DNA of 64,000 nt from Gynurincola endophyticus. Lineage in GTDB: Bacteria > Bacteroidota > Bacteroidia > Chitinophagales > Chitinophagaceae. Location of the stretch: assembly GCF_003991195.1 (NCBI RefSeq), contig NZ_RCWL01000006.1, positions 96,256-160,255 of the forward strand, in the 5' to 3' direction. Position 1 is the first letter of the stretch, and every line of letters begins with the position of its first letter. Below are positions 1 through 64,000 of this stretch, piece after piece. The position numbers were made by a program, and so were the translations under genes. Below the pieces are notes generated by a model. That model ran no database searches. It was not told the origin of the DNA and saw only the letters and a list, made by a program, of their open reading frames with translations.

Positions 1-1
1 T

Positions 2-1915
2 TATTCGGCTTTATTATTTAATCCTATTCAATCTATTCTGGATCCTACTCATCGCAGTGGCTATACTTTTGAAAATGACAGAGGTAAAGTATTGGGTAAT
101 CCGATCGCAGAAGCCCGCGAATATACTTCAGTTACTAAACTGAACCGTTTGATGGGTAATGCATTTTTGCAGGTGAAACTCAGTAATGACCTGAGCTTCA
201 GATCAAGTTTCGGTATTGATTATTTCAGCAATGAAGAAAATAGTTTTGGCCCGAATTATCTTAAAAGAACAGAAGCCAGTAATGGTGAAGCTTCTTTAGG
301 AAAAACAATCGGCTCTACCTGGCTCAATGAAAATACTTTGAGTTATAATAAGTCATTCGATAACGATCATCGTATCAATGCCGTTGTTGGTTTTACTGCG
401 CAACGTTTCCAGAATGAAAAATTGCTGGTATATGCTTTTGATTTTCCTGATAACAGAACAGGATATCACGATATCTATTCAGCTTTAAAACCGCAAAGAC
501 CCAGAAATTTTGAATCTTCATGGAGTATGTTGTCGTATCTGGGAAGAGTAAACTATACCATTAAAGATAAATACCTTTTTACTTTAACGGGTCGTGTAGA
601 CGGATCGTCTAAATTCGCTGCCGGTAACCAATACGGCTTCTTCCCTTCAGGTGCTTTTGCCTGGAGAATTTCTGAAGAAGATTTTATGTTAGACCAGTCA
701 ACGATCAATGACCTTAAGTTCAGAGTCAGTTATGGTATTATTGGTAACCAGGCAATTCCTCCTTATCAGTCACTGGCACTGGTAGGACCTTACGGAGAAG
801 GTGCTTTCAATACAGGAAGCGGCCCTGAAATTTATACCGGTAAAGAACCTTTAAGTTACGTTTACCGTAAAATCAGATGGGAAACCACTCATCAGTTAGA
901 TATCGGTTTAGACCTTTCTCTGTTTAATAACAGAATCTCTTTTACTGCCGATTATTATAATAAAAAGACGAATGATCTTTTATTATCAACCCCTATACCC
1001 CTGACCAGCGGTTTTGCTAATACGATGTTGAATATCGGTAATATCGACAACTGGGGATTAGAGTTTGATTTGCGTACGATCAATGTGCAGCGCAAGTTAA
1101 CCTGGACTTCTGCTTTGAATTTTTCAATGAACAGAAATACAATTTCTAAATTGAATAGCGAAACAGATGTAATTCTTAACAATGTTGTTTTACTAAGAGA
1201 AGGTGTTTCAATCGGAACTTTCTATGGTTATCAGTTTATGGGTATTTTCCAGACCGATGAAGAAGCTGCTTCAAACCCGGTATTGGTAGGCCAGGAGCCT
1301 ACCAGCTCAAACGTTGCTTCGCGTGCTAAAGCAGGAGACCGTCAGTACAGAGACCTGAACGGCGATGGCAAAATCGATGAGAATGACAGAACTGTTCTGG
1401 GAACAGCCGTACCTAAATTTACAATCGGTTTTACCAATACTTTACAATACAAAAATTTTGATTTAAGTATTTTCTTACACGGTTCTTACGGCAATAAACT
1501 GGCCAACTTCAATAACCTCGATCTGTTAAATTTCAACGGACAGAACAATGTATTGAAAGAAGCTGCATTGAACAGATGGACGCCTACGAATCCTTCAAAC
1601 AAATATCCGCGTGCGATGGCAACAGGAAATGTTGATCAGGGAATTATCTCGGATGTTATCGTTGAAGACGCTTCTTTCTTACGGGTAAGAAATATCACTT
1701 TAGCCTATCATGTGCCTTCACACTGGTTGAAGAAAGCAAATATTCAACAACTGAAACTATTTCTGAGTGGTAGCAACCTCTTTACTTTTACCAAGTACAC
1801 AGGGTTTGATCCGGAAGCAAATACATTCGGACAAAGTACCACTTTACTCGGAATTGACCTGGGTGGTTATCCACAGGCCAGAATGTTACAAATCGGTTTG
1901 AATGCAAGTTTCTAA
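2..1915 (+). CDS. SusC/RagA-family TonB-dependent outer-membrane receptor (5' truncated by window edge)
   Basis: The reading frame is open from base 2, so this is the C-terminal 637 residues of a protein that normally has about 1000; the signal peptide, carboxypeptidase-like domain and TonB plug lie outside the window. What remains is barrel: alternating strands and typical SusC phrases such as NIGNIDNWGLEFDL, RQYRDLNGDGKIDENDR (a calcium-binding-like Asp-rich loop) and a terminal strand ending in LNASF with a final aromatic residue. SusC proteins form the channel through which oligosaccharides cross the outer membrane, with SusD as the lid. The next gene, starting 19 bases downstream, is SusD, which fixes the assignment. 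The cargo is inferred from the downstream GH92 enzyme and phosphomannose isomerase to be a mannose-containing glycan. Confidence 0.93.
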   Translation, partial: YSALLFNPIQSILDPTHRSGYTFENDRGKVLGNPIAEAREYTSVTKLNRLMGNAFLQVKLSNDLSFRSSFGIDYFSNEENSFGPNYLKRTEASNGEASLGKTIGSTWLNENTLSYNKSFDNDHRINAVVGFTAQRFQNEKLLVYAFDFPDNRTGYHDIYSALKPQRPRNFESSWSMLSYLGRVNYTIKDKYLFTLTGRVDGSSKFAAGNQYGFFPSGAFAWRISEEDFMLDQSTINDLKFRVSYGIIGNQAIPPYQSLALVGPYGEGAFNTGSGPEIYTGKEPLSYVYRKIRWETTHQLDIGLDLSLFNNRISFTADYYNKKTNDLLLSTPIPLTSGFANTMLNIGNIDNWGLEFDLRTINVQRKLTWTSALNFSMNRNTISKLNSETDVILNNVVLLREGVSIGTFYGYQFMGIFQTDEEAASNPVLVGQEPTSSNVASRAKAGDRQYRDLNGDGKIDENDRTVLGTAVPKFTIGFTNTLQYKNFDLSIFLHGSYGNKLANFNNLDLLNFNGQNNVLKEAALNRWTPTNPSNKYPRAMATGNVDQGIISDVIVEDASFLRVRNITLAYHVPSHWLKKANIQQLKLFLSGSNLFTFTKYTGFDPEANTFGQSTTLLGIDLGGYPQARMLQIGLNASF

Positions 1916-1934
1916 ACGTTCAAAACTTCAACCA

Positions 1935-3404
1935 ATGAAAAAGTCATTATTATATATTATTATCGTTTCAGTACTTTTTACTTCTTGCAGTAAATTTTTG
2001 CAGGAAGATCCTAAACACCTGGTAACAATTGAAAATTATTATCAGACTGAAGCAGATGCTGTCAGCGCCGTTAACTCCATTTATGCATACCTCAACTCAA
2101 TCAGTACGGGGTCTACTGCGGGTGTTTATCATAGCACGTTTTGGGTAATGGCGGGTTTAGCCAGTGATGAATTGCTGAATCAGCAATTCTTTTCACCACA
2201 GTATGATCAGTTTGCAACTTTTACTTATACACCTTTTAACAGTGGGTTAGAGGAGGTTTGGGACCGCCATTATAAAACCATCACCCTTGCCAATATTGCT
2301 ATCGAGCGTATTCCTAAAATAAATATGAATCCTGCTTTGCGTGACCGCCTGGTAGGAGAAGCCAGATTTTTGCGTGCGCTGATGTATTTCAATTTAGTGC
2401 GTGTATTTGGTGAAGTTCCTTTGTTGTTAAACGAGGTAGAAGACCTATATCCTTCTAAAGTATCTACAGCTGCTATTTATACAGCCATTGAAAATGATCT
2501 GAATCTGGCGAAAGATGTGTTACCTAAAAACTATGTAATCGGCAGTGGTAAAGGACGTGCCACCAAAGGGGCGGCATGGGCATTAAGAGCAAAAATGCAT
2601 TTAACGAAAGGAGAATGGAAAAAGGCTTCCGACGCTTGTGAAGAAGTATTTAGTTTAAATGAATATGCATTGTGGGATGACTTCGGTGATGTGTTCAAAC
2701 TGGCTAACAGAAACGGGAAGGAAGCCGTATTCTCTGTTGGTTTCGGAGATGCAAACGGTGCACTCATTTTCTGGGAAGCAGGTCAGTTTCAGGTACGCCT
2801 GTTACCACCGGCACTTTCTGTTGAAGGTGTGGTAAATGCACAGGGATGGCAGGTTCCTACTTTACATCTTTATAATTCTTATGAAAGCGGCGACAGAAGA
2901 AGAGAAGTAACTTTTATTTCAGAAGTAAACAATAATGGCACTATTGAAACGATCAGGCCACATATTCAAAAATACTGGGATCGTGCAGCAGAACCGAAAG
3001 GTAATGAATCTTCAAACGATTTTCCGGTAATCAGATATGCTGATGTTCTGCTGACTTATGCAGAAGCCAATAATGAACTCGATAATGCCGGCGTTGCACA
3101 TGACTATATTAACAAAATCAGAAAACGTGCAAGGTTTAACGGTGTTACTGAATTACCTGTGCTGGCAGATCTTTCAGGATTAAATAAAGACCAGATGCGT
3201 GAAGCCATTCTGAAAGAGCGTTACCTCGAGTTTGTAGCAGAAGGACACAGGTTCTTTGATCTGGTTCGTACAGGACAACTCGCTACAAAAGTTCCATTGG
3301 CAAAACCGGGTGTAAATCCGGCACCGCGACATGTCTATTTTCCGCTTCCTTTACGTGAAACAGATATCAATCCGAACTTAAAGCAAAACGATTTATATAA
3401 ATAA
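1935..3404 (+). CDS. SusD/RagB-family glycan-binding surface lipoprotein
   Basis: A 489-residue lipoprotein. I chose the ATG at 1935, not the upstream in-frame ATG at 1902 inside the end of susC, because it begins directly with a signal peptide (MKKSLLYIIIVSVLFTSC) and a lipobox cysteine at residue 18. The helical SusD/TPR fold is supported by LVGEARFLRALMYFNLVRVFG, by ILKERYLEFVAEGHRFFDLVRTGQ near the C-terminus, and by the usual end LRETDINPNLKQN. SusD proteins sit on the cell surface as a hinged lid over SusC and bind the incoming glycan. The start is 19 bases after the SusC stop, so the two are cotranscribed. Specificity cannot be read from sequence; the neighbours suggest mannosides. Confidence 0.95.
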   Translation: MKKSLLYIIIVSVLFTSCSKFLQEDPKHLVTIENYYQTEADAVSAVNSIYAYLNSISTGSTAGVYHSTFWVMAGLASDELLNQQFFSPQYDQFATFTYTPFNSGLEEVWDRHYKTITLANIAIERIPKINMNPALRDRLVGEARFLRALMYFNLVRVFGEVPLLLNEVEDLYPSKVSTAAIYTAIENDLNLAKDVLPKNYVIGSGKGRATKGAAWALRAKMHLTKGEWKKASDACEEVFSLNEYALWDDFGDVFKLANRNGKEAVFSVGFGDANGALIFWEAGQFQVRLLPPALSVEGVVNAQGWQVPTLHLYNSYESGDRRREVTFISEVNNNGTIETIRPHIQKYWDRAAEPKGNESSNDFPVIRYADVLLTYAEANNELDNAGVAHDYINKIRKRARFNGVTELPVLADLSGLNKDQMREAILKERYLEFVAEGHRFFDLVRTGQLATKVPLAKPGVNPAPRHVYFPLPLRETDINPNLKQNDLYK

Positions 3405-3426
3405 ACAGAGAGGTTTCTCAACTATC

Positions 3427-5205
3427 ATGAAGCAAATTCAAACTTCGAACTATGAAAAAGCTCCTTTCATAGCGGTGCAGCATGAGCATGCAATTGTAGG
3501 ATGGAGTGGAGTTATTGAAAAGTTAGTACAGTCAGCCGGTCAGCAGGAGGTTAAACTCGTGACGATTGACTGTTATCAGGGAGTTGACCTGGACGCCGTG
3601 ATTCAACACGTACGTCAGCTCGCTCCGCAAGTGGTAATACATGATACCCGGCTCATCTTTTTCACTGAAGCCGCGATCGGCGAAATGGTAGAACCTTTCG
3701 TAACCGATCACCCGGTATTCGGAAAAATGAATGACCTGACTATTCAAAACTTTATTGATTCGGAGAAGTTGAAAGCGTTACAGAATACATTATCAACTCA
3801 TACCGGAATTCAATTTGTGATCGGACCGGCAGCTGCTCTGGTAACCCGTAATACCGGTATAACTGTGTATGCTGATATGGCAAGATGGGAGATTCAGCTT
3901 AGATTCAGAAAAAAACTGGTATCTAATCTTGGAGCAAATAATGCTACGGCCCCTTTTGCTTATTTGTACAGAAGATCATTCTTCGTTGATTGGAGAGTGT
4001 TAGATAAACATAAGGTTGATATTTTTGATACTGTAAATTACTGGTTAGATACCACTGTTACGGCCGAACCGAAACTTGTATCCCACCAGGCAATTCAATC
4101 AGGATTGCAACAAGCATTAAAACAGCCTTTCAGAGTAGTACCGTTTTTTGATCCGGGACCATGGGGCGGACAATGGTTAAAAGAAGTGTGTGATTTGCCC
4201 GACGGGCCCCCTAATTATGCCTGGGCATTTGATTGTGTGCCTGAAGAAAACAGTTTATTGCTGAAGCTCGAAAACGCAACCGTTGAAATACCTTCTATCA
4301 ACCTGGTACATGAATATCCGGAAGCTTTGCTTGGAAAGAAAGTTTATGATGCATTCGGTGCGTCTTTCCCGATCAGATTTGATTTTCTGGATACCATGGA
4401 TGGAGGAAATCTTAGTTTGCAGGTGCATCCGCTGAAAGAATATATCAGAGAACATTTCGGAATGCCGTTTACGCAAGATGAAAGTTATTATATGATGGAG
4501 GTGAGAGATAATGCGATAGTGTATCTCGGATTAAAAGATGAAACCGACCCGAAGGAGATGATTGATGCACTGGAATCAGCTTATGAAAATGCTACTGCAT
4601 TTGATGCCGATAAGTATGTGGCAAAATGGCCGGTAAACAAACACGATCATTTTCTCATCCCCTCAGGTACAATCCACTGTTCGGGAACAGATAGCGTAGT
4701 ACTGGAAATCAGCGCTACTCCTTACATCTTTACTTTTAAATTGTATGATTGGGAAAGAATGGGATTAGATGGTAAACCACGCCCTATTTCAATTGATCAT
4801 GGTAAGAAAGCAATTCAGTGGAACAGGCGCATTCAGTATACCAAAGATCATCTGATTAATCAGTTTGTTACTTTAAATGAAGGTGAAGGCTGGAAGGAAG
4901 AACGTACAGGTTTGTATGATAACTTCTTCATTGAAACCCGAAGATACTGGATGAATACAATCACGCATCATAATACCAACGGTTCGGTAAATGTATTGAA
5001 CCTGGTAGAAGGTGAGGAGGCAATAGTGGAAAGTCCGCACAATGCTTTTGAACCTTATATTATCCATTATGCTGAGACGTTTATTGTTCCTGCTTCGGTA
5101 GGCGACTATACGATTCGTCCTTACGGCAAAAGTGAGCATCAGCAAATTGCAGTTTTGAAGGCCTTTATCAATACCGACCATTTAAAATATTTCAACCTAA
5201 AATAA
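3427..5205 (+). CDS. manA: Class I mannose-6-phosphate isomerase with extra N-terminal domain
   Basis: 592 residues, far longer than the usual 300-400 for type I phosphomannose isomerase. The isomerase part occupies roughly residues 285-592: DTMDGGNLSLQVHP carries the zinc ligands Gln332 and His334, DESYYMME (Glu352/Glu358 region) supplies the acidic ligand, and IPSGTIHCSG supplies His417. It interconverts mannose-6-phosphate and fructose-6-phosphate in the cytoplasm. The first 270 or so residues have no signal peptide. They include FVIGPAAALVTRNTGITVYADMARWEIQLRFRKK, which looks like a nucleotide-binding or kinase-like fold without a clear Walker A; that reading is inference. It lies 22 bases after susD and 5 bases before the sugar porter, so it belongs to the same operon and explains how mannose enters glycolysis. 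Confidence 0.85.
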   Translation: MKQIQTSNYEKAPFIAVQHEHAIVGWSGVIEKLVQSAGQQEVKLVTIDCYQGVDLDAVIQHVRQLAPQVVIHDTRLIFFTEAAIGEMVEPFVTDHPVFGKMNDLTIQNFIDSEKLKALQNTLSTHTGIQFVIGPAAALVTRNTGITVYADMARWEIQLRFRKKLVSNLGANNATAPFAYLYRRSFFVDWRVLDKHKVDIFDTVNYWLDTTVTAEPKLVSHQAIQSGLQQALKQPFRVVPFFDPGPWGGQWLKEVCDLPDGPPNYAWAFDCVPEENSLLLKLENATVEIPSINLVHEYPEALLGKKVYDAFGASFPIRFDFLDTMDGGNLSLQVHPLKEYIREHFGMPFTQDESYYMMEVRDNAIVYLGLKDETDPKEMIDALESAYENATAFDADKYVAKWPVNKHDHFLIPSGTIHCSGTDSVVLEISATPYIFTFKLYDWERMGLDGKPRPISIDHGKKAIQWNRRIQYTKDHLINQFVTLNEGEGWKEERTGLYDNFFIETRRYWMNTITHHNTNGSVNVLNLVEGEEAIVESPHNAFEPYIIHYAETFIVPASVGDYTIRPYGKSEHQQIAVLKAFINTDHLKYFNLK

Positions 5206-5210
5206 ACCAT

Positions 5211-6560
5211 ATGAGTCAGGCTTCTCATAAAAGCTTTTTATACAAATGTACCATTGTAGCTGCAGTAGGCGGATTTTTATTCGGTTACGATACCGCAGTG
5301 GTATCAGGTGCTATCGGTTACATGGAAACTTACTATTCATTAGATGCGGCAATGAAAGGTTGGGCTGCTTCATGTGCTTTGATCGGTTGTATGATCGGCG
5401 CTATGGTAGCCGGTGTATTGAGTGATTCATGGGGCAGAAAAAAAGTACTTCAACTGGCAGCATTTGCATTCGCAATTTCTTCTATCGGTATTTTAATTCC
5501 GATGAACTTCAGCGGATTTATAGTTTTCAGAATGATCGGAGGTATCGGTATCGGACTCGCTTCGATTCTTGCCCCGCTATATATTTCTGAGATAGCACCG
5601 GCAGAAAGCAGAGGCCGTCTCGTATCTATTTATCAACTGGGTATAGTAATCGGTATTCTGGTAATCTATTTTGTAAATGCCGGTATCGCTTCATTAAATA
5701 CAGTTGAATGGAATATTGCTACCGGATGGAGATGGATGTTCGGCTCAGGAATTCTGCCTTCCATTTTGTTTATTATCCTGTTGGCAAATGTACCCGAAAG
5801 CCCGCGCTGGTTAGTACAACAGCATCGTTCAGTAGAAGCTAAAAGTATTCTTCTGAAAATTAATGATGCAGTTACTGTTGAAAATGAAATGAACAGTATT
5901 CAGTCGGCGATCGGTGAAAAACAGATTTCCCTGAAAGAATTATGGAAAACCGGTTTCAGAAAAGCTTTACTGATTGGTGTTGTTCTGGCTATTTTATCAC
6001 AGATAACCGGTATTAATGTTATCATGTATTATGCACCTGAAATATTTAAACAGACAGGGGCTGATACCGAAAGTTCTTTGTTGCAAACAATTATTGTAGG
6101 TGCAATTAACTTTTTGATGACATTAGTAGCGATACGGTATGTTGACCGCCTGGGCAGAAAAAAACTATTGCTCATCGGTTCGCTGGGTATGGCTGTTTGT
6201 TTATTGATTGTCGGATTAGGTTTTCATTGGAATATCGGGCAAGCCTGGATTATCTTACTTTCTATTTTGTTGTATATCTCATTTTTCGCCATTTCTCTGG
6301 GTCCGTTAACTTTTGTTGTAGTCAGTGAAATCTTCCCTAATCAGGTACGTGGCAGAGCCATGAGTATAGCCATTTTCTTTTTATGGTTATCTACCTACAT
6401 CGTTTCACAAACATTCCCAATGTTACTGGAAAGTGTCGGCGCTGCTAAAACTTTCTGGATCTATATGATATTATCAGCAGTAGCATTTGTATTTGTGTGG
6501 AAATTCATTCCTGAAACAAAAGGTAAATCGCTCGAAGAAATTGAAAAAATGTGGCAATAA
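5211..6560 (+). CDS. MFS sugar porter (sugar:H+ symporter, XylE/GLUT-like)
   Basis: 449 residues with about 12 membrane segments. Sugar-porter signatures are in the expected order: GGFLFGYDTAVVSGAIG in TM1, DSWGRKKVLQ between TM2 and TM3, PESPRWLV after TM6, DRLGRKKLLL in the second half, and PETKGKSLEEIEKMW after TM12. The TM7 stretch QITGINVIMYYAPEIFK is the usual hexose-contacting segment. Family members are inner-membrane proton-coupled importers of monosaccharides. It sits between phosphomannose isomerase and the secreted proteins of the PUL, so mannose or another hexose released in the periplasm is the likely substrate. It starts 5 bases after the isomerase gene. An exact sugar cannot be assigned from the sequence. 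Confidence 0.92.
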   Translation: MSQASHKSFLYKCTIVAAVGGFLFGYDTAVVSGAIGYMETYYSLDAAMKGWAASCALIGCMIGAMVAGVLSDSWGRKKVLQLAAFAFAISSIGILIPMNFSGFIVFRMIGGIGIGLASILAPLYISEIAPAESRGRLVSIYQLGIVIGILVIYFVNAGIASLNTVEWNIATGWRWMFGSGILPSILFIILLANVPESPRWLVQQHRSVEAKSILLKINDAVTVENEMNSIQSAIGEKQISLKELWKTGFRKALLIGVVLAILSQITGINVIMYYAPEIFKQTGADTESSLLQTIIVGAINFLMTLVAIRYVDRLGRKKLLLIGSLGMAVCLLIVGLGFHWNIGQAWIILLSILLYISFFAISLGPLTFVVVSEIFPNQVRGRAMSIAIFFLWLSTYIVSQTFPMLLESVGAAKTFWIYMILSAVAFVFVWKFIPETKGKSLEEIEKMWQ

Positions 6561-6597
6561 TTATCAAATAAATTATAAACTCTAAAAACTAACGATT

Positions 6598-7386
6598 ATG
6601 CAACCCATAAGACTCCTGTCTTTCATCGCTATTTTTTCATTGGCAATAGCGTGTAAAAAAGACGAAGATGCTCCTGCTCCGGTAGCAGCATTAAGCACCA
6701 ATGAAGTTACTTCTAAAACAGGAAGAGCTGTAACTACCACTTTCTCTGTCAGCACTACAGTGCCCGGTTCATTAGTGATTACAAAAACCGTAAACACCGA
6801 TGTAGATCGTGACTGGGAAACAAACGGCACTAAAACTGTAGTATTGGAATCAGTAGGCAATAACCGTTATGAATATGAATTTGAATATGTTCTGGAAGAT
6901 GATGATGCTGACAAACTGATCGGTTTCAACTTCTCTTACACAGACGGTAATGGCCAGAATGTACAGAAAGATTTAAGTATTAATGCTATTACTTCTGCAG
7001 AACAAACGATTTATAGCAGACAATGGAAGTTAGTTTCTAAAATGTGGGTTTCTGTTACACCGAATGTAAGTGATCTGAAAGATTGTGAAACAGATGATGT
7101 TTTTACCTGGAATTCAGACAGTACTTACAGTATTAGCTACGGAACCAAAGCCTGTACTTTCGACGGATTTAATGAGTATACAAAATGGTGGATCACTGAA
7201 GACGAAACAAAGTTTGTAATGGAAATGAAAGGCGTTTTTGATGGTTCTGTTAATTTACACGAATATTCGGTAAAATCTGTAACCAGAGAAAGAATCGTTC
7301 TGGAACAAACAGTTGACTTAACTGATTTCGGTGAGCCATATACTGCAAACGAAAAATTCGTTTACACTTATGAGCCGGTTAACTAA
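6598..7386 (+). CDS. Hypothetical lipoprotein, possible lipocalin-like C-terminal half
   Basis: 262 residues beginning with a lipoprotein signal (LSFIAIFSLAIAC, cysteine 19) followed by the charged KKDEDAPAP linker typical of Bacteroidota lipoproteins. I do not recognise a named family. Residues 25-135 look like an all-beta Ig-like domain (TGRAVTTTFSVSTTVPGSLVITK). From about residue 140, YSRQWKLVSKMW followed by short beta strands (DDVFTWNSDSTYSISYGTKAC) resembles the lipocalin-like domains common in such lipoproteins. Two cysteines here, in LKDCETDD and TKACTF, could pair. Placement between the transporter and the hydrolase suggests a surface or periplasmic glycan-binding accessory of the PUL, but that is inference. 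A 37-base gap separates it from the sugar porter. Confidence 0.75.
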   Translation: MQPIRLLSFIAIFSLAIACKKDEDAPAPVAALSTNEVTSKTGRAVTTTFSVSTTVPGSLVITKTVNTDVDRDWETNGTKTVVLESVGNNRYEYEFEYVLEDDDADKLIGFNFSYTDGNGQNVQKDLSINAITSAEQTIYSRQWKLVSKMWVSVTPNVSDLKDCETDDVFTWNSDSTYSISYGTKACTFDGFNEYTKWWITEDETKFVMEMKGVFDGSVNLHEYSVKSVTRERIVLEQTVDLTDFGEPYTANEKFVYTYEPVN

Positions 7387-7460
7387 AATCTTATATGAAT
7401 CTGGCAGGTGTTTTACCTGCCAGATAAAAATACAAATACTAACTAAATAATTTCCACATC

Positions 7461-8642
7461 ATGCGAGCCAATCTTATTTTATTTGCCTTGATATTCATAC
7501 TGGCAACATCTTCATGCAACTCAAAACCTTCAACGGGAGAAGAGAAGGCGAATAATGAATTTACATTTACGGTGGAAAAAGCACCTGAATATGAAAACTG
7601 GTTTCACCGGAGCAAAGATTGGTTCGGTGGTGATGGAATTTTCATGGTTCGAAAAGATGGAGTAGAATATGCCAGTGATAATTCTAAAGATGATATTCTG
7701 ATCTGGTTCAGTGATACTTTACTGGGAGATATTGTGAACGGCATTTTAAAATGGTTTAAGATGATAAATAACTCTTTAGCCATTGTACCGCCAGATGGAA
7801 GTCCTGCCTTCAAATGGGATTCTGTTCAGAATGCAGCCGCTTCTATTGTATTACCAACTACTCCTAAATCCCAGGAAGGTGAATATTACTGGTTGGGTGA
7901 CGGATTTGTGAATACAGAAAAAAATAATGACTTGTATGTAATTGGCTATAGAATTAAAACTACAGCCGAGGATGTGGCATTTGCTTTTGAAGAAAGAGGA
8001 AATACGTTAATTGTTGTTCCTTCTGACCAGTGGAATAACTGGAGAGCCAGTCGCCAGGTAGATATTCCTTTTCATGGGGATAGAAAAATTACAGAAGTTC
8101 CGAACTTCGGATCTGCAATTTTAGTAAATACCAAAAAAGCAGGTGTTAAAAATGCTGACGGTTATATTTACATCTATGGTGTAAAAGGTCAGCAAAAAGA
8201 TTTAATGGTGGCGAGAGTATTACCTAAAGATATTGAAGATTTCGGTGCCTGGAGATTCTGGGACGGTTCTGAATGGTCAAATGTATTCGACTCTGCCAGA
8301 GCAATCGCTACTGAAGTTTCTAATGAATTAAGTATTAGCCAGCTGAGTGACGGCAGATATGCAATGGTATATCAATATCAGACAATGAGTCCGGTAATTG
8401 GCCTGAAACTGGCTGCTCGTCCTGAAGGACCTTATTCTGATATGATTTCATTGTACAATGTAAGTGCCGATATAGAGCAGGATAAAAATATTTTTCCTTA
8501 CAATGCAAAAGTACATACTGTTTTGTCGAAACCTAATGAACTGGTGATCAGTTATAATGTGAATTCCTTTGATTTCTTTAAGGATATTTATACTTATCCG
8601 AACTTATACAGACCAAGATTTATCAGAGTAAAATACGAATAG
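7461..8642 (+). CDS. Lipoprotein with DUF4185/DUF5005-like beta-propeller
   Basis: 393 residues; the signal peptide ends at ILATSSC (cysteine about 19) followed by NSKPSTGEEK. The body resembles the five-bladed propeller proteins filed as DUF4185/DUF5005, which are related in fold to GH43/GH32 glycosidases: WFGGDGIFMV near residue 55, DDILIWFSDTLLGDI, YYWLGDGFV, DGYIYIYGVKG, WRFWDGSEWS, YAMVYQYQTMSPVIGLKLA, and the terminal RPRFIRVKYE. An acidic residue in the first blade (GGDG) and DTLLGD could be catalytic, but I cannot prove activity. In a mannoside PUL it may be a surface glycan-binding protein or a hydrolase acting before GH92. The family name comes from memory of sequence patterns, so the fold is more certain than the DUF number. 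Confidence 0.7.
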   Translation: MRANLILFALIFILATSSCNSKPSTGEEKANNEFTFTVEKAPEYENWFHRSKDWFGGDGIFMVRKDGVEYASDNSKDDILIWFSDTLLGDIVNGILKWFKMINNSLAIVPPDGSPAFKWDSVQNAAASIVLPTTPKSQEGEYYWLGDGFVNTEKNNDLYVIGYRIKTTAEDVAFAFEERGNTLIVVPSDQWNNWRASRQVDIPFHGDRKITEVPNFGSAILVNTKKAGVKNADGYIYIYGVKGQQKDLMVARVLPKDIEDFGAWRFWDGSEWSNVFDSARAIATEVSNELSISQLSDGRYAMVYQYQTMSPVIGLKLAARPEGPYSDMISLYNVSADIEQDKNIFPYNAKVHTVLSKPNELVISYNVNSFDFFKDIYTYPNLYRPRFIRVKYE

Positions 8643-8938
8643 TTCATTCTAATAAGGTACGAAAAAAAGTTGATATTTCCAAATTACAGATGTTTCTGGC
8701 TATCAGGGGATTCAACTGTTTTAATGTGAACGTTTAATTCCTTAATTCCTCCTATGTTTGAAATGGTAATGGGAAACATGAAGAGAATGAAGGTATGAAG
8801 GTAAAGCAGCGCGGACGACAGCACTTCATTCGCTTTTCAACTTCATTCTCTTCATGTTTTAAATTGCAATCATCAGTTAGAATAAGACAAAGCGAAGCGG
8901 CAGGAGCTTTTTAATTTCTTAATGTTTCAAAATATATT
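8643..8938. other. 296-base intergenic stretch with a long perfect inverted repeat
   Basis: No coding frame is convincing here. The stretch contains a 19-base perfect inverted repeat (arms 8774-8792 and 8841-8859, 48-base spacer) and, at 8742-8760, a 19-base motif seen again with one mismatch at 25875-25893. It interrupts an otherwise tightly packed operon just before the GH92 gene, so it could hold an internal processing site or promoter. Confidence 0.6.
8774..8859. repeat. Perfect 19-bp inverted repeat with 48-base spacer
   Basis: Left arm aaacatgaagagaatgaag (8774-8792) is exactly complementary to the right arm cttcattctcttcatgttt (8841-8859). In RNA this would form a long stem capped by a 48-base loop that includes a second cttcatt copy (8823-8829). 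There is no T-run directly after the stem on the plus strand, so it is not a canonical terminator. It could be an mRNA-stabilising structure that sets GH92 expression relative to the upstream genes, or a relic of a small inverted-repeat element. Confidence 0.7.
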
Positions 8939-11626
8939 ATGAAATATGTATTAAGCAGTTTATTTATCATTTTTGCTGTAACCGCAATTGCGGGTACAGA
9001 TAATATTGCGCCACTTTCAAAAGTTACCGTATCTACTGAATTAAACGACCGGTTTAAAGCCAGGAATGCAGTAGATGGTATCATTGCAGTAGATGGCCAG
9101 GGAGAGTGGGCTTGTGAAGGTGTTACTACTTCATGGGGGGATATGCGTTATCCATGGATTCAATTTGATTGGGATAAAGAATATATTATTTCAAGAATAG
9201 TGCTGTATGATCGCGTGAATACCACCGACAATATCGCTGGTGGTAAATTAATTTTTAGTGACGGGTCCGAAATATATGTGCGCCAGATTCCTGCAAACGG
9301 ATTTGGAAAAGAGATTCTTTTTCCTGCTAAAAAAGTGCGGTGGGTAAAATTTTTGGTTACTGATGGAAACGGCTCGGATCTGGGTTTTTCTGAAGTCGAA
9401 ATTTTTACTGACCCTGCCGATGCAAAAGATTTTGTAGCAATGGTAGATCCGTTTATCGAAACCAGCCGTGGCAGATATTTTTTCTTTACTCCCGGTGGAT
9501 TACCTTTCGGAATGGCAAGTGCTGCCCCGCATACTCGTAATAAAAACCAAAACGGTGGTGGTTATAACTACAACGAAGAGTATATTCTGGGTTTCGGCCA
9601 ATGGCACGACTGGATGATTTCCGGATTGAATGTAATGCCGGCTATTGAAGGCGAGCCCTTTGCCTCCGGAGAGCAGGAGTGGAAATCTTATTTTAAACAC
9701 GATGATGAAATTGCACAACCAGGTTATCATCGTTTGTTTTTAAGGAAACATAAAATCTGGGCAGAATATACCAGTACTGAAAGAGTCAATTATTATCGTT
9801 TTCAATATACTGAAGATCAAAAAGCCCAGATCATTTTAGGTTTGTCGCGCCACCTGGGATCTACTACCATGACCAACGCTGAAATTCATAAAGTAGATGA
9901 TTATCATTTAGCTATACAGTTCAGCTCGGTAAAAAGATTTTGGGGTGGCCCTAAAGAAGTGTTGCTGTATGCTTATGTAGCATTCGACAAAAAAATTGAA
10001 AACTTTCTGGGTATTAATGAAAACAAATCATTGCCGGTTGCTGATATTTATAAAGGAGATACTTTAAATACTGCCGTATTATTCAATGTAAAAGCCGGTG
10101 AAAAAATTCAAATGAAAATCGGATTGTCATATACTTCTGTAGAAAATGCTAAGAATAATTTATTGACAGAGTGTGCCGGTTGGGATTTTGATCAGGTGAG
10201 AAATAATGCACGTACAGTGTGGAATAGCTGGTTAGGGAAAATAGAAGTGAAAGGTGGTGAACTGAACGACCGGATAAAATTTTATACCGATTTATGGCAT
10301 GTTTTGTTAGGTCGGCACAGTATCACAGATGTAACGGGAGATTATCCGGACAGAACACAGGGCAAACGTGACGGAACATTTACCGATGCAGCATTAATTA
10401 TCAGAAAAGTACCTAAAAATGCAGACGGTAGTCTGAAATTTCAAATGTACAATTCAGATGCATTTTGGTTAACACAATGGAATCTCAATGTGTTATGGGG
10501 TTTAGCATGGCCTGAAGTACATGATGAAATGGCTGCTTCTATGATGCAATATGCAACGAACGGCTATAAAATTCCACGTGGCCCTTCAGGTGGCGGTTAT
10601 TCTTATATTATGACCAGCTCACCTTCTTCAAATTTAGTGATGAGTGCGGTAATGAAAGGTATTCTGACTAAACAAACCGTTGATTCGGCATATGCAATCG
10701 TAAAACGAAATGCAATGCCGGGTGGAATGTTGGGCGAACCAAAAGATATAGAATTTTATAGTAAGCATGGATACTGGCCTGATAATGCAGGAATTACACT
10801 TGAGGCTGCATTTCAGGACTGGGGAATTTCCCAGTTTGCTAAAAAGATCGGTAAGAAAAAAGACGAAGCTTATTTTTTTAAACGGTCGCAAGGATGGAAA
10901 AAACTATTCGACGATGAATCGAAATTTATTTTCCCTAAAGACCGCCAGGGAAATTATATTCATAAAGAACCTTTGAACGGACACGGATGGGTAGAAGCCA
11001 ATGCATGGCAGGCAACCTGGGGATTATCCCATTCATTTGATGATTTAATTCCGATGATGGGTGGCGCAGATAGTTTTACCAATAAATTGAATTATGCATT
11101 TGAAAAATCTGTAGCATCTGACTATGTATACAGTTATTCAAATGGTTATGTCAGTTATGCCAACCAACCAGGTTGCTCTAACGCACACGTATTTACGTAT
11201 GCAGGTAAACCATGGCTTACTCAATATTGGGTAAGAAGGGTAAAAGAACAGGCTTATGGTGGTGTTACACCTGATCTGGGTTATGGCGGACATGATGAAG
11301 ACCAGGGACAAATGGGAGGCGTAAGTGCTTTAATGGCAATAGGTTTATTTAATGTTTTAGGAAATCAGTCGATAGATCCTTATTATGAAATAACAAGTCC
11401 TATCTTTGACGAAATTATCATTCATTTAGATAAAAGGTACTACGAGGGTAATGAGTTTATTATCAAGACATATAACAACAGTAAGTCGAATCCATATATT
11501 CAACGTGCTGCATTAAATGGCCAATCACATTCCAAATTCTGGTTTTCGCACGAAACCTTTCAGAAAGGAGGGATGCTGGAATTATGGTTAGATAGTAAAC
11601 CGAATTACAACTGGGGTAAAAAGTAA
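8939..11626 (+). CDS. GH92 family glycosidase (alpha-mannosidase-like) with N-terminal discoidin-like domain
   Basis: 895 residues with a signal peptide (MKYVLSSLFIIFAVTAIAG). Residues 20-155 form an F5/8-type C (discoidin, CBM32-like) domain: NRFKARNAVDG-like opening, WIQFDWDKEYIISRIVLYDR, WVKFLVTDGNGSDLGFSEVEIF. The GH92 part follows: VDPFIETSRGRYFFFTPGGLPFG replaces the usual opening, and HDEDQGQMGG (785-794) matches the paired Asp motif DxDxGQM (Asp786, Asp788). GH92 enzymes are calcium-dependent inverting exo-alpha-mannosidases. The general-acid Glu of the usual NETxxM motif is not visible: the corresponding stretch reads GGGYSYIMTSSPSS (551-564). It is therefore a divergent member whose activity or linkage may differ. 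Its stop is 4 bases before the ROK kinase, so the two are coupled. Confidence 0.85.
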   Translation: MKYVLSSLFIIFAVTAIAGTDNIAPLSKVTVSTELNDRFKARNAVDGIIAVDGQGEWACEGVTTSWGDMRYPWIQFDWDKEYIISRIVLYDRVNTTDNIAGGKLIFSDGSEIYVRQIPANGFGKEILFPAKKVRWVKFLVTDGNGSDLGFSEVEIFTDPADAKDFVAMVDPFIETSRGRYFFFTPGGLPFGMASAAPHTRNKNQNGGGYNYNEEYILGFGQWHDWMISGLNVMPAIEGEPFASGEQEWKSYFKHDDEIAQPGYHRLFLRKHKIWAEYTSTERVNYYRFQYTEDQKAQIILGLSRHLGSTTMTNAEIHKVDDYHLAIQFSSVKRFWGGPKEVLLYAYVAFDKKIENFLGINENKSLPVADIYKGDTLNTAVLFNVKAGEKIQMKIGLSYTSVENAKNNLLTECAGWDFDQVRNNARTVWNSWLGKIEVKGGELNDRIKFYTDLWHVLLGRHSITDVTGDYPDRTQGKRDGTFTDAALIIRKVPKNADGSLKFQMYNSDAFWLTQWNLNVLWGLAWPEVHDEMAASMMQYATNGYKIPRGPSGGGYSYIMTSSPSSNLVMSAVMKGILTKQTVDSAYAIVKRNAMPGGMLGEPKDIEFYSKHGYWPDNAGITLEAAFQDWGISQFAKKIGKKKDEAYFFKRSQGWKKLFDDESKFIFPKDRQGNYIHKEPLNGHGWVEANAWQATWGLSHSFDDLIPMMGGADSFTNKLNYAFEKSVASDYVYSYSNGYVSYANQPGCSNAHVFTYAGKPWLTQYWVRRVKEQAYGGVTPDLGYGGHDEDQGQMGGVSALMAIGLFNVLGNQSIDPYYEITSPIFDEIIIHLDKRYYEGNEFIIKTYNNSKSNPYIQRAALNGQSHSKFWFSHETFQKGGMLELWLDSKPNYNWGKK

Positions 11627-11630
11627 ATAT

Positions 11631-12503
11631 ATGTCAATGAATCACTGGGTGTTAGGTGTTGATATTGGAGGTACGCATATCAGTTGTTGTTTAGTAGATA
11701 TGGCAAATAACCGTGTACATGAAAAAAGTTTTGCCAGAGCAGCTGTTCGATCAAATGAGAAAATGCAAATCATTTTCGGAGATTGGTTAAAAGCAATCAA
11801 AAAGTCTTTATCGTTTGTAAATGCTAATGTGCAGATAGGTATTGCTATGCCGGGACCCTTTGATTATGAAAAAGGTATTTGCTGGATGAAAGATTTACAC
11901 AAATACGATGCGCTATATGGTATTGATGTAAAAGAAATGTTGTCGATTTTGTTAGATCTGGTACCCGGAAAAATACGCTTTATCAACGACGCCAGTGCTT
12001 ATCTGTTAGGTGAAGTATATTTTGGTGTTGCGAGAGGTGAGCAGAATGTAGTAGGAGTAACACTCGGAACCGGACTCGGGAGTGCCCAATGGAGAAACGG
12101 AAAAATGATTGAAGGTGACTTATGGTGTACTCCGTTTGCAGAAGGAACAGCAGAAGATTATATGGCTGCCAGATGGTTGGTACATCAATATTACGCCAGA
12201 ACCGGCACACTACTCGACGGTGTAAAAGATATGGCTGCTGAAGAAACTCCTATGGTTGATGAAATTTTTCAGATGTATGGAGAAAATCTGGCCAAAATTA
12301 TTTTACAACGCTATCACAATGCTTTACCTGATGTAGTTGTGGTTGGTGGAAATATCTCTAAAGCCTGGAATCGTTTTATTCCACATACACACGCCTATTT
12401 TCAATCGAAAGGAGAAAATATTCAATGTGTTCAGGCTGTTTTGGGAGAACAGGCGGCTTTACTCGGTGCAGCCTCTCTTTTTACAAAAGAAAAAGTAAGA
12501 TAA
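11631..12503 (+). CDS. ROK-family sugar kinase (probable manno- or glucokinase)
   Basis: 290 residues, cytoplasmic. The N-terminal phosphate-binding motif VLGVDIGGTHISCCLVDM, the sugar-binding FINDASAYLLGE with its Asn-Asp pair, the adenosine loop VGVTLGTGLGSAQ, and VVVGGNISKAW near the C-terminus identify the ROK/hexokinase fold. ROK proteins without a DNA-binding domain, such as this one, phosphorylate hexoses at O6 using ATP. The zinc-binding CxCGxxGC motif of many ROK kinases is absent; the same region reads WCTPFAEGTAEDYMAARW. It starts 4 bases after the GH92 gene and is followed by a terminator, so it closes the operon. Mannose is the logical substrate because phosphomannose isomerase is encoded upstream, but glucose or N-acetylglucosamine cannot be excluded. 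Confidence 0.85.
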   Translation: MSMNHWVLGVDIGGTHISCCLVDMANNRVHEKSFARAAVRSNEKMQIIFGDWLKAIKKSLSFVNANVQIGIAMPGPFDYEKGICWMKDLHKYDALYGIDVKEMLSILLDLVPGKIRFINDASAYLLGEVYFGVARGEQNVVGVTLGTGLGSAQWRNGKMIEGDLWCTPFAEGTAEDYMAARWLVHQYYARTGTLLDGVKDMAAEETPMVDEIFQMYGENLAKIILQRYHNALPDVVVVGGNISKAWNRFIPHTHAYFQSKGENIQCVQAVLGEQAALLGAASLFTKEKVR

Positions 12504-12512
12504 AATATACTT

Positions 12513-12546
12513 AAAAAACCTGATAGCATAGCTATCAGGTTTTTTT
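12513..12546. terminator. Bidirectional intrinsic terminator between ROK kinase and convergent lipoprotein gene
   Basis: Nine-base GC-containing stem cctgatagc/gctatcagg (12519-12527, 12531-12539) with loop ata, extended by an A-run before and a T-run of seven after (12540-12546). It lies 9 bases after the ROK stop and just downstream of the minus-strand gene ending at 12551, so it serves both strands. Confidence 0.85.
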
Positions 12547-12550
12547 ATCA

Positions 12551-12982
12551 TTAAAAATCAATTTCTTTTACTACATATTTATCTTTTTCAACTGTCAGTT
12601 CATACACTACACTATATCTGAAATACTTAAAATAGCTGTCTCTCATATTGTCTATCGCAGTAATCGTAATGTTTTTTATATTCAGATTGTTCAGTCTGTT
12701 CTTTAAATTTTTTAAATAAATAGACTGATCTTCATTATATAGTAAAACAAATTTGTTTGGTTTGATCTTTTTTGAAATGGTAATGATTTTTGCTAAACAA
12801 TCAGAACAGTTGATGTCTGCATAATAAAACACTAAATTCTCCTCTTCCTTTATTTCGTTCGCCAATGGCAAAAAACTGATTTGATCTTTTGAGTATATAT
12901 TTCTATTTTTCTGAGTAGAGCAATTCAAATGGCTAATTAGAATGGAAATCAAAAGAATATAGGCGGTTAGATTTTTTGTCAT
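12551..12982 (-). CDS. Small lipoprotein with CxxC motif, possibly thioredoxin-like
   Basis: 143 residues. I use the ATG at 12982 rather than 12988 because the signal segment NLTAYILLISILISHLNC follows it directly; cysteine 21 is a probable lipid anchor. Residues 51-62 read VFYYADINCSDC: a beta strand followed by a CxxC (59-62) at the start of a helix, as in thioredoxin-like folds. The cis-Pro motif of a true thioredoxin is not evident. I cannot name a family. Its 5' end overlaps the upstream propeller lipoprotein gene by 50 bases in another frame, implying translational coupling. It may be a redox partner or tether for the adjacent two-cysteine peptide (14088-14303), which is inference. Confidence 0.7.
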   Translation of the reverse strand: MTKNLTAYILLISILISHLNCSTQKNRNIYSKDQISFLPLANEIKEEENLVFYYADINCSDCLAKIITISKKIKPNKFVLLYNEDQSIYLKNLKNRLNNLNIKNITITAIDNMRDSYFKYFRYSVVYELTVEKDKYVVKEIDF

Positions 12983-14012
12983 CTGCATAATAAATTTTCT
13001 TATTCAAAAAATCAATATCAAAAACTGAAGCTTTTTGTTCGAGGTGATATACATATTGTGGTTGCAGGCGATGGTTAAATTGAAGTATTTTACTGATAAA
13101 TAAATCATCGTATTTGTCTTTTAAACCAACAAAAATATAATCACTGTTAAACTTTGCTTCGAGTGAAAAATAGCTTGGCCGATCTGTGTATGGTTGAAAA
13201 TAACTATAGCTGTTAGATTTGTCTTTTACTCTTATATCCTGAAAAAAAATACTATCCGGACCAATTGCCGTTTTTTGTAAAATCATCGTACTGTCGAAAA
13301 TTTGCAGCAGAGGAATCTTTTCATAAATATATAACCACTCATTAGTGTTTTTTGATTTATGAAATATTCCCTGATGAGTGGTGTTGTAGGCAATGGTGTC
13401 AATGAGGTCTGTATCGTTTAGAAAAAGTTTATTTACCGGCATTGCTTCGGCTATTTCGTAAGGCGGTTTTAATAAAGATACAAGATATAAATGATCGGCT
13501 TTTTTTCGTTTTACATCATCTGCTAAGGTGAAAATCGAATCAATAATAACCGGGTCATTGTAAGAAAAGGGTAAATCGATTGCTGCCGGTTGATAGTGAT
13601 CACGGTTTAACCGGGTTACATCATACAATAGTAATCTTTGATTATAGTCGTCTAATACCTGAAGTGTATTTTCAGCATTTAGCAGCCTCATCCTGAAAAA
13701 AGAAGATTTTACTTCCTTAGGTATCTGTATAAAACTTCCTTTTGAGGCCAGTGTCTGTAAATCGTAGAAGTGGAAAAAACTGCTGTCTTCTAAAGAAGTA
13801 AGAATGAGCTGTTGAGTATTTTCTGAAATGAATATTGATTTAATGGAAACCTGGTTTTCCTGCACCTTAAAGGTGCTGTTGATATTTACAGGTTTAAAAT
13901 CAGATAACTCGTAATCAGGAGAGTGAAACTGTAATTGGTGTTTAACTTTGTCATCAGAGCATGAAAAAATACAAAAACTGATTAGAAGAAATAAGTATAA
14001 ATGAAATCGCAT
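12933..14012 (-). CDS. Propeller-like lipoprotein (BF3164/6-bladed beta-propeller type)
   Basis: 359 residues with signal peptide LFLLISFCIFSC and a likely lipid-anchored cysteine at about 18, then SDDKVK. The rest is a succession of short beta strands with YD/FYDL turns (SFFHFYDLQTLAS, LQVLDDYNQRLLLYDVTRL, LQIFDSTMI, NSNRLYSFDF-like ending) consistent with a six-bladed propeller as in the TolB-like/BF3164 lipoproteins of Bacteroidota. Those proteins are commonly encoded next to tiny exported peptides, and a small exported two-cysteine peptide gene indeed lies immediately upstream on the same strand. A 14-bp hairpin sits between them, 15 bases before this start codon. Function unknown; surface binding is the most I would infer. 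Confidence 0.75.
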   Translation of the reverse strand: MRFHLYLFLLISFCIFSCSDDKVKHQLQFHSPDYELSDFKPVNINSTFKVQENQVSIKSIFISENTQQLILTSLEDSSFFHFYDLQTLASKGSFIQIPKEVKSSFFRMRLLNAENTLQVLDDYNQRLLLYDVTRLNRDHYQPAAIDLPFSYNDPVIIDSIFTLADDVKRKKADHLYLVSLLKPPYEIAEAMPVNKLFLNDTDLIDTIAYNTTHQGIFHKSKNTNEWLYIYEKIPLLQIFDSTMILQKTAIGPDSIFFQDIRVKDKSNSYSYFQPYTDRPSYFSLEAKFNSDYIFVGLKDKYDDLFISKILQFNHRLQPQYVYHLEQKASVFDIDFLNKKIYYADDKKSNRLYSFDFHSN

Positions 14013-14026
14013 AGTTCGTTTTTAAC

Positions 14027-14059
14027 AAAGACGGCAATTGTTTATCAATTGCCGTCTTT
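14027..14059 (-). terminator. Intrinsic terminator/attenuator between peptide gene and propeller lipoprotein
   Basis: Perfect 14-bp stem aaagacggcaattg (14027-14040) and caattgccgtcttt (14046-14059) with 5-base loop tttat. On the minus strand it follows the 71-residue peptide gene (ends 14088) and is followed by gttaaaaac, so it is T-rich but without a long uninterrupted T-run. It lies 15 bases before the propeller gene start (14012), so partial readthrough would give much more peptide than lipoprotein. Confidence 0.7.
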
Positions 14060-14087
14060 ACATTGGTTAATTCAGAATCCGGTTTGT

Positions 14088-14303
14088 TTAAGGTTCTTTT
14101 CTTTTTCTGTTGTTGAGAGTAACTTCCAGCTCTCCTGTTTCTCCTTCCTCTACCTCTACTTCAATTACTACCTTGCATTTTTCGTCGTTTGCAAGTATGC
14201 ATCTAGCATCTGGTTCTGCTACTACAGCAGTATATTTGGCTGAAAATGAGCTAGCTACGATAGTGAATGCAACAGCTGTTGAAACGAAAAGAAGTTTTTT
14301 CAT
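14088..14303 (-). CDS. Small exported peptide with two cysteines
   Basis: 71 residues: signal peptide MKKLLFVSTAVAFTIVASSFSA, then a 49-residue mature part containing exactly two cysteines (35 and 43, spaced CILANDEKC), an acidic beta-prone centre (KVVIEVEVEEGETGELEVTL) and a basic tail NNRKRKEP. It recalls the NVEALA-type small exported peptides of Bacteroidota in size and in lying beside a BF3164-like propeller lipoprotein, but I do not see the NVEALA sequence itself. Frame choice is supported by the good signal peptide; the plus-strand overlapping frames at 14001-14243 and 14110-14322 lack such features. Role unknown: signalling, surface peptide or modified peptide precursor are all open. 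Confidence 0.7.
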   Translation of the reverse strand: MKKLLFVSTAVAFTIVASSFSAKYTAVVAEPDARCILANDEKCKVVIEVEVEEGETGELEVTLNNRKRKEP

Positions 14304-14437
14304 GATGTTTAGGTTTAATTGATTTTATAAAAAAAAAAGTTCTATTTTAGAGATGGTTAAGTGTTATTGATATTTTTCGAATATTGAATAACGATAATGA
14401 ATACATATAAAAATTATACTTCTTTATAAATGTAATG

Positions 14438-14445
14438 TATATTTG
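14438..14445 (+). promoter_or_regulatory. Candidate -7 promoter element for the barrel receptor gene
   Basis: TATATTTG matches the Bacteroidota sigma -7 consensus TAnnTTTG, 33 bases before the ATG at 14478. No good TTG -33 box is present at the right distance, so confidence is modest. Confidence 0.35.
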
Positions 14446-14477
14446 AGTATATAACGTTCTAGTGTATCCATTTTATC

Positions 14478-17060
14478 ATGAGAATAATTATGTTTTTTTT
14501 ACTTTTTAGCTCATTTTGTAAAAACGCCTTTTCTCAAAAAATTACAGGTGAGTTAGAGGATAAAGAGATTTTTTCAGAAGTGTATATATATATAAAGGAC
14601 TCTTTGAATAAATTTGTAAAAGAATATTATAGAATAAAGAGCCCTGTTTTTGAAATAAAGCTCAAAACAACCGATCAAAAAGTTTATTTTACTGTTTCGG
14701 CACCCGGATACCGGCCTTTTGAACAAATGGTGGTTTTTAGGGATACCACCTCTGTTGTAGAGGTTGGCATAATTCGAATGATCAAAGAAGAAGGGAAACT
14801 TCTGGACACTGCTATTGTTCTGGCCAGGGAAAAGTTGTACAAAGAAAAGAACGATACGGTATTTTACGATGTAAGTAAATTCCTTAAAGGTAACGAAATG
14901 GTCGTGGAGGATGTTCTCCGCAATCTGCCTGGTATGACGGTAGATGAGGAAGGTAAAATAAAGTTTATGGGTAAGCCGATCGAGCATGTATTGGTGAATG
15001 GCAGAAATATTTTTGACGAAAAGTATACCCTTGGCACCAGAAATATTACTGCTGATGCAATTGAGGGAGTAGAAGTGTTACAAGACTACCATATAGAACA
15101 AATACTGAAAGACTTTAATAAGGGAAATACGGCTATAAATCTCCGTATTAAGCAGTCTTATTTCAAAACCTCCGGTTCAGTACTCTCTAAATTAGGTATA
15201 GACCAGAATGCAAAATTACGACAGGAACAGGAAGCATTTGCGCTGGGTATTTATAATAAAGCCGTTTTTCAGTTGCTTACAAATTATCAGAATACCAGCC
15301 GTGTGAGCCAGGAACACCTGAACACCAATGTGTCTGTTCTGGAAAATGACCAGTATCTGCAATTGATAGAACCTGATAATACAATTCCTTCTTCTTATAA
15401 TTCTATTAATAATAAGTTGTTTTCGCAACAATTGAATACTTCTTTTGATATAAATGAAAAGATTACTTTGAAAGTAAAAGGTAGCTACAGAAGCGATCGG
15501 TTAACTAACCAGTCTGCCATTGAAAAGTATTCTTACATTCACACAGATACTTTTTATTTTAAGGATGAATATGCGCATACTAAACGGATGCGTGATTATT
15601 TTGTGGAAGGCGAAGTCAGATACGAGATCAATCAGAATAATATAATTAAAGCTGTATGGAAATATCTTGAGAATGAGAACAAACATCCTTTTACAATTTC
15701 TTCTCAGCATGCAAATGACATTTACACCGATATAGAGCAGTCTTACCGTCATAAATATGCTAAAATAGATTATCTTACTAAAGCTGGAAATTTTGCTTAT
15801 CAGACTTTTATTGATTTTCAGGAAAAAGAGGTCAATAACCGTTTCTTTTCTTCTGTATTTTACTATGTGGGCGATACGGCATCTGATGTTCAACAGAATA
15901 TTCGGCAGAAACCATTTATTACTAGAAACAAACATGAACTGCTGTTTAATACTGACTTCTGGCAGTTGTCATTGTCAAACGAGATCAGATATACTAAAGA
16001 AAGGCTGAACTATTCTGATAATTATCTAAACAATACATTTACAGGTGCATTTGATTTTTTTGATAATGATCTGAAAGTAGAATGGCGCAGACATAAAAGT
16101 AAAGTACAGTATACGGGTAATTTATCTTATCGTTACCATTACTATAAAGTACCTTTTTTAACTGGTAATAAGGCGCATGCTTACTCCACAGATCAGAGTT
16201 TGTTCGCATCGTTGAACAGGCATTCTATCAGTTTAGGTGCCACTGCCTCTCGTAATCCGCTCTATTTTAAAAGACATTATCCCTTTGAAATTTTTAGAGC
16301 ACAACGGGCGAGCATTAATTATGGAATGATACCTCAGAATCAGACTGGTCTTTCTGGTAGGGTATCTCATACCTATAAAAACAGAGATAGAAGTCTGCAT
16401 ATTCAGAATAGTTTTTTTTATCAGTATACGAACGGAATTGAAACTAGTAGTTTGGTAATAACTCCAGCCTCCAACTCAAATAATTACGTTTTTGTATCGG
16501 ATGATATTAATTCTTTATCCTTTGCACATACGGGCAGTAAGTTTATTTTCAAAACAAAGTCATTGCTTCATTGGAGTTTAAATTATCATCAGGGAAATCA
16601 GTTATTTCTGCTAAATCAGGATTTAAACAGAAATAATTATAAAACTCTAACCGGAAGAATTGAAATAGGGTTTCCTTTAGTAAAAAACTTTAATATAAAG
16701 TATAGAAATGAATACCAGTTTTATCAACAGGAAAGTGAAAGAGCTGCCAGGTTAAACCTGTCTTCATTGTTTAATACGATTCAGTTAGATGCGGTATTGA
16801 TGAAGGTATTGGAATTAAGAAGTTACATGATTTATTCAATTCCTGACTTAAATAGCGGCGACAACTTTTCATATTGGCAGGCAAATGCAGAAGTCAATTA
16901 TAAAATGAAGAATAAGAAGTGGGTGATTGGAATGGATTTTATGAATCTATTCAATGAAGTGAACGCACAGAGAACGGTTATAACGAACTATTCCAGATCA
17001 GTGGTCACGAATCAACTGGTTCCCAGAATGGCACTGCTAAAAGTACGCTTTATCTATTAA
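14478..17060 (+). CDS. Outer-membrane beta-barrel receptor with N-terminal carboxypeptidase-like domain (TonB-dependent-receptor relative)
   Basis: 860 residues with a signal peptide ending near AFSQ (residue 20). Residues 21-100 resemble the carboxypeptidase-regulatory-like domain (ITGELEDKEIFSEVYIYIKD ... APGYRPFEQ). A plug-like region follows: DVLRNLPGMTVDEEGKIKFMGKPIEHVLVNGRNIF is the characteristic plug phrase of the outer-membrane barrel family (OMP_b-brl_3) linked with GLPGLI proteins. The rest is barrel strands up to a C-terminal aromatic residue (LLKVRFIY). No TonB box is certain. The GLPGLI gene starts 10 bases downstream, making a two-gene unit. These pairs are widespread in Bacteroidota; the transported ligand is unknown, although peptide or metal cargo has been suggested for relatives. 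It diverges from the small peptide gene at 14303. Confidence 0.88.
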   Translation: MRIIMFFLLFSSFCKNAFSQKITGELEDKEIFSEVYIYIKDSLNKFVKEYYRIKSPVFEIKLKTTDQKVYFTVSAPGYRPFEQMVVFRDTTSVVEVGIIRMIKEEGKLLDTAIVLAREKLYKEKNDTVFYDVSKFLKGNEMVVEDVLRNLPGMTVDEEGKIKFMGKPIEHVLVNGRNIFDEKYTLGTRNITADAIEGVEVLQDYHIEQILKDFNKGNTAINLRIKQSYFKTSGSVLSKLGIDQNAKLRQEQEAFALGIYNKAVFQLLTNYQNTSRVSQEHLNTNVSVLENDQYLQLIEPDNTIPSSYNSINNKLFSQQLNTSFDINEKITLKVKGSYRSDRLTNQSAIEKYSYIHTDTFYFKDEYAHTKRMRDYFVEGEVRYEINQNNIIKAVWKYLENENKHPFTISSQHANDIYTDIEQSYRHKYAKIDYLTKAGNFAYQTFIDFQEKEVNNRFFSSVFYYVGDTASDVQQNIRQKPFITRNKHELLFNTDFWQLSLSNEIRYTKERLNYSDNYLNNTFTGAFDFFDNDLKVEWRRHKSKVQYTGNLSYRYHYYKVPFLTGNKAHAYSTDQSLFASLNRHSISLGATASRNPLYFKRHYPFEIFRAQRASINYGMIPQNQTGLSGRVSHTYKNRDRSLHIQNSFFYQYTNGIETSSLVITPASNSNNYVFVSDDINSLSFAHTGSKFIFKTKSLLHWSLNYHQGNQLFLLNQDLNRNNYKTLTGRIEIGFPLVKNFNIKYRNEYQFYQQESERAARLNLSSLFNTIQLDAVLMKVLELRSYMIYSIPDLNSGDNFSYWQANAEVNYKMKNKKWVIGMDFMNLFNEVNAQRTVITNYSRSVVTNQLVPRMALLKVRFIY

Positions 17061-17070
17061 AAAACAGACT

Positions 17071-17865
17071 ATGAAATATATTGCTATAGTAACTCTATGT
17101 TTGATTCAATATCAGGTCAGTATTGCCCAGAAATTGAGTATTACTTATGATACCCAATTGTTATACCCATTCGGGAATGCAAAATCTTATACAGGTACTT
17201 TGTATGTTTATTCTTCGAACTACAGTGTTTTTGAGTTAAACAGAACTACTAATAGCGGAACTGTTGAAGGAGAAGTTTATGGACAGAAGTTCAGATATCC
17301 TGCTACCAAATTTAAGTACAAGGAGTATATCGTAAAATATTTTGATAAAGATTATCAGAGTTACGTAAAACTGGCTGATCGTAAGAAGGATGTAAAAACC
17401 TATAAAAATAACGAGTTGATTCAGTGGCAGGAAATTACCGACACGTTGCAAACTATTGATTGGCAAATGCATGCCGAGAAGAAAAATATACTTGGTTTTA
17501 ACTGTCAGCTGGCAACCGGTTATTTTAAAGGTTCAAAGTATGCCGCCTGGTTTACCACTGATATTCCTTACATGGACGGCCCCTGGAAATTCAATGGATT
17601 GCCCGGCCTGATTATGGAAGTAGAATGCCCTTCTCTTGACATTCGTATTGTTGCCACCGGTATCAAAAATGCAGGAATTAGCTTTAAACCCGATATCCCT
17701 TCTTATGAACCTTTTGAAAAGATCACTTGGGGGAAATTTGTAGAAAGAGAAGTAAAGCTGGCAAAACAGAAAAAAGAGAAGTCAAAGGTAATGAACGAAA
17801 ATACCAATGTGGTGAGTTATGCAAATGAGTTCTATACATTTTTTGATGTAAAATATACTTTATAA
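17071..17865 (+). CDS. GLPGLI family protein
   Basis: 264 residues with a signal peptide (IAIVTLCLIQYQVSIAQ). The family-defining motif appears as GPWKFNGLPGLIMEVE, with GLPGLI at residues 176-181, preceded by the usual AWFTTDIPYMDGPW. Other family traits are NILGFNCQLATGYFKG and repeated Lys-rich beta strands. GLPGLI proteins are exported proteins of unknown function found directly beside outer-membrane barrel receptors of the type encoded 10 bases upstream, so the two are probably one functional unit at the outer membrane. At 264 residues it is near the usual family length. A terminator follows 29 bases later. Confidence 0.92.
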   Translation: MKYIAIVTLCLIQYQVSIAQKLSITYDTQLLYPFGNAKSYTGTLYVYSSNYSVFELNRTTNSGTVEGEVYGQKFRYPATKFKYKEYIVKYFDKDYQSYVKLADRKKDVKTYKNNELIQWQEITDTLQTIDWQMHAEKKNILGFNCQLATGYFKGSKYAAWFTTDIPYMDGPWKFNGLPGLIMEVECPSLDIRIVATGIKNAGISFKPDIPSYEPFEKITWGKFVEREVKLAKQKKEKSKVMNENTNVVSYANEFYTFFDVKYTL

Positions 17866-17894
17866 AAGATATATATTACGTTATTTATATTTAG

Positions 17895-17918
17895 AGGCAC
17901 CGAAAAGGTGCCTTTTTT
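17895..17918 (+). terminator. Intrinsic terminator after GLPGLI gene
   Basis: Stem aggcacc/ggtgcct (17895-17901, 17907-17913) with loop gaaaa and six T residues ending at 17918, 29 bases after the GLPGLI stop. It separates this unit from the second GH92 gene. Confidence 0.85.
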
Positions 17919-18028
17919 GTTGTAAAACAATAATATAACTTTCCGGGTTGGTAAGATGATGTATCTTAACAGGGCGGGTAATGGTGATTTGCGGATGTTT
18001 TATCTGCTATTTATAAAAAGCTAAAACG

Positions 18029-18062
18029 TTGTAGCAGGATATTGGCCAAATACTTAACTTTG
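18029..18062 (+). promoter_or_regulatory. Candidate Bacteroidota-type promoter for the second GH92 gene
   Basis: TAACTTTG at 18055-18062 is an exact match to the -7 consensus TAnnTTTG, with a TTG at 18029-18031. The 23-base spacing is slightly long. It lies 68 bases before the chosen ATG at 18131 and after the upstream terminator, supporting independent transcription. Confidence 0.45.
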
Positions 18063-18130
18063 AATCAGCGAAAGGAAGTGTGTGTGCAATTCCGTTTTAC
18101 CATTTGTTTACCCTGACCCAATCACAATCT

Positions 18131-20170
18131 ATGAGAAAACTTTATGTGCTGCTATTGTTTCTGACAATTTACGGAAGCGTGGATGCCCAATCCAAAAGCT
18201 CACTGGTGAATGTATTTCTGGGAAGTTCCGGAGATAACGGCCAGATGTCACCGGCTGCTTCTGCTCCATTTACACAAATGAGTATTTTGCCTCAAACCGA
18301 CCCTTATCTGCATATGGGATATGAGCATTATGCAAAAAAGGTATTGGGCTTTACACACAATAGATTTGAAGGAGTTGGCTGCCGGGGAAGTGGTGGATTG
18401 ATTCTTATAAAACCTTTTTTGAAAGACAGTCTTTCGCAGCCACTGATTAAGCAAAGTGAAGCTGCCAGCCCCGGAGCTTATACTATACATTTCACAAATG
18501 GAGTGAATGCTTCTTTTGGCGTATGGAATGATATCGGCATTCATCATTATACCTTTCCCAGAGGTAAAAAAGGTCTGTTGATTAATCTTGAACATACGTT
18601 TAATAATGCATTTGCAGGCGCTCAGTATACTATTGCCAATGGTTTTATATCAGGTACTGTGAGCGCTAAAACCACTTGTCATGCCGGCACTTATAAGATT
18701 CATTTTGCTATTGAAGTTCCTGAAAATATATCAGTTGATACAACGGGTAATACGGTTGTAATAAAACTACCCGAAAGTGTGGTGCATATCAACCTGAGAA
18801 TTGCTTTTTCATCAGTCAATCCTAATTATGCGATCAGCAAATTAAATATCAACAAACATTTAAGTATCAGGCAACTTCAACAGAAGAGTAGTGATGAATG
18901 GAATAATCTCTTTAATTATATTGAAGTAGAAGGTAATGAAGCTGTTAAAAAGTTGTTTTATTCTTTACTGTACCGGACGTTGCAATCTCCCTTTAAGGTA
19001 TCGGAGAAAGATGGCCGTTTTGCTGCTACGGATGGTAATATATATACGGATTCTGTTACAAGATATCATGGTTGGGCAATATGGGATAATTATAAGACCC
19101 AGCTTCCCTTACTCGAGCTGTTGTATCCGCTAACCTATCAGCACATAATCACTTCTATCGCCGATCTTTACCGCTATGGCAAATATGATTTTGCAGGGGA
19201 AAATGAACCGGCAAATTCCGTAAGAACAGAACATGCTGCAGTGGTATTGGCCGATGCTGTAGCCAAAGGCTATCAGGTGGATGTAAATGGTATAAAGGAA
19301 AAAGTATTTTCGGATACCAGCCGTTTCGATTTTTCTAAACCTGATAAATTTCTTGAAGCTACCTATGATTTCTGGGCAATGGCAAAACTTTATCCTGAAC
19401 ATCGGCAACAGTTCTTGAAAAGAGCTGCAGATTATAAAACAGTCTGGTTAAAAGAATTTAAAGATCTTACTTTGAGAGATGTAGACCGCATGTCTGCAAG
19501 AAATATGTATCAGGGTACAATCCGGCAATACCGATGGAATGTTCCTTTTGATGTAAAAGGTTTAATAGAACTGGCAGGAGGGAAGGAAAAGTTTACTGAA
19601 GAGTTAGATGACTTTTTTGATAATCATTACTATAATCGTGCGAATGAACCGGATATACAATCTCCCACTATGTACAATGCGAGTAATCATCCTTCAAAGT
19701 ATCAGTACCTGATTCATCATATTGCACTGGATTCGATTGTACAGTATTACTTCAATGAGAATCTTCGTGGTATTGAACCAAGCATTGACAGGTTGTATAA
19801 AAATCAACCTAAGGCATATATCCGAACAATGGATGATGATGCCGGCGCTATGTCGGGCTGGTTTGTACTTTCTGCAATAGGTTTGCACCAACCGTTGATT
19901 GGTGAACCGGTTTATTATCTGAGTGTCCCTTTTTTTGAATCAGTAAAAATCAAAAACGAAGCGTCCGTTTTTACAATCCGTGTTAACGGATATCATACTG
20001 CAAACAGGTATATAAAAAGAGTTACTTTAAATGGAAAGGATTTAGGCCGTATATGGATTACCAGAGATGAAATCAGAAAGGGTGGAACCCTGGTAATTAC
20101 AGCCAGTGCAGTACCAACAGCGTATGGTAAGGATAATATCTGGATATCGGAAATGGCTTTATTTCAATAA
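18131..20170 (+). CDS. GH92 family alpha-mannosidase
   Basis: 679 residues from the ATG at 18131, chosen because it starts a clean signal peptide (MRKLYVLLLFLTIYGSVDAQ); the longer GTG-initiated frame from 18080 would bury it. GH92 landmarks are all present: VNVFLGSSGDNGQMSPAASAP at the start (family opening VNPFIGT...G), the paired-Asp motif MDDDAGAMSG (Asp568-Asp570) followed by GWFVLSAIGLHQP, and GENEPANS with Glu357/Glu359 where the catalytic acid Glu of the family lies. The C-terminus has the small beta domain (RYIKRVTLNGKDLG). It therefore keeps the catalytic residues that the first GH92 protein in this window seems to lack. No accessory carbohydrate-binding domain is visible. It is monocistronic and not part of the first PUL. 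Confidence 0.9.
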   Translation: MRKLYVLLLFLTIYGSVDAQSKSSLVNVFLGSSGDNGQMSPAASAPFTQMSILPQTDPYLHMGYEHYAKKVLGFTHNRFEGVGCRGSGGLILIKPFLKDSLSQPLIKQSEAASPGAYTIHFTNGVNASFGVWNDIGIHHYTFPRGKKGLLINLEHTFNNAFAGAQYTIANGFISGTVSAKTTCHAGTYKIHFAIEVPENISVDTTGNTVVIKLPESVVHINLRIAFSSVNPNYAISKLNINKHLSIRQLQQKSSDEWNNLFNYIEVEGNEAVKKLFYSLLYRTLQSPFKVSEKDGRFAATDGNIYTDSVTRYHGWAIWDNYKTQLPLLELLYPLTYQHIITSIADLYRYGKYDFAGENEPANSVRTEHAAVVLADAVAKGYQVDVNGIKEKVFSDTSRFDFSKPDKFLEATYDFWAMAKLYPEHRQQFLKRAADYKTVWLKEFKDLTLRDVDRMSARNMYQGTIRQYRWNVPFDVKGLIELAGGKEKFTEELDDFFDNHYYNRANEPDIQSPTMYNASNHPSKYQYLIHHIALDSIVQYYFNENLRGIEPSIDRLYKNQPKAYIRTMDDDAGAMSGWFVLSAIGLHQPLIGEPVYYLSVPFFESVKIKNEASVFTIRVNGYHTANRYIKRVTLNGKDLGRIWITRDEIRKGGTLVITASAVPTAYGKDNIWISEMALFQ

Positions 20171-20457
20171 GTAATAGAATATCCCTCACCACTCGCGCCG
20201 GATTGTATCCGGTGCGTCCTGTATCGTAATTGTTTTGAAGAAGTGTTGAATGCAGACAGTTAGTATTTGCAAAGCAGTAGTGCATACAAAAGGGTACCGC
20301 TTACAAAGCAGCACCATTGATGTATAAAAGCGGTACCGGATGCAATCCGGCACCAGATCTCGCAATCCGGCACCAGATCTTCACTCGCGCCGGATTGTAT
20401 CCGGTGTGATATACTGTTAAGACTTTATTTCTTCGTGACTACAATAGTTGCCAAAAC
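20171..20457. repeat. Cluster of palindromic REP-like repeats
   Basis: This intergenic stretch has no gene but is built of related palindromes. A 25-base unit with core gccggattgtatccggtg occurs twice in the same orientation (20190-20214 and 20382-20406); its centre ccggat-tgt-atccgg is self-complementary. Between the copies are a tandem pair sharing gcaatccggcaccagatct (20342-20360, 20362-20380), which is the same palindrome read in inverted orientation, and an inverted repeat ggtaccgctt/aagcggtacc (20293-20302, 20328-20337). Such clusters resemble bacterial REP/BIME elements, which are mobilised by RAYT-type TnpA transposases encoded elsewhere; none is present here. Confidence 0.75.
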
Positions 20458-20489
20458 AAAAAAGCTGTTACCGGAGTAACAGCTTTTTT
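20458..20489. terminator. Bidirectional intrinsic terminator
   Basis: Stem aaaaaagctgttac (20458-20471) and gtaacagctttttt (20476-20489), loop cgga. It sits between the plus-strand GH92 gene and the minus-strand peptidase gene (ends 20511) and carries A/T runs on both sides, so it can end both transcripts. Confidence 0.85.
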
Positions 20490-20510
20490 ATAGTAGCATC
20501 AGTTTATATT

Positions 20511-23237
20511 TTATTTATACAACTGATTAAATAATAGTTTGAATGTACCATGTGGTTGTGCACGGAATGTAATTTCCGGACCATAAGCCAGTAATTTACC
20601 TTTTCCGATGTTTGCTGCAAAAGCAGTTACTCCATCCTGAAGATAATTCTGACCCCATGCCCATCCACTTCTTAACGGAGTAGCTGTGCTAAACCATGCT
20701 AATGGTTGAATGCTACCGTCTGCTAACGATTTAGGTGCTACATGGAATACTGCTGAGTTGTCAAAGTAAACATCCGCTTTTGATTTCATACCCCATACTG
20801 CAGGATGAGCTGCATCGAAGTCTACTTCAAGAATAGAACCAGGGATATAATATTTCTCGTTCGTTAATCTTACTTCTTTACCATTCTGAATTTCTACTAA
20901 GGCATTCTTAACAGGTAATTCCAGGTGATAAGCTAATGCTGTGCTGCTACCGATCGTTACAACGGTACCACCATCCTGCATAAACTGACGAATCGCCGGA
21001 ATAGATTTGTCTTTATTCAATCTGCCATAATTTACTTTTTCAGCAGCAGTAATGTTATCATTAGCCGGTAATTGATAAGATTGTTTACTATCTGGCAGAT
21101 TCAATCCGATAGCACCGCCAACAAATACAATCACATCATATTTTGATTTTAAATTACCTGCATCAATGGTTGGAGCAAATACCACATCAAAATCATATTG
21201 GAATTGCTCTAACAACCATCTTACCCAACCTGAAGGCATTGATCCGCCATAAACATCCCATAATGCGATTTTTGACGGTTGTACTTTCGCTGTTTGAGTA
21301 AACTTAGAAGAAGTTGCTTTTGCAGTAACGCCAAAGTCTTTAGAAGCTTTTTCTAAAATTGCTTTTCCTGCTGCAGGAACAAAGAAGTTGCCTTGTTCAG
21401 GACCCGCAGTGATTCTTACCACATTGATTTTTGATTTCAATAACTGGTTCACTGCCAGGAATGACATATTTTCTTTCGCACTTAAAATATAACCATTGCC
21501 TGATCCGCTGATTTTACCGGTTGCTTTTTCAGCAACACCCCATGGTAAAACTGCTAAAGGAGCATCGAAACCTTCCAGGATGCGGTCGAATTCAACACCC
21601 ATCTGATAAGCTAAAGTCCAGCCGGCTGCATCATATGGAGGTACCGGAGGTCCGCCCGGATATCTGAAATCGTTCGGGTGATCCTGAGGTTCCATCATAT
21701 CCAGAATATGCGGACGGAAGGCCTGGCTGGTTTTGATTACATAAGAACCTGCAGGATAAGTTTTACCATTAACGGTGAAACCTGCAGTTGCTTTATGTAC
21801 CTGAATACCATTATTGATTAAGGCGTTTACAAAACGAACCGAAGTGGCATAGTCTGACTGATCAGCTGAAATGATATACGCACGCGGGTCTCTTCTGGCA
21901 GGGTCTTTCATCACTGCGTTATATACATCTACTGAAGGATAACGCATGCCTCTGAAGTTACCGGGAGCAGGGGCAGGAGCATTTGCCGGTTTTTCAGCTT
22001 CCGCTTTTGTATTGATGGCATCGATTTTAGACGGAGACAATGCCCAGAAATCTTTGCTGCCTCTTTCAATGCTGTTCAATCCCATGCGATAGATGTTGTA
22101 TAACAACTCATCACAATGTCTTTGAGCATATCCTAATACGGCATAGTTCATCGATACAGAATAGTCGATAGACTGACGGAAATGCCATTTTTGCGGAGTT
22201 ACCGGGTTGGTGGTGTTTCCATCAGGAATCAAACGGGTGGTAACTACGGGAATTTCCATTGGAGTTGGACTACCAATTGTTTCTGTCAATAAACCTATAA
22301 TGTTGTGGAAATAAGTAGTGGTTCTCAAGCCACCATTATACCAGGTAGAGAATACAGCACCATTTCTGGCAGTATATCCTGTTTTACCTTCAGCATTCAG
22401 GCGGTTTGCCATTGCTGCACCTAATGCATCAATTCCGGTCATTAATAACGGATCGAATACGTAGTTGAACGGATCGCGATAAGGAGCACCTGCTACTACC
22501 GCACCGGTAGGTGCAGTCTGGTGGTGGTTATACATGATCTGCGGAAGCCAGTCAACAAATAACTGACGGCCGATATTCTGTGCTTCTTTTGTATTTAACA
22601 TATAGAAGTCACGGTTGTTATCGTGTCCGATATACTTTTGGTATAATCTCGGAAGATTGCCGGTGCTTCTTTTTTTCGGATCAGACTCTTTCATATACCA
22701 GTTGGTCACTAAATCCTGACCGTCAGGATTAGCGTGCGTCATCAGAATAATTACTCTGTCGAGGATACGCATCGTTTCTTCATCTGTACGTGTGGTTAAC
22801 TGGTAAGCAGTTTCAATTAACTGGTGTGCACCTAAAACTTCATTAGCGTGCAGGCCACCGTCAATCCAAACCACGGCTTTTCCGTCTTTTGCTAATACTC
22901 TTGCAGTTTCAGGAGTGATTCCTTCTGCGCGAGCTAATTTCTGAGAAATTTCCTGGTATTTAGCTAATTGCTGAAGATTGGCAGGAGAGGAGATGATCAA
23001 CATAGGTTGGTCTCTTCCTTCTTCAGTTTTACCGATAACAGTATACTTCAATCTGTCGGAAGTACTGGCTAATTTCTTGAAATAAGCCTCAGTTTGTACA
23101 AAGGAGGCAAGTTGGTAATCGTCGCCAATGTTAAATCCAAAATGTTCTTTAGGGGTTGGAACTTTTTGCGCCTGCGCAAAAAAGCTGCTGCCTAATAACA
23201 TTAAGACTAACATGCTCTTGAACGTTGTTCGAATCAT
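20511..23237 (-). CDS. Secreted M14 family zinc carboxypeptidase
   Basis: 908 residues from the ATG at 23237, where a signal peptide starts (SMLVLMLLGSSFFAQAQ); the longer frame to 23336 adds 33 unlikely residues. The catalytic zinc site is clear: GGLHANE with His130 and Glu133 (HxxE), the third ligand in NHHQ (237-240), and the general-base Glu in LLTETIG (Glu319). Substrate-side features include HDNNRDFYMLNTKEAQ. After the roughly 400-residue peptidase domain there is a long C-terminal region (about 450-900) with a glutamine-amidotransferase-like flavour (DVIVFVGGAIGLNLPDSK, FMQDGGTVVTIGSS), as in many large Bacteroidota M14 proteins. It probably degrades peptides in the periplasm or outside the cell. 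It ends the same strand as glpR, whose gene finishes 98 bases upstream. Confidence 0.9.
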   Translation of the reverse strand: MIRTTFKSMLVLMLLGSSFFAQAQKVPTPKEHFGFNIGDDYQLASFVQTEAYFKKLASTSDRLKYTVIGKTEEGRDQPMLIISSPANLQQLAKYQEISQKLARAEGITPETARVLAKDGKAVVWIDGGLHANEVLGAHQLIETAYQLTTRTDEETMRILDRVIILMTHANPDGQDLVTNWYMKESDPKKRSTGNLPRLYQKYIGHDNNRDFYMLNTKEAQNIGRQLFVDWLPQIMYNHHQTAPTGAVVAGAPYRDPFNYVFDPLLMTGIDALGAAMANRLNAEGKTGYTARNGAVFSTWYNGGLRTTTYFHNIIGLLTETIGSPTPMEIPVVTTRLIPDGNTTNPVTPQKWHFRQSIDYSVSMNYAVLGYAQRHCDELLYNIYRMGLNSIERGSKDFWALSPSKIDAINTKAEAEKPANAPAPAPGNFRGMRYPSVDVYNAVMKDPARRDPRAYIISADQSDYATSVRFVNALINNGIQVHKATAGFTVNGKTYPAGSYVIKTSQAFRPHILDMMEPQDHPNDFRYPGGPPVPPYDAAGWTLAYQMGVEFDRILEGFDAPLAVLPWGVAEKATGKISGSGNGYILSAKENMSFLAVNQLLKSKINVVRITAGPEQGNFFVPAAGKAILEKASKDFGVTAKATSSKFTQTAKVQPSKIALWDVYGGSMPSGWVRWLLEQFQYDFDVVFAPTIDAGNLKSKYDVIVFVGGAIGLNLPDSKQSYQLPANDNITAAEKVNYGRLNKDKSIPAIRQFMQDGGTVVTIGSSTALAYHLELPVKNALVEIQNGKEVRLTNEKYYIPGSILEVDFDAAHPAVWGMKSKADVYFDNSAVFHVAPKSLADGSIQPLAWFSTATPLRSGWAWGQNYLQDGVTAFAANIGKGKLLAYGPEITFRAQPHGTFKLLFNQLYK

Positions 23238-23335
23238 GCAGTTTAATTTTGGGCTAAAAACAATGATGCTCTGCTGAGCTTTATTATAAGATGAAAATAA
23301 ACTCCTGAAGGTTGGATAAGGTTCCGATAATTTCA

Positions 23336-24100
23336 CTAAACAATTGTCAGCTCAATCCCCATCTCCAGCAAACTGTCTTTCTGATGCTGCGAAATATTTT
23401 TATCGGTGATAATCTGGTCGATTTCTTCAATGCCACAAATCCTGCCATAGCCTCTTTTGCCAAATTTAGAAGAATCTGCCAATAAAATAGTTTTCTGTGC
23501 GCACTGAATCATTTTGCGATTCAGGTGAGCTTCCAGCGTATTGGTGGTGGATAAACCAAACTCAAGATCAATACCGTCAACTCCCAGAAAGAGTTTGCTG
23601 CAGGCAAAATCTTCCAGTATTTTCTCCGCATAAAAACCCGTTACAGACGATGAACTTTTTCTTAACACTCCACCCAGCTGTAATACTTCAATTTCGGGAT
23701 GTGTATTGAGAATCTGTGCTACGTTTAATGACGCAGTCAGCACCGTAAAATGAAAATTCGGATGAATATGTTTCGCAAAATATTGTACAGTGGTTCCTGA
23801 CGCTATCAGAATACAATCATTGGGTACAATCATGTCTGCAGCTTTTTGAGCAATCCTCGACTTTTCGTCGGAATTAATCTTTTCTTTCTCATTCACCGGA
23901 CGATCTGCTGCATAAGGATTGTGCTGCATCGCCCCGCCGTGGTTTCTGAAAAGTAATCCCTTTTCTTCCAGCAGTTTCAAATCTTTCCGAATCGTCACAG
24001 AAGAAACATCCAGTGTTTTACACAAATCCACCACTTTCACATGTCCTTCCTGATGTAGCTTTTGTAAGATCAATTGATGACGCTCAGTTAAACTTAACAT
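23336..24100 (-). CDS. glpR: DeoR/GlpR-family transcriptional regulator
   Basis: 254 residues. The N-terminal winged helix is typical of DeoR: RHQLILQKLHQEGHVKVVDLCKTLDVSSVTIRKDLKLLEEKGLLFRNHGG. The C-terminal DeoR-C sensor domain carries the phosphosugar-binding pattern ILIASGTTVQYFAKHI, LQLGGVLRKSSSSVTG and LFLGVDGID...GLSTTN. Regulators of this family are repressors released by a phosphorylated sugar. It is divergent from glpD and 174 bases away, and the intergenic region contains TTCGTTTT-type repeats, so control of the glycerol genes by glycerol-3-phosphate is the natural inference. The protein is of normal length and shows no missing residues in the helix-turn-helix. Confidence 0.88.
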   Translation of the reverse strand: MLSLTERHQLILQKLHQEGHVKVVDLCKTLDVSSVTIRKDLKLLEEKGLLFRNHGGAMQHNPYAADRPVNEKEKINSDEKSRIAQKAADMIVPNDCILIASGTTVQYFAKHIHPNFHFTVLTASLNVAQILNTHPEIEVLQLGGVLRKSSSSVTGFYAEKILEDFACSKLFLGVDGIDLEFGLSTTNTLEAHLNRKMIQCAQKTILLADSSKFGKRGYGRICGIEEIDQIITDKNISQHQKDSLLEMGIELTIV

Positions 24101-24207
24101 GTTGCTTTTGCTTTCCTCAAATCTAATATATCCTTCGCTATTTTCATAACCTTTTTATAATTAACTGATTATCAATATTTGTAGAGTTGCGATTTCTTTC
24201 TTATTGA

Positions 24208-24272
24208 TTCGTTTTGAATTTTGAAATATTATTTATACTTTCGGATAGTAAATGAAACGAAACAAAACGAAA
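24208..24272. promoter_or_regulatory. Candidate GlpR operator repeats in the glpR-glpD intergenic region
   Basis: Two direct copies of aaacgaaa lie 10 bases apart (24255-24262, 24265-24272), one helical turn, immediately before the glpD start. An inverted copy ttcgtttt is at 24208-24215, inside the predicted -33 region. DeoR-family repressors bind tandem or inverted repeats of this size and often bridge distant copies. The assignment rests on repeat geometry and position only. Confidence 0.5.
24214..24243 (+). promoter_or_regulatory. Candidate glpD promoter (TTG-N19-TAnnTTTG type)
   Basis: TTG at 24214-24216, 19-base spacer, then TACTTTCG at 24236-24243, one mismatch from TAnnTTTG. It overlaps the inverted operator half at 24208-24215 and lies about 30 bases before the chosen start codon, a sensible arrangement for repression. 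Confidence 0.45.
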
Positions 24273-24274
24273 GT

Positions 24275-25855
24275 ATGAGTGCTGAATTACAGAAATATCA
24301 ACGTACCCGGTTATTAGAACAATCCCGCTCAATTACTGATTTTGATGTGATTGTAATTGGTGGTGGCGCTACCGGCCTCGGCGCAGCGCTGGAAGCAGTT
24401 ACCCGCGGTTACAAAACACTTTTGCTCGAGCAGGTTGACTTCGCAAAAGGAACTTCTTCGAAAAGTACCAAGCTGGTGCATGGTGGTGTACGCTACCTCG
24501 CTCAGGGTGATGTTAAATTGGTGAGGGAGGCTAGTATCGAAAGAGGTTTACTGGTTCAGAATGCACCGCACCTCGTACGTAACCAGACCTTTATTATTCC
24601 TGTTTATAGCTTTTTTGATCGTATTAAATATACTATCGGCCTGAAATTGTACGACTGGATCGCAGGTAAACTAAGCCTCGGCTCCTCCGTTTTTGTCAAT
24701 CGTTCTGCAGTAATGCCAAGAATTTCTACTATTAAAGAAAACGGGCTCAAAGGTGGTGTTCAGTACCACGATGGCCAGTTCGATGACGCCCGGCTGGCTA
24801 TCAACCTGATGCAAACCATCATCGATAAAGGTGGAGTTGCATTGAACTATATGAAAGTAACAGGTTTGTCGAAAAATGATCAGGGTATTCTGAATGGAGT
24901 GCATGCAATTGATCAGGAAACACAAGAGCCTTATTATTATGGAGCAAATGCAGTCATCAATGCCACCGGTGTATTTGTTGATGATGTGTTGAAAATGGAA
25001 AAACCTGATAGCGAAAACACCATTCGTGTCAGTCAGGGTGTACACCTGGTATTTGATAAGAAGTTCTGGCCGGGTACCGATGCATTGATGATTCCTGAAA
25101 CATCAGACGGCAGAGTTCTTTTTGCCGTTCCCTGGCACAATAAAGTGGTAGTGGGTACTACCGATACACCCGTAGAACATGCCAGCCTCGATCCGGTGGC
25201 TTTAGAAAAAGAAGTCAATTTCATTCTCAATACTGCTGCGGCTTATCTGAAAGAAGCACCCACCAGAAGTGATGTATTGAGTGTATTTGCAGGGTTAAGA
25301 CCCCTGGCTGCTCCTAAAAAAGGGTCACAAAAAACAAAAGAAATATCCCGTTCGCATAAAGTGAGTATTACTGAAGCACATTTATTCACCCTTTTAGGTG
25401 GTAAATGGACCACCTTCAGAAAAATGGCAGAAGATATTATTGATGCCATCGAAAAACATAAAGGCTGGAAACCGACTCAAACACAAACCAGACATTTACC
25501 TGTTCATGGTGCTACACAGTTACACGACTGGTCATACAGATTTTTCTATTACGGATCTGATGCAGCAGCCATTGAAGAGGCAATCAATCAATCAGAGGAA
25601 AACTGGCTGAATGAAACCTTGCAGATTCATCCTGCTCAGGTTCGATGGGCTATTCGTTTTGAACAGGCACGTACCATTGAAGACTTTTTATCAAGAAGAA
25701 CCCGTGTATTGCTGCTCGATGCTGATACCGCCCTGCAACTTGCTCCATCCGTAGCGGCAATCATGGCGAAAGAGCTGAATAGAGATGAAAACTGGCAACA
25801 GCAACAGGTAAAACAGTTTGAGGAGTTGTGTAAAGATTATCGTTTGAAGCATTAA
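24275..25855 (+). CDS. glpD: Glycerol-3-phosphate dehydrogenase/oxidase
   Basis: 526 residues from ATG 24275; the TTG-initiated frame at 24221 would run through the predicted promoter. FAD-binding Rossmann motif FDVIVIGGGATGLGAALEA (GxGxxG) lies near residue 23, followed by GTSSKSTKLVHGGVRYL, the GlpD signature. Later motifs are LKLYDWIAG, GVHLVFD, LFAVPWHNKVVVGTTDTP, LSVFAGLRPLAAP and the DAO C-terminal region (GGKWTTFRKMAEDIID). It oxidises sn-glycerol-3-phosphate to dihydroxyacetone phosphate at the membrane and passes electrons to quinone. It heads the glycerol locus opposite glpR; glpK and glpF follow after two phosphoesterase/esterase genes. Confidence 0.95.
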   Translation: MSAELQKYQRTRLLEQSRSITDFDVIVIGGGATGLGAALEAVTRGYKTLLLEQVDFAKGTSSKSTKLVHGGVRYLAQGDVKLVREASIERGLLVQNAPHLVRNQTFIIPVYSFFDRIKYTIGLKLYDWIAGKLSLGSSVFVNRSAVMPRISTIKENGLKGGVQYHDGQFDDARLAINLMQTIIDKGGVALNYMKVTGLSKNDQGILNGVHAIDQETQEPYYYGANAVINATGVFVDDVLKMEKPDSENTIRVSQGVHLVFDKKFWPGTDALMIPETSDGRVLFAVPWHNKVVVGTTDTPVEHASLDPVALEKEVNFILNTAAAYLKEAPTRSDVLSVFAGLRPLAAPKKGSQKTKEISRSHKVSITEAHLFTLLGGKWTTFRKMAEDIIDAIEKHKGWKPTQTQTRHLPVHGATQLHDWSYRFFYYGSDAAAIEEAINQSEENWLNETLQIHPAQVRWAIRFEQARTIEDFLSRRTRVLLLDADTALQLAPSVAAIMAKELNRDENWQQQQVKQFEELCKDYRLKH

Positions 25856-26189
25856 GAGAGAACGTATTAATAATTTAATTTCTCCTATGTTTGGAGAATG
25901 GAAAATGAAAACAGCTCTTTATCATTGAAAACAGCAAATAATATTCAGTTTAAAAACTACATAACCATTCTTAATTATTAATTCTTAATTTATTAAGTGT
26001 GTTATATTGTATTGAAAAAATAAGGTTATTAATAATCGCTTAACATTCAAAACCCATCTTTGTAGAATGTAAAGTGGAAAGTCGTGAATGGAGAAAGGTT
26101 CTATCGATTCAATAAAACAGTGTTGACTCTATTCCGGTATCTGCACACTTTGCTCTTTAAATTATCAACTTTCAATTTAATTAAAAGCT
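25856..26189. other. 334-base intergenic region, no gene seen
   Basis: Strongly AT-rich. The overlapping frame at 26084-26287 has no family features and I reject it. The region contains the dispersed motif ttaatttctcctatgtttg (25875-25893, one mismatch from 8742-8760) followed by gagaatggaaaatgaaa, and runs of taattattaattcttaatt (25972-25990 region). CATCTTTG at 26055-26062 is one mismatch from a -7 box and may serve the following phosphoesterase gene. Confidence 0.5.
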
Positions 26190-27605
26190 ATGCAAAGGAG
26201 AAGGTTCTTACAAACGATCAGTTTAGCAATCGGCGGATGGATGTTAATGCCGTTACAGGGATTTGCCGCAAGTCTTCAAACCGTTAAAGGTAAAGTACAC
26301 AGCAGTGGTAAATCTTTGGCAGGGGTAGTGGTGAGCGATGGTTATTCAGTAGTAACAACAGATAAAAAAGGAAGGTATGAAATAAAACTGCATACTGATG
26401 CGGTAGCAGTATTTGTTTCGGTTCCTGCAGGTTATGCTATTCCTAATGAAAAAGGAATCGCCAGATTTTATCATTTATTGAGAGATGTTCAATCGGCAAA
26501 AAATGTTGATTTTGAACTCACTGCTTTAAATAAATCTGACGATGAACATCAGTTTGTAATTTGGGCGGATACGCAGATTCAGAATGACAAAGATGTAGAA
26601 AGATTAATGAGTGAATCTGTTCCTGATCTGCAACAATTAGTAAAAGCAGCGGGCGCTTCTGCTTTGATTCATGGTATTACGGTAGGCGATATTGTATGGG
26701 ATGATTTTAATTATTTCAAACATTATGAAGCTGCAGTGGAAAAAACCGGTATTCCTTTTTTTCAGTGTTTAGGAAATCATGATATGGATCTGAATAAAGG
26801 TGACGACTCTGTTAGTGATGATACTTTTCAGGAAACTTATGGGCCGACCTATTATTCGTTTAACAGAGGCAAAGCACATTATGTAGTATTAGATGATGTT
26901 CGTTATCTCGGGCAGGATAAAAAGTATGACGGTTATTTGCAACAGCATCAGTTAGACTGGCTCGAGAAAGATCTTGCACTGATTCCGGCCGATCATCTGA
27001 TTATTATCTGTGCACATATACCAGTGTATAATGAAGTAAAAAACAATGACGCGTTCTATAAAATAGTAGAACGTTTTAATAATGTTCACGTAATGACCGG
27101 ACATACACATATCAATGTGAATGTGATTAAAAATAATGTATTTGAACACAACCACGGAACCGTTTGCGGAGCATGGTGGACAGGTGGAATTTGCGGTGAC
27201 GGTACTCCATCAGGATATGGTGTGTATACAGTTAAAGGAAACCAGTTAGAATGGTATTACAAAGCAGCAGGTAAACCAGCCGATTACCAGCTGAAATTAT
27301 ATGTAGAAAAAAATCTTTCGAATCAACAGGAAGTACTGGCAAATGTTTGGAATTATGACCCGATGTGGAAAGTGGAATATAGTGTTGATAACGGAAGTTT
27401 TGCAGCAATGCAGAATCATAAAGGTTTTGATCCTCTTGCAAATGAATTATATTTAGGTCCTGAATTGCCTGCTGTGCGCAGATGGGTGGAACCTAGAAAT
27501 ACAGACCATTTATTTAAAGCCGTATTACCTGAAAATGCAAAAATAATTACGGTTCGTGCACAAGACCGATTCGGAAAAATATATTCTGTAACCCAAAACG
27601 TATAA
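26190..27605 (+). CDS. Exported calcineurin-like metallophosphoesterase
   Basis: 471 residues. The N-terminus MQRRRFLQTISLAIGG is a twin-arginine (Tat) signal. Residues 30-105 form a carboxypeptidase-like/MetallophosN beta domain (VKGKVHSSGKSLAGVVVSDG ... TDKKGRYEIK). The catalytic core has all metallophosphatase motifs: FVIWADTQ (Asp; the usual His of DxH is Gln), HGITVGDIVWDD, FQCLGNHDMD, IICAHIP and VMTGHTHIN. A C-terminal beta domain (MetallophosC-like) covers about 350-471. Asp-Xaa-Gln in motif I is normal for this secreted Bacteroidota subfamily. In this locus it may hydrolyse glycerophosphodiesters or other phosphoesters in the periplasm, feeding GlpK/GlpD, but that is inferred from location. 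The SGNH gene begins 5 bases later. Confidence 0.9.
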   Translation: MQRRRFLQTISLAIGGWMLMPLQGFAASLQTVKGKVHSSGKSLAGVVVSDGYSVVTTDKKGRYEIKLHTDAVAVFVSVPAGYAIPNEKGIARFYHLLRDVQSAKNVDFELTALNKSDDEHQFVIWADTQIQNDKDVERLMSESVPDLQQLVKAAGASALIHGITVGDIVWDDFNYFKHYEAAVEKTGIPFFQCLGNHDMDLNKGDDSVSDDTFQETYGPTYYSFNRGKAHYVVLDDVRYLGQDKKYDGYLQQHQLDWLEKDLALIPADHLIIICAHIPVYNEVKNNDAFYKIVERFNNVHVMTGHTHINVNVIKNNVFEHNHGTVCGAWWTGGICGDGTPSGYGVYTVKGNQLEWYYKAAGKPADYQLKLYVEKNLSNQQEVLANVWNYDPMWKVEYSVDNGSFAAMQNHKGFDPLANELYLGPELPAVRRWVEPRNTDHLFKAVLPENAKIITVRAQDRFGKIYSVTQNV

Positions 27606-27610
27606 ACCGG

Positions 27611-28282
27611 ATGAAAAAAATTACCCTGATGGGAATGGCTTTGTTGCTGACAGCAGTTGGTTATGCACAACCTAAATGGGACAGTACTTACCGGCCAGGT
27701 ATTTACGAACTCAAAAAGAATCAGTTTGAAACGTTCAAAACTTCAAAAAAAGATATCATTTTCCTGGGAAACAGTATCACTGATTATTTTGAGTGGAATG
27801 AATATTTTGATAACGAATACATCAGAAACAGAGGCATCGCGGGAGATGTTACGTTCGGCGTATTAGAACGACTTGACCCGATTATTCAGGGGCAACCTAA
27901 GAAAGTTTTTATTCTGATCGGCATTAATGATATTTCGCGCAATGTACCGGCTACGGTAGTGATCGGAAATATTCAGAAAATGGCAGACAGGATACAAGCC
28001 GGTTCACCGAAAACAAAAATCTATATCCATACATTGTTACCGGTCAATAACTCCTTTACACCGAGAGCACATTTTAATAAAGATGAGCAGATTGCCCTGG
28101 TAAATGAAGGTATCAGAAAAATGGGTAAAGACAATAAAGTAACCATTATCGATTTTCATAATAAATTCCTTGACGCTGAAGGAAAATTAGAAGCTTCACT
28201 CACTTACGACGGCCTGCATTTAAATATGAAAGGTTATGAACGCTGGGGGAAGATATTGAAGGATGGAAACTATCTTAAATAA
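27611..28282 (+). CDS. Secreted SGNH/GDSL hydrolase
   Basis: 223 residues with a signal peptide (LMGMALLLTAVGYAQ). The four SGNH blocks are present: IIFLGNSITDYFEW (nucleophile Ser in GNS), NRGIAGDVTFGV (Gly), FILIGINDISRN (Asn), and YDGLHLNMKGYERW (Asp and His). The spacing is that of the platelet-activating-factor acetylhydrolase/lysophospholipase-like branch. It is an esterase acting in the periplasm; possible substrates are acyl groups on glycerol, lipids or glycans. It is sandwiched between a phosphoesterase and glpK with a 5-base and an 18-base gap, so it is cotranscribed. A lysophospholipid-deacylating role supplying glycerophosphodiesters to the last gene of the cluster is attractive but not demonstrated. 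Confidence 0.88.
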   Translation: MKKITLMGMALLLTAVGYAQPKWDSTYRPGIYELKKNQFETFKTSKKDIIFLGNSITDYFEWNEYFDNEYIRNRGIAGDVTFGVLERLDPIIQGQPKKVFILIGINDISRNVPATVVIGNIQKMADRIQAGSPKTKIYIHTLLPVNNSFTPRAHFNKDEQIALVNEGIRKMGKDNKVTIIDFHNKFLDAEGKLEASLTYDGLHLNMKGYERWGKILKDGNYLK

Positions 28283-28300
28283 CTTTAAAATGACCATTGC

Positions 28301-29794
28301 ATGCAACGTTATATTTTGTCATTAGATCAGGGAACCACCAGCTCCCGGGCTATTATTTTTGATAAGAAAGGAAATGTGATTGCCGTAGCACAGAAAGAGT
28401 TTCAGCAATACTTTCCCGAACCGGGGTGGGTTGAACATGATCCTGCCGAAATATGGAGCAGTCAGATTGCCGTAGCCGTTGAGTCTATCACTAAAGCAGG
28501 CGCTAATGCCGATCAGATTGCTGCTATCGGTATTACGAATCAACGTGAAACGACTGTTGTTTGGGACAGACGTACCGGTGAACCTGTTTATAATGCTATT
28601 GTATGGCAAGACCGTCGTACAGCTGCTTATTGCGATAGTATAAAAGCAGAATGGAATGAAAAAATCCAGTCTAAAACCGGACTGATCATCGATGCTTACT
28701 TTTCTGCTACAAAAATCAAATGGATTTTAGAAAATGTAAAAGGTGCGAAAGAACGTGCACAGGATGGACATCTTGCATTCGGTACCGTCGATAGCTGGTT
28801 GGTCTGGAACCTTACAGGCGGAAAAAAACACATCACGGATGTGTCGAATGCTTCCCGCTCTCTGATCTATAATATCCATGAATTGAAATGGGATGAAGAG
28901 TTGTTAGAACTTTTCGGTATTCCTGTTTCTATGTTGCCGGAAGTATGTTCTTCCAGTGAAGTTTACGGCACTACTTCGAGTAATATATTGGCTGCACAAA
29001 TTCCGATTGCAGGTATTGCCGGTGATCAGCAGGCCGCATTATTCGGTCAGCAATGTATACAGCCGGGTATGGTAAAAAATACCTACGGCACCGGTTGCTT
29101 TATGTTAATGAATATTGGTGATAAGCCCATCCGTTCTAAAAATAGCCTGGTTACCACCATCGGTTGGAAAATCGGCGAAGAAGTAACCTATGCTTTGGAA
29201 GGATCTATCTTTATCGGTGGAGCAGTGATTCAGTGGTTACGTGACGGTTTGGGAATTATTAAGTCTTCGGGTGATGTGGAAGCTTTAGCAGCTTCAGTTA
29301 AAGACAATGGTGGTGTTTATCTTGTACCTGCTTTTGCCGGTTTGGGTGCTCCTCACTGGAATCAATATGCGAGAGGTACGATGGTCGGACTGACCCGTGG
29401 ATCAACAGCCGCTCATATTGCCCGCGCAGCTTTGGAAAGTATTGCGTTGCAAACCAGGGATGTTTTATTAGCCATGCAGGCAGATGCAGGTGAAGCTATT
29501 CAGGAATTACGCGTAGATGGTGGCGCCACAGTGAATAATCAGTTGATGCAAATTCAGGCAGATGTATTACAAACAAAAGTAGTACGCCCTAAAATAACAG
29601 AAACAACGGCCATAGGCGCTGCTTATCTTGCGGGGCTGGCAGTAGGTTTCTGGAAGTCTCCTGAAGAAATTCAACAACAATGGCAGCTGGATACTGCTTT
29701 TACTCCTGATGCTGCAAATGCTGATAAACTCATCAAAGGTTGGGAAAAAGCTATTAAAGCCGCTAAAGTTTGGGCTGAAGACGATGATAAATAA
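28301..29794 (+). CDS. glpK: Glycerol kinase
   Basis: 497 residues, the typical length for the family. FGGY kinase motifs are diagnostic: [18 protein letters not shown] at the N-terminus, [53 protein letters not shown], then [40 protein letters not shown] and [21 protein letters not shown]. The enzyme phosphorylates glycerol at position 3 in the cytoplasm with ATP. GlpF, encoded 26 bases downstream, supplies the glycerol, and GlpD consumes the product. I see no missing active-site residue. Confidence 0.97.
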
Positions 29795-29820
29795 ACTCAC
29801 TAAACCAATTAACTATTGCT

Positions 29821-30552
29821 ATGTCACCATTTATTGCTGAAGTAATCGGAACAGCTGCTTTAATTTTACTGGGTAATGGCGTTGTTGCGAATGTTGTTTT
29901 AAAAGATACTAAAGGAAATAACGGCGGATGGATCGTGATTACCACCGGTTGGGCACTGGCTGTTTTTACCGGAGTAATTATTGCCGGAGATGTTAGCGGT
30001 GCACACCTGAATCCTGCAGTAACTCTGGGACTGGCTTTTAGTGGTCAGTTTCCCTGGGAGAATGTACCTTCTTATATTGCGGCCGAATTGATCGGTGCGA
30101 TGATCGGAGCATTCCTGGTATGGATCTTTTATCGTGATCATTTTAACAGAACCGATGACCCCGGTGCAAAACAAGCTTGCTTCTGTACGGCACCGGCGAT
30201 TGATAACAAAGTGAATAATCTGATTAGTGAAATCATCGGTACCTTTGTTTTACTGTTTGTAATATTTAATATCAAAGGAAACGGTACACTGAATGATACA
30301 CCGGTAGGGTTAGGTTCGTTAGGAGCGATTCCTGTTGCCTTCCTGATCTGGGTAATCGGTTTGGCATTAGGTGGTACTACCGGCTATGCGATTAATCCGG
30401 CCAGAGACCTTGGCCCCAGAATCATTCATGCTTTAATTCCTTTAAAAAATAAAGCCGGTAATAACTGGAGTTATAGTTGGGTTCCTGTAGCAGGCCCGAT
30501 CATTGGTGCTGCCATCGCAGCATTGTTATATTGTTTTTTACAAAATGCTTAA
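29821..30552 (+). CDS. glpF: Glycerol uptake facilitator (aquaglyceroporin)
   Basis: 243 residues, six membrane segments plus two half-helices of the MIP fold. Both pore motifs are intact: GAHLNPAVTLG with NPA at 64-66, and GYAINPARDLGPR with NPA at 192-194. Asp196 after the second NPA (NPARD) is the mark of glycerol-conducting rather than strict water channels. IGTAALILLGNGVVANVVL at the start and WSYSWVPVAGPIIGA near the end are typical of GlpF. It lets glycerol diffuse across the inner membrane. It lies 26 bases after glpK and 9 bases before the phosphodiesterase gene. Confidence 0.96.
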   Translation: MSPFIAEVIGTAALILLGNGVVANVVLKDTKGNNGGWIVITTGWALAVFTGVIIAGDVSGAHLNPAVTLGLAFSGQFPWENVPSYIAAELIGAMIGAFLVWIFYRDHFNRTDDPGAKQACFCTAPAIDNKVNNLISEIIGTFVLLFVIFNIKGNGTLNDTPVGLGSLGAIPVAFLIWVIGLALGGTTGYAINPARDLGPRIIHALIPLKNKAGNNWSYSWVPVAGPIIGAAIAALLYCFLQNA

Positions 30553-30561
30553 TCGCTCAAC

Positions 30562-31503
30562 ATGAAAATGAAATTTTTATCGGCAGCTGTTATCTGCTCT
30601 TTAATGATCAGCTGCGCATCCAACGAAGAAAACAAAATGTTTAAGCCTAATATTCCTGACAGCTTTCCGAAAAGTTTTTGGATGGAAGGGCACAGAGGTG
30701 CAAGAGGATTGAGCCCTGAAAATACGATTCCTTCCATGATCAAAGCGATCGATCATGGAGCTAATTTTATTGAGGTGGACTTGTATCTTACCAAAGACGA
30801 ACAAATTCTGGTAGCACATGACCCACTGCCGAATTTCAGACATACTTTATACGAAGACGGTACTGAAATAACTGCTGATGACGCCAAAAAATTCGTCTTC
30901 CATCAGATGAATTACGAAGACATTAAAAAATTTGATGTAGGGTCTAAGTTTTTCGAAACTTACCCCGAACAGGAAAAAATAAAAGTGTCAATGCCTTTGT
31001 TCGGTGAAATGATCGATTCGGTAGAAGCTTATACCAAAACAAAAGGATTACAACCTGTTGTATACAATATAGAGCTCAAAACTTCTCCTTATTATGATTC
31101 TATCGGTTATAATGCCACTCCGCAAGTGTTGGTGGATAAACTGATGGAATTAATTAAATCTAAAAATATAGGCGACAGATATTATATCCAGTCTTTTGAT
31201 AAACGTGTACTGGTTTACAGCAAAGAAAAATACCCTCAGGTTCCGCTTGGTTTTTTAACCGGAGATGGTAAGGTTTCTATGTCGCAGCACCTGGATGAAC
31301 TTGGTTTTTTACCGGATATGTATATTCCTGCTTACGGTATTACAACCAAAGAGCTGATTGACTCAGTTCACGCGAAAGGAATGAAGTTTGTTAACTGGAC
31401 AGTAAATGAAAAAGCTGATATGCAACGATTGATTGAGTGGGGTGTAGATGGTATCATCACTGACTATATGGATCGTCTGGATACTGTGGTTAATAAGAAA
31501 TAA
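30562..31503 (+). CDS. glpQ: Glycerophosphodiester phosphodiesterase (lipoprotein)
   Basis: 313 residues with a lipoprotein signal (LSAAVICSLMISC, cysteine about 15). The GDPD domain follows: WMEGHRGARGLSPENTIPSM with the catalytic His-Arg, FIEVDLYLTKDEQILVAHDP with metal ligands Glu and Asp and the second catalytic His, YNIELKTSPYYD (metal Glu), YYIQSFDKRVLVY, and the terminal VNWTVNEKADMQRLIEWGVDGIITDYMDRL. These enzymes cleave glycerophosphodiesters to glycerol-3-phosphate and an alcohol, using calcium or magnesium. Lipid anchoring puts it in the periplasm or at the outer membrane. It ends the glp operon and is followed by a terminator. Confidence 0.95.
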   Translation: MKMKFLSAAVICSLMISCASNEENKMFKPNIPDSFPKSFWMEGHRGARGLSPENTIPSMIKAIDHGANFIEVDLYLTKDEQILVAHDPLPNFRHTLYEDGTEITADDAKKFVFHQMNYEDIKKFDVGSKFFETYPEQEKIKVSMPLFGEMIDSVEAYTKTKGLQPVVYNIELKTSPYYDSIGYNATPQVLVDKLMELIKSKNIGDRYYIQSFDKRVLVYSKEKYPQVPLGFLTGDGKVSMSQHLDELGFLPDMYIPAYGITTKELIDSVHAKGMKFVNWTVNEKADMQRLIEWGVDGIITDYMDRLDTVVNKK

Positions 31504-31520
31504 CGAATATGATACTGATA

Positions 31521-31550
31521 AAAAAAGCTACTCATCTGAGTAGCTTTTTT
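31521..31550 (+). terminator. Intrinsic terminator at end of glp operon
   Basis: Stem aaaaaagctactca (31521-31534) and tgagtagctttttt (31537-31550), tight two-base loop in the fully paired form, 17 bases after the phosphodiesterase stop. A- and T-runs on both sides mean it could also act on the minus strand. Confidence 0.8.
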
Positions 31551-31657
31551 ATTTAGCCATAAAAAAGTCAAACAAAGCCCATACTATTAATATACTAAAT
31601 ATTTTCCGGAAGAAAAAGTTAAAGTTGTAATTGTTTGGCTTAAAAAGAATTATAACG

Positions 31658-31867
31658 TTAATGAATAGGTTCTATTTTGTATCCGGCCGATTTAACCACA
31701 TTAATAATGTCGGAGTCTTTTAGATTTTCTGTTTCTACGGTTAATATTTTATCAGGTTGTTTGGTGTCTACTTCCCAATGCGAAATGCCTGATTGTTGAT
31801 CGAGATGCGGTTTTACTTTTTCAATACAACCGCTACAGTTTATATTTGTTTTGAATTGATATTTCAT
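31658..31867 (-). CDS. copZ: CopZ-like heavy-metal-associated domain protein
   Basis: 69 residues, starting at the ATG at 31867; the longer frame to 31903 adds 12 residues of no value. A single HMA (ferredoxin-like) domain: MKYQFKTNINCSGCIEKV with metal-binding CxxC at Cys11 and Cys14, and the family end VVKSAGYKIEPI. Small cytosolic proteins of this kind pass Cu(I) to a P-type ATPase. The copA gene ends 79 bases upstream on the same strand, which supports a copper role. It is the last gene of the copper cluster. Confidence 0.85.
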   Translation of the reverse strand: MKYQFKTNINCSGCIEKVKPHLDQQSGISHWEVDTKQPDKILTVETENLKDSDIINVVKSAGYKIEPIH

Positions 31868-31945
31868 GATTGAAAGTTTTATAGTATAAAGTTCGGAAAA
31901 CAAAAAAGTAGTTTGTTATGCTTTTTTTGTTTTCTTTTATAAAAA

Positions 31946-34144
31946 TTACTGTTTCCATTTGAGCCTTAAACTGTTTACTACTACACTTACGCTACTTAAT
32001 GCCATTGCTGCTCCTGCCAGCATCGGGTTTAATAAAAATCCATTGAATGGATACAATACGCCGGCTGCAACAGGAATGCCGATTAGATTGTAAATAAAAG
32101 CCCAGGCCAGGTTTTGACGAATGGTATTGGAGGTTTGTTTTGATAATTCGATTGCAGCAACAATTTTATTCAGATCTGATGAAATGATGGTCATTTGAGC
32201 CACATCCATCGCAATGTCACTGCCTGACCCCATGGCAATACTCAGATCTGCCTGCGCCAGCGCCGTACTGTCATTAATACCATCACCAACCATTGCAACT
32301 TTGCGTCCTTCTTTTTGTAAAACTTCAATGAATGCAGCTTTCTGCTGTGGTAACATATCAGCCTGATAATGGCTGATATTTACCTGCTCTGCAATCAGTT
32401 TGGCTGTGTCGGCATTATCTCCTGTCAGCATGTGAATTTCCATTCCTTTTGCCTGTAACTGACGGATAGCCTCAACTGAACCTGTTTTAACTGTATCGGC
32501 AATACTGATCATGGCTTTTACAGTTGTATCTTCAGCCATCCATATAATAGTGGGAGCGTGTTTCAGTAACTCAGCCGGTATACTATAATTTAATTGAATA
32601 CCATTTTCTTCCAGAAAAAAACGGTTTCCTGCAAAATAGTTTTTTCCTTCGAAGGATGCTTTAACTCCACGCCCGGTATAGTTTTCAAAATTTTGAACAG
32701 CAACCGGTAGCATATCGGAATAATGATTGGAAATTGCTTTAGCAATCGGATGGTCTGATAAATGTTCAAGACTGTACAAAATCTGTTCATCTTTTTCTTT
32801 TTTGTTAAACCATTCGATATGGGTTACCAACGGTTTACCTTCTGTGATAGTACCGGTTTTATCAAGAATAATGGTATCGATCGATTTTGCTACTTCCAGG
32901 CTTTCCGCATCTTTAATAAGAATACCTTTTTCGGCACCTTTGCCAATACCTACCATTAAAGCAGTGGGTGTTGCGAGGCCTAATGCACAAGGACACGCAA
33001 TAATCAATACGGTGATCATGGCGTATAAACCCTGAGAAAATCCGTTTTCGCCCAAAACAGACCAGGTAATCAGTGTAACTATTGAAAGAAGAATAATTAC
33101 AGGAACAAAAATTCCGGCTATCTTATCCACCAGTTTTTGTACGGGGGCTTTACTGCCTTGAGCACTTTCAACTAACTGAATAATCTGAGCGAGTAATGTA
33201 TCTTTTCCAACTTTCTGTGCTTTATACTGTAAGCTGCCGTTTTGGTTGATTGTTCCGGCAAATACTTTGTCTGCCTGTTTCTTCTGAACCGGCATGGGTT
33301 CGCCATTCAACATGCTTTCGTCAATATAGGAACTTCCATCTACCACAACACCATCTACCGCAATTTTTTCACCTGGTTTCACGAGTAGAATATCATCAAT
33401 TTTGACGGCAGATAAAAGAATAGCAGAGGCTTTACCTTCATATAGAATGGTTACTTCATCAGGTTGTAAACCAATCAGCTTTTTAATAGCTCCGGAAGTG
33501 CTTTCTTTCGCTTTTTCTTCCAGATAACGGCCCAACAGTATAAAAGAGATAATAACAGCAGCAGATTCAAAATAAACGTGATTGTGCAGCCCTATTTCAT
33601 GCCATACCTGCGGAAAAATCATATTGAAAACACTGAATATATAGGCAATTCCGGTACTGAGAGCTACCAGTGTATCCATGTTTGCTTTACGATGGCGTGC
33701 CTGTTTCCAGGCATTCACGAAGAAATCTTTCCCTAACCAGAAGATGACCGGAGTTGATAAAATCAACATGATTTCATTTGCATACGGCATATTCATCCAG
33801 AACATACCGATGAACACTACCGGTGCTGAAAGTATAATTGATAGTATTGTTTTAAAACGCAAAGAGCTGAGTTTTTGCTGATGTGCCTGACTCGTATCAA
33901 CCGATTCATCTAATTCGATATCATATCCGATCTGACGAATGGCTTCTTTTAAAGCACCAGGTTGTATGAGCTGTGGATTGTATTCTACCAATAATTTTTC
34001 ATTGGCAAAATTCACACTGGCGTTTACTACTCCGGTTAATGCCTGAGTAGCAGATTCGATATTGTTGGCACAGGAAGCACACGACATACCTGTAACGGGA
34101 TATATGCCCTTAGCTGTGGATGTATTATTAGTTGACTTTGCCAT
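31946..34144 (-). CDS. copA: Copper-exporting P1B-type ATPase
   Basis: 732 residues. One N-terminal HMA domain with GMSCASC (Cys22, Cys25), eight predicted membrane segments, the intramembrane CPC at 384-386 (IIACPCALGLATP), phosphorylation site DKTGT with Asp428, the SDHPIAKAI motif and GDGINDSTALAQADL. The last two membrane segments carry AFIYNLIGIP and MALSSVSVVVNS, matching the YN and MxxSS signatures of the Cu(I)-specific P1B-1 subgroup. It exports cytosolic Cu(I). The upstream AraC-type gene and downstream CopZ-like gene are on the same strand with gaps of about 80 bases. Length is at the short end of the family because only one metal-binding domain is present. Confidence 0.95.
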   Translation of the reverse strand: MAKSTNNTSTAKGIYPVTGMSCASCANNIESATQALTGVVNASVNFANEKLLVEYNPQLIQPGALKEAIRQIGYDIELDESVDTSQAHQQKLSSLRFKTILSIILSAPVVFIGMFWMNMPYANEIMLILSTPVIFWLGKDFFVNAWKQARHRKANMDTLVALSTGIAYIFSVFNMIFPQVWHEIGLHNHVYFESAAVIISFILLGRYLEEKAKESTSGAIKKLIGLQPDEVTILYEGKASAILLSAVKIDDILLVKPGEKIAVDGVVVDGSSYIDESMLNGEPMPVQKKQADKVFAGTINQNGSLQYKAQKVGKDTLLAQIIQLVESAQGSKAPVQKLVDKIAGIFVPVIILLSIVTLITWSVLGENGFSQGLYAMITVLIIACPCALGLATPTALMVGIGKGAEKGILIKDAESLEVAKSIDTIILDKTGTITEGKPLVTHIEWFNKKEKDEQILYSLEHLSDHPIAKAISNHYSDMLPVAVQNFENYTGRGVKASFEGKNYFAGNRFFLEENGIQLNYSIPAELLKHAPTIIWMAEDTTVKAMISIADTVKTGSVEAIRQLQAKGMEIHMLTGDNADTAKLIAEQVNISHYQADMLPQQKAAFIEVLQKEGRKVAMVGDGINDSTALAQADLSIAMGSGSDIAMDVAQMTIISSDLNKIVAAIELSKQTSNTIRQNLAWAFIYNLIGIPVAAGVLYPFNGFLLNPMLAGAAMALSSVSVVVNSLRLKWKQ

Positions 34145-34224
34145 GATGATTACTTTGCTGGATACAAAGTTGGCAATAGTTGTGGGTTCTGTTGTTACAG
34201 AATTTGTAGAATGTTTTATAAGAT

Positions 34225-34788
34225 TTAAACCTCGTCTAAAGGTTTTCTTTTATTGGCCTTCACCTGTTTAAAATAACTGGGTGTGAGGCCCGTAACTTTT
34301 TTAAACTGACTGCTTAAATAGGCAACACTGGAATAGTTGAGGCGATAAGCAATTTCACTCAGTGATAACTCGTCATAAACCAACAATTCTTTTACCTTTT
34401 CTATTTTTTGTGCGATATAATATTTTTCAATAGTAATACCCTCTACTTCTGAAAAGAGATTGGATAAATAATGGTAGTCCTGATGCAACGACTTGCTCAA
34501 AATATCCGAAAGGTTCTCTTTTAGTTCCCCATCCTGGTGATGTACTATTTTAATAATGATATTTTTGATCTGCTCGATAATTCTACTTTTTTTGTTATCG
34601 ATCAACTCAAATCCCATTGCTTCCAGTGCGCCATTTACGGCATCTTTCTGATTAGTTGTGAGCGGTTCTGCCAGTTCTACTTCACCTAAGGTAACAGCTT
34701 TTGGATGAATGTTCAATTTTTCCAGTTCATTTTGCACCACCATTATGCAGCGGTTGCAAACCATATTTTTGATAAATAATGTAGTCAT
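34225..34788 (-). CDS. AraC-family regulator with N-terminal HMA-like metal-sensing domain
   Basis: 187 residues. The C-terminal 100 or so form an AraC DNA-binding domain: KIEKVKELLVYDELSLSEIAYRLNYSSVAYLSSQFKKVTGLTPSYFKQ, with both helix-turn-helix units. The N-terminal 70 residues (MTTLFIKNMVCNRCIMVVQNELEK ... ALEAMGFELIDNKKS) look like a heavy-metal-associated domain: beta strand, CxxC at Cys11 and Cys14, helix, and the typical GFEL end. A one-piece metal sensor and DNA binder is thus likely; copper is implied by copA, which starts 80 bases downstream on the same strand. Family relatives occur beside copper genes in Bacteroidota. It is much shorter than ordinary AraC regulators (about 290). 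Confidence 0.88.
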   Translation of the reverse strand: MTTLFIKNMVCNRCIMVVQNELEKLNIHPKAVTLGEVELAEPLTTNQKDAVNGALEAMGFELIDNKKSRIIEQIKNIIIKIVHHQDGELKENLSDILSKSLHQDYHYLSNLFSEVEGITIEKYYIAQKIEKVKELLVYDELSLSEIAYRLNYSSVAYLSSQFKKVTGLTPSYFKQVKANKRKPLDEV

Positions 34789-34838
34789 TGTTGCTGATTA
34801 AATTCTTCAATAGCAGACGCCGTAATTGTTTTTTTAAC

Positions 34839-35501
34839 TTAATGTGATAATACAAAAAAATCAACGACTAAACTGCAAACTTCATTTTTTGCATTAATAC
34901 CCCAGTAGCATGGATAATTACCATCTCCAAAGCCACTGCTGAACATTACTACATTGTGCAAGGTTGAGTGTGGGATAGTGAAATTAATCCAATTGCCCCC
35001 GGTATCGGTTTCAGCAGCATTTTTTTCAAACATTGCTTTAAAGTAATCGGTATAAATATCTGTACCGGATTGCTCACTGTAGTATTTATCTGTAAAGGCT
35101 TCATACAATTCCTGTGTTTCAGCATCACATAAACTGGCTAAGCCGGAATCTACAGGAAAACCAAAGAAATCATCTGGTTTGGTCATCAGTGCAATATCAT
35201 CAAATTCAGTGAGGGCCATTTCCCAGCGAACTGTAGTATCCGGTTTAAATTCTATTTTTATCAGAGCAATCCTATCTCCCTGTTCTTCATTTTGCTTAAC
35301 ATACGCAGTAACCGGATATGAACCCGCAGGAAGTGTTTTGTTAAAAGCCAGACTTCTGCCTAAGCAGACCAGTGGATCACAGGCTACTATCTGACCGCTG
35401 GGCAGGTAAAGGTTGCCGAGATTCAGCTCCATCAGTGACATATTCTCCTGATTACCTGTGAAATAGGTACTGTAATCTGTTTTTGAACGTAAGAAATCCA
35501 T
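34839..35501 (-). CDS. DUF4241 domain-containing protein
   Basis: 220 residues with no signal peptide or membrane segment. The pattern LNLGNLYLPSGQIVACDPL, LPAGSYPVTAYVKQ, DRIALIKIEF, WEMAL and YPVDSGLASLCD-like FGFPVDSGLASLCDAET, and the late GDGNYPCYWGINAKNEVCSLVVDF, fits the DUF4241 family, whose members are cytoplasmic or secreted proteins of unknown function and sometimes act as immunity proteins in polymorphic-toxin islands. No toxin gene lies beside it here, so an immunity role is only a possibility. It ends 50 bases before the copper regulator and shares its strand, but a functional link is not evident. Confidence 0.8.
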   Translation of the reverse strand: MDFLRSKTDYSTYFTGNQENMSLMELNLGNLYLPSGQIVACDPLVCLGRSLAFNKTLPAGSYPVTAYVKQNEEQGDRIALIKIEFKPDTTVRWEMALTEFDDIALMTKPDDFFGFPVDSGLASLCDAETQELYEAFTDKYYSEQSGTDIYTDYFKAMFEKNAAETDTGGNWINFTIPHSTLHNVVMFSSGFGDGNYPCYWGINAKNEVCSLVVDFFVLSH

Positions 35502-35744
35502 GATGCCGGCTTTAAATGAATAAAAATCAATACAAAAATAAGCAGAAAGTGTATACTATTAATACATCTATCGATGCAAAACTGTTCGAACAGCAGCTGT
35601 TGAAATGAATGAATTGACAAAAATCAGAATAAATAAACCCCGGATAATAAAAATTCAGGAAAAATCGTTTTCCGGGTATTTATAACTTACAGATCCTCGT
35701 TATACAAGGCTTTGTAAGATATCTTAAACCTTAAATTCTGACAA

Positions 35745-36185
35745 ATGATTGATTTATTTCCGGATGAACAATTAGTTTCTTCATCAGATGAAAATTCTGT
35801 TGTTTTAACGACACATCGAATTATTTATGAATATAAAGAGTTAGGCAAAGCTTTTCAACAAAGTATCCTGCTGGAACATGTCAGTTCCTGCGAAAATTAT
35901 TATTATAGTAAGTTTTGGTATTTAATTACAGGCCTGATTACACTGGTAGCAGCGCTGGGATGGTCTGATATAATACCTGCTTCTTTTTTTGTATTGCTTC
36001 TGGCAGCCTCTGTTTTTCAGTTTCTAGTGTATGTTTATACTAAAAAGAATGTTATTGCAGTAGGATCTGCAAGTATTAAAATTATCATCACGGTTACAGG
36101 AATGGAAAGAAATGATATTCTCGCATTTATCAATCAGATTGAACATACCGTTAATCAGAGAAATCAATCATTGAAAAGATTGTAA
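35745..36185 (+). CDS. Small membrane protein, PH-like domain split by two membrane segments
   Basis: 146 residues. The N-terminal 50 residues (LFPDEQLVSSSDENSVVLTTHRIIYEY ... SILLEHVSSCENYYYSK) have the bacterial PH-domain pattern of a strand pair with LTTHRI followed by an I-x-L-E-H-V strand. Two membrane helices follow (FWYLITGLITLVAALGW and PASFFVLLLAASVFQFLVYVY), then a short soluble tail with KNVIAVGSASIKIIITVTGM and a helix. I do not recognise a named family and assign no function. It is monocistronic and convergent with the S41 peptidase gene 53 bases away. Confidence 0.7.
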   Translation: MIDLFPDEQLVSSSDENSVVLTTHRIIYEYKELGKAFQQSILLEHVSSCENYYYSKFWYLITGLITLVAALGWSDIIPASFFVLLLAASVFQFLVYVYTKKNVIAVGSASIKIIITVTGMERNDILAFINQIEHTVNQRNQSLKRL

Positions 36186-36238
36186 TGCTTATTGTTTGTA
36201 ATATTTTAATGGGGTGAATAAATGTTTTTACCCTGTTT

Positions 36239-37471
36239 TTATTTTATTAAATCCAGCACTTGTTGAATCCAGTTTTGGTTGGTCGTAAGAATAATTTGTG
36301 GCTCAATGCCTGTGTTTTCATAATTCAGCAATTTGAATTGGCCATACATATCCGTAGGATTAAAAATAATTTCACCGCTGGGTAAGGTATTACTCTTGCC
36401 GTAGTTTGATCCGTACGTAATCATACCTTTAGTGGTTTGGCCTGCAGTCGTTGTGTTTTTTAGTTGTTGCAACATGTAAGTAAAAATTTCAGCCTGGCTC
36501 AAAGTGCGGTTATTGACCAAAACATAGAGTTTATTTTTTTTGGTGTATTGCTGCATCAGTTTATAAAACTTTTTCATTTCAAGTTTTGAACCACCGTAAT
36601 GATTGCGCAGGTCAAGGATCAGATAAGCGCCTTTTACACTTTCGCGCAGCTGATTATAAAAAGCGAAGGATTCTTTGGTATTGGCGTTGTTTCGCTGAAA
36701 GGTTCTCAATACAACATAATCAACTGAGTCATTTATCTTCTCATATTTAAAAAGAGGGGCGTTTGAAGGAAGGTTAACATAGTCTGGCTTCAATGTATCT
36801 TTTTTGTAGGTATTGGTAAAGTCTAAGAACTGCTTATATGAATTCACTAAAGACAGATTCCTGTATTTTTCAGTCAGCTGAAGTATGTATTGACCAGAGT
36901 AGGGGTGAAGATAAATGCCATGAAATTGCAACGGAGCTTTTTCGTATAAATAAAATGCAAACTGGGCTGTTTGCATAGCAGCGAAGTTACTGCTGAGTAC
37001 CACTCCCAGGTATTCATAAGGTTTTATCTGAAACAAACCCACTTCAAATTTATTTTCGTAATAATAAATACCTTCTACTGAAGTGTCAGGTTTGCTGCTA
37101 AGTACTTTCCTGAGTGAATCGGTATTATAATTATACTGCGGTACTTTTCTGAATTGTATCATCTGCTGGTTACCCGTCTGAGTGGTTTTTATCGTTTGCG
37201 ATAAAATGAGGTGATTGTCGTTTACCGGAAACAACAACTGTGATAGGTTGGCAAAGTATTCAAAGGATGTTGGATCTTCAGTTGTAAGCTTACTTAGTGA
37301 ATCAACAAGAGCCTGATAAGCAACCGCCTTTTGTGCTTTTATCTGGTCTTTGTAAGAGGGTGTTTTAGCTAGTTGGCCGCGTAAAAGATATAAATCTTTC
37401 AGATAGGTAGTATTCTGTGCATTAGCTTGAATAACCGCTGATAAGAAGCACACGAACAAGAGCAATTTCAT
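36239..37471 (-). CDS. S41 family (C-terminal processing-like) peptidase
   Basis: 410 residues with signal peptide LLLFVCFLSAVIQANAQ. The C-terminal half is the S41/tail-specific-protease core: VDYVVLRTFQRNN, GAYLILDLRNHYGGS (the usual DLRxNxGG), and LYVLVNNRTLSQAEIFTYMLQQ with the nucleophile Ser in TLSQAE. The catalytic Lys that usually lies about 25 residues later may be in GQTTKGMITYGS. No PDZ domain is visible in the N-terminal half, which is helical. It is probably a periplasmic or surface serine peptidase. It stands alone on the minus strand, convergent with the previous gene and divergent from YceI. Confidence 0.85.
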   Translation of the reverse strand: MKLLLFVCFLSAVIQANAQNTTYLKDLYLLRGQLAKTPSYKDQIKAQKAVAYQALVDSLSKLTTEDPTSFEYFANLSQLLFPVNDNHLILSQTIKTTQTGNQQMIQFRKVPQYNYNTDSLRKVLSSKPDTSVEGIYYYENKFEVGLFQIKPYEYLGVVLSSNFAAMQTAQFAFYLYEKAPLQFHGIYLHPYSGQYILQLTEKYRNLSLVNSYKQFLDFTNTYKKDTLKPDYVNLPSNAPLFKYEKINDSVDYVVLRTFQRNNANTKESFAFYNQLRESVKGAYLILDLRNHYGGSKLEMKKFYKLMQQYTKKNKLYVLVNNRTLSQAEIFTYMLQQLKNTTTAGQTTKGMITYGSNYGKSNTLPSGEIIFNPTDMYGQFKLLNYENTGIEPQIILTTNQNWIQQVLDLIK

Positions 37472-37647
37472 AAATAAGGTTTAATTAAATATGTCGGTGA
37501 GTTTCAGTTGTTACAGAAAGATAAGCTAAAGGCATAAAGAATGAAATAGCGAACCGACTGTCTTTTTCAAAAAATGGTCATTTTTAAGCAAGAAAGAACT
37601 AAGAACTGATAATAGCTGTAATTTAGAGTTCAAACATTGTAAAATAT

Positions 37648-38214
37648 ATGAAAAGAGTGAGTCTTGTATTATTTGCGGTACTATTAGGGGTGAGTGTTTT
37701 TGCTCAAAACTGGACGATGGATGCCTCGCATTCGCGGGTAGGATTTGAGGTATCGCACATGACAGTTTCGGATGTGGAGGGAGAATTTCAGCATGCTACC
37801 GCTACGATTACTGCTTCAAAAGCTGATTTTACTGATGCAGTAGTAGTATTTTCTGCTCCGGTTGCCGGAATTAATACCGGTAATAAGATGCGCGACGGTC
37901 ATTTACAGAAAGAAGATTATTTTGATGCGGCAAAACACCCAAACATCACTTTCAAAAGCAGTTCTTTCAAGTTGGTATCGGGCAATAAGTACAAAGTGAT
38001 CGGAGACCTTACAATGCACGGCATCACTAAGCAGGTAGAATTGGAAGTTACTTACAGAGGAACGGTAAAAAACCAGCGTGGAAAAGATGTTGCCGGTTTT
38101 AAACTTATCGGAACAGTGAACAGAAAGGACTTCGGAATTGCTCCCGGTACAGGAGCTGCAGCTTTGGGAGAAGTTGTTACGATCAGAGTAAATGCAGAAT
38201 TTATACAGGAATAA
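37648..38214 (+). CDS. YceI family periplasmic lipid-binding protein
   Basis: 188 residues with signal peptide SLVLFAVLLGVSVFAQ. The YceI lipocalin-like barrel is easily seen: NWTMDASHSRVGFEVSHMTVSDVEGEF, FSAPVAGINTGNKMRDGHLQKEDYFDAAKHPNITFKSSSF, KYKVIGDLTMHGITKQVELEV and a closing strand VVTIRVNAEF. YceI proteins bind polyisoprenoid chains in the periplasm; the physiological role is unsettled. The family's length (about 190) is matched exactly. A terminator follows 25 bases after the stop and the gene appears monocistronic. Confidence 0.95.
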   Translation: MKRVSLVLFAVLLGVSVFAQNWTMDASHSRVGFEVSHMTVSDVEGEFQHATATITASKADFTDAVVVFSAPVAGINTGNKMRDGHLQKEDYFDAAKHPNITFKSSSFKLVSGNKYKVIGDLTMHGITKQVELEVTYRGTVKNQRGKDVAGFKLIGTVNRKDFGIAPGTGAAALGEVVTIRVNAEFIQE

Positions 38215-38238
38215 TGCCATAAAAATCTCGATTTTAGC

Positions 38239-38268
38239 CCCCGTAATAACAATACGGGGTTTTTTTTT
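38239..38268 (+). terminator. Intrinsic terminator after yceI-like gene
   Basis: Stem ccccgta/tacgggg (38239-38245, 38253-38259) with loop ataacaa and nine T residues (38260-38268). Confidence 0.85.
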
Positions 38269-38281
38269 GCGTTGGTGGGAG

Positions 38282-38289
38282 TATATTTG
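38282..38289 (+). promoter_or_regulatory. Candidate -7 element for the FKBP gene
   Basis: TATATTTG matches TAnnTTTG exactly, lies just after the yceI terminator and 18 bases before the chosen ATG at 38308. It argues against the in-frame upstream start at 38272. The only nearby TTG is too close to be a proper -33 box. Confidence 0.35.
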
Positions 38290-38307
38290 CTAAAATTTAA
38301 AAAAACG

Positions 38308-38802
38308 ATGCGTTATCCTAAATCCTTACTTGTTCTGGTTTTTCTTGGAATTTTTGGTGCAATTGCCTGTTTAAAAGACAATGTTTGTAAACCTATTTCT
38401 GCTGAAGAAGAAGAAAAAAGAATGCAGGCATTTTTGAATACGGATTCTATTCAAAGGTTTGTAGCCCAGAATGATTTAACCGTTCAGCACGATACCAGAG
38501 GTTTTTATTACATTGTTCTTGCAGAAGGCAATAGTCAACGCCCCAGCGTGAGTAATACTGTAAAAGTTGAATATAAAGGTTATCTGACAGACTTTAGAAC
38601 TTTTGATCAAAGTCGTGAGCCGGTTCATTTTTCATTATCCGGATTAATTGCGGGTTGGCAGATGGGATTGCCTAAAATTGGTAAAGGAGGTCGGATTATG
38701 TTGATTTTACCACCATCATTAGCTTACGGTTGTACTAAAATGAATATTATTGAAGAAAACTCCGTATTAGTATTTGATTTAACATTGCACGATTTTCTAT
38801 AA
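38308..38802 (+). CDS. FKBP-type peptidyl-prolyl cis-trans isomerase lipoprotein
   Basis: 164 residues from ATG 38308, where the signal SLLVLVFLGIFGAIAC begins properly; Cys23 or so is the likely lipid anchor. The FKBP domain covers about 75-164: VKVEYKGYLTDFRTFDQSREPVHFSLSGLIAGWQMGLPKIGKGGRIMLILPPSLAYG and the closing VLVFDLTLHDF. The conserved aromatic pocket residues (Tyr of VEYKG, Phe-Asp of TFDQS, Ile and Trp of IAGW) are present. It would assist folding of exported proteins in the periplasm. The HAD phosphatase gene starts 33 bases downstream and may be cotranscribed. Confidence 0.93.
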   Translation: MRYPKSLLVLVFLGIFGAIACLKDNVCKPISAEEEEKRMQAFLNTDSIQRFVAQNDLTVQHDTRGFYYIVLAEGNSQRPSVSNTVKVEYKGYLTDFRTFDQSREPVHFSLSGLIAGWQMGLPKIGKGGRIMLILPPSLAYGCTKMNIIEENSVLVFDLTLHDFL

Positions 38803-38835
38803 TATATAATTTAAACTAACTATTAAATAGATACA

Positions 38836-39501
38836 GTGAAGAAGTATAGAGGTATTATTTTCGATATGGATGGTACACTGATCCATTCTACTGAAGCTGA
38901 TTTTCAGGCGTGGAGAAGAGTTTGTTTAGATTATGATCTTGATTTAACCTGGGATAAGTATTTCCCTTTGTTGGGTATGAAAAGCGTTGACTTTGTAGCT
39001 CAGTTTATGAAAGTAGAAGAAAAACTGTTTTCTTCTATATTACAAGCAAAGGCTGAATATTTTGATGCTTATGTAGAAGAAACCGGTATTGAGTTGCTGG
39101 CCAAAGTAGACATATTGCTGGCACAGTTAAAAGAACAGGGCTATAAAATAGCTTTAGCTACCAGTTCAAGAAGATATAAGGCTGACAGTGTATTGAACAG
39201 ATTATCTCTTTTGCAATTTTTTGATGTAATTACTACCGGCGAAGAAGTACACAATAGTAAGCCGGCTCCAGATATTTTTTTACTGGCAGCCAGCCGGTTG
39301 CAGATAGACCCTGCGGAGTGTATTGTTTTTGAAGATGCGGCAAATGGTGTTATAGCAGCAAAAACAGCTGGTGCTTTCACCATCGCTATTACTTCTACTC
39401 ATAAAAAAGAGCAATTAGCAGCCGCAGACCTCATTATTTCCGATTATACGGAGTTGTTAGGCCGCAACCTGAATGTTTTTCTACAGAATAAAGTTGTATA
39501 A
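38836..39501 (+). CDS. HAD-superfamily phosphatase, beta-phosphoglucomutase-like
   Basis: 221 residues starting with GTG at 38836, accepted because the first motif begins nine residues in and no ATG is available. Motif I is IIFDMDGTLIHS (nucleophile Asp in DMDGT), the helical cap domain covers about 15-85, motif II is ALATSSRRYK, and motifs III/IV are NSKPAPDIFLLAA and CIVFEDAANGVIAAKTAG. This is the HAD subfamily IA variant 3 pattern shared by beta-phosphoglucomutases and phosphosugar phosphatases. It is cytoplasmic. The substrate cannot be assigned, and there are no sugar genes beside it. Confidence 0.9.
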   Translation: MKKYRGIIFDMDGTLIHSTEADFQAWRRVCLDYDLDLTWDKYFPLLGMKSVDFVAQFMKVEEKLFSSILQAKAEYFDAYVEETGIELLAKVDILLAQLKEQGYKIALATSSRRYKADSVLNRLSLLQFFDVITTGEEVHNSKPAPDIFLLAASRLQIDPAECIVFEDAANGVIAAKTAGAFTIAITSTHKKEQLAAADLIISDYTELLGRNLNVFLQNKVV

Positions 39502-39883
39502 AGTTAATTTGTTTTATTTATCCGCATTAATTGTGATAAATCTTTAAACAGAAAATGGGTTTGCTTTAGCGGGTCGTTAAATTTGGTTAAATAATTACAA
39601 AAGAAGAAGAATACTTACCTATAGTACAAAGACATCCTACACATACAAACACACTATTATTCTTCGGTTGCTTTTCTGATTATTGATTACCTGATAACTC
39701 CCCCAAAATTAAACCCTCAAAGATATTATTGTGCCTCGCTTTTAAAATCCAAGTCAATTTTTTCTGTCTCTGCAAATAGGCTGAAAAGCCTATTCGTATA
39801 ACTTACTTTCTCCCGCGATCAGCTTGCACATCAAGTATTCCCGATCATAATAATCTTTTCTTTTCATTTTAAAACCCGTATCT
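39502..39883 (+). promoter_or_regulatory. 382-base non-coding leader before the MauE-like gene
   Basis: I find no gene in this gap. TAAATTTG at 39578-39585 is a good -7 box (its best TTG partner at 39561 is too close), which would give a leader of nearly 300 bases. Near its end a neat hairpin occurs: aataggct/agcctatt (39775-39782, 39787-39794) closing a GAAA tetraloop. A long structured leader before a small membrane protein and an exported peptide may carry regulation, but I do not recognise a known riboswitch. Confidence 0.4.
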
Positions 39884-40342
39884 ATGCGCAAACAGTGGAT
39901 AGGTGAAGGGATGGTAATGATTATTGTATGTCTGTACGTTTTTGTTGCAGTATCAAAAGTGGTTGGTTTTGACCCTTTTGTTTCACAGCTAAAACAGCAA
40001 CAGTTCATCGGTAATCATGCTGTTCTCATCGCAATCATTGTGCCCCTGCTTCATGCCTTGCTGGCTGCGTTGATCTTTATAGAGAAAACACGCACTGCCG
40101 GACTTATTATAAGCATGCTGACTCTTATGGGCTACAATTTATACATCGCTTCTATTTTATTAAACAAACTTGGTCTGGCTCCTTGTAATTGTGTGGGAAT
40201 CTGGCATACTATGTCATGGGAAACACAATACATCATTAACTTTTTACTATTGTTTATGCATTGGTATTGCATAAATAATCCGATTGCTCCGGAAAAACCA
40301 ACGGTAATCACTTCCGGTATTACTCCGAAACCATCCTATTAA
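39884..40342 (+). CDS. MauE/DoxX-like redox-associated membrane protein
   Basis: 152 residues with four predicted membrane helices (about 8-26, 47-66, 72-92, 115-133). The third loop reads LAPCNCVGIWHTMSWETQYIINF, matching the CxC...MSW pattern of the MauE-like proteins that Bacteroidota encode beside thioredoxins, TonB receptors and small cysteine-containing peptides. MauE proteins are thought to help form or shuttle disulfides across the inner membrane, in analogy to DsbB/DsbD-type functions. The cysteine pair CNC here is the only one in the protein. A cysteine-rich exported peptide is encoded 73 bases downstream on the same strand, a plausible client. Confidence 0.8.
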   Translation: MRKQWIGEGMVMIIVCLYVFVAVSKVVGFDPFVSQLKQQQFIGNHAVLIAIIVPLLHALLAALIFIEKTRTAGLIISMLTLMGYNLYIASILLNKLGLAPCNCVGIWHTMSWETQYIINFLLLFMHWYCINNPIAPEKPTVITSGITPKPSY

Positions 40343-40415
40343 AATTCGCGGAACTGATTAGCATACTGCCATGCATTTTTAACACTCAATTTCGAAACAC
40401 TTAAAAAAGTAAATT

Positions 40416-40694
40416 ATGAGAACGAAAAAAGCAAAAATCTGGCTAGGTTTATTTATTGTAATGTTTACCGCCTTTTCTTCATTTGAAGTAGCAAAGGAAG
40501 AAACACCGTGCTATTATTTTCAGATGTTCTGGAGTCAAAATTTATCAGATCCGGCCTGGGCTGGGTTTGGTGAAGTCTGGATGTGCTCTACTGATCTTAC
40601 TCCTATTTGTGCCTGGAACTGGAATGAATTGTATCAAAATTTTGACCCCTGTATGAGGGGCGTACCCGTTTTTGTGGAAGAGGGAGTTGAATGA
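40416..40694 (+). CDS. Small exported Cys/Trp-rich peptide (DUF6520-like)
   Basis: 92 residues. A signal-like helix (KIWLGLFIVMFTAFSSFEVA) is followed by a mature part of about 65 residues with four cysteines (32, 57, 65, 79) and five tryptophans, an unusual composition. The late part CAWNWNELYQNFDPCMRG resembles the small DUF6520-type proteins that accompany MauE-like proteins in Bacteroidota; the match is from memory of pattern and not certain. The gene is real in my judgement because it has a signal peptide, its own start context, and is convergent with and just 18 bases from the SusD gene. Possible roles are signalling peptide, metal-binding peptide or precursor of a modified product. Confidence 0.75.
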   Translation: MRTKKAKIWLGLFIVMFTAFSSFEVAKEETPCYYFQMFWSQNLSDPAWAGFGEVWMCSTDLTPICAWNWNELYQNFDPCMRGVPVFVEEGVE

Positions 40695-40712
40695 TAAACT
40701 GGTAGTAAGGTA

Positions 40713-42062
40713 TTAATTTCTTGCTACCTGACGGATATTGAATGATTTAATTACTGAATTTGGATACAATATATTGATTCCTGGATCGGAAACGGTTATC
40801 TTAACTTCGTTCTGATCCAGGATTTTTTTTAATTGGGTATCGGTACCTTCATTGTAATATCTTTTGATATCAGCCAGCCTGATTCCTCGCATGATAAATT
40901 CTTTTTTACGCTCATCCCTGATGAAATCAAGACTATTTGTATACGCAGAAGTGAAAATGTTTTGCGTATATCTTTTTGATAGCCATTCTGCTAATGAAGC
41001 CTGATAATCCTGTGCGTAATTCAGTCTTAACTCACACTCCAGTTTATTCAGAAATACTTCCGAATAAGTGAATCCCATAAAAGAGCTAAACAGACTTGCC
41101 AGATAAGGATTTTTATAAAAATATTTACCATTTCTCAAGGTAAAGAATAAACTTTTTCTTTTGTCATAGTTATTGTAAAGTCCGATCAATTCTTCATTGA
41201 TATAAATATTTGTATTCGTCATCATTGACAATAAAACACTTTCCAATGAATTAAACGAAATGGTACCGATAATATCCGGTTGTAAAAAAATTCTTGTATT
41301 CTGATTCGTATACAATGTGAAATTGATCAAAGAGCCGCCTTCTATGCCCAATAATTCTTTGGAGTAAAACAGCGATTTTTCATATTGTTGTGTATATAAA
41401 AAATACCTTGAGGCAAAGGCCAGGATCCATTTTCTATTCACCAATATATTGATACTAGTCGTTTTTTCGGCTTCTTTAGTTAAATTAAGTGCTTTCTGTA
41501 AATCAGAATCTATAAAAGCAAAAGTGGCCCTGATACTGAGTTGTTGTATCGTTTCATCAATATAGGCTGTAATTCTGAGAGGTACACCTAACATTGACTC
41601 ACTGTTAATATTTGCATAGCTGTGGAGCTGCATTAAATCGTAGTAAGTCTTTGCTCTTATAAAATAGCTGATTCCCAGTAAAAATTTATCATATTTTGAG
41701 AGCGTTTGTTTTAAACTATAAAAATCTATAATTGCATTTACGGTAAGTATTTTATTGTAATAATGTTTCCAGTCTTCGAAACTTTCGTTTTCCTGTATAA
41801 AATTGTCTCTCCAGTAGTAAAAAGAGATATCCCTGGTGTTGAGCTGTGGATAAATGGATGGATTGTAGGAAATTTCATCAGTAATCAGAACAGAGATATT
41901 AGATTCCCAATCATATAAAAATTTATTATTGAGTAAGTGTTCCACATCTTCAGCAGAAGTGATCGTTTCAACGTTGGTAGATGTTATACTGTCAAGTAGT
42001 CCGGATCTGTTACAGGCGGTTAACAGGAGTATACTCACTATGATGATAACTTTACTGCTCAT
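40713..42062 (-). CDS. SusD/RagB-family lipoprotein
   Basis: 449 residues, starting with a lipoprotein signal (VIIIVSILLLTAC, cysteine about 17). SusD features are weaker than in the first copy but clear in order: a helical TPR-like N-terminal half (YFIRAKTYYDLMQLHSYAN, with SIRATFAFIDSDLQKAL) and the family C-terminal motif DFIRDERKKEFIMRGIRLADIKRYYN followed by the ending LYPNSVIKSFNIRQ. Its start codon overlaps the SusC stop in ATGA, which implies tight translational coupling. As the system is controlled by ECF sigma/FecR and lacks glycosidases, the ligand may be a peptide, siderophore or other non-glycan molecule rather than a polysaccharide. Confidence 0.9.
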   Translation of the reverse strand: MSSKVIIIVSILLLTACNRSGLLDSITSTNVETITSAEDVEHLLNNKFLYDWESNISVLITDEISYNPSIYPQLNTRDISFYYWRDNFIQENESFEDWKHYYNKILTVNAIIDFYSLKQTLSKYDKFLLGISYFIRAKTYYDLMQLHSYANINSESMLGVPLRITAYIDETIQQLSIRATFAFIDSDLQKALNLTKEAEKTTSINILVNRKWILAFASRYFLYTQQYEKSLFYSKELLGIEGGSLINFTLYTNQNTRIFLQPDIIGTISFNSLESVLLSMMTNTNIYINEELIGLYNNYDKRKSLFFTLRNGKYFYKNPYLASLFSSFMGFTYSEVFLNKLECELRLNYAQDYQASLAEWLSKRYTQNIFTSAYTNSLDFIRDERKKEFIMRGIRLADIKRYYNEGTDTQLKKILDQNEVKITVSDPGINILYPNSVIKSFNIRQVARN

Positions 42063-45000
42063 AACGTGAATTTAAAGTTTACATTAAAGCTTCTTCTGAA
42101 GAAATTATTAATTATCTCCTGAGTTTTGTTATTTGACAGGTTCATCAGATTGTTTGTACTGAGCGTTATGCTCAGATTGTTCAGTTTCTTAATCCGGTAG
42201 TTAACATAGAAGTGTTCTATACTCATTACTGAACTGTTGTGATAAGCCAGATTTGAGTACATCAGGTATAGAACGTTATCAAGTGCCAATGATTTAATCA
42301 ATAACGGATCACCGACACTTTCGGTAATTTCACTCAGAAGTGGGCTTTGAAGCCCTATGTATGACGATAGGAAGTCGTTAAAAGTGTTTTGCTTTGATAA
42401 TACATTCAATTGACTTCTATAGGAAATATTCATCCCGATTGTAAGGGATGGTGCGAGGTCAGCCTTAGTCATCCATCTGATCAGGTATCTTGGTAAAAGA
42501 TTTCCTACACGTGTAGTATTGTTCAGGTTCTGCTCTTTCAAATAACTTTCAAAGCTGGCATACCCTTTAGGTAAAACAGGAAATGCGGTGGTGGCATCCA
42601 TACCGTTCCAGTTATTAGCGTAAATAGAATACAGTTCTTCGCCGGGTAAATTGATAATTGGTTTACGCAGAATATCCATTTTATACTCTGGTATTGCCGC
42701 ATATCTTTTGATAGTAGATTTGTTATAATTAAAAGAAAGCTGGTTATACCACTTTACTTTATTACTAAAATTTGCTTCATTTGATACAAATATTTCAAGG
42801 CCCTTACTCAGCAGGCGCCCGTCATTCACCCAGGCATTATCTACTCCCAGAATCGGGTCGATCATTTTGTTGATGATCAGATCCTTTGAGTTGTTTTCAT
42901 AATAGTCAATGCTTGCATTAATATTTAATTTTTCAAAATATCTGTTTAAGCTGATATTCAGATTGTCTGAAGTTTCCCATTTAAGGTTGGGGTCATTCGG
43001 TTTCAATAACTGTAAAATCGGAGTGGCACCCTGTGCTGTAGTTTGCTTCATCACTTGTAAAAGCGAAGTGGTATTGTGATCAATATTACCGGTTTTACCA
43101 AAATTTACATTTATACTGGTATTCTTAAAATGGCGGTTTTTAGTCAGCTCCTCAAGATTAAATTTCGAACCTATTGACCATAATGGTATAAACTTGTTAT
43201 TGATATTAACACCAAACAGGTTGGATGCATCCCTTCTCAGGTTGGTTTCAATGATAATTTTATCTTTCCATTGATTCGTTAATAATAAGAATTCGGAATA
43301 GTAGTTTTCATTTACGTTAAAATTTCTGATGTTTTGTTTAATAATGCTTGATGCTGATTTATTCAGGATAGGGTATAACGGATCAAGATCAATATATACA
43401 GATGATTTGTTTTCAGAATTATAACCAAACTTCAATTCGTTCGTATACCCTATTTCTCTTTTTCTAGCCTCACCGCCGATAATGATCATTGATTTCAGGC
43501 TCCATTTAGGAACTTCGAAATGATAACTGGCTGTATAACGATAAGTTTGTGTTTTTTCGTCGGTAATACCTTCGTGCCGCATTTCTCCTCTGGGAATAAT
43601 ACTCTTCAGCTCACCATTTTCAACCCATGCAAACTTGTTGTAAGTGTGCCGGTATTCATAACTTTCTTCTCTGAAACGGTAAATATCCTGATGACGGCTA
43701 AAATTAAAGTTATAGATGAAATCAAAATGAAGCCTTTTCTTCACTTTGAACTTTGCGTTTAACTGGAATAGTAATTCGTTCTGATACTTATTACCAAAAT
43801 TATTCTGGTGTTCTGTTAATGGATAATAATTCCAATTGCGGTAACCTAACAGGTCGGTCATTGAGTCTTTAAATGATTGACGATAATCCATTGCTACAGG
43901 TAATGCTTTTCCTCCGGCATCAGCCCAGGGTGCGTACTGGATAAATTTATCAAGGTTTTGAGTAGGATCATGTGGCAGGTCATGCCTCCATTCTGTGTAT
44001 AAAATATGATTACCTAATTCTACGCCATTAAAAGGCAAAAATCTGTTTTTGTTATTAACGGTCAGTCTGTTCGATTCCTTACCGGGTGTTTCATGCAATT
44101 GTTTTAAACCACCGATCGAAAAGAAATAGGTATTTTGATTTCCGCCTCCGATAATTTGTGCATTAGCCTGTGTAAAGCCTGCATTTCGTTGGAAGTGATC
44201 TTTGATATCATTTCTGATATCCTGATTTCTGAAGCCTTCTATTTTGCGATTCACTTCTGTTGAACTGACAAGCCCTTTGCTTTCAGCATACTTTAGTTCT
44301 GCTACAGGCGAGAGGATAGGAAAGTTAGGTCTGTTGTAGAATCTGTCGTAATATTTCTGATCGAAGAGCCTTAGCTCCAGATCAATAATTTCTGAAGAAC
44401 TCAGGTAATCTTCGGCAAAGAGGTTCTTTTTGCGTGCTATACCGCTGGTGACTGATGCTGTTATCCTGGCTTTATTATTGACTTTTCCTTCTTTTGTGGT
44501 AAAGACAATTACACCGTTACCGGAACGGGCACCCCAGATGGCTGCTGCAGCTGCATCTTTTAGTACATCAACGCGCGCAATATCATCAGGATGTATATTG
44601 AATGTATTACTTTGATAAGGAATCTGATCTAAAATAATGAGCGGGTTCGGATTCGCGTGTATAGTAGTTCTTCCTCTGATCTGATATTGAGGAATGTTAT
44701 TGGTAAAATCATTATTAAAATGCTGAATCATGGCAGGAATCTGCATGGCAATGTTTTGCATGATATCAGGATTGGCATTGGTCGCAATTTCATTAGCTGT
44801 AAGTGACGATAATTTACCGGTAAACCTGTCTTTTGCCTGACGCACATACCCGGTATTGATCATTGTTTCTAATTCTTCAATCACTTCTGTTAATTGAAGG
44901 GTAGAGGTAATGGAATCGGTTATCTGAGTGTTTAGTGGCTGATGGCCTACATAGCTGACAGTAATTGGTACGGGTAGCGATTCAACCTTCATTTCAAAGT

Positions 45001-45448
45001 ACCCGTTATCATTGGTGCTGATGCCTCTTTTCTTATTGTTGACATAAACAGTAGCGCCTTTCAGGGCTTCCTGCCGTTGGTTAATTACTCTTCCCGAAAT
45101 TGTGATTTTATGAATGATTCTTTCTTTGGGTGTGGGATCATATTTCAGTACGATCACGTGTTGGTCAATGATGTAAGTAATCGGAAAAGAGAAGAACAAA
45201 GAGTCGAGTGCAGCATGAAAAGAAAGTTTCTCTGCTTTGAAGTTGATGCGCTCTTTTAAATACGAACCGATTTTGTCGTTTTCGAACTGAACAACATACT
45301 TACGATCTTTGGCAGTAGAAAGAATGCTGTCGAGAATTTTCTTGACAGAGGTGTTCCGGACATTGATCGTTATTGTTTGTGCATGCACGTTAGCGCATGT
45401 TGCTGCAAGAACAATTAATATAATTGCTAGGTGTTTCAATCGAGACAA
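42059..45448 (-). CDS. SusC/RagA-family TonB-dependent receptor with N-terminal STN signalling domain
   Basis: 1129 residues. No ATG fits the 5' end: the frame starts with TTG at 45448, or at a second TTG at 45439 that leads directly into the signal peptide KHLAIILIVLAATCANVHAQ. Domains in order: STN (about 27-110, ITINVRNTSVKKILDSIL ... FKAEKLSFHAALDSLFF), carboxypeptidase-like beta domain (ITISGRVINQRQEALKGATVYV), plug (MINTGYVRQAKDRFTGKLSS, DVLKDAAAAAIWGARSGNGVIVFTTK) and a long barrel ending in FNVNFKFTL. The STN domain is the part that contacts a FecR anti-sigma factor, so this is a signal-transducing receptor, matching the fecR and ECF sigma genes upstream on the same strand. Confidence 0.95.
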   Translation of the reverse strand: MSRLKHLAIILIVLAATCANVHAQTITINVRNTSVKKILDSILSTAKDRKYVVQFENDKIGSYLKERINFKAEKLSFHAALDSLFFSFPITYIIDQHVIVLKYDPTPKERIIHKITISGRVINQRQEALKGATVYVNNKKRGISTNDNGYFEMKVESLPVPITVSYVGHQPLNTQITDSITSTLQLTEVIEELETMINTGYVRQAKDRFTGKLSSLTANEIATNANPDIMQNIAMQIPAMIQHFNNDFTNNIPQYQIRGRTTIHANPNPLIILDQIPYQSNTFNIHPDDIARVDVLKDAAAAAIWGARSGNGVIVFTTKEGKVNNKARITASVTSGIARKKNLFAEDYLSSSEIIDLELRLFDQKYYDRFYNRPNFPILSPVAELKYAESKGLVSSTEVNRKIEGFRNQDIRNDIKDHFQRNAGFTQANAQIIGGGNQNTYFFSIGGLKQLHETPGKESNRLTVNNKNRFLPFNGVELGNHILYTEWRHDLPHDPTQNLDKFIQYAPWADAGGKALPVAMDYRQSFKDSMTDLLGYRNWNYYPLTEHQNNFGNKYQNELLFQLNAKFKVKKRLHFDFIYNFNFSRHQDIYRFREESYEYRHTYNKFAWVENGELKSIIPRGEMRHEGITDEKTQTYRYTASYHFEVPKWSLKSMIIIGGEARKREIGYTNELKFGYNSENKSSVYIDLDPLYPILNKSASSIIKQNIRNFNVNENYYSEFLLLTNQWKDKIIIETNLRRDASNLFGVNINNKFIPLWSIGSKFNLEELTKNRHFKNTSINVNFGKTGNIDHNTTSLLQVMKQTTAQGATPILQLLKPNDPNLKWETSDNLNISLNRYFEKLNINASIDYYENNSKDLIINKMIDPILGVDNAWVNDGRLLSKGLEIFVSNEANFSNKVKWYNQLSFNYNKSTIKRYAAIPEYKMDILRKPIINLPGEELYSIYANNWNGMDATTAFPVLPKGYASFESYLKEQNLNNTTRVGNLLPRYLIRWMTKADLAPSLTIGMNISYRSQLNVLSKQNTFNDFLSSYIGLQSPLLSEITESVGDPLLIKSLALDNVLYLMYSNLAYHNSSVMSIEHFYVNYRIKKLNNLSITLSTNNLMNLSNNKTQEIINNFFRRSFNVNFKFTL

Positions 45449-45498
45449 GAAATAACAGTGAAGTTATATCCGAAAATAAACATTACCCCAAAGTTTAC

Positions 45499-45543
45499 AA
45501 AAAAAAACTGCATAAGATATTTATACAAATATCCTATGCAGTT
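45499..45543 (-). terminator. Intrinsic terminator between fecR and susC
   Basis: On the minus strand, stem aactgcata-N-gatattt pairs with aaatatc-N-tatgcagtt (45506-45522 with 45527-45543; one mismatch, loop atac) and is followed by a run of seven T residues (complement of 45499-45505). It lies 84 bases after the fecR stop, so susCD is probably transcribed from its own promoter between 45449 and 45498. Confidence 0.75.
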
Positions 45544-45626
45544 GCGGATTTCATCTGATTAACATACTGCAAAAGTGTTATATCCGCTCTGTGCGAATAA
45601 ATGAGTTATATGTATTACGTTGATGG

Positions 45627-46862
45627 TTAGTTGATTATAGAAAGCTTATTTGGGTAAACGGAACTATCTAATTTTAGCGTAATTCCTAAATAGGTTAATA
45701 TTTTCAGATTTTCTGAAATTTCTTGTCTTGGATCAAATGTGATCGTAAACTTACGGTGAAGGTTAAAGTCTTTATTAACCTCTAAGTTCAGGTTGTACCA
45801 GTTTTTTAAGGTCAAAAGAATACTTCCGATTTCGCTGTTATCCCAGGAGAGCATTCCATCATACTTTCCGGAGAGCGTTTCAAGGTCAAATTCTTTTGAT
45901 TCAATACCTTCGTTAGAAGTGATGGCTGATTTACCGGCAATAAGAACTTCTCTTCCTGAATAATAGTTTACTTCCACTACACCTTCTAATACACCCGTTT
46001 CAAAAAAATCCTGTTCTTTGAGTGAACTAATCCAGAAACTTGTACCCAAAACGGTTACCTGAGCCGGTGCGTTGAGTTTTTCGTTTATTACTTCTACTTT
46101 AAAAGGTTGCTTTCTTTTCGTTTTCTGAACACTAAAGAGGGCTTCACCTGCGAGCGCTACTTTGCGCTCCGTTTCTGTAAAAGAAAGTGGAAATTTCAAC
46201 GATGATCCGGGGTGTAAACCGATTTTACTGCCGTCTGCTAAAAGCAGATTAATTTTACCGTTATAAGGTGTTTCAACAAAAACGGTGGTGGATGTTGGCT
46301 TTTTATGAACTTCACTGATAATTTCTCCGTTTGGATACATTATAGATTCATTAGAAAATACAATGGTATCTATAGCTTTTTCAATAATAATAGGCTGATC
46401 ATTACCAATTCTGATTACTGTTCTGTCTGCAGCTGGTTTACTAACGTGTGCAGGTAATGTAAACAGCCTGGTGATTGCTGTAGGGTCGGTAGGGTTTTTG
46501 TCTAAACTGTTCATATACCATACTATGCCTCCCAATACTACTATCAGTACCCCTGCGGCGATAGATAAAAGTTGCCGGTATTTGGTAAAGAACGATTTAG
46601 GCTCTTCGGTTTCACGTATACAGTCGATGAATATTTTTTCTACGTCATCTTTTGAGATGCTCTCCAGTTTAGAAAATTGCTCATCTAATAAGGCAGCAGA
46701 AGAGTACTCGCCCACCAGTTTCTCAAACAAGGCAAGATTTGCTTCGTTTTGACAGACCCATTGTATAAGTTCATCTTTTTCAGCAGTAGTGATTTCTCCT
46801 GATAAAAAGCTCTCAATGAGGTCTACGATACGGTCAATATGTTCATAATCCAGTTCAGGCAT
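45627..46862 (-). CDS. FecR-family anti-sigma factor
   Basis: 411 residues. The cytoplasmic N-terminal part (1-95) is helical and would hold the ECF sigma factor. One membrane helix (LLSIAAGVLIVVLGGIVWYM) lies at about 95-115. The periplasmic part has the FecR beta-rich core: NRTVIRIG-like repeat, VETPYNGKINLLLADGSKIGLHPGSSLKFPLSF (LADGSxVxLNxxS pattern), RKVALAGEALFSVQK, FKVEVINEKLNAPAQVTVLGTSFWI. The end (YDGMLSWDNSEIGSILLTLKNWYNLNLEV) is the STN-like DUF4974 region that meets the receptor. It transmits the ligand signal from the SusC STN domain to the sigma factor encoded 147 bases upstream. Confidence 0.94.
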   Translation of the reverse strand: MPELDYEHIDRIVDLIESFLSGEITTAEKDELIQWVCQNEANLALFEKLVGEYSSAALLDEQFSKLESISKDDVEKIFIDCIRETEEPKSFFTKYRQLLSIAAGVLIVVLGGIVWYMNSLDKNPTDPTAITRLFTLPAHVSKPAADRTVIRIGNDQPIIIEKAIDTIVFSNESIMYPNGEIISEVHKKPTSTTVFVETPYNGKINLLLADGSKIGLHPGSSLKFPLSFTETERKVALAGEALFSVQKTKRKQPFKVEVINEKLNAPAQVTVLGTSFWISSLKEQDFFETGVLEGVVEVNYYSGREVLIAGKSAITSNEGIESKEFDLETLSGKYDGMLSWDNSEIGSILLTLKNWYNLNLEVNKDFNLHRKFTITFDPRQEISENLKILTYLGITLKLDSSVYPNKLSIIN

Positions 46863-46979
46863 GTTCCTCTAGTACTTGTTCTTTTATATAAAACGCTGAT
46901 TCCTTTAAATAGTAACCACTTTAGGTATACTTTATTTTTCAAAAAAAACAGACATTTTTAATCTGTTGATTATCAAAAT

Positions 46980-47008
46980 AAAAGGCTACTGAACATCAGT
47001 AACCTTTT
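46980..47008 (-). terminator. Intrinsic terminator after the ECF sigma gene
   Basis: Hairpin with arms aaaagg-c-tactga (46980-46992) and tcagta-a-cctttt (46996-47008), one internal mismatch, three-base loop. On the minus strand it lies just after the sigma stop at 47010 and is followed by a T-rich stretch (ATTTTG), so fecR has its own or readthrough transcription. Confidence 0.7.
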
Positions 47009-47009
47009 G

Positions 47010-47555
47010 CTAATTTAAATGGTCTTTAAAGTTCTTTAAGATTTTGTATTTCTGTGTCTTTATATATGCTTCGGTGGTTTTCAGGCGGTGGGCGATTTCT
47101 TTGTTGGAAGCCCCGTCTACATATGTCTGTTTGAGTATATCTCGTTGTTTAGGAGAGAGTGTTTGCCATTTTTTGTACACTTTTGACAATAATTTTGCTT
47201 TCATATATGCTTCTTCATCCTGCATTTCCTGGCTTTTCTTAGAATGAAGTACCTGATAGTTCTCCATTGTTGTTTGCTCTTTGTTTTTCTTTTTTTGAAA
47301 ATCTATACTGGCATTTTTGCAAGATTTCAGTATGTAGGCGATTAAACTGCGTTCAGAGTCAAACCGGTCTTTGTGTTTATATATTTTTATAATAACATCC
47401 TGAAGAATGTCTTTTACATCGTCTGCATCTTTTACATGGTTGTACACCTGAATTTTTAAGAAATTCGAGTGCTTTTCAATAAACTCCTTAACGGAAAGTG
47501 TTGTTCCGTTACTGAATTGAAAATACCATTCGGGATTGCTGAGATGTTGACTCAT
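47010..47555 (-). CDS. RNA polymerase ECF sigma factor
   Basis: 181 residues from ATG 47555. Longer in-frame starts at 47582 and 47621 exist, but the extra residues (NVIIQTKDNILAMRELLQII) do not belong to the family. Region 2 is LKIQVYNHVKDADDVKDILQDVIIKIYKHKDRF with the -10-binding aromatic/basic helix, and region 4 is WQTLSPKQRDILKQTYVDGASNKEIAHRLKTTEAYIKTQKYKIL, a helix-turn-helix for the -35 element. This is the sigma-70 family ECF type that Bacteroidota pair with FecR. It should drive the susCD genes when the receptor is occupied. It diverges from the superoxide dismutase gene. Confidence 0.92.
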   Translation of the reverse strand: MSQHLSNPEWYFQFSNGTTLSVKEFIEKHSNFLKIQVYNHVKDADDVKDILQDVIIKIYKHKDRFDSERSLIAYILKSCKNASIDFQKKKNKEQTTMENYQVLHSKKSQEMQDEEAYMKAKLLSKVYKKWQTLSPKQRDILKQTYVDGASNKEIAHRLKTTEAYIKTQKYKILKNFKDHLN

Positions 47556-47739
47556 GAATATTATTTGTAACAGTTCACGCATTGCTAAAATATTATCTTT
47601 TGTTTGTATAATTACGTTCATACAAAAGAATTTGTAATTTTCTCCTCATTTGAAGCAATTAGTTGACCTGGATTAATTTTTGTGTAATTAAGCTGATTGT
47701 CGGATTGTTTTTTTACCTTAGTAATTATAATTCAAGCAT

Positions 47740-48483
47740 ATGTCTACAAATAATACTACACGACGAGCATTTATTTCGAATACAGCTAAAGTGGGTATTG
47801 GTGCGATGGTTTTACCGGGAGTTTTACAAAGTTGTGGAAATAATGCGGCTGTTGCTTTACCTACAGTAGGGTTTCAACAAGCTGCTTTACCCTATGCATA
47901 CAATGCTTTGGAACCTGTAATTGATGCAGCTACTATGGAATTGCACTATACCAAACATGCAGCCAGTTATGCCAGTAATTTAAAAGCTGCATTGGAAGAG
48001 GAAAATGTGGATGTAAGCAAAAATACTTTAGAAAATATTCTGGCTACCGTTTCGAAGTATTCTACAAAAATGCGTAACAATGCCGGAGGGCACTATAATC
48101 ATGAATTATTCTGGCAAATGATGCGCCCTGCTGCAGATCAAAATGCCCCTGCGGGTGATCTGCTGGCTGCTATTGAACACCAGTTTAATAGTTTCGACGC
48201 TTTCAAAAGTCAATTTACAGAAGCTGCAAAGTCTACTTTTGGTAGCGGCTGGGCCTGGTTGATTATTGACGGAAAAAAACAGCTTCAGATAACTTCAACA
48301 CCCAATCAGGATAATCCATTAATGGATGTAGCAGCTGTTAAAGGCACTCCTTTGTTAGGATTAGATGTTTGGGAACATGCTTATTATCTGAATTATCAGA
48401 ACCGCCGCCCTGAATATATTGAGAAGTGGTGGAGTCTGGTAAACTGGGATTATGTAGCATCCCGCTATGCTGCAGTAAAATAA
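47740..48483 (+). CDS. sodA: Exported superoxide dismutase (Mn-type Fe/Mn family)
   Basis: 247 residues, about 40 longer than a cytosolic enzyme because of a leader: TTRRAFISNTAKVGIGAMVLPGVLQSC has the twin arginine of a Tat signal (Arg8-Arg9) and a lipobox-like cysteine at 32. Metal ligands are in place: His in LHYTKHAASY, His in GGHYNHELFW, and Asp and His in LDVWEHAYYL. Two positions distinguish metals in this family: AGGHYNH has Gly where Fe enzymes have Gln, and STPNQDNPLM has the Gln typical of Mn enzymes. So a Mn-dependent periplasmic or membrane-anchored enzyme is predicted. It removes superoxide outside the cytoplasm. Monocistronic, with a terminator downstream. Confidence 0.93.
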   Translation: MSTNNTTRRAFISNTAKVGIGAMVLPGVLQSCGNNAAVALPTVGFQQAALPYAYNALEPVIDAATMELHYTKHAASYASNLKAALEEENVDVSKNTLENILATVSKYSTKMRNNAGGHYNHELFWQMMRPAADQNAPAGDLLAAIEHQFNSFDAFKSQFTEAAKSTFGSGWAWLIIDGKKQLQITSTPNQDNPLMDVAAVKGTPLLGLDVWEHAYYLNYQNRRPEYIEKWWSLVNWDYVASRYAAVK

Positions 48484-48555
48484 TACTGATAAAATAAACT
48501 GCTACTGTTGATGAGGTTATCATGAATAGTAAAAGGTTTTAAAATATCTGTAAAG

Positions 48556-48585
48556 GCCTCCTGACGTAGTTTCGGAGGCTTTTTT
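48556..48585 (+). terminator. Intrinsic terminator after superoxide dismutase gene
   Basis: Stem gcctcc/ggaggc (48556-48561, 48574-48579), 12-base loop, then a run of six T residues (48580-48585), 72 bases after the stop codon. Confidence 0.75.
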
Positions 48586-48656
48586 GACGCTATACCTCTT
48601 CTAATTCAATGAAATACTGTAAATTGACCTTTTGTTTTTAATTTAAAGAAAAGTCA

Positions 48657-49895
48657 ATGCAACAACCCCTGATTCAAGATGATGTAGTGGTAATGGGAAT
48701 TTTAGCCGCCATCTTAGGGCTGGTATTTACTACAGCTGCCAGTAATAACAAACATCTGAAAAAATTTTACTCCATTGTACCTGCACTGCTATTGTGTTAT
48801 TTCATTCCGGGAATATTGAATTCTTCTAACGTTATATCCGGCGAGCAATCCGGTTTGTATAAAATGGCTTCTTCTTATTTGTTGCCTGCATCATTAGTAC
48901 TTTTTACTTTAAATCTTGACATTCCTGCCATCTGGCGATTGCGCAAAAAAGCCGGCTTATTATTTTTCACCGGTACGATCGGGGTGATGGTGGGTGGCCC
49001 ACTGGCAATGTTTATTGTAGGGCAGTTCTCTCCTGAAACGGTAAACGGAGAAACCTGGAAAGGTCTGACGACGCTGGCTGGTAGCTGGATCGGCGGCGGA
49101 GCTAATCAAACGGCACTTTTTGAGATGTTACAGCCATCAGGAGCTTTATATTCAGCCACCATCGCCGTAGATGTTATTTGTGCTAATATCTGGATGGCAT
49201 TGTTGATTTATTCAGCCAGTAAAGCTAAAAAGATAGATAAATGGTTAAAAGCCGATACTTCTGAAATTGATGCTATTCAGCAAAAGCTCGCTATTCAACA
49301 GGCAGAAGGTGAACGAATGCCTACGCTGACCAGCATGATGCAAATTATAGGAGTTGCCCTGGGTGGTGTGGCAATTGCACATGGATTAGGTACTTTTTTG
49401 GCCGATTATATCAGAGAAAACGCCGCACATTTAAGTAAATATTCATTAGATTCTCAGTTCTTCTGGAAGGTGTTTATCGCGACCCTGGTAGGCGTTGCTT
49501 TGTCTTTTACAAAAGTGCGCAAACTGGAAGGATACGGTGCCTCAAAAATGGCTTCAGTTTTCTTATATATATTGATTGCTACCATCGGTATGAAAATGGA
49601 TATTCTTGCTATGTTCCAACAGCCCGGTTTATTCGCAGTGGGTGCTATCTGGATCACCTTCCACGGATTACTCATTTTAGTAGTGGCGAAATTAACCAGA
49701 ACCCCTTTGTTTTTCGCCGGCGTAGGTAGTATGGCAAATATCGGTGCGGCCGCTTCTGCTCCTGTGGTGGCTTCAGCTTTTAATCCTGCTTTAGCTCCCG
49801 TAGGTGTGATTTTAGCCATATTAGGTTATGCTATCGGTACAAACGCCGCATATATATGCGGTTTAGTAATGCAGTGGGTAGGAGGTATGTTTTGA
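48657..49895 (+). CDS. DUF819 family membrane protein
   Basis: 412 residues with about ten membrane helices. Family-typical phrases are YLLPASLVLFTLNLDIPAI, GGPLAMFIVGQF, TLAGSWIGGGANQTALFEML, and near the end MANIGAAASAPVVASAFNPALAPVGVILAILGYAIGTNAAYICGLVMQ. DUF819 (YjcL-like) proteins are inner-membrane proteins of unknown function, with the glycine-rich paired repeats of secondary transporters. Two soluble loops occur, one near 190-215 (KKIDKWLKADTSEIDAIQQKLAIQQAE). The gene stands alone, 173 bases after the dismutase, and a terminator follows. I cannot assign a substrate. Confidence 0.9.
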   Translation: MQQPLIQDDVVVMGILAAILGLVFTTAASNNKHLKKFYSIVPALLLCYFIPGILNSSNVISGEQSGLYKMASSYLLPASLVLFTLNLDIPAIWRLRKKAGLLFFTGTIGVMVGGPLAMFIVGQFSPETVNGETWKGLTTLAGSWIGGGANQTALFEMLQPSGALYSATIAVDVICANIWMALLIYSASKAKKIDKWLKADTSEIDAIQQKLAIQQAEGERMPTLTSMMQIIGVALGGVAIAHGLGTFLADYIRENAAHLSKYSLDSQFFWKVFIATLVGVALSFTKVRKLEGYGASKMASVFLYILIATIGMKMDILAMFQQPGLFAVGAIWITFHGLLILVVAKLTRTPLFFAGVGSMANIGAAASAPVVASAFNPALAPVGVILAILGYAIGTNAAYICGLVMQWVGGMF

Positions 49896-50036
49896 TGCTA
49901 ATACCCCATTTATATAAAACGTTTAAAAAACAGAAATATTATCATGCGAAAAGCATTATTATTTCACAATAACGTTCAATAAACTGTTATTAAAAAACAA
50001 ATAACCTTTTTAAAATAAAACAGCTTTTATATCTTC

Positions 50037-50064
50037 AGGCAATCTTAAAAAGATTGCCTTTTTT
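50037..50064 (+). terminator. Intrinsic terminator after DUF819 gene
   Basis: Stem aggcaatctt/aagattgcct (50037-50046, 50050-50059), loop of three A, and a T-run to 50064. A 142-base gap separates it from the DUF819 stop; the intervening DNA is AT-rich with no gene. Confidence 0.8.
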
Positions 50065-50106
50065 ATGATACCTTTTTAAATTTAATGTACCATAACCAAA
50101 TGTCTC

Positions 50107-51351
50107 ATGAGAAAAATATTTAACCTGGCGGCCTGCGCAAGTATTGCCTTGTTAAGCGCTTGTCAAACTAAAGAAAACCTGTCGGTTTTAATTACCAACG
50201 GAGAAGAACATGACCGTTCTGCTGAATTAGTAGAATTAAAGAGAACGGACTTAAAAAGTTTCTCTGAAGAACCCTTCAAACTTTTACTGAAAGGACAGGA
50301 ATTGCCTTATCAATTAGTAGATACAGATCTGGATGGTCAATGGGATTTGCTTTTGACCGTTGTGTCTGTTGCAGCATCAGCAACAGATACGCTGCTGTTT
50401 GAAAAAACTGCCGCTACACCCGTATATCCAAATACCACCCAGGTGCGTCACCGGAAATTACTGACAGATAGAACTTTTGGAGCGGAGCTAAAAAAAGATA
50501 CGATGATTCTGGGGCTGGAAGCTACTGATTTCTCTAAAGAAAAATTGCCCCCATATCTTACTGAAGGCCCTGCATGGGAGAACGATCTCGTTGGTTTCAG
50601 ATTATATTTCGACAAACGAAACGGCAGGGATATCTGGGGTAAATTAACTCCCGAATTAGTATTAAGTGAAGTAGGTACCGATACTACTGTCAGCTATCAT
50701 AACCTGCAACCCTGGGGAATGGACATTCTGAAGGTTGGCGGATCTTTAGGCGCCGGAGCTGTTGGTTTCTCTTACAAAGACTCATTGTATCGCCTGGCCG
50801 GTGACCAGTTCGAGTCTGTAACGTATGAAGAATTGTACGATGGACCTATCCAGGCCGCTTTTAAAATGGTATATAAAGGGTTTAAAGTAAGACCCGACCT
50901 GGAACCTATCGATGTTGAAGAACTGATCACTATTACAAAAGGGCAATGGTATTATAATAATAAGGTAACAATAAAAAATGCCCCCGGGGAGTTAATGTTA
51001 ATAACCGGAATAGTGAACTTACATGAAGTAGAGTTCAAATATCTCGAAATTGATCACTATATCTCTATGTATTCATATGGTATACAATCTGAGAACAAAG
51101 ATGGTTTAGGTATGGCACTGCTGGTCGATAAAAAGAATTTCGGAAGCTTTGCTACGGCTCCAAAAACCGGTAGCGGAATCGTAAATACACACCTGATAAA
51201 AATGCCGATTTTGAAGGAGGGAAATGAATTTAAGTTTTTATCAATGTGGTCGAAGAGTTTACCTGAAATGACAGATGACGTGAAATTTGTAGATTTACTC
51301 AATACGGTCACCTACAATTTAGTTAAACCACTAGCTGTAAAAGTTAACTAG
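50107..51351 (+). CDS. DUF4861 family lipoprotein
   Basis: 414 residues with a lipoprotein signal (LAACASIALLSAC, cysteine about 19). The all-beta body has DUF4861 traits: LVELKRTDLKSF, FKLLLKGQELPYQLVDTDLDGQWDLLLTVVSVAASATDTLLFE, EGPAWENDLVGFRLYFDKRNGRDIWGK, YHNLQPWGMDILKVGGSLGAGAVGF and LEPIDVEELITITKGQWYYNNKVTI. Members are found with polysaccharide lyases and glycan-degrading systems in Bacteroidota and resemble carbohydrate-binding beta-sandwiches, but no enzymatic activity is established to my knowledge. No glycan gene lies adjacent here. It is monocistronic with terminators on both sides. Confidence 0.8.
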   Translation: MRKIFNLAACASIALLSACQTKENLSVLITNGEEHDRSAELVELKRTDLKSFSEEPFKLLLKGQELPYQLVDTDLDGQWDLLLTVVSVAASATDTLLFEKTAATPVYPNTTQVRHRKLLTDRTFGAELKKDTMILGLEATDFSKEKLPPYLTEGPAWENDLVGFRLYFDKRNGRDIWGKLTPELVLSEVGTDTTVSYHNLQPWGMDILKVGGSLGAGAVGFSYKDSLYRLAGDQFESVTYEELYDGPIQAAFKMVYKGFKVRPDLEPIDVEELITITKGQWYYNNKVTIKNAPGELMLITGIVNLHEVEFKYLEIDHYISMYSYGIQSENKDGLGMALLVDKKNFGSFATAPKTGSGIVNTHLIKMPILKEGNEFKFLSMWSKSLPEMTDDVKFVDLLNTVTYNLVKPLAVKVN

Positions 51352-51363
51352 TCTTGATAAATG

Positions 51364-51396
51364 AATACCCCCAATAACTTTGGGGGTATTTTTTTA
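51364..51396 (+). terminator. Intrinsic terminator after DUF4861 gene
   Basis: Stem aataccccca/tgggggtatt (51364-51373, 51381-51390), loop of seven bases, followed by a run of T ending at about 51395. It lies 12 bases after the stop. Confidence 0.85.
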
Positions 51397-51521
51397 TGGT
51401 TGCATGCTTTATGGAAATTAACAAAACATTTTGATTGCTTGGCATGTTTTTTAAACTTCATACGAAACTATAAACCAAAGAAAAGGGTAATTCTGCAAAT
51501 TGCCCTCCGTGAAAAAAATAT

Positions 51522-52688
51522 ATGATGTTGAATTCTACTAATTACTTCTTTAGATTCTTTTCTGTGCTTACGATTACTGCATTGTTTATCAATGCCTGTT
51601 CAAATGCAAGATCAGAGGAACAACAAAAAAACAGGCTTTTAGCTTTACCTATTTATGTTGCAGATACCAGTACAGCCAGTACTATAAAAGACTATTTCGG
51701 TACCATTGAAGGCAAGCTGAACGTGGAGATCCGCCCACAGGTTGAAGGTATTTTAAGAGAAATTTATGTGGACGAAGGTGACTATGTTACCATTGGTCAA
51801 AAGCTGTTTAAAGTAGATCCGTCGGCTTATCAGGAAGTATGGAATAATGCGAAAGCGAATGAAAATGTAGCAAAAGCAAGACTGGAAAATGCCAAGCTGG
51901 AAGTAGAAAGACTAAAACCATTGGTAGAAAATGACGTTATCTCGGAAGTACGATTAAAATCTGCGATGAGTGATTACGAAGTAGCAAAGGCCAGTCTTGA
52001 ACAGGCTAGTGCCGCTGTTCGTGGCGCGGATATCAATATTAACTTCACTATTATTGAAGCTCCTATTAACGGATATATTGGCCGTATTCCTAAAAGAATC
52101 GGCAATCTCGTAACAAAAAATGACAATCAGGCGCTGACTGTTTTGTCGGATGTAAAAGAAGTATATGTATACTTTTCTATGAGTGAATCTGATTTTTTGT
52201 ATTTCTCCAAGATGAAAGCCAAAGAAGACAGTATTGCGGGCATCCGTTACAATAATACTAATAAACTAACTTTTCCTGACGTTCAGTTAATATTGGCTGA
52301 TGGAGAAATTTATAGCAAACTCGGAAAAGTGGACGCCGTGAGCGGGCAGGTGAACAGAGCTACCGGAGCCATTTCATTACGCGCTTCTTTTCTGAATGAC
52401 GACAATATTTTACGTACCGGCTCTACCGGTACACTAAAAATCTCAGAAATTAAAAGAGGTGTATTACAGGTACCTCAGATTGCTACCAGTGAATTGCAAG
52501 ACAAAACCATCGTTTATGTTTTAGATGAGGAAAATAAAGTCCGTAGAAGAAATATTAAAATCTGCGGAAAAAGTAAAGCAAACTATATCGTTTGTGAAGG
52601 ACTTGCTGTCGGTGACAGGGTCATTTTATCAGGGTTTGATAAAGTAACCGAAGGTTCTGAAATTATTCCAATTGAGCACGTAAACTAA
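51522..52688 (+). CDS. RND efflux pump periplasmic adaptor subunit (membrane-fusion protein)
   Basis: 388 residues; a lipoprotein signal ends at ALFINAC (about residue 26). Adaptor domains are in the usual folded-back order: a beta-barrel strand and lipoyl half-motif GKLNVEIRPQVEGILREIYVDEGDYVTIGQKLFKVDPSAY, an alpha-hairpin (about 95-165: ANENVAKARLENAKLEVERLKPLV ... SAMSDYEVAKASLEQASAAV), the second lipoyl half FTIIEAPINGYIGRIPKRIGNLV, then the barrel and membrane-proximal domain (VDAVSGQVNRATGAISLRASF, RTGSTGTLKI). It bridges the inner-membrane pump to the outer-membrane channel. The RND permease starts 35 bases downstream. Confidence 0.95.
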   Translation: MMLNSTNYFFRFFSVLTITALFINACSNARSEEQQKNRLLALPIYVADTSTASTIKDYFGTIEGKLNVEIRPQVEGILREIYVDEGDYVTIGQKLFKVDPSAYQEVWNNAKANENVAKARLENAKLEVERLKPLVENDVISEVRLKSAMSDYEVAKASLEQASAAVRGADININFTIIEAPINGYIGRIPKRIGNLVTKNDNQALTVLSDVKEVYVYFSMSESDFLYFSKMKAKEDSIAGIRYNNTNKLTFPDVQLILADGEIYSKLGKVDAVSGQVNRATGAISLRASFLNDDNILRTGSTGTLKISEIKRGVLQVPQIATSELQDKTIVYVLDEENKVRRRNIKICGKSKANYIVCEGLAVGDRVILSGFDKVTEGSEIIPIEHVN

Positions 52689-52723
52689 ATTGCGTTCTCT
52701 TATTCTGAAACTTAACGTTGTTT

Positions 52724-55700
52724 ATGTTAAAAACATTTGTAGATCGCCCTATATTAGCTTCAGTTATCTCTATTCTGTTGATCATTCTGGGATTAGTAGG
52801 ATTAAAGTTATTACCCGTTTCACGGTTTCCGGAAATTGCACCGCCCAGCGTGGTGGTTTCTTTAAGTTATCCCGGAGCCGATGCAGAAACGGTTGCAAAA
52901 TCAGTATTGTTACCGGTTGAGGAAACTATTAATGGAGTGGAGAATATGACTTACATGCGTTCCAGTGCATCTAACAGTGGTTCTGGCTCCGTAAATGTAT
53001 TCTTTAAAACCGGTACCAACCCGGATGTAGCCTCTGTGAATGTTCAAACCCGTATCTCAAGAGCAATTTCCTCCATTCCTGCTGAAGTAAATGAAGCCGG
53101 TATTACCGTAATGCCACGTCAGAGTGGTGTAATTATGACTATTAATATTTTTTCGGATCATCCCGATAAATTATATGATGAAACTTTTTTACAGGCTTAT
53201 GCACAGATTAATCTGATCAGGCCATTGCTGAGGGTAGATGGAGTTGCTCAGGTAAGCAGGGTAGGTGCCAGGGATTATTCTATGCGTTTATGGTTGAATC
53301 CTGAAAAGTTAGCACTGTATAATCTGATTCCACAGGATGTAATGACCGCCCTGAGAGATCAGAACTTTGAAATTGCGCCGGGTAAGTTTGGTGAAACATC
53401 TGATGAAGCTTTTGAAACGGTTATTAAACACAAAGGCCGTTTAACCCAGCCGGAAGAATTTCAAACTATTGTGGTGAAATCAAACCCGGACGGCTCTGTG
53501 CTTTATCTCAAAGATATCGCCAGAGTAGAATTCGGAGCAACCAATCTGGGAAGTGATAATAAAGTAAATGGATTTCCGGGGCTTACCCTTAACATCACCC
53601 AAACCAGCGGATCAAATGCACATGACATTGATGTGGATGTTAGAAAAGTACTCGATGATTTATCGAAATCTTTCCCTGAAGGAATTCATTACGATGTTAC
53701 TTATAGCGTAAGAGACCAGATTGATGAGTCAATTTCGCAGGTACAGCACACCATTTTCGAGGCCTTTATCTTAGTATTTATTATTGTATTTATATTTTTA
53801 CAGGATTTCAGGTCTACACTGATTCCTGCTATTTCTATTCCCGTATCGTTAATCGGTACTTTCTTTTTTCTGAATCTTTTCGGATTTAGTCTGAATGTAC
53901 TAACTATGTTTGCATTGGTATTGGCGATCGGGATTGTGGTGGATGATGCTATTGTGGTAGTGGAAGCGATTCACCAAAAGATGCACGATGAGCACCTGAA
54001 ACCAAGAATGGCCACCTTAACAACAATGTCTGAAATTTCCGGAGCCGTATTATCTATTACAATGATTATGGCAGCGGTTTTTTTGCCGGTAGGTTTTATG
54101 CAGGGGCCAGCCGGAATTTTTTATAAACAGTTTGCTTATACGCTCGCCACAGCAATTCTTATATCAGCATTAAATGCCTTGACATTAAGTCCGGCACTTT
54201 GTGCCTTATTCTTACGCGCACCGGATCCTGATAAACAGAAACCTTTAAATAAGGTAGGTGCCTATAAGTTGAAATTCTTCAAAGCATTCAATGCCTCTTT
54301 CGATCGTTTAACCGGCAGGTATGTAGGGGTGGTGAAAGTTTTAATCAAACGTTCAAAACTCGCCTGGTTGGGGTTAATTGTTTTTGTTGCGATCGGTGTG
54401 GTATTGATGTCGATTACTCCAAAAAGTTTTATACCTACTGAAGATGATAGTTTTGTTACTTTCTCGCTGGCGATGCCGCCGGGTGCATCACTGGCCAGAA
54501 CAACGGAAGTTCTGAAAACTGCCGAAGCCATCCTGAAACAACGCGAGGATATAGAAGGTATGACTACCGTATCAGGTTATAATGCAATCGACGGATCTGC
54601 TTCCCCGGCATTTGCAGCAGGATATATTAACCTGAAACCGCATAAACAACGTAAAGAGCTGAAAAATATAAAAGCATTTATGGATACTATCAGAAAAGAT
54701 CTGGCATTCATCCATGAAGCCCGCTTTACGGTTTATCCACGCCCTACAGTACAGGGGTTCGGTGATTTCGGAGGTATTGAAATGGTGCTGCAGGATCGTT
54801 TGGGAGGTGATATCAGAGACTTTAATACGATTGCAGATACATTCATTAATAAGTTGAACCGTTTACCGGAAATCGGCTCTGCTGAAACCAGCTTTAAAGC
54901 TAATTTTCCGCAATATGAAGTGGAAATCGATGCGGTAAAAGCAAAAACAATGGGGGTGGATATAAGAGATCTTATGTCAACGCTCAGAGCATACTTTGCC
55001 AGGGTACAGGCCGGTGATTTCAGCCGTTTCGGACGCCAGTATCGGGTTTATGTTCAAGCGGATTTTGATTACCGGACAGATCCTGAATCGATAAAATCAA
55101 TTTTTGTACGAAATAAGAATGGCGAAATGGTTCCTATCAGTACAGTGTTGAGTTTAAAGAAAATTATCGGACCGGAAACCATCTCAAGATATAATTTATA
55201 TAATTCTATTCAGGTAAATATCAATCCGGCTAAAGGTTATTCAACAGGTGATGCCATGGAAGCTATTGAGAAGTTTTCAGAAAAAGAATTACCCGGTAAC
55301 TATGGTTATGAATGGACAGGTATGAGTTATGAAGAATCACAGGCCGGTTCTCAAACAATATTGATCTTTGCATTAAGCATCATGTTTGTATATTTTTTGT
55401 TAGCAGCGCAATACGAAAGTTATGTATTGCCATTCGCAGTGTTGCTTTCGATACCGTTATGCCTTGTAGGGGTATTTGGTACCATTCTGCTGTTAGGAAT
55501 AGATAATAATATTTATGTTCAGGTAGGAATGATTATGCTGATCGGATTGATGGCAAAGAATGCAATTTTGATAGTAGAGTATTCTATTCAACAACGGGCG
55601 AAAGGAATGAGCATTTATGATGCAGCTATTATGGGAGCAAAATTAAGGTTCAGGCCGATTCTGATGACTTCGCTGGCTTTTATTGCCGGTTTGATTCCGC

Positions 55701-55885
55701 TAATGTGGACTGTGGGCCCTTCCGCTATCGGAAACCATTCTTTAAGCTTCAGTACAGCAGGAGGAATGCTTTTTGGAGTGGTGTTAGGGGTGTTCATAAT
55801 ACCATTGTTGTTTATCGTATTTAAAACCTTAGATGAAAAAGTTAAGGCTTCATTCAAAGCAAAAGAACAGGCATCGTATGATTAA
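52724..55885 (+). CDS. RND-family multidrug efflux permease (AcrB/MexB-like, HAE1)
   Basis: 1053 residues, starting at ATG 52724; a TTG two codons earlier is less likely. Signatures include FVDRPILASVISILLIILGLVGLKLLPVSRFPEIAPPSVVVSLSYPGADAETV (HAE1 start), twelve membrane helices, FALVLAIGIVVDDAIVVVEA in TM4 with the proton-relay Asp pair, GPAGIFYKQFAYTLATAILISALNALTLSPALCALFL, and GLMAKNAILIVEY in TM10 with the relay Lys. Porter-domain repeats are present in both halves. It is the proton-driven trimeric pump that extrudes drugs or other toxic compounds. The gene overlaps the next by 8 bases. No adjacent regulator gene is seen. Confidence 0.97.
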   Translation: MLKTFVDRPILASVISILLIILGLVGLKLLPVSRFPEIAPPSVVVSLSYPGADAETVAKSVLLPVEETINGVENMTYMRSSASNSGSGSVNVFFKTGTNPDVASVNVQTRISRAISSIPAEVNEAGITVMPRQSGVIMTINIFSDHPDKLYDETFLQAYAQINLIRPLLRVDGVAQVSRVGARDYSMRLWLNPEKLALYNLIPQDVMTALRDQNFEIAPGKFGETSDEAFETVIKHKGRLTQPEEFQTIVVKSNPDGSVLYLKDIARVEFGATNLGSDNKVNGFPGLTLNITQTSGSNAHDIDVDVRKVLDDLSKSFPEGIHYDVTYSVRDQIDESISQVQHTIFEAFILVFIIVFIFLQDFRSTLIPAISIPVSLIGTFFFLNLFGFSLNVLTMFALVLAIGIVVDDAIVVVEAIHQKMHDEHLKPRMATLTTMSEISGAVLSITMIMAAVFLPVGFMQGPAGIFYKQFAYTLATAILISALNALTLSPALCALFLRAPDPDKQKPLNKVGAYKLKFFKAFNASFDRLTGRYVGVVKVLIKRSKLAWLGLIVFVAIGVVLMSITPKSFIPTEDDSFVTFSLAMPPGASLARTTEVLKTAEAILKQREDIEGMTTVSGYNAIDGSASPAFAAGYINLKPHKQRKELKNIKAFMDTIRKDLAFIHEARFTVYPRPTVQGFGDFGGIEMVLQDRLGGDIRDFNTIADTFINKLNRLPEIGSAETSFKANFPQYEVEIDAVKAKTMGVDIRDLMSTLRAYFARVQAGDFSRFGRQYRVYVQADFDYRTDPESIKSIFVRNKNGEMVPISTVLSLKKIIGPETISRYNLYNSIQVNINPAKGYSTGDAMEAIEKFSEKELPGNYGYEWTGMSYEESQAGSQTILIFALSIMFVYFLLAAQYESYVLPFAVLLSIPLCLVGVFGTILLLGIDNNIYVQVGMIMLIGLMAKNAILIVEYSIQQRAKGMSIYDAAIMGAKLRFRPILMTSLAFIAGLIPLMWTVGPSAIGNHSLSFSTAGGMLFGVVLGVFIIPLLFIVFKTLDEKVKASFKAKEQASYD

Positions 55886-57347
55886 GAAGAGAATATATCA
55901 ATATATAACAGGTTTCTTTTTATTGTTAGCCCTATGGGGGTGTAAGGTGGGTAAACCTTATCAAACTCCACCGTTGACTTTTCCCGAAAATTTCAGAGTG
56001 CCCGAAACGATGGAATTGGGTGAAGACTCGGTACAATTACAGCTAGTCAACTGGCGTCAGTTTTTTAAAGATTCTTCGTTGTTGTTATTAATTGATCAGT
56101 CGTTGAATTACAACTTTGATTTATTAACCACATTGAAGAATATTGATATCGCCAATAAAACATTGAAGCAGGCGAATGCTGCATTCCTGCCTTCAATGGA
56201 TATCGGTTTGGCAAATATCAACCGGCAATGGCGTTCAGACGACTTTATGAGCACCGCAGCATCAAAATATTATGAACGCTATAATGGGGGAAATCCACCG
56301 GAAAACTGGTATATACTCACTTCACAGTATGGAACTGATTTAAGATTCAGCTGGGAAATTGATATCTGGGGCAAACTGAGGAGCGGAAGAGAAGAAGCTT
56401 TAGCAAGATGGTTTTCGACCCAGGAAGCGAAAAGGGTTTTAGAAACAAATTTAGTAGCGAATGTGGCAAAAGGTTATTTTAATCTGATGATGCTGGATGC
56501 TCAAAGAGAAGTAGCTCAAAAGAATCTCCAGTTGAACGATAGTACATTACGTATTATACGTTTACAGTTTGATGCGGGCGAAATCACTGCTCTCGCAATA
56601 CAGCAAACAGAGTCGCAAAGGTTAATTGCTGCATCACTGATTCCTGAATTGGAACAAAAAATTGCTATTCAGGAAAATGCATTGCGTTTATTGGTAGGAC
56701 AGTTACCTGATACAGTGTACAGAAATTCTGATATTGATAGTGTACTGATTCAAAATGAGTATATCACTTTGGGTACACCGATTGAAGTAGTTAGAAACAG
56801 ACCTGATATCCGTCAGGCGGAATGGAGTTTACGTGCTGCGAATGCGAATGCGAATGTTCAGCAGGCTATGCGGTATCCGAATTTAACCCTGGGAGCTGCA
56901 TTCGGTACAAACAGTATGTTTGCAGAAAACTGGTTTAATTTGCCCGGTGCAATTTTAGGAGGGTTCACCGCCGGATTAACACAGCCGGTATTTCAGAACA
57001 GGCGATTGAAAACACGGTATGAAATTGCTTTGTTAGAACGCGATAAAGCCGAAATTTCTTTTAACCGTTCTGTGTACACAGCCGTAAGTGAAATATCCAA
57101 TGCATTAACCAGTATTGAAAAACAAAAATTACAATTAGACCTTACCGAGCAAAGAGTGATAACAGCAGCTCTCGCCGTTAAAAATGCCGGCTTACTTTTT
57201 AAAAGCGGCTACGCTACATACCTGGAAGTTATTACTGCACAAAGTAATGCTTTAAGAAGTGAGCTCGACCTCGTTGCGCTCAAACAAAAACAGTTAGAAG
57301 CAATTGTAGATTTATACCGGGCCGTTGGCGGTGGGTGGAATCAATAA
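55878..57347 (+). CDS. TolC-like outer-membrane efflux channel (NodT/OprM family)
   Basis: 489 residues from ATG 55878, which overlaps the pump gene's end by 8 bases; the longer frame from 55833 adds 15 residues lacking a signal. The lipoprotein signal is YITGFFLLLALWGC (cysteine about 20), then KVGKPYQTPPLTFPENFR, the OprM/NodT N-terminal phrase. Duplicated coiled-coil halves are seen: NIDIANKTLKQANAAFLPSMDIGLANINRQW and NANANVQQAMRYPNLTLGAAFG, with the motif LVNWRQFFKDSSLLLLIDQSLNYNFDLLTTLKN near the start. It forms the outer-membrane exit duct of the tripartite pump encoded upstream. Confidence 0.95.
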   Translation: MIKKRIYQYITGFFLLLALWGCKVGKPYQTPPLTFPENFRVPETMELGEDSVQLQLVNWRQFFKDSSLLLLIDQSLNYNFDLLTTLKNIDIANKTLKQANAAFLPSMDIGLANINRQWRSDDFMSTAASKYYERYNGGNPPENWYILTSQYGTDLRFSWEIDIWGKLRSGREEALARWFSTQEAKRVLETNLVANVAKGYFNLMMLDAQREVAQKNLQLNDSTLRIIRLQFDAGEITALAIQQTESQRLIAASLIPELEQKIAIQENALRLLVGQLPDTVYRNSDIDSVLIQNEYITLGTPIEVVRNRPDIRQAEWSLRAANANANVQQAMRYPNLTLGAAFGTNSMFAENWFNLPGAILGGFTAGLTQPVFQNRRLKTRYEIALLERDKAEISFNRSVYTAVSEISNALTSIEKQKLQLDLTEQRVITAALAVKNAGLLFKSGYATYLEVITAQSNALRSELDLVALKQKQLEAIVDLYRAVGGGWNQ

Positions 57348-57428
57348 ATAATTAATAATTAAGAGTGGGGAATTAAGTGTATAAGTCAATTTTCATTTAT
57401 AATTTTCCATTCTTACTATTCAATTTTT

Positions 57429-59309
57429 TCAATCCATTGCATTAAAAATAGCTTTCATTTCTGCAAGGTTTTTTTCATAACCGGCTTTGAAGCCAATACT
57501 TTTATAAACAAAATTACCTTCACTGTCAATGAATATTTTAGCCGGGATGGAATTGAGGTAAAATTTAGAAGAATACATATCGGAATGATCATCTATTACA
57601 TGGTAAAAAGGTAGTTCATTTTCTTTTAAATATTTTTTTCCTGACTCTACCATCTTATTCAGATTACCTCTTTCCATAGTTTGTATGAAAACAAACTTAA
57701 CAGTCGGGTCGTTAGCCTCGAAATATTCCTGGAGTTTTTTCAATTCGGGAAACGACATTTTACAAAAAGTGCACCAGGTAGCCCAGAAATCAATCATCAG
57801 CTTTTTGCCTTTTAAACTTTCTAACGAAACTTTTTTACCATCAATATCTACCAGATCAAATGCGGGAGCTTTAACTTTTGATAAACTATGAGTGATTAAT
57901 TGAGCTTCCTGTTCCAGCAATTCTGCAAGAATTTTTCTTCTGGCCTCTTCATAATCAGAAAAGGAGGTTTTTCCTTCTTTCGTATATTGACGTACCAACG
58001 TATCCATTTTGGGATCAGGCTGGTTTCTGTAGTAAGATGCTTTCCACAAATCTTCAATGGCAGCCGTCTTGTGTTGTTCTGTTAATAAATCGAGGTAGAT
58101 ATCAGAAAATAAACTGAAATCTATTGTTTTATTAGCTAATAACCGGCTGAACTGTTCGGTGGCCTTTTCTTTTTTATTGAGTTGAATATTTTTCAAAGCA
58201 TCAAGAAAGAGTGAAAAATCATCTAATGCTTTTTGTCTGTATTGGTAGTTTACTATATTCTCATACGGAAATCTGTTCAGTGTAATTTTGTTGGTAGATT
58301 GGATATACCGGTTTAATTGAGTGAGTTGTGATTCATTGTTTTGATGCAGAGTTGTATAGGCCATTACCACCAAAGGGCCATAAAGAGAATTGTTTTTTAA
58401 CGTATTAACCGATTGTAACCATTGCAGCGCTGAATCTATTTTTTCTTCTTTTAAATATTCCTGTATAACAAGTCCGGAAAGTTCATTGATTAAATCTTCT
58501 TGTAATGATTTATTCCGGATGGTATCATAGAAATGTCTGAACTGTTGTGCTTTTTTATAAGCAGGATAAGCTTGGGAAACACTTCGTTTAAGTTGAATTT
58601 CCGTTCCGGATGCAGTAGTGGGTTTTTGTCCTGAAATACTATCCAGGTACTGATCATAACTTCTTTCCTGAAAATAATTAAATCGCTTTTTTAAGGCATC
58701 TGCCTGCATTGGTGTCAGGTTTTCCTGAGTGATGAATGTTTTCAGAAAATCAGCTCTTTCATCAATTGAATAAGTTTTGTCGAAGTAGTTTCTGATATCA
58801 TAAGCTGCCAGCCATTCATTGACTTGCCAGTTTTGTTGATACAGTTCCTGATACTTTTTCAGTTCTGTATCTAAATCGGGAAAGTAGGTGTTAGGTGACC
58901 AGTTTCTTTCATTCAGTATTTTTTCAGCCAATAGCAGTATTCTGCCTGATGATTCATTTCCTCTCGTAATAGCTGTATATCCTTTTTGAAAATTATTATC
59001 AAAGTAGTCATGCTGATAAACATAAGTGTAGATAGCTTTGGCGTTCGCAGGTAACTTTACTTTGCCTTTGTACTTTTTACCCTTACGCGAAAGAAATCCG
59101 TCTACGAGCACAGGCTTTTCATCGGTAATAACATACAGGTAGGCGTAGAGTTCTTTTTTGTGATAATCATTGCGGGCAATATATTCAAGGGTCAAAGTTT
59201 TACCGGCTTCAGGAAGATCGGGTTTAAACATTAATTGCTGGCCGGATGACAGAAAGGGGAGAATTGATGCAATAAGCAAAAAGCTGCCTGTTCTCAATAA
59301 GTATATCAT
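57429..59309 (-). CDS. Large TlpA-like thioredoxin-domain protein
   Basis: 626 residues, much larger than a typical TlpA (about 160-370). A signal peptide (YLLRTGSFLLIASILPFLSSGQ) starts it. Residues 25-130 are a beta domain of the Bacteroidota DUF4369-like or Ig-like type (LPEAGKTLTLEYIARNDYHKKELYAYLYVI). Residues 140-470 are helical with TPR-like repeats. The C-terminal 150 residues are a thioredoxin domain: FDLVDIDGKKVSLESLKGKKLMIDFWATWCTFCKMSFPELKKLQ with active-site CTFC at 513-516, and the cis-Pro loop YLNSIPAKIFIDSEG. It likely acts as a periplasmic disulfide reductase; the helical part may bind a partner. It is convergent with the efflux operon and stands alone. Confidence 0.88.
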   Translation of the reverse strand: MIYLLRTGSFLLIASILPFLSSGQQLMFKPDLPEAGKTLTLEYIARNDYHKKELYAYLYVITDEKPVLVDGFLSRKGKKYKGKVKLPANAKAIYTYVYQHDYFDNNFQKGYTAITRGNESSGRILLLAEKILNERNWSPNTYFPDLDTELKKYQELYQQNWQVNEWLAAYDIRNYFDKTYSIDERADFLKTFITQENLTPMQADALKKRFNYFQERSYDQYLDSISGQKPTTASGTEIQLKRSVSQAYPAYKKAQQFRHFYDTIRNKSLQEDLINELSGLVIQEYLKEEKIDSALQWLQSVNTLKNNSLYGPLVVMAYTTLHQNNESQLTQLNRYIQSTNKITLNRFPYENIVNYQYRQKALDDFSLFLDALKNIQLNKKEKATEQFSRLLANKTIDFSLFSDIYLDLLTEQHKTAAIEDLWKASYYRNQPDPKMDTLVRQYTKEGKTSFSDYEEARRKILAELLEQEAQLITHSLSKVKAPAFDLVDIDGKKVSLESLKGKKLMIDFWATWCTFCKMSFPELKKLQEYFEANDPTVKFVFIQTMERGNLNKMVESGKKYLKENELPFYHVIDDHSDMYSSKFYLNSIPAKIFIDSEGNFVYKSIGFKAGYEKNLAEMKAIFNAMD

Positions 59310-59424
59310 TGTAATTCCTTGCGTTAGATTATTGTTTGTTTATATAACCGTTAACGCAGGGAATAGTACTATAAATTTGATTTGCATCAACTGATGTGGC
59401 AGGCGACACAATGAAGTGATTATT

Positions 59425-61197
59425 TTATTCGATAATGCCCATTTGTTTCATTAAGAAACTGGCGTTTTTATTTTTTGCGACCCCTTTTTGTATAAGATAA
59501 TTAAAATAGAGTTGTTCATTCTGAATAATACTTTCAAAACAGTAATTGGTCATTTTACCAGTGTATTGTTCTTCCAGATTACTTAGAATCAGATCGTGTG
59601 TGGCGAAAATACATAAACAGTTATGCTTCATGAGCTGTTTCATGTAGGCAGCAGAACCATTGGTTTTATCGTCGCTGTTTGTGCCTTTTAAAATTTCATC
59701 GATCAATACCAGTACAGGAAAACGATGGGTTTTAATCAGATCAATGATGTCTTTAAGCTGGTTTAATTCAGCTTTAAAATAGGAAGTGTTTTCCTGTAAA
59801 GAATCACTTACCCGGATAGAGGTTAATACTTTTAAAGGGGAAAGTGAGAATTCGCTTGCTGCTACAGGAGCTCCTAGTTGTGATAAAATTACATTCACAC
59901 CTATTGTTCTTAAAAAAGTAGTTTTCCCCGACATGTTAGAGCCGGTTAATAAAACTAATTGTTCTTCTTCTCCAATCGTAAAAGAATTACTCACTGCACT
60001 GCTGATCATCAACGGGTGGAAAACATCTTTTGCACGTATACAGAGTTTTTCTCTGATAAAGCCCGGATATTGATACGTGGGGTGGTTAAAAGCAAACGTA
60101 CCTATAGATACATAGTATTCTATTTTACCTATTAAAGTTTCCCATTCCTGAAAAGAAGATTGATATTCTTCTTTCCATTTTTCAACCTTCGCCAAACAAT
60201 GAATTTCATAGAACAGGTAACTGTTGAGAAAGAGTTTTACCAGTAAGTTATTAGTGGCCTCTGTCATCTCAAGGTGTTTATGTAATTTAAGCAGTGCGCG
60301 ATAAGCTTTTTCTGCCTGTTGATGTTCTTCTTTTAATTCATTAACCTGGCGGGTATGGTCAGTAAATGATTTTAGGATAGTACTGTACTTTTCGATATAC
60401 GATTCGTATGCTGTTATTTTTTGATGTAATGAATAGCTTTTCAGAGAAAGGCGGATACTTAAAGGAAAGAATACCAGCATGGGTATTGTAGCCCATATGA
60501 AATTTTCAGTAATTATACTGGCCACAACGCATACTGCTGATATTACAGGAACGCTCCATCTCAATACATTCATATTAGCAGTACTGAAGTGTTTGGTGGT
60601 ATCATGTATCCATGCCTGCATTTTTTTGAGTACAGATGCATCTTCTTCTGTTCGATAATAAGCTGCGATTTCTATATTGAGTTTCGGATGTTTTGCAACT
60701 GCTTTAACCTTTTGCTGGTCAATAAGCAATTCTTCAATATTTAAATTTGCATTGATAATGCTGTTGCTGAGTGCCGCATTACCATAGTGGGTATGGGTTC
60801 TGTTTATATAATGGAACAGTGACTTGTTACCAAAAAGGTCAAGGTCGAAGGTTGTACTGTTGAACTCTTGCAGCGATTCGCCTTTTGAGAAAAAATTATT
60901 GCCGGTAGCGAGGTTATCAGCTTCGTTTTCAATCACCTTTATCTGAGCGTTTAAGGCTTCTTTTAAAGATTGTGCATTGGCTGAAAGTTTGATTAACCAG
61001 ATAAAAATGGCCACTCCTGCCAGTAATATTAAATAATGTACAGTGCTAAGCTGGTTCCATTGATGGTATACAAAATAACCCAGTAATACAAATACCAGTA
61101 AGCGGCCAAAACCTAACCAGGATATTTTAGATTTTACCTTTTTTAAAGCGATGCTTAATTCGTCTTTATAATTGTTATAGAAGTCGACAGGTTTCAT
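59425..61197 (-). CDS. Membrane-anchored MutS-like ATPase
   Basis: 590 residues. The C-terminal third is a MutS ATPase: EEEQLVLLTGSNMSGKTTFLRTIG with Walker A Gly419-Thr427 (GSNMSGKTT) and Lys425, VLVLIDEILKGTNSDDK with Walker B Asp500-Glu501, and FATHDLIL with the H-loop. The N-terminal mismatch-binding domains (I and II) of MutS1 are absent. Instead there are two hydrophobic pairs, LLVFVLLGYFVYH with LILLAGVAIFIWLI near 30-65 and VPVISAVCVVASIITENFIWATIPMLVFFPLSI near 205-245, so the protein sits in the inner membrane, with the clamp region (lever helices) between. It is not a mismatch-repair enzyme in the classic sense. Two bases separate it from the aspartate kinase gene, implying cotranscription. 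Confidence 0.9.
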   Translation of the reverse strand: MKPVDFYNNYKDELSIALKKVKSKISWLGFGRLLVFVLLGYFVYHQWNQLSTVHYLILLAGVAIFIWLIKLSANAQSLKEALNAQIKVIENEADNLATGNNFFSKGESLQEFNSTTFDLDLFGNKSLFHYINRTHTHYGNAALSNSIINANLNIEELLIDQQKVKAVAKHPKLNIEIAAYYRTEEDASVLKKMQAWIHDTTKHFSTANMNVLRWSVPVISAVCVVASIITENFIWATIPMLVFFPLSIRLSLKSYSLHQKITAYESYIEKYSTILKSFTDHTRQVNELKEEHQQAEKAYRALLKLHKHLEMTEATNNLLVKLFLNSYLFYEIHCLAKVEKWKEEYQSSFQEWETLIGKIEYYVSIGTFAFNHPTYQYPGFIREKLCIRAKDVFHPLMISSAVSNSFTIGEEEQLVLLTGSNMSGKTTFLRTIGVNVILSQLGAPVAASEFSLSPLKVLTSIRVSDSLQENTSYFKAELNQLKDIIDLIKTHRFPVLVLIDEILKGTNSDDKTNGSAAYMKQLMKHNCLCIFATHDLILSNLEEQYTGKMTNYCFESIIQNEQLYFNYLIQKGVAKNKNASFLMKQMGIIE

Positions 61198-61199
61198 GC

Positions 61200-62462
61200 T
61201 TAATTTTTCAATAATGCCTGATAGGTGTTGTTCGTCTGTTGTAATAAAATGATATTATCATTATCAATATACTTTTTAATCAAAGTACCATTGTAATTTC
61301 TTATTGTATATAAAGTAAGATTCTGCTGAATATTTACTTCTCCCAAAGTTGCCAGACTGGTGGCGAGGTTGGGAGTGGTGTTTTTATCGTATGTTAAACA
61401 TATCTGAACAGAAACAGCCCCTACCTGTATAAGATGAGAGGTTAAATGATGATTGTCTAATATTTCATACAATGTTTGAAGCGGTTTTCCTCCCACAAAC
61501 GAATAATCGGGGGTGGTAAATTCTATCAGGCATTGATGATCTTTTTTTACTATCACCGGTGGTAACCCTTTCACGGTTTGTTCACTAACCAGTGTTCCTT
61601 GTTCAGCTGGCTGTATAAAACTCTTGATATATAAAGGAATTTTCTTATCCAGTAATGGTTGAATGGTTTTAGGGTGTACAACCTGGGCTCCATAAAAAGA
61701 AAGCTCTATAACGTCCTGATAACTTAATGAGGGGATAAAATTTGCCTCATTGAATACTTTCGGATCAGCAGTCATGAATCCAGGCACGTCTTTCCAGATA
61801 GTCAGGTTTTTTGCATTTAAGGCATGGGCAAATAGTGCGGCAGAATAGTCACTGCCTTCTCTGCCAAGGGTAGTACTTTCATTCTCATCGGTAGAGCCGA
61901 TAAACCCTTGTGTGATTACAGACTTTTCGCTCAGAATAGATTTTACCTGCTGGTCTACCGCATTCTGAAAGAAATCAAGATCAACAGATGCAAACCGGAA
62001 TGCATCATTGGTTCTAAGAATGTCCCTTACATCGAGCCATTCGTTTTTAAAACCAATTTCGTTTAAGTAATTAGATACGATCGTTGAGCTCATGAGTTCG
62101 CCCACACAAACAATCTGATCGTAGTAGTAATCGTATGATTGAACAACCCTGTCATGCATTAACCATTCTACTTCAGTGAAAAAGTCCAGTAAATAACTCT
62201 CGGTATGGGATAACCGATCATTTAAAAGTTCTTTTGCGAGTGAGAGATGGGATTGTTTGATTTCTTCAAACAAAGCCAGCGCAGTTGCTTGTTCTCCTTT
62301 ATAATATGTATTAACTACACGTTCCAGTGCGTTAGTTGTTTTTCCTAAGGCAGAGATAATAATACATACGGGATCGTTTGCGTAAGTTTTTAAAATTGAT
62401 CCGACGTTTTTTATATTTTCGACACTTTGAATACTGGCACCACCAAATTTGAAAACCTTCAT
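61200..62462 (-). CDS. lysC: Aspartate kinase
   Basis: 420 residues. The kinase domain has KFGGASIQSVENIKNVGSILK at the start, CIIISALGKTTNALE, GELMSSTIVSNYLNEIGF, VITQGFIGSTDENESTTLGREGSDYSAALFAHAL and LTIWKDVPGFMTADPKVFNEANFIPSLSYQDVIELSFYGAQVVHPKTIQPL, all typical of aspartokinases. An ACT-like C-terminal stretch (about 330-410, VGGKPLQTLYEILDNHHLTSHLIQVGAVSVQICLTYD) is short, and allosteric feedback is uncertain. It phosphorylates aspartate at the head of the lysine, methionine and threonine pathways. The MutS-like gene follows after two bases. It is a monofunctional kinase without homoserine dehydrogenase. Confidence 0.94.
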   Translation of the reverse strand: MKVFKFGGASIQSVENIKNVGSILKTYANDPVCIIISALGKTTNALERVVNTYYKGEQATALALFEEIKQSHLSLAKELLNDRLSHTESYLLDFFTEVEWLMHDRVVQSYDYYYDQIVCVGELMSSTIVSNYLNEIGFKNEWLDVRDILRTNDAFRFASVDLDFFQNAVDQQVKSILSEKSVITQGFIGSTDENESTTLGREGSDYSAALFAHALNAKNLTIWKDVPGFMTADPKVFNEANFIPSLSYQDVIELSFYGAQVVHPKTIQPLLDKKIPLYIKSFIQPAEQGTLVSEQTVKGLPPVIVKKDHQCLIEFTTPDYSFVGGKPLQTLYEILDNHHLTSHLIQVGAVSVQICLTYDKNTTPNLATSLATLGEVNIQQNLTLYTIRNYNGTLIKKYIDNDNIILLQQTNNTYQALLKN

Positions 62463-62549
62463 AAAGAAGCAGAATTATTTATATAAAAGTAAAGGAATCG
62501 GCTACAAATTTCGATAAAAAAAATGAAGTTAATACTTTCTATCAGAACC

Positions 62550-62581
62550 TTGTGAGGAATGTTTGATTTCATATACATTTG
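62550..62581 (+). promoter_or_regulatory. Candidate fbp promoter (TTG-N21-TAnnTTTG)
   Basis: TTG at 62550-62552, 21-base spacer, TACATTTG at 62574-62581, an exact -7 match. It lies 38 bases before the ATG at 62619 and inside the longer in-frame extension starting at 62559, which is therefore unlikely to be translated. Confidence 0.55.
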
Positions 62582-62618
62582 GTGCAAATATTCACTTTAC
62601 TGCTTAAATCAAATTGTT

Positions 62619-63626
62619 ATGAGCGCAATTAGTCGCAAAGTGCTAACATTAGATGAATTTACCATTTTACAGTTAAGAAATTTTCCAAATGCCACAGGTG
62701 AATTAAGTGGTTTGTTAAGAGATATCGGATTGGCTGCTAAACGTGTGAACGTGGAGGTAAATAAAGCCGGTTTAGTGGATATATTAGGAGATGCGGGTGC
62801 TACGAATATCCAGGGAGAAGACGTTAAGAAACTGGACGTTTTCGCCAATAATCAATTTATGGGGGTACTCAGGCACGGTATCAGCTGTGCGGGTATCGGT
62901 AGTGAAGAGTTGGATGACTTTGTGGTTTTTGATGATCCGGTTAGTGTGAACTCAAAGTATGTGTGTTTGTTTGATCCTTTAGACGGTAGCGGTAATATTG
63001 ATGTCAACGTATCAATCGGTACCATTTTCTCGGTTTTCAGACGGGTTACCCCTGTAGGAACACCGGTTACTGCAGCAGATTTTCTGCAACCGGGTGTAAA
63101 GCAGGTAGCTGCGGGATATGTAATTTACGGGTCTTCCACTATGCTGGTGTATGCTACCAGAAGAGGTTGTAACGGTTTTACATTAGATCCTAGTATTGGT
63201 GAGTTTTGTTTAAGCCACCCGGATATCAAGTGCCCTGAACTGGGTAAAATTTACTCTGTAAATCATGGTAACTTCTTTCAGTATGATGAAGGCGTAAGAA
63301 AGTATATCGATGGTTGTCAGCGTAAAAACAAGTCGAATGGTGGCCCTTACACCCAGCGTTATATCGGATCAATGGTAGCTGATGTACACAGAAACCTGAT
63401 TAAAGGTGGCATCTTCATGTACCCTGCCACTCAGGATAAGCCGAATGGCAAATTGAGATTACTCTATGAATGTAATCCGTTTGCTTTCATAGTAGAAGTA
63501 GCCGGTGGTAAAGCCACTAACGGCCAGCAACGTATTCTTGAAATTGTACCGACAGAGTTGCACCAGCGTTCCCCATTATTTATTGGCTCTAAGTTAATGA
63601 TGGAAGAGTTAGAGTCTCATTTATAA
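62619..63626 (+). CDS. fbp: Class 1 fructose-1,6-bisphosphatase
   Basis: 335 residues from ATG 62619, chosen because the upstream extension overlaps a good promoter and class 1 enzymes begin near this point. Motifs are [32 protein letters not shown], then the metal site [26 protein letters not shown] with the family [47 protein letters not shown] and [25 protein letters not shown]. It dephosphorylates fructose-1,6-bisphosphate in gluconeogenesis. Length is normal. It is divergent from the aspartate kinase gene. Confidence 0.97.
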
Positions 63627-63641
63627 AAAAATGCAAAAATT

Positions 63642-63697
63642 AGAACGTTCTCCTGTTTTTGGATCAATTTTTTATAGATTCAGGATATGAGAACGTT
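63642..63697. repeat. Inverted repeat reaching into the start codon of the CAP-domain gene
   Basis: aacgttctc (63644-63652) is complementary to gagaacgtt (63689-63697), which covers the last base of the ATG and codons 2-3 of the next gene. The left arm is also part of a 10-bp palindrome agaacgttct (63642-63651). In mRNA the hairpin could mask the start, or it may act as the fbp terminator stem since T-rich DNA lies between. Confidence 0.4.
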
Positions 63698-64000
63698 TTA
63701 TTTATTTTTAAGCTGCCTTTTTTTGCTGACGGCCTGTGCCAGTACCGGCAAAAATACCACTACCACTACAAAAACAACTACTTCAGGTAGTTCCGGTGCT
63801 GCGGGTTCGAGGCCCATATTAACCACCAGCGTAGCCCCGGCGATCGAAAAAGAAATACTCCGTTTAGTGAATCAGCACCGCCGGTCTAAAGGGTTAAACG
63901 CTTTGGCTGACCTGGCTCCTATGTCGGTAGAGGCCCGCAAGCATTCGGCGAATATGGCTTCTGGCAAAGTGCAGTTCGGGCATTTCGGTTTTGACACCCG
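63687..64000 (+). CDS. CAP-domain (SCP/PR1-like) lipoprotein, 3' truncated by window edge
   Basis: The frame is open to the window end (104 codons). MRTFYLFLSCLFLLTAC is a clear lipoprotein signal with anchor cysteine 17, followed by a Thr/Ser-rich linker (ASTGKNTTTTTKTTTSGSS). From about residue 55 the sequence EILRLVNQHRRSKGLNALADLAPMSVEARKHSANMASGKVQFGHFGFDT matches the beginning of a CAP domain: helix LVNQHR, second helix with ARKHSANMA, and His-Phe of the G-H-F motif, which holds the first CAP histidine. Bacterial CAP proteins are secreted proteins of mostly unknown function, sometimes nucleases or sugar binders. It starts 60 bases after fbp. Confidence 0.85.
   Translation, partial: MRTFYLFLSCLFLLTACASTGKNTTTTTKTTTSGSSGAAGSRPILTTSVAPAIEKEILRLVNQHRRSKGLNALADLAPMSVEARKHSANMASGKVQFGHFGFDT

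Follow-up and report, generated by a model that had tools for sequence, protein, structure and literature searches.

Importers of the RagAB and SusCD type take up foreign peptides or glycans, whereas the locus described here, which has the same SusC/SusD pair, encodes its own exported peptide. In methanotrophs, the methanobactin genes include those for the peptide MbnA, the TonB-dependent transporter MbnT and MbnR/MbnI; MbnA is ribosomal, under 50 aa long and modified by MbnB/MbnC (as outlined in PMC3621798 and PMC9601215). For methylamine dehydrogenase, MauE has been speculated to act in disulfide formation, MauA being the Cys-rich small subunit, and in Streptomyces, decRiPPter gave MauE-containing candidate RiPP families that are predicted only (both as summarised in PMC7794033). 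Finally, the FecA-FecR-FecI system, as far as PMC11658791 describes it, is matched by the STN extension, FecR and ECF sigma factor found here.

The locus lies in a 64,000-nucleotide stretch of DNA from Gynurincola endophyticus, the whole of which is called the window below. Its features are listed in Table 1.

Table 1. Features of the peptide-SusCD locus, in window positions
Feature	Position	Strand	Basis
MauE/DoxX-type membrane protein, 152 aa	39884..40342	+	PF07291 67 bits (cut-off 27)
MauE CxC (CNC) loop	40184-40192, codons 101-103	+	ORF translation
Exported four-Cys peptide precursor, 92 aa, divergent DUF6520-like (type A)	40416..40694	+	leave-one-out profile, aligned Cys, gene position
Spacer of 18 bases, peptide stop to convergent SusD stop	40695..40712	.	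ORF coordinates
SusD-like surface lipoprotein, 449 aa	40713..42062	-	PF14322 + PF07980, both above cut-off
SusC/RagA TonB-dependent transporter, 1129 aa	42059..45448	-	TIGR04056/TIGR04057, PF07715 plug, CarbopepD_reg_2
STN-like signalling extension of SusC, residues ~24-102	45143..45379	-	kin SusC N-terminus profile
FecR-type anti-sigma factor, 411 aa	45627..46862	-	PF04773 + PF16344 above cut-off
ECF sigma factor, 203 aa	47010..47621	-	PF04542, PF04545, TIGR02937

The original prediction had placed a MauE-like protein with a CNC loop and a small peptide, whose mature part contains four Cys and five Trp, opposite a minus-strand ECF sigma/FecR/SusC(STN)/SusD system, leaving the spacer given in Table 1. 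The peptide ORF has a hydrophobic N-terminus. The ORFs and domain matches agree with the prediction, except that the end given for the sigma factor gene (47555) is an internal Met, itself a possible start, of an ORF that runs further. Glycosidase, peptidase and siderophore genes, said to be lacking, are indeed absent from the reported span, but related loci do carry S9 peptidases. The SusC has a TTG start in the ORF list; it scores above the TIGR04057 cut-off and at 301 bits, under that model's own cut-off, with TIGR04056. With its plugged barrel and adjoining SusD lipoprotein the pair is a SusCD transporter, and RagA and SusC homologs are among the solved relatives of the window SusC. Judged by genes only, the window also has a FecIRA set (transporter STN extension, FecR and ECF sigma). 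No carbohydrate-active enzymes were found among the assigned ORFs from 36 to 51 kb and no mau-like genes among the ORFs around the window MauE, so the locus is neither a polysaccharide utilisation locus nor a mau cluster; across 79 units of this kind, 53 have nothing after SusD. Similarly, with no MbnB/MbnC genes among the assigned locus ORFs and a peptide of 92 aa, it is not a methanobactin cluster.

The likeness to methanobactin, within what the cited sources describe, lies in a ribosomally made peptide that has two to four Cys, a leader better conserved than the core, a TonB-dependent transporter alongside, multiple transporter types per genome, and an N-terminal signalling domain with FecR and ECF sigma in some members only. 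The peptide considered here differs in having a mature domain of 60-120 aa that is predicted to be Sec-exported, in being encoded with a SusCD pair as transporter, and in the usual presence of a MauE protein. As in the MauE/MauA case, to the extent that PMC7794033 presents it, a MauE-family protein adjoins a small exported Cys protein, but no mau genes were seen at the window locus and the steady neighbour of the peptide is the SusCD transporter. The decRiPPter families likewise have MauE adjoining a short candidate precursor, but those that the source describes are actinobacterial and without SusCD.

A direct search of 394 family genomes with the window peptide brought up nothing convincing, the best E being 0.002, and its kin were therefore found through MauE and SusD neighbourhoods. 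A search for related loci with the window MauE protein found nothing. The SusD set consisted of 40 of the first 43 non-own matches to the window SusD, all from Chitinophagaceae and picked by SusD similarity only; the three skipped (L069, L074, L100) were already in the MauE set, and all have the array. The MauE set consisted of 40 of the first 46 non-own matches, the six skipped being short contigs or second copies. Ten SusDs each from the head and tail of a separate list of SusDs, from the same sample's genomes and outside both sets, served as controls. A further set held all 10 DUF6520 places above cut-off and 3 below it, among 34 listed matches.

An exported peptide with Cys-x(4-9)-Cys, convergent on SusD, was present at 36 of the 40 SusD-selected loci and at none of the 20 controls (p 2.5e-12); 25 of the 40 additionally had a convergent MauE within 6 kb. 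This neighbourhood comparison, which the original prediction had proposed, came out opposite to the result it had named as speaking against it, namely homologous SusCD systems consistently without the MauE-peptide pair. Among the 40 MauE-selected loci, convergent SusC/SusD occurred at 34/34 with a peptide and at 2/6 without one. Within 3 kb, the orientation was convergent in 54 cases and any other in none, and on this count and the control comparison chance adjacency was dropped as an explanation. The MauE-peptide pair faced SusD-SusC at 13/13 DUF6520 loci, 12 of these outside Chitinophagaceae. The peptide and SusCD, often with MauE, almost certainly constitute a two-operon module that is conserved in Bacteroidota. 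MauE is frequent in it without being universal (66/79 units); some loci lack MauE and still have the peptide abutting SusD, with a gap of 1-83 bp, which makes the peptide and SusCD the core of the module. The gap at the convergence has a median of 131 bp across 79 units (18 in the window). There is usually one peptide per SusCD, as the nearest neighbour of SusD. Several such loci are found per genome, and tandem peptides also occur, with up to seven paralogs at locus L166. Exceptions are L142 and L157, without a convergent peptide, and L173, whose peptide has no Cys.

C32, C57, C65, C79 and G82 are invariant in 20/20 aligned sequences, the window peptide being a divergent four-Cys member. A leave-one-out profile, built after 17 rows had been taken out (the window peptide and, by hand, 16 ORFs that fitted only the pattern), matched the window peptide at E 3.1e-5 over its full length and 0.053 over the mature part only. 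The peptide is of the DUF6520-like type A, defined by a signal peptide, the order Cys - Cys-x(4-10)-Cys - Cys-x2-Gly, a place downstream of MauE if present, and convergence with SusD. Against Pfam it had no match up to E 1, DUF6520 (PF20130, cut-off 25.4 bits) included; of 8 kin peptides tested, 6 matched this model within E 1, and three of these scored above its cut-off. Among the papers searched, none names DUF6520. The peptide profile had no match among PDB sequences, PHROGs had none to peptide or MauE, and a plasmid search with the peptide also gave none. AlphaFold modelled the window peptide poorly (pLDDT 60.7) and one kin peptide as a confident small beta domain (pLDDT 83.5); against the PDB, the kin model gave a best Foldseek E of 3.1 and nothing at Z 2 with VIA-align. 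An amine-dehydrogenase-type small subunit was dropped, as the family alignment shows no conservation of Trp.

Signal and mature parts were compared in a first 50 pairs, and then again with SusD, SusC and MauE taken as the reference. Over 106 non-independent pairs, mean identity was 46% for the mature peptide, versus 58% for SusD, 60% for SusC and 62% for MauE, and over the same number of non-independent pairs the peptide leader was 57% identical versus 35% for the SusD signal.

The recurrence of the peptide-SusCD pair in many Bacteroidota makes it probable that in these bacteria the transporter recognises a peptide of the cell's own making. The reading that we tentatively prefer is that the peptide may serve its SusCD as cognate ligand or carrier; binding, import, outer-membrane crossing, cargo and the action of MauE are parts of it that we infer. 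The peptide would be exported by Sec, and MauE would help to oxidise its Cys pairs or keep them in order. It would act outside the cell, either alone as a signal or carrying a small nutrient or metal, and SusCD would bind it and then import it with TonB energy. After uptake, a thioredoxin-like protein would reduce it and an S9 peptidase cut it, where these are encoded; a gene that follows SusD encodes one of these two in 25/26 cases (2/20 controls). Where the STN domain, FecR and ECF sigma are also encoded, as they are here and in much of Chitinophagaceae, occupancy of SusC could raise expression. The best model, by analogy, is that the peptide would be re-imported much as methanobactin is. 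In favour of this reading are the neighbourhood counts against controls, the peptide's presence at SusD in loci lacking MauE, the fast divergence of the mature peptide beside a better-kept leader, the block inheritance described below, the several loci per genome with tandem peptides, and the parts shared with methanobactin. Against it count the absence of a visible export route beyond the periplasm, of a shared promoter motif, of FecR enrichment and of receptor-specific co-evolution (all described below), the long branches of the window SusD and MauE, the weak match of the window peptide by its mature part, and the loci L142, L157 and L173.

The same genes could be read as a periplasmic redox relay, which we consider unlikely: the peptide would stay in the periplasm and exchange thiols and disulfides with MauE, and with the thioredoxin-like protein if there is one, to reduce or process whatever SusCD brings in, such as disulfide-bonded peptides, which the S9 peptidase would cut. 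The CxC loop, found in 66/66 MauE proteins of such units, fits disulfide chemistry on the peptide, as judged from sequence, and the Cys count is even in 61/79 peptides. Thioredoxin-like genes lie within 5 kb in 33/79 units versus 2/20 controls. The lipobox pattern was absent from 79/79 peptides and no secretion gene was present in the loci inspected, so that no route beyond the periplasm was seen, as a relay would have it. However, a relay would be expected to conserve its sequence, and the mature peptide changes faster than the proteins encoded beside it; tandem paralogs and a peptide without Cys also argue against it, as does the persistence of the peptide at SusD where MauE is absent.

In the form that the original prediction gave it, the peptide would be a self-made signal passed from SusCD through FecR to the ECF sigma, its purpose being signalling. 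The parts are all in the window. The SusC reaches 13 bits with Pfam STN, below cut-off, but a profile from the N-termini of 44 kin SusCs matches its residues 1-112 at E 2.9e-17, from which the signalling extension predicted for it is real despite the weak Pfam score. FecR is present in 48/79 units. It is not enriched over control SusDs (32/40 vs 14/20, p 0.52), and, as compared with FecA-FecR-FecI, the signalling parts are therefore not special to the module. Outside Chitinophagaceae, most DUF6520 loci lack FecR/ECF, and no promoter motif was shared between the peptide/MauE operons and those of SusC or ECF (mean z -0.02 and -0.27). FecR/ECF signalling is thus a regional add-on to the module; of the original prediction, the adjacency of MauE-peptide and SusCD stands as conserved, while signalling as its core does not, and we regard that form as improbable.

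Peptide and SusD are inherited as a block. Over 79 paired rows, the SusD tree requires 4 changes of peptide type (four versus two Cys), and for the four-Cys group it requires 6, versus a shuffled mean of 26.3. With the same 66 units in both trees, peptide type changes 5 times along that of SusD and 6 times along that of MauE, and the partial correlations of the mirror-tree analysis are modest (0.27 vs 0.15); neither the mirror-tree nor the label tests separated SusD from MauE as the partner of the peptide, and no receptor-specific co-evolution was found in them. The window SusD and MauE have very long branches in the trees. Block inheritance, the usual single peptide next to SusD and the confident beta domain of the kin peptide would also suit a stoichiometric part of SusCD, placed in the periplasm or lumen for assembly or closure and not a cargo. 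This too is improbable, marginally more so than the signalling form, since the control SusCDs of the same sample do without a peptide, the peptide gene is in a separate convergent operon and not co-transcribed, and L166 has its tandem paralogs. A bacteriocin-like antagonist with SusCD as its receptor or clearance system, suggested by the conserved leader, variable core, tandem paralogs and several divergent copies per genome, is very improbable, as the loci inspected have no recurring gene for immunity or dedicated export and a transporter travelling with the producer would render it sensitive.

If the peptide is indeed a ligand or carrier made for its own SusCD, one SusD class gets its substrate from an adjoining gene and is thereby directly testable. 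SusDs without nearby enzymes usually have no assigned substrate, and we know of no such self-made-peptide SusCD case in Bacteroidota; we found no paper describing the partnership. Peptide-based scavenging or signalling would then extend to Bacteroidota. A wider version is possible but somewhat unlikely. In it, Bacteroidota would export a large, fast-evolving family of gene-encoded disulfide peptides to scavenge or to act as private signals; every peptide would be read and taken back by a SusCD of its own, then unloaded by being reduced or proteolysed. Such peptides would be the ribosomal equivalent of siderophores, and their transporters a SusCD class whose substrate is self-made. The module gives a context to DUF6520 and to the MauE proteins of Bacteroidota. 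The number of SusD genes ranged from 22 to 114 per genome in 15 genomes.

Each part named in the original prediction, a MauE-peptide pair facing an ECF sigma/FecR/SusC(STN)/SusD system, was found in its place in the window (table below). The convergent stops of the peptide and SusD genes lie 18 bases apart. The STN domain of the SusC is weak in Pfam (13 bits) but scores E 2.9e-17 against a profile made from 44 kin SusC N-termini. The genome carrying the locus is 4.5 Mb, and its other three MauE-profile matches showed no SusCD or peptide pair in the surrounding stretch viewed.

Features of the peptide-SusCD locus in the window
Feature	Position	Strand
MauE	39884-40342	+
Exported peptide, 92 residues; four Cys and five Trp in the mature part	40416-40694	+
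SusD	40713-42062	-
SusC	42059-45448	-
FecR	45627-46862	-
ECF sigma	47010-47621	-

A Fe/Mn superoxide dismutase with a twin-arginine-like, Cys-containing N-terminus is encoded divergently from the ECF gene (47740-48483, plus strand).

The association of peptide and SusCD was tested from three starting points: MauE (PF07291), SusD and the Pfam family DUF6520 (PF20130). A search of 394 family genomes with the window MauE supplied 40 loci (from the first 46 relatives), which were fetched with their flanks; in 34, an exported peptide bearing a Cys-x(4-9)-Cys pair lies downstream. A convergent SusC or SusD was found within 7 kb at all 34, versus two of the six peptide-less loci (Fisher p 1.6e-4), and at one of these two (L078; L numbers denote fetched loci) a peptide was probably missed, as a profile match is present there. 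Starting from SusD, a peptide converges on it from within 2.5 kb at 36 of 40 loci (from the first 43 relatives of the window SusD), and MauE does so from within 6 kb at 25; neither was found at any of 20 control SusDs from genomes of the same sample, chosen outside both sets (p 2.5e-12 for the peptide). The four misses are L162, which is cut short by the end of its contig, L173, whose peptide lacks Cys, and L142 and L157, where no peptide is convergent. Finally, DUF6520 matches occur in 29 of 295 genomes of the class, over the cut-off in eight. Thirteen of these loci were fetched, 12 of them from outside the family; in every one MauE immediately precedes the DUF6520 gene, and a SusD-SusC pair is convergent with it. 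MauE-SusD pairs no more than 3 kb apart in the first two sets are always convergent (54 times, no other orientation). Close kin peptides come from named loci in Niastella, Longitalea and a Flavihumibacter MAG, which points to Chitinophagaceae as the family; the same gene order was seen in 7/7 named loci, six being records already among those described.

Across 79 distinct convergent-peptide units, the median distance between peptide and SusD stops is 131 bases. MauE is present in 66 and FecR in 48. Where MauE is lacking, the peptide gene still adjoins the SusD stop (at a distance of 1 to 83 bases for ten of the listed loci), FecR is found upstream of SusD at a similar frequency in the SusD set (32/40) and the controls (14/20; p 0.52), and FecR/ECF are absent from most DUF6520 loci outside the family. 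The invariant core is therefore formed by the peptide and SusCD, with MauE as a frequent companion; the sigma system, through which the original prediction suggested that the receptor may signal, is a local regulator. A second MauE context was also observed, in which peptide-less copies are followed by a ~92-residue HTH protein, named by eye (L092, L067, L043, L057, L045); L159 has a similar ORF about 570 bp past SusD. At L195-L199, L201, L203 and L206 the MauE domain is fused to a long C-terminal region; in L199, the single fusion compared with Pfam, MauE is the sole family recognised.

The peptides are of two kinds, two-Cys and four-Cys (type A, DUF6520-like). The window peptide is type A, the four Cys and a Gly after the last being invariant in an alignment of 20. 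Against a profile of 32 type-A peptides that excluded it, it scored E 3.1e-5 at full length and 0.053 once the signal region was left out; with the mature profile, the next window ORF did no better than E 36. DUF6520 is matched by six of eight kin peptides tested (E ≤ 1), in three cases above the cut-off. The mature peptide evolves faster than its neighbours: mean identities over 106 non-independent pairs (SusDs 50-97% identical) were 46% for the mature peptide, 58% for SusD, 60% for SusC and 62% for MauE. Leader identity over the same non-independent pairs was 57%, versus 35% for the SusD signal region. For one kin peptide a small beta domain is predicted (pLDDT 83.5); no PDB counterpart was found by comparing this structure or by searching with the peptide profile. 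Tandem paralogs occur: at L166 (G105:C1:4755500-4775499, another family genome) MauE precedes seven DUF6520-like copies that converge on a thioredoxin-like/SusD/SusC operon. Eight loci (L135-L137, L140, L141, L149, L153, L154) have another related peptide gene beyond MauE, giving the order peptide-MauE-peptide >< SusD. The mature peptide at the canonical place in L173 (about 7.3-8.3 kb) has no Cys, so Cys is not required in every member.

In a SusD tree with 79 paired and 24 unpaired rows, the label four-Cys versus two-Cys requires four changes. Treated as groups, the four-Cys rows call for 6 changes against a mean of 26.3 after shuffling, and the unpaired rows for 8 against 21.8. For the 66 units with MauE, the label requires five changes on the SusD tree and six on that of MauE, and shuffled labels average about 19. 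The locus thus moves as a block, and these trees do not tell which partner the peptide follows. Partial correlations with the peptide lean modestly to SusC (0.28) and SusD (0.27) over MauE (0.15). The window SusD and MauE sit on very long branches, and much of what is said about the window therefore rests on its kin.

The genes around the peptide have to do with disulfides and peptides rather than glycans. A CxC motif is present in every one of the 66 MauE proteins of the units, and the Cys residues beyond position 22 are even in number in 61 of the 79 peptides. SusD ends its own operon in 53 of 79 units; elsewhere the following gene is thioredoxin-like (16), an S9 peptidase (9) or other (1, at L095, itself a TlpA match), versus 18 other and 2 thioredoxin-like in the controls. 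Thioredoxin-like genes lie within 5 kb in 33/79 units versus 2/20 controls.

Our favoured reading, held tentatively, is that the peptide is the cognate ligand or carrier of its SusCD. It would be exported, oxidised with the help of MauE, bound and imported by SusCD, and then reduced or cut. A periplasmic redox role is unlikely; it is kept alive mainly because the route of a Sec product across the outer membrane is not visible, with a lipobox in 0/79 peptides and no dedicated exporter seen in the loci inspected. For a ligand or carrier, the nearest working precedent is methanobactin, described in excerpts of PMC3621798 and PMC9601215: a Cys-containing peptide made on the ribosome, its leader conserved and its core variable, is taken back up through a TonB-dependent transporter, and a FecIRA-type module accompanies some members only. 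FecA-FecR-FecI cell-surface signalling, treated in PMC11658791, shares the STN extension, FecR and ECF sigma with the window. MauE, in excerpts of PMC7794033, is speculated to form disulfides in the methylamine dehydrogenase small subunit, and its genes occur in candidate RiPP clusters of Streptomyces. No description of the peptide-SusCD module was found in open-licence papers, covered mostly at the level of titles and abstracts (DUF6520, NVEALA, MauE with SusC/SusD/FecR, small secreted Cys proteins, TonB/anti-sigma peptide pheromones). At L152 and L155, the peptide-SusD pair lies beside a protein that looks Ku-like by its sequence, with PAAR-like repeat proteins further on.
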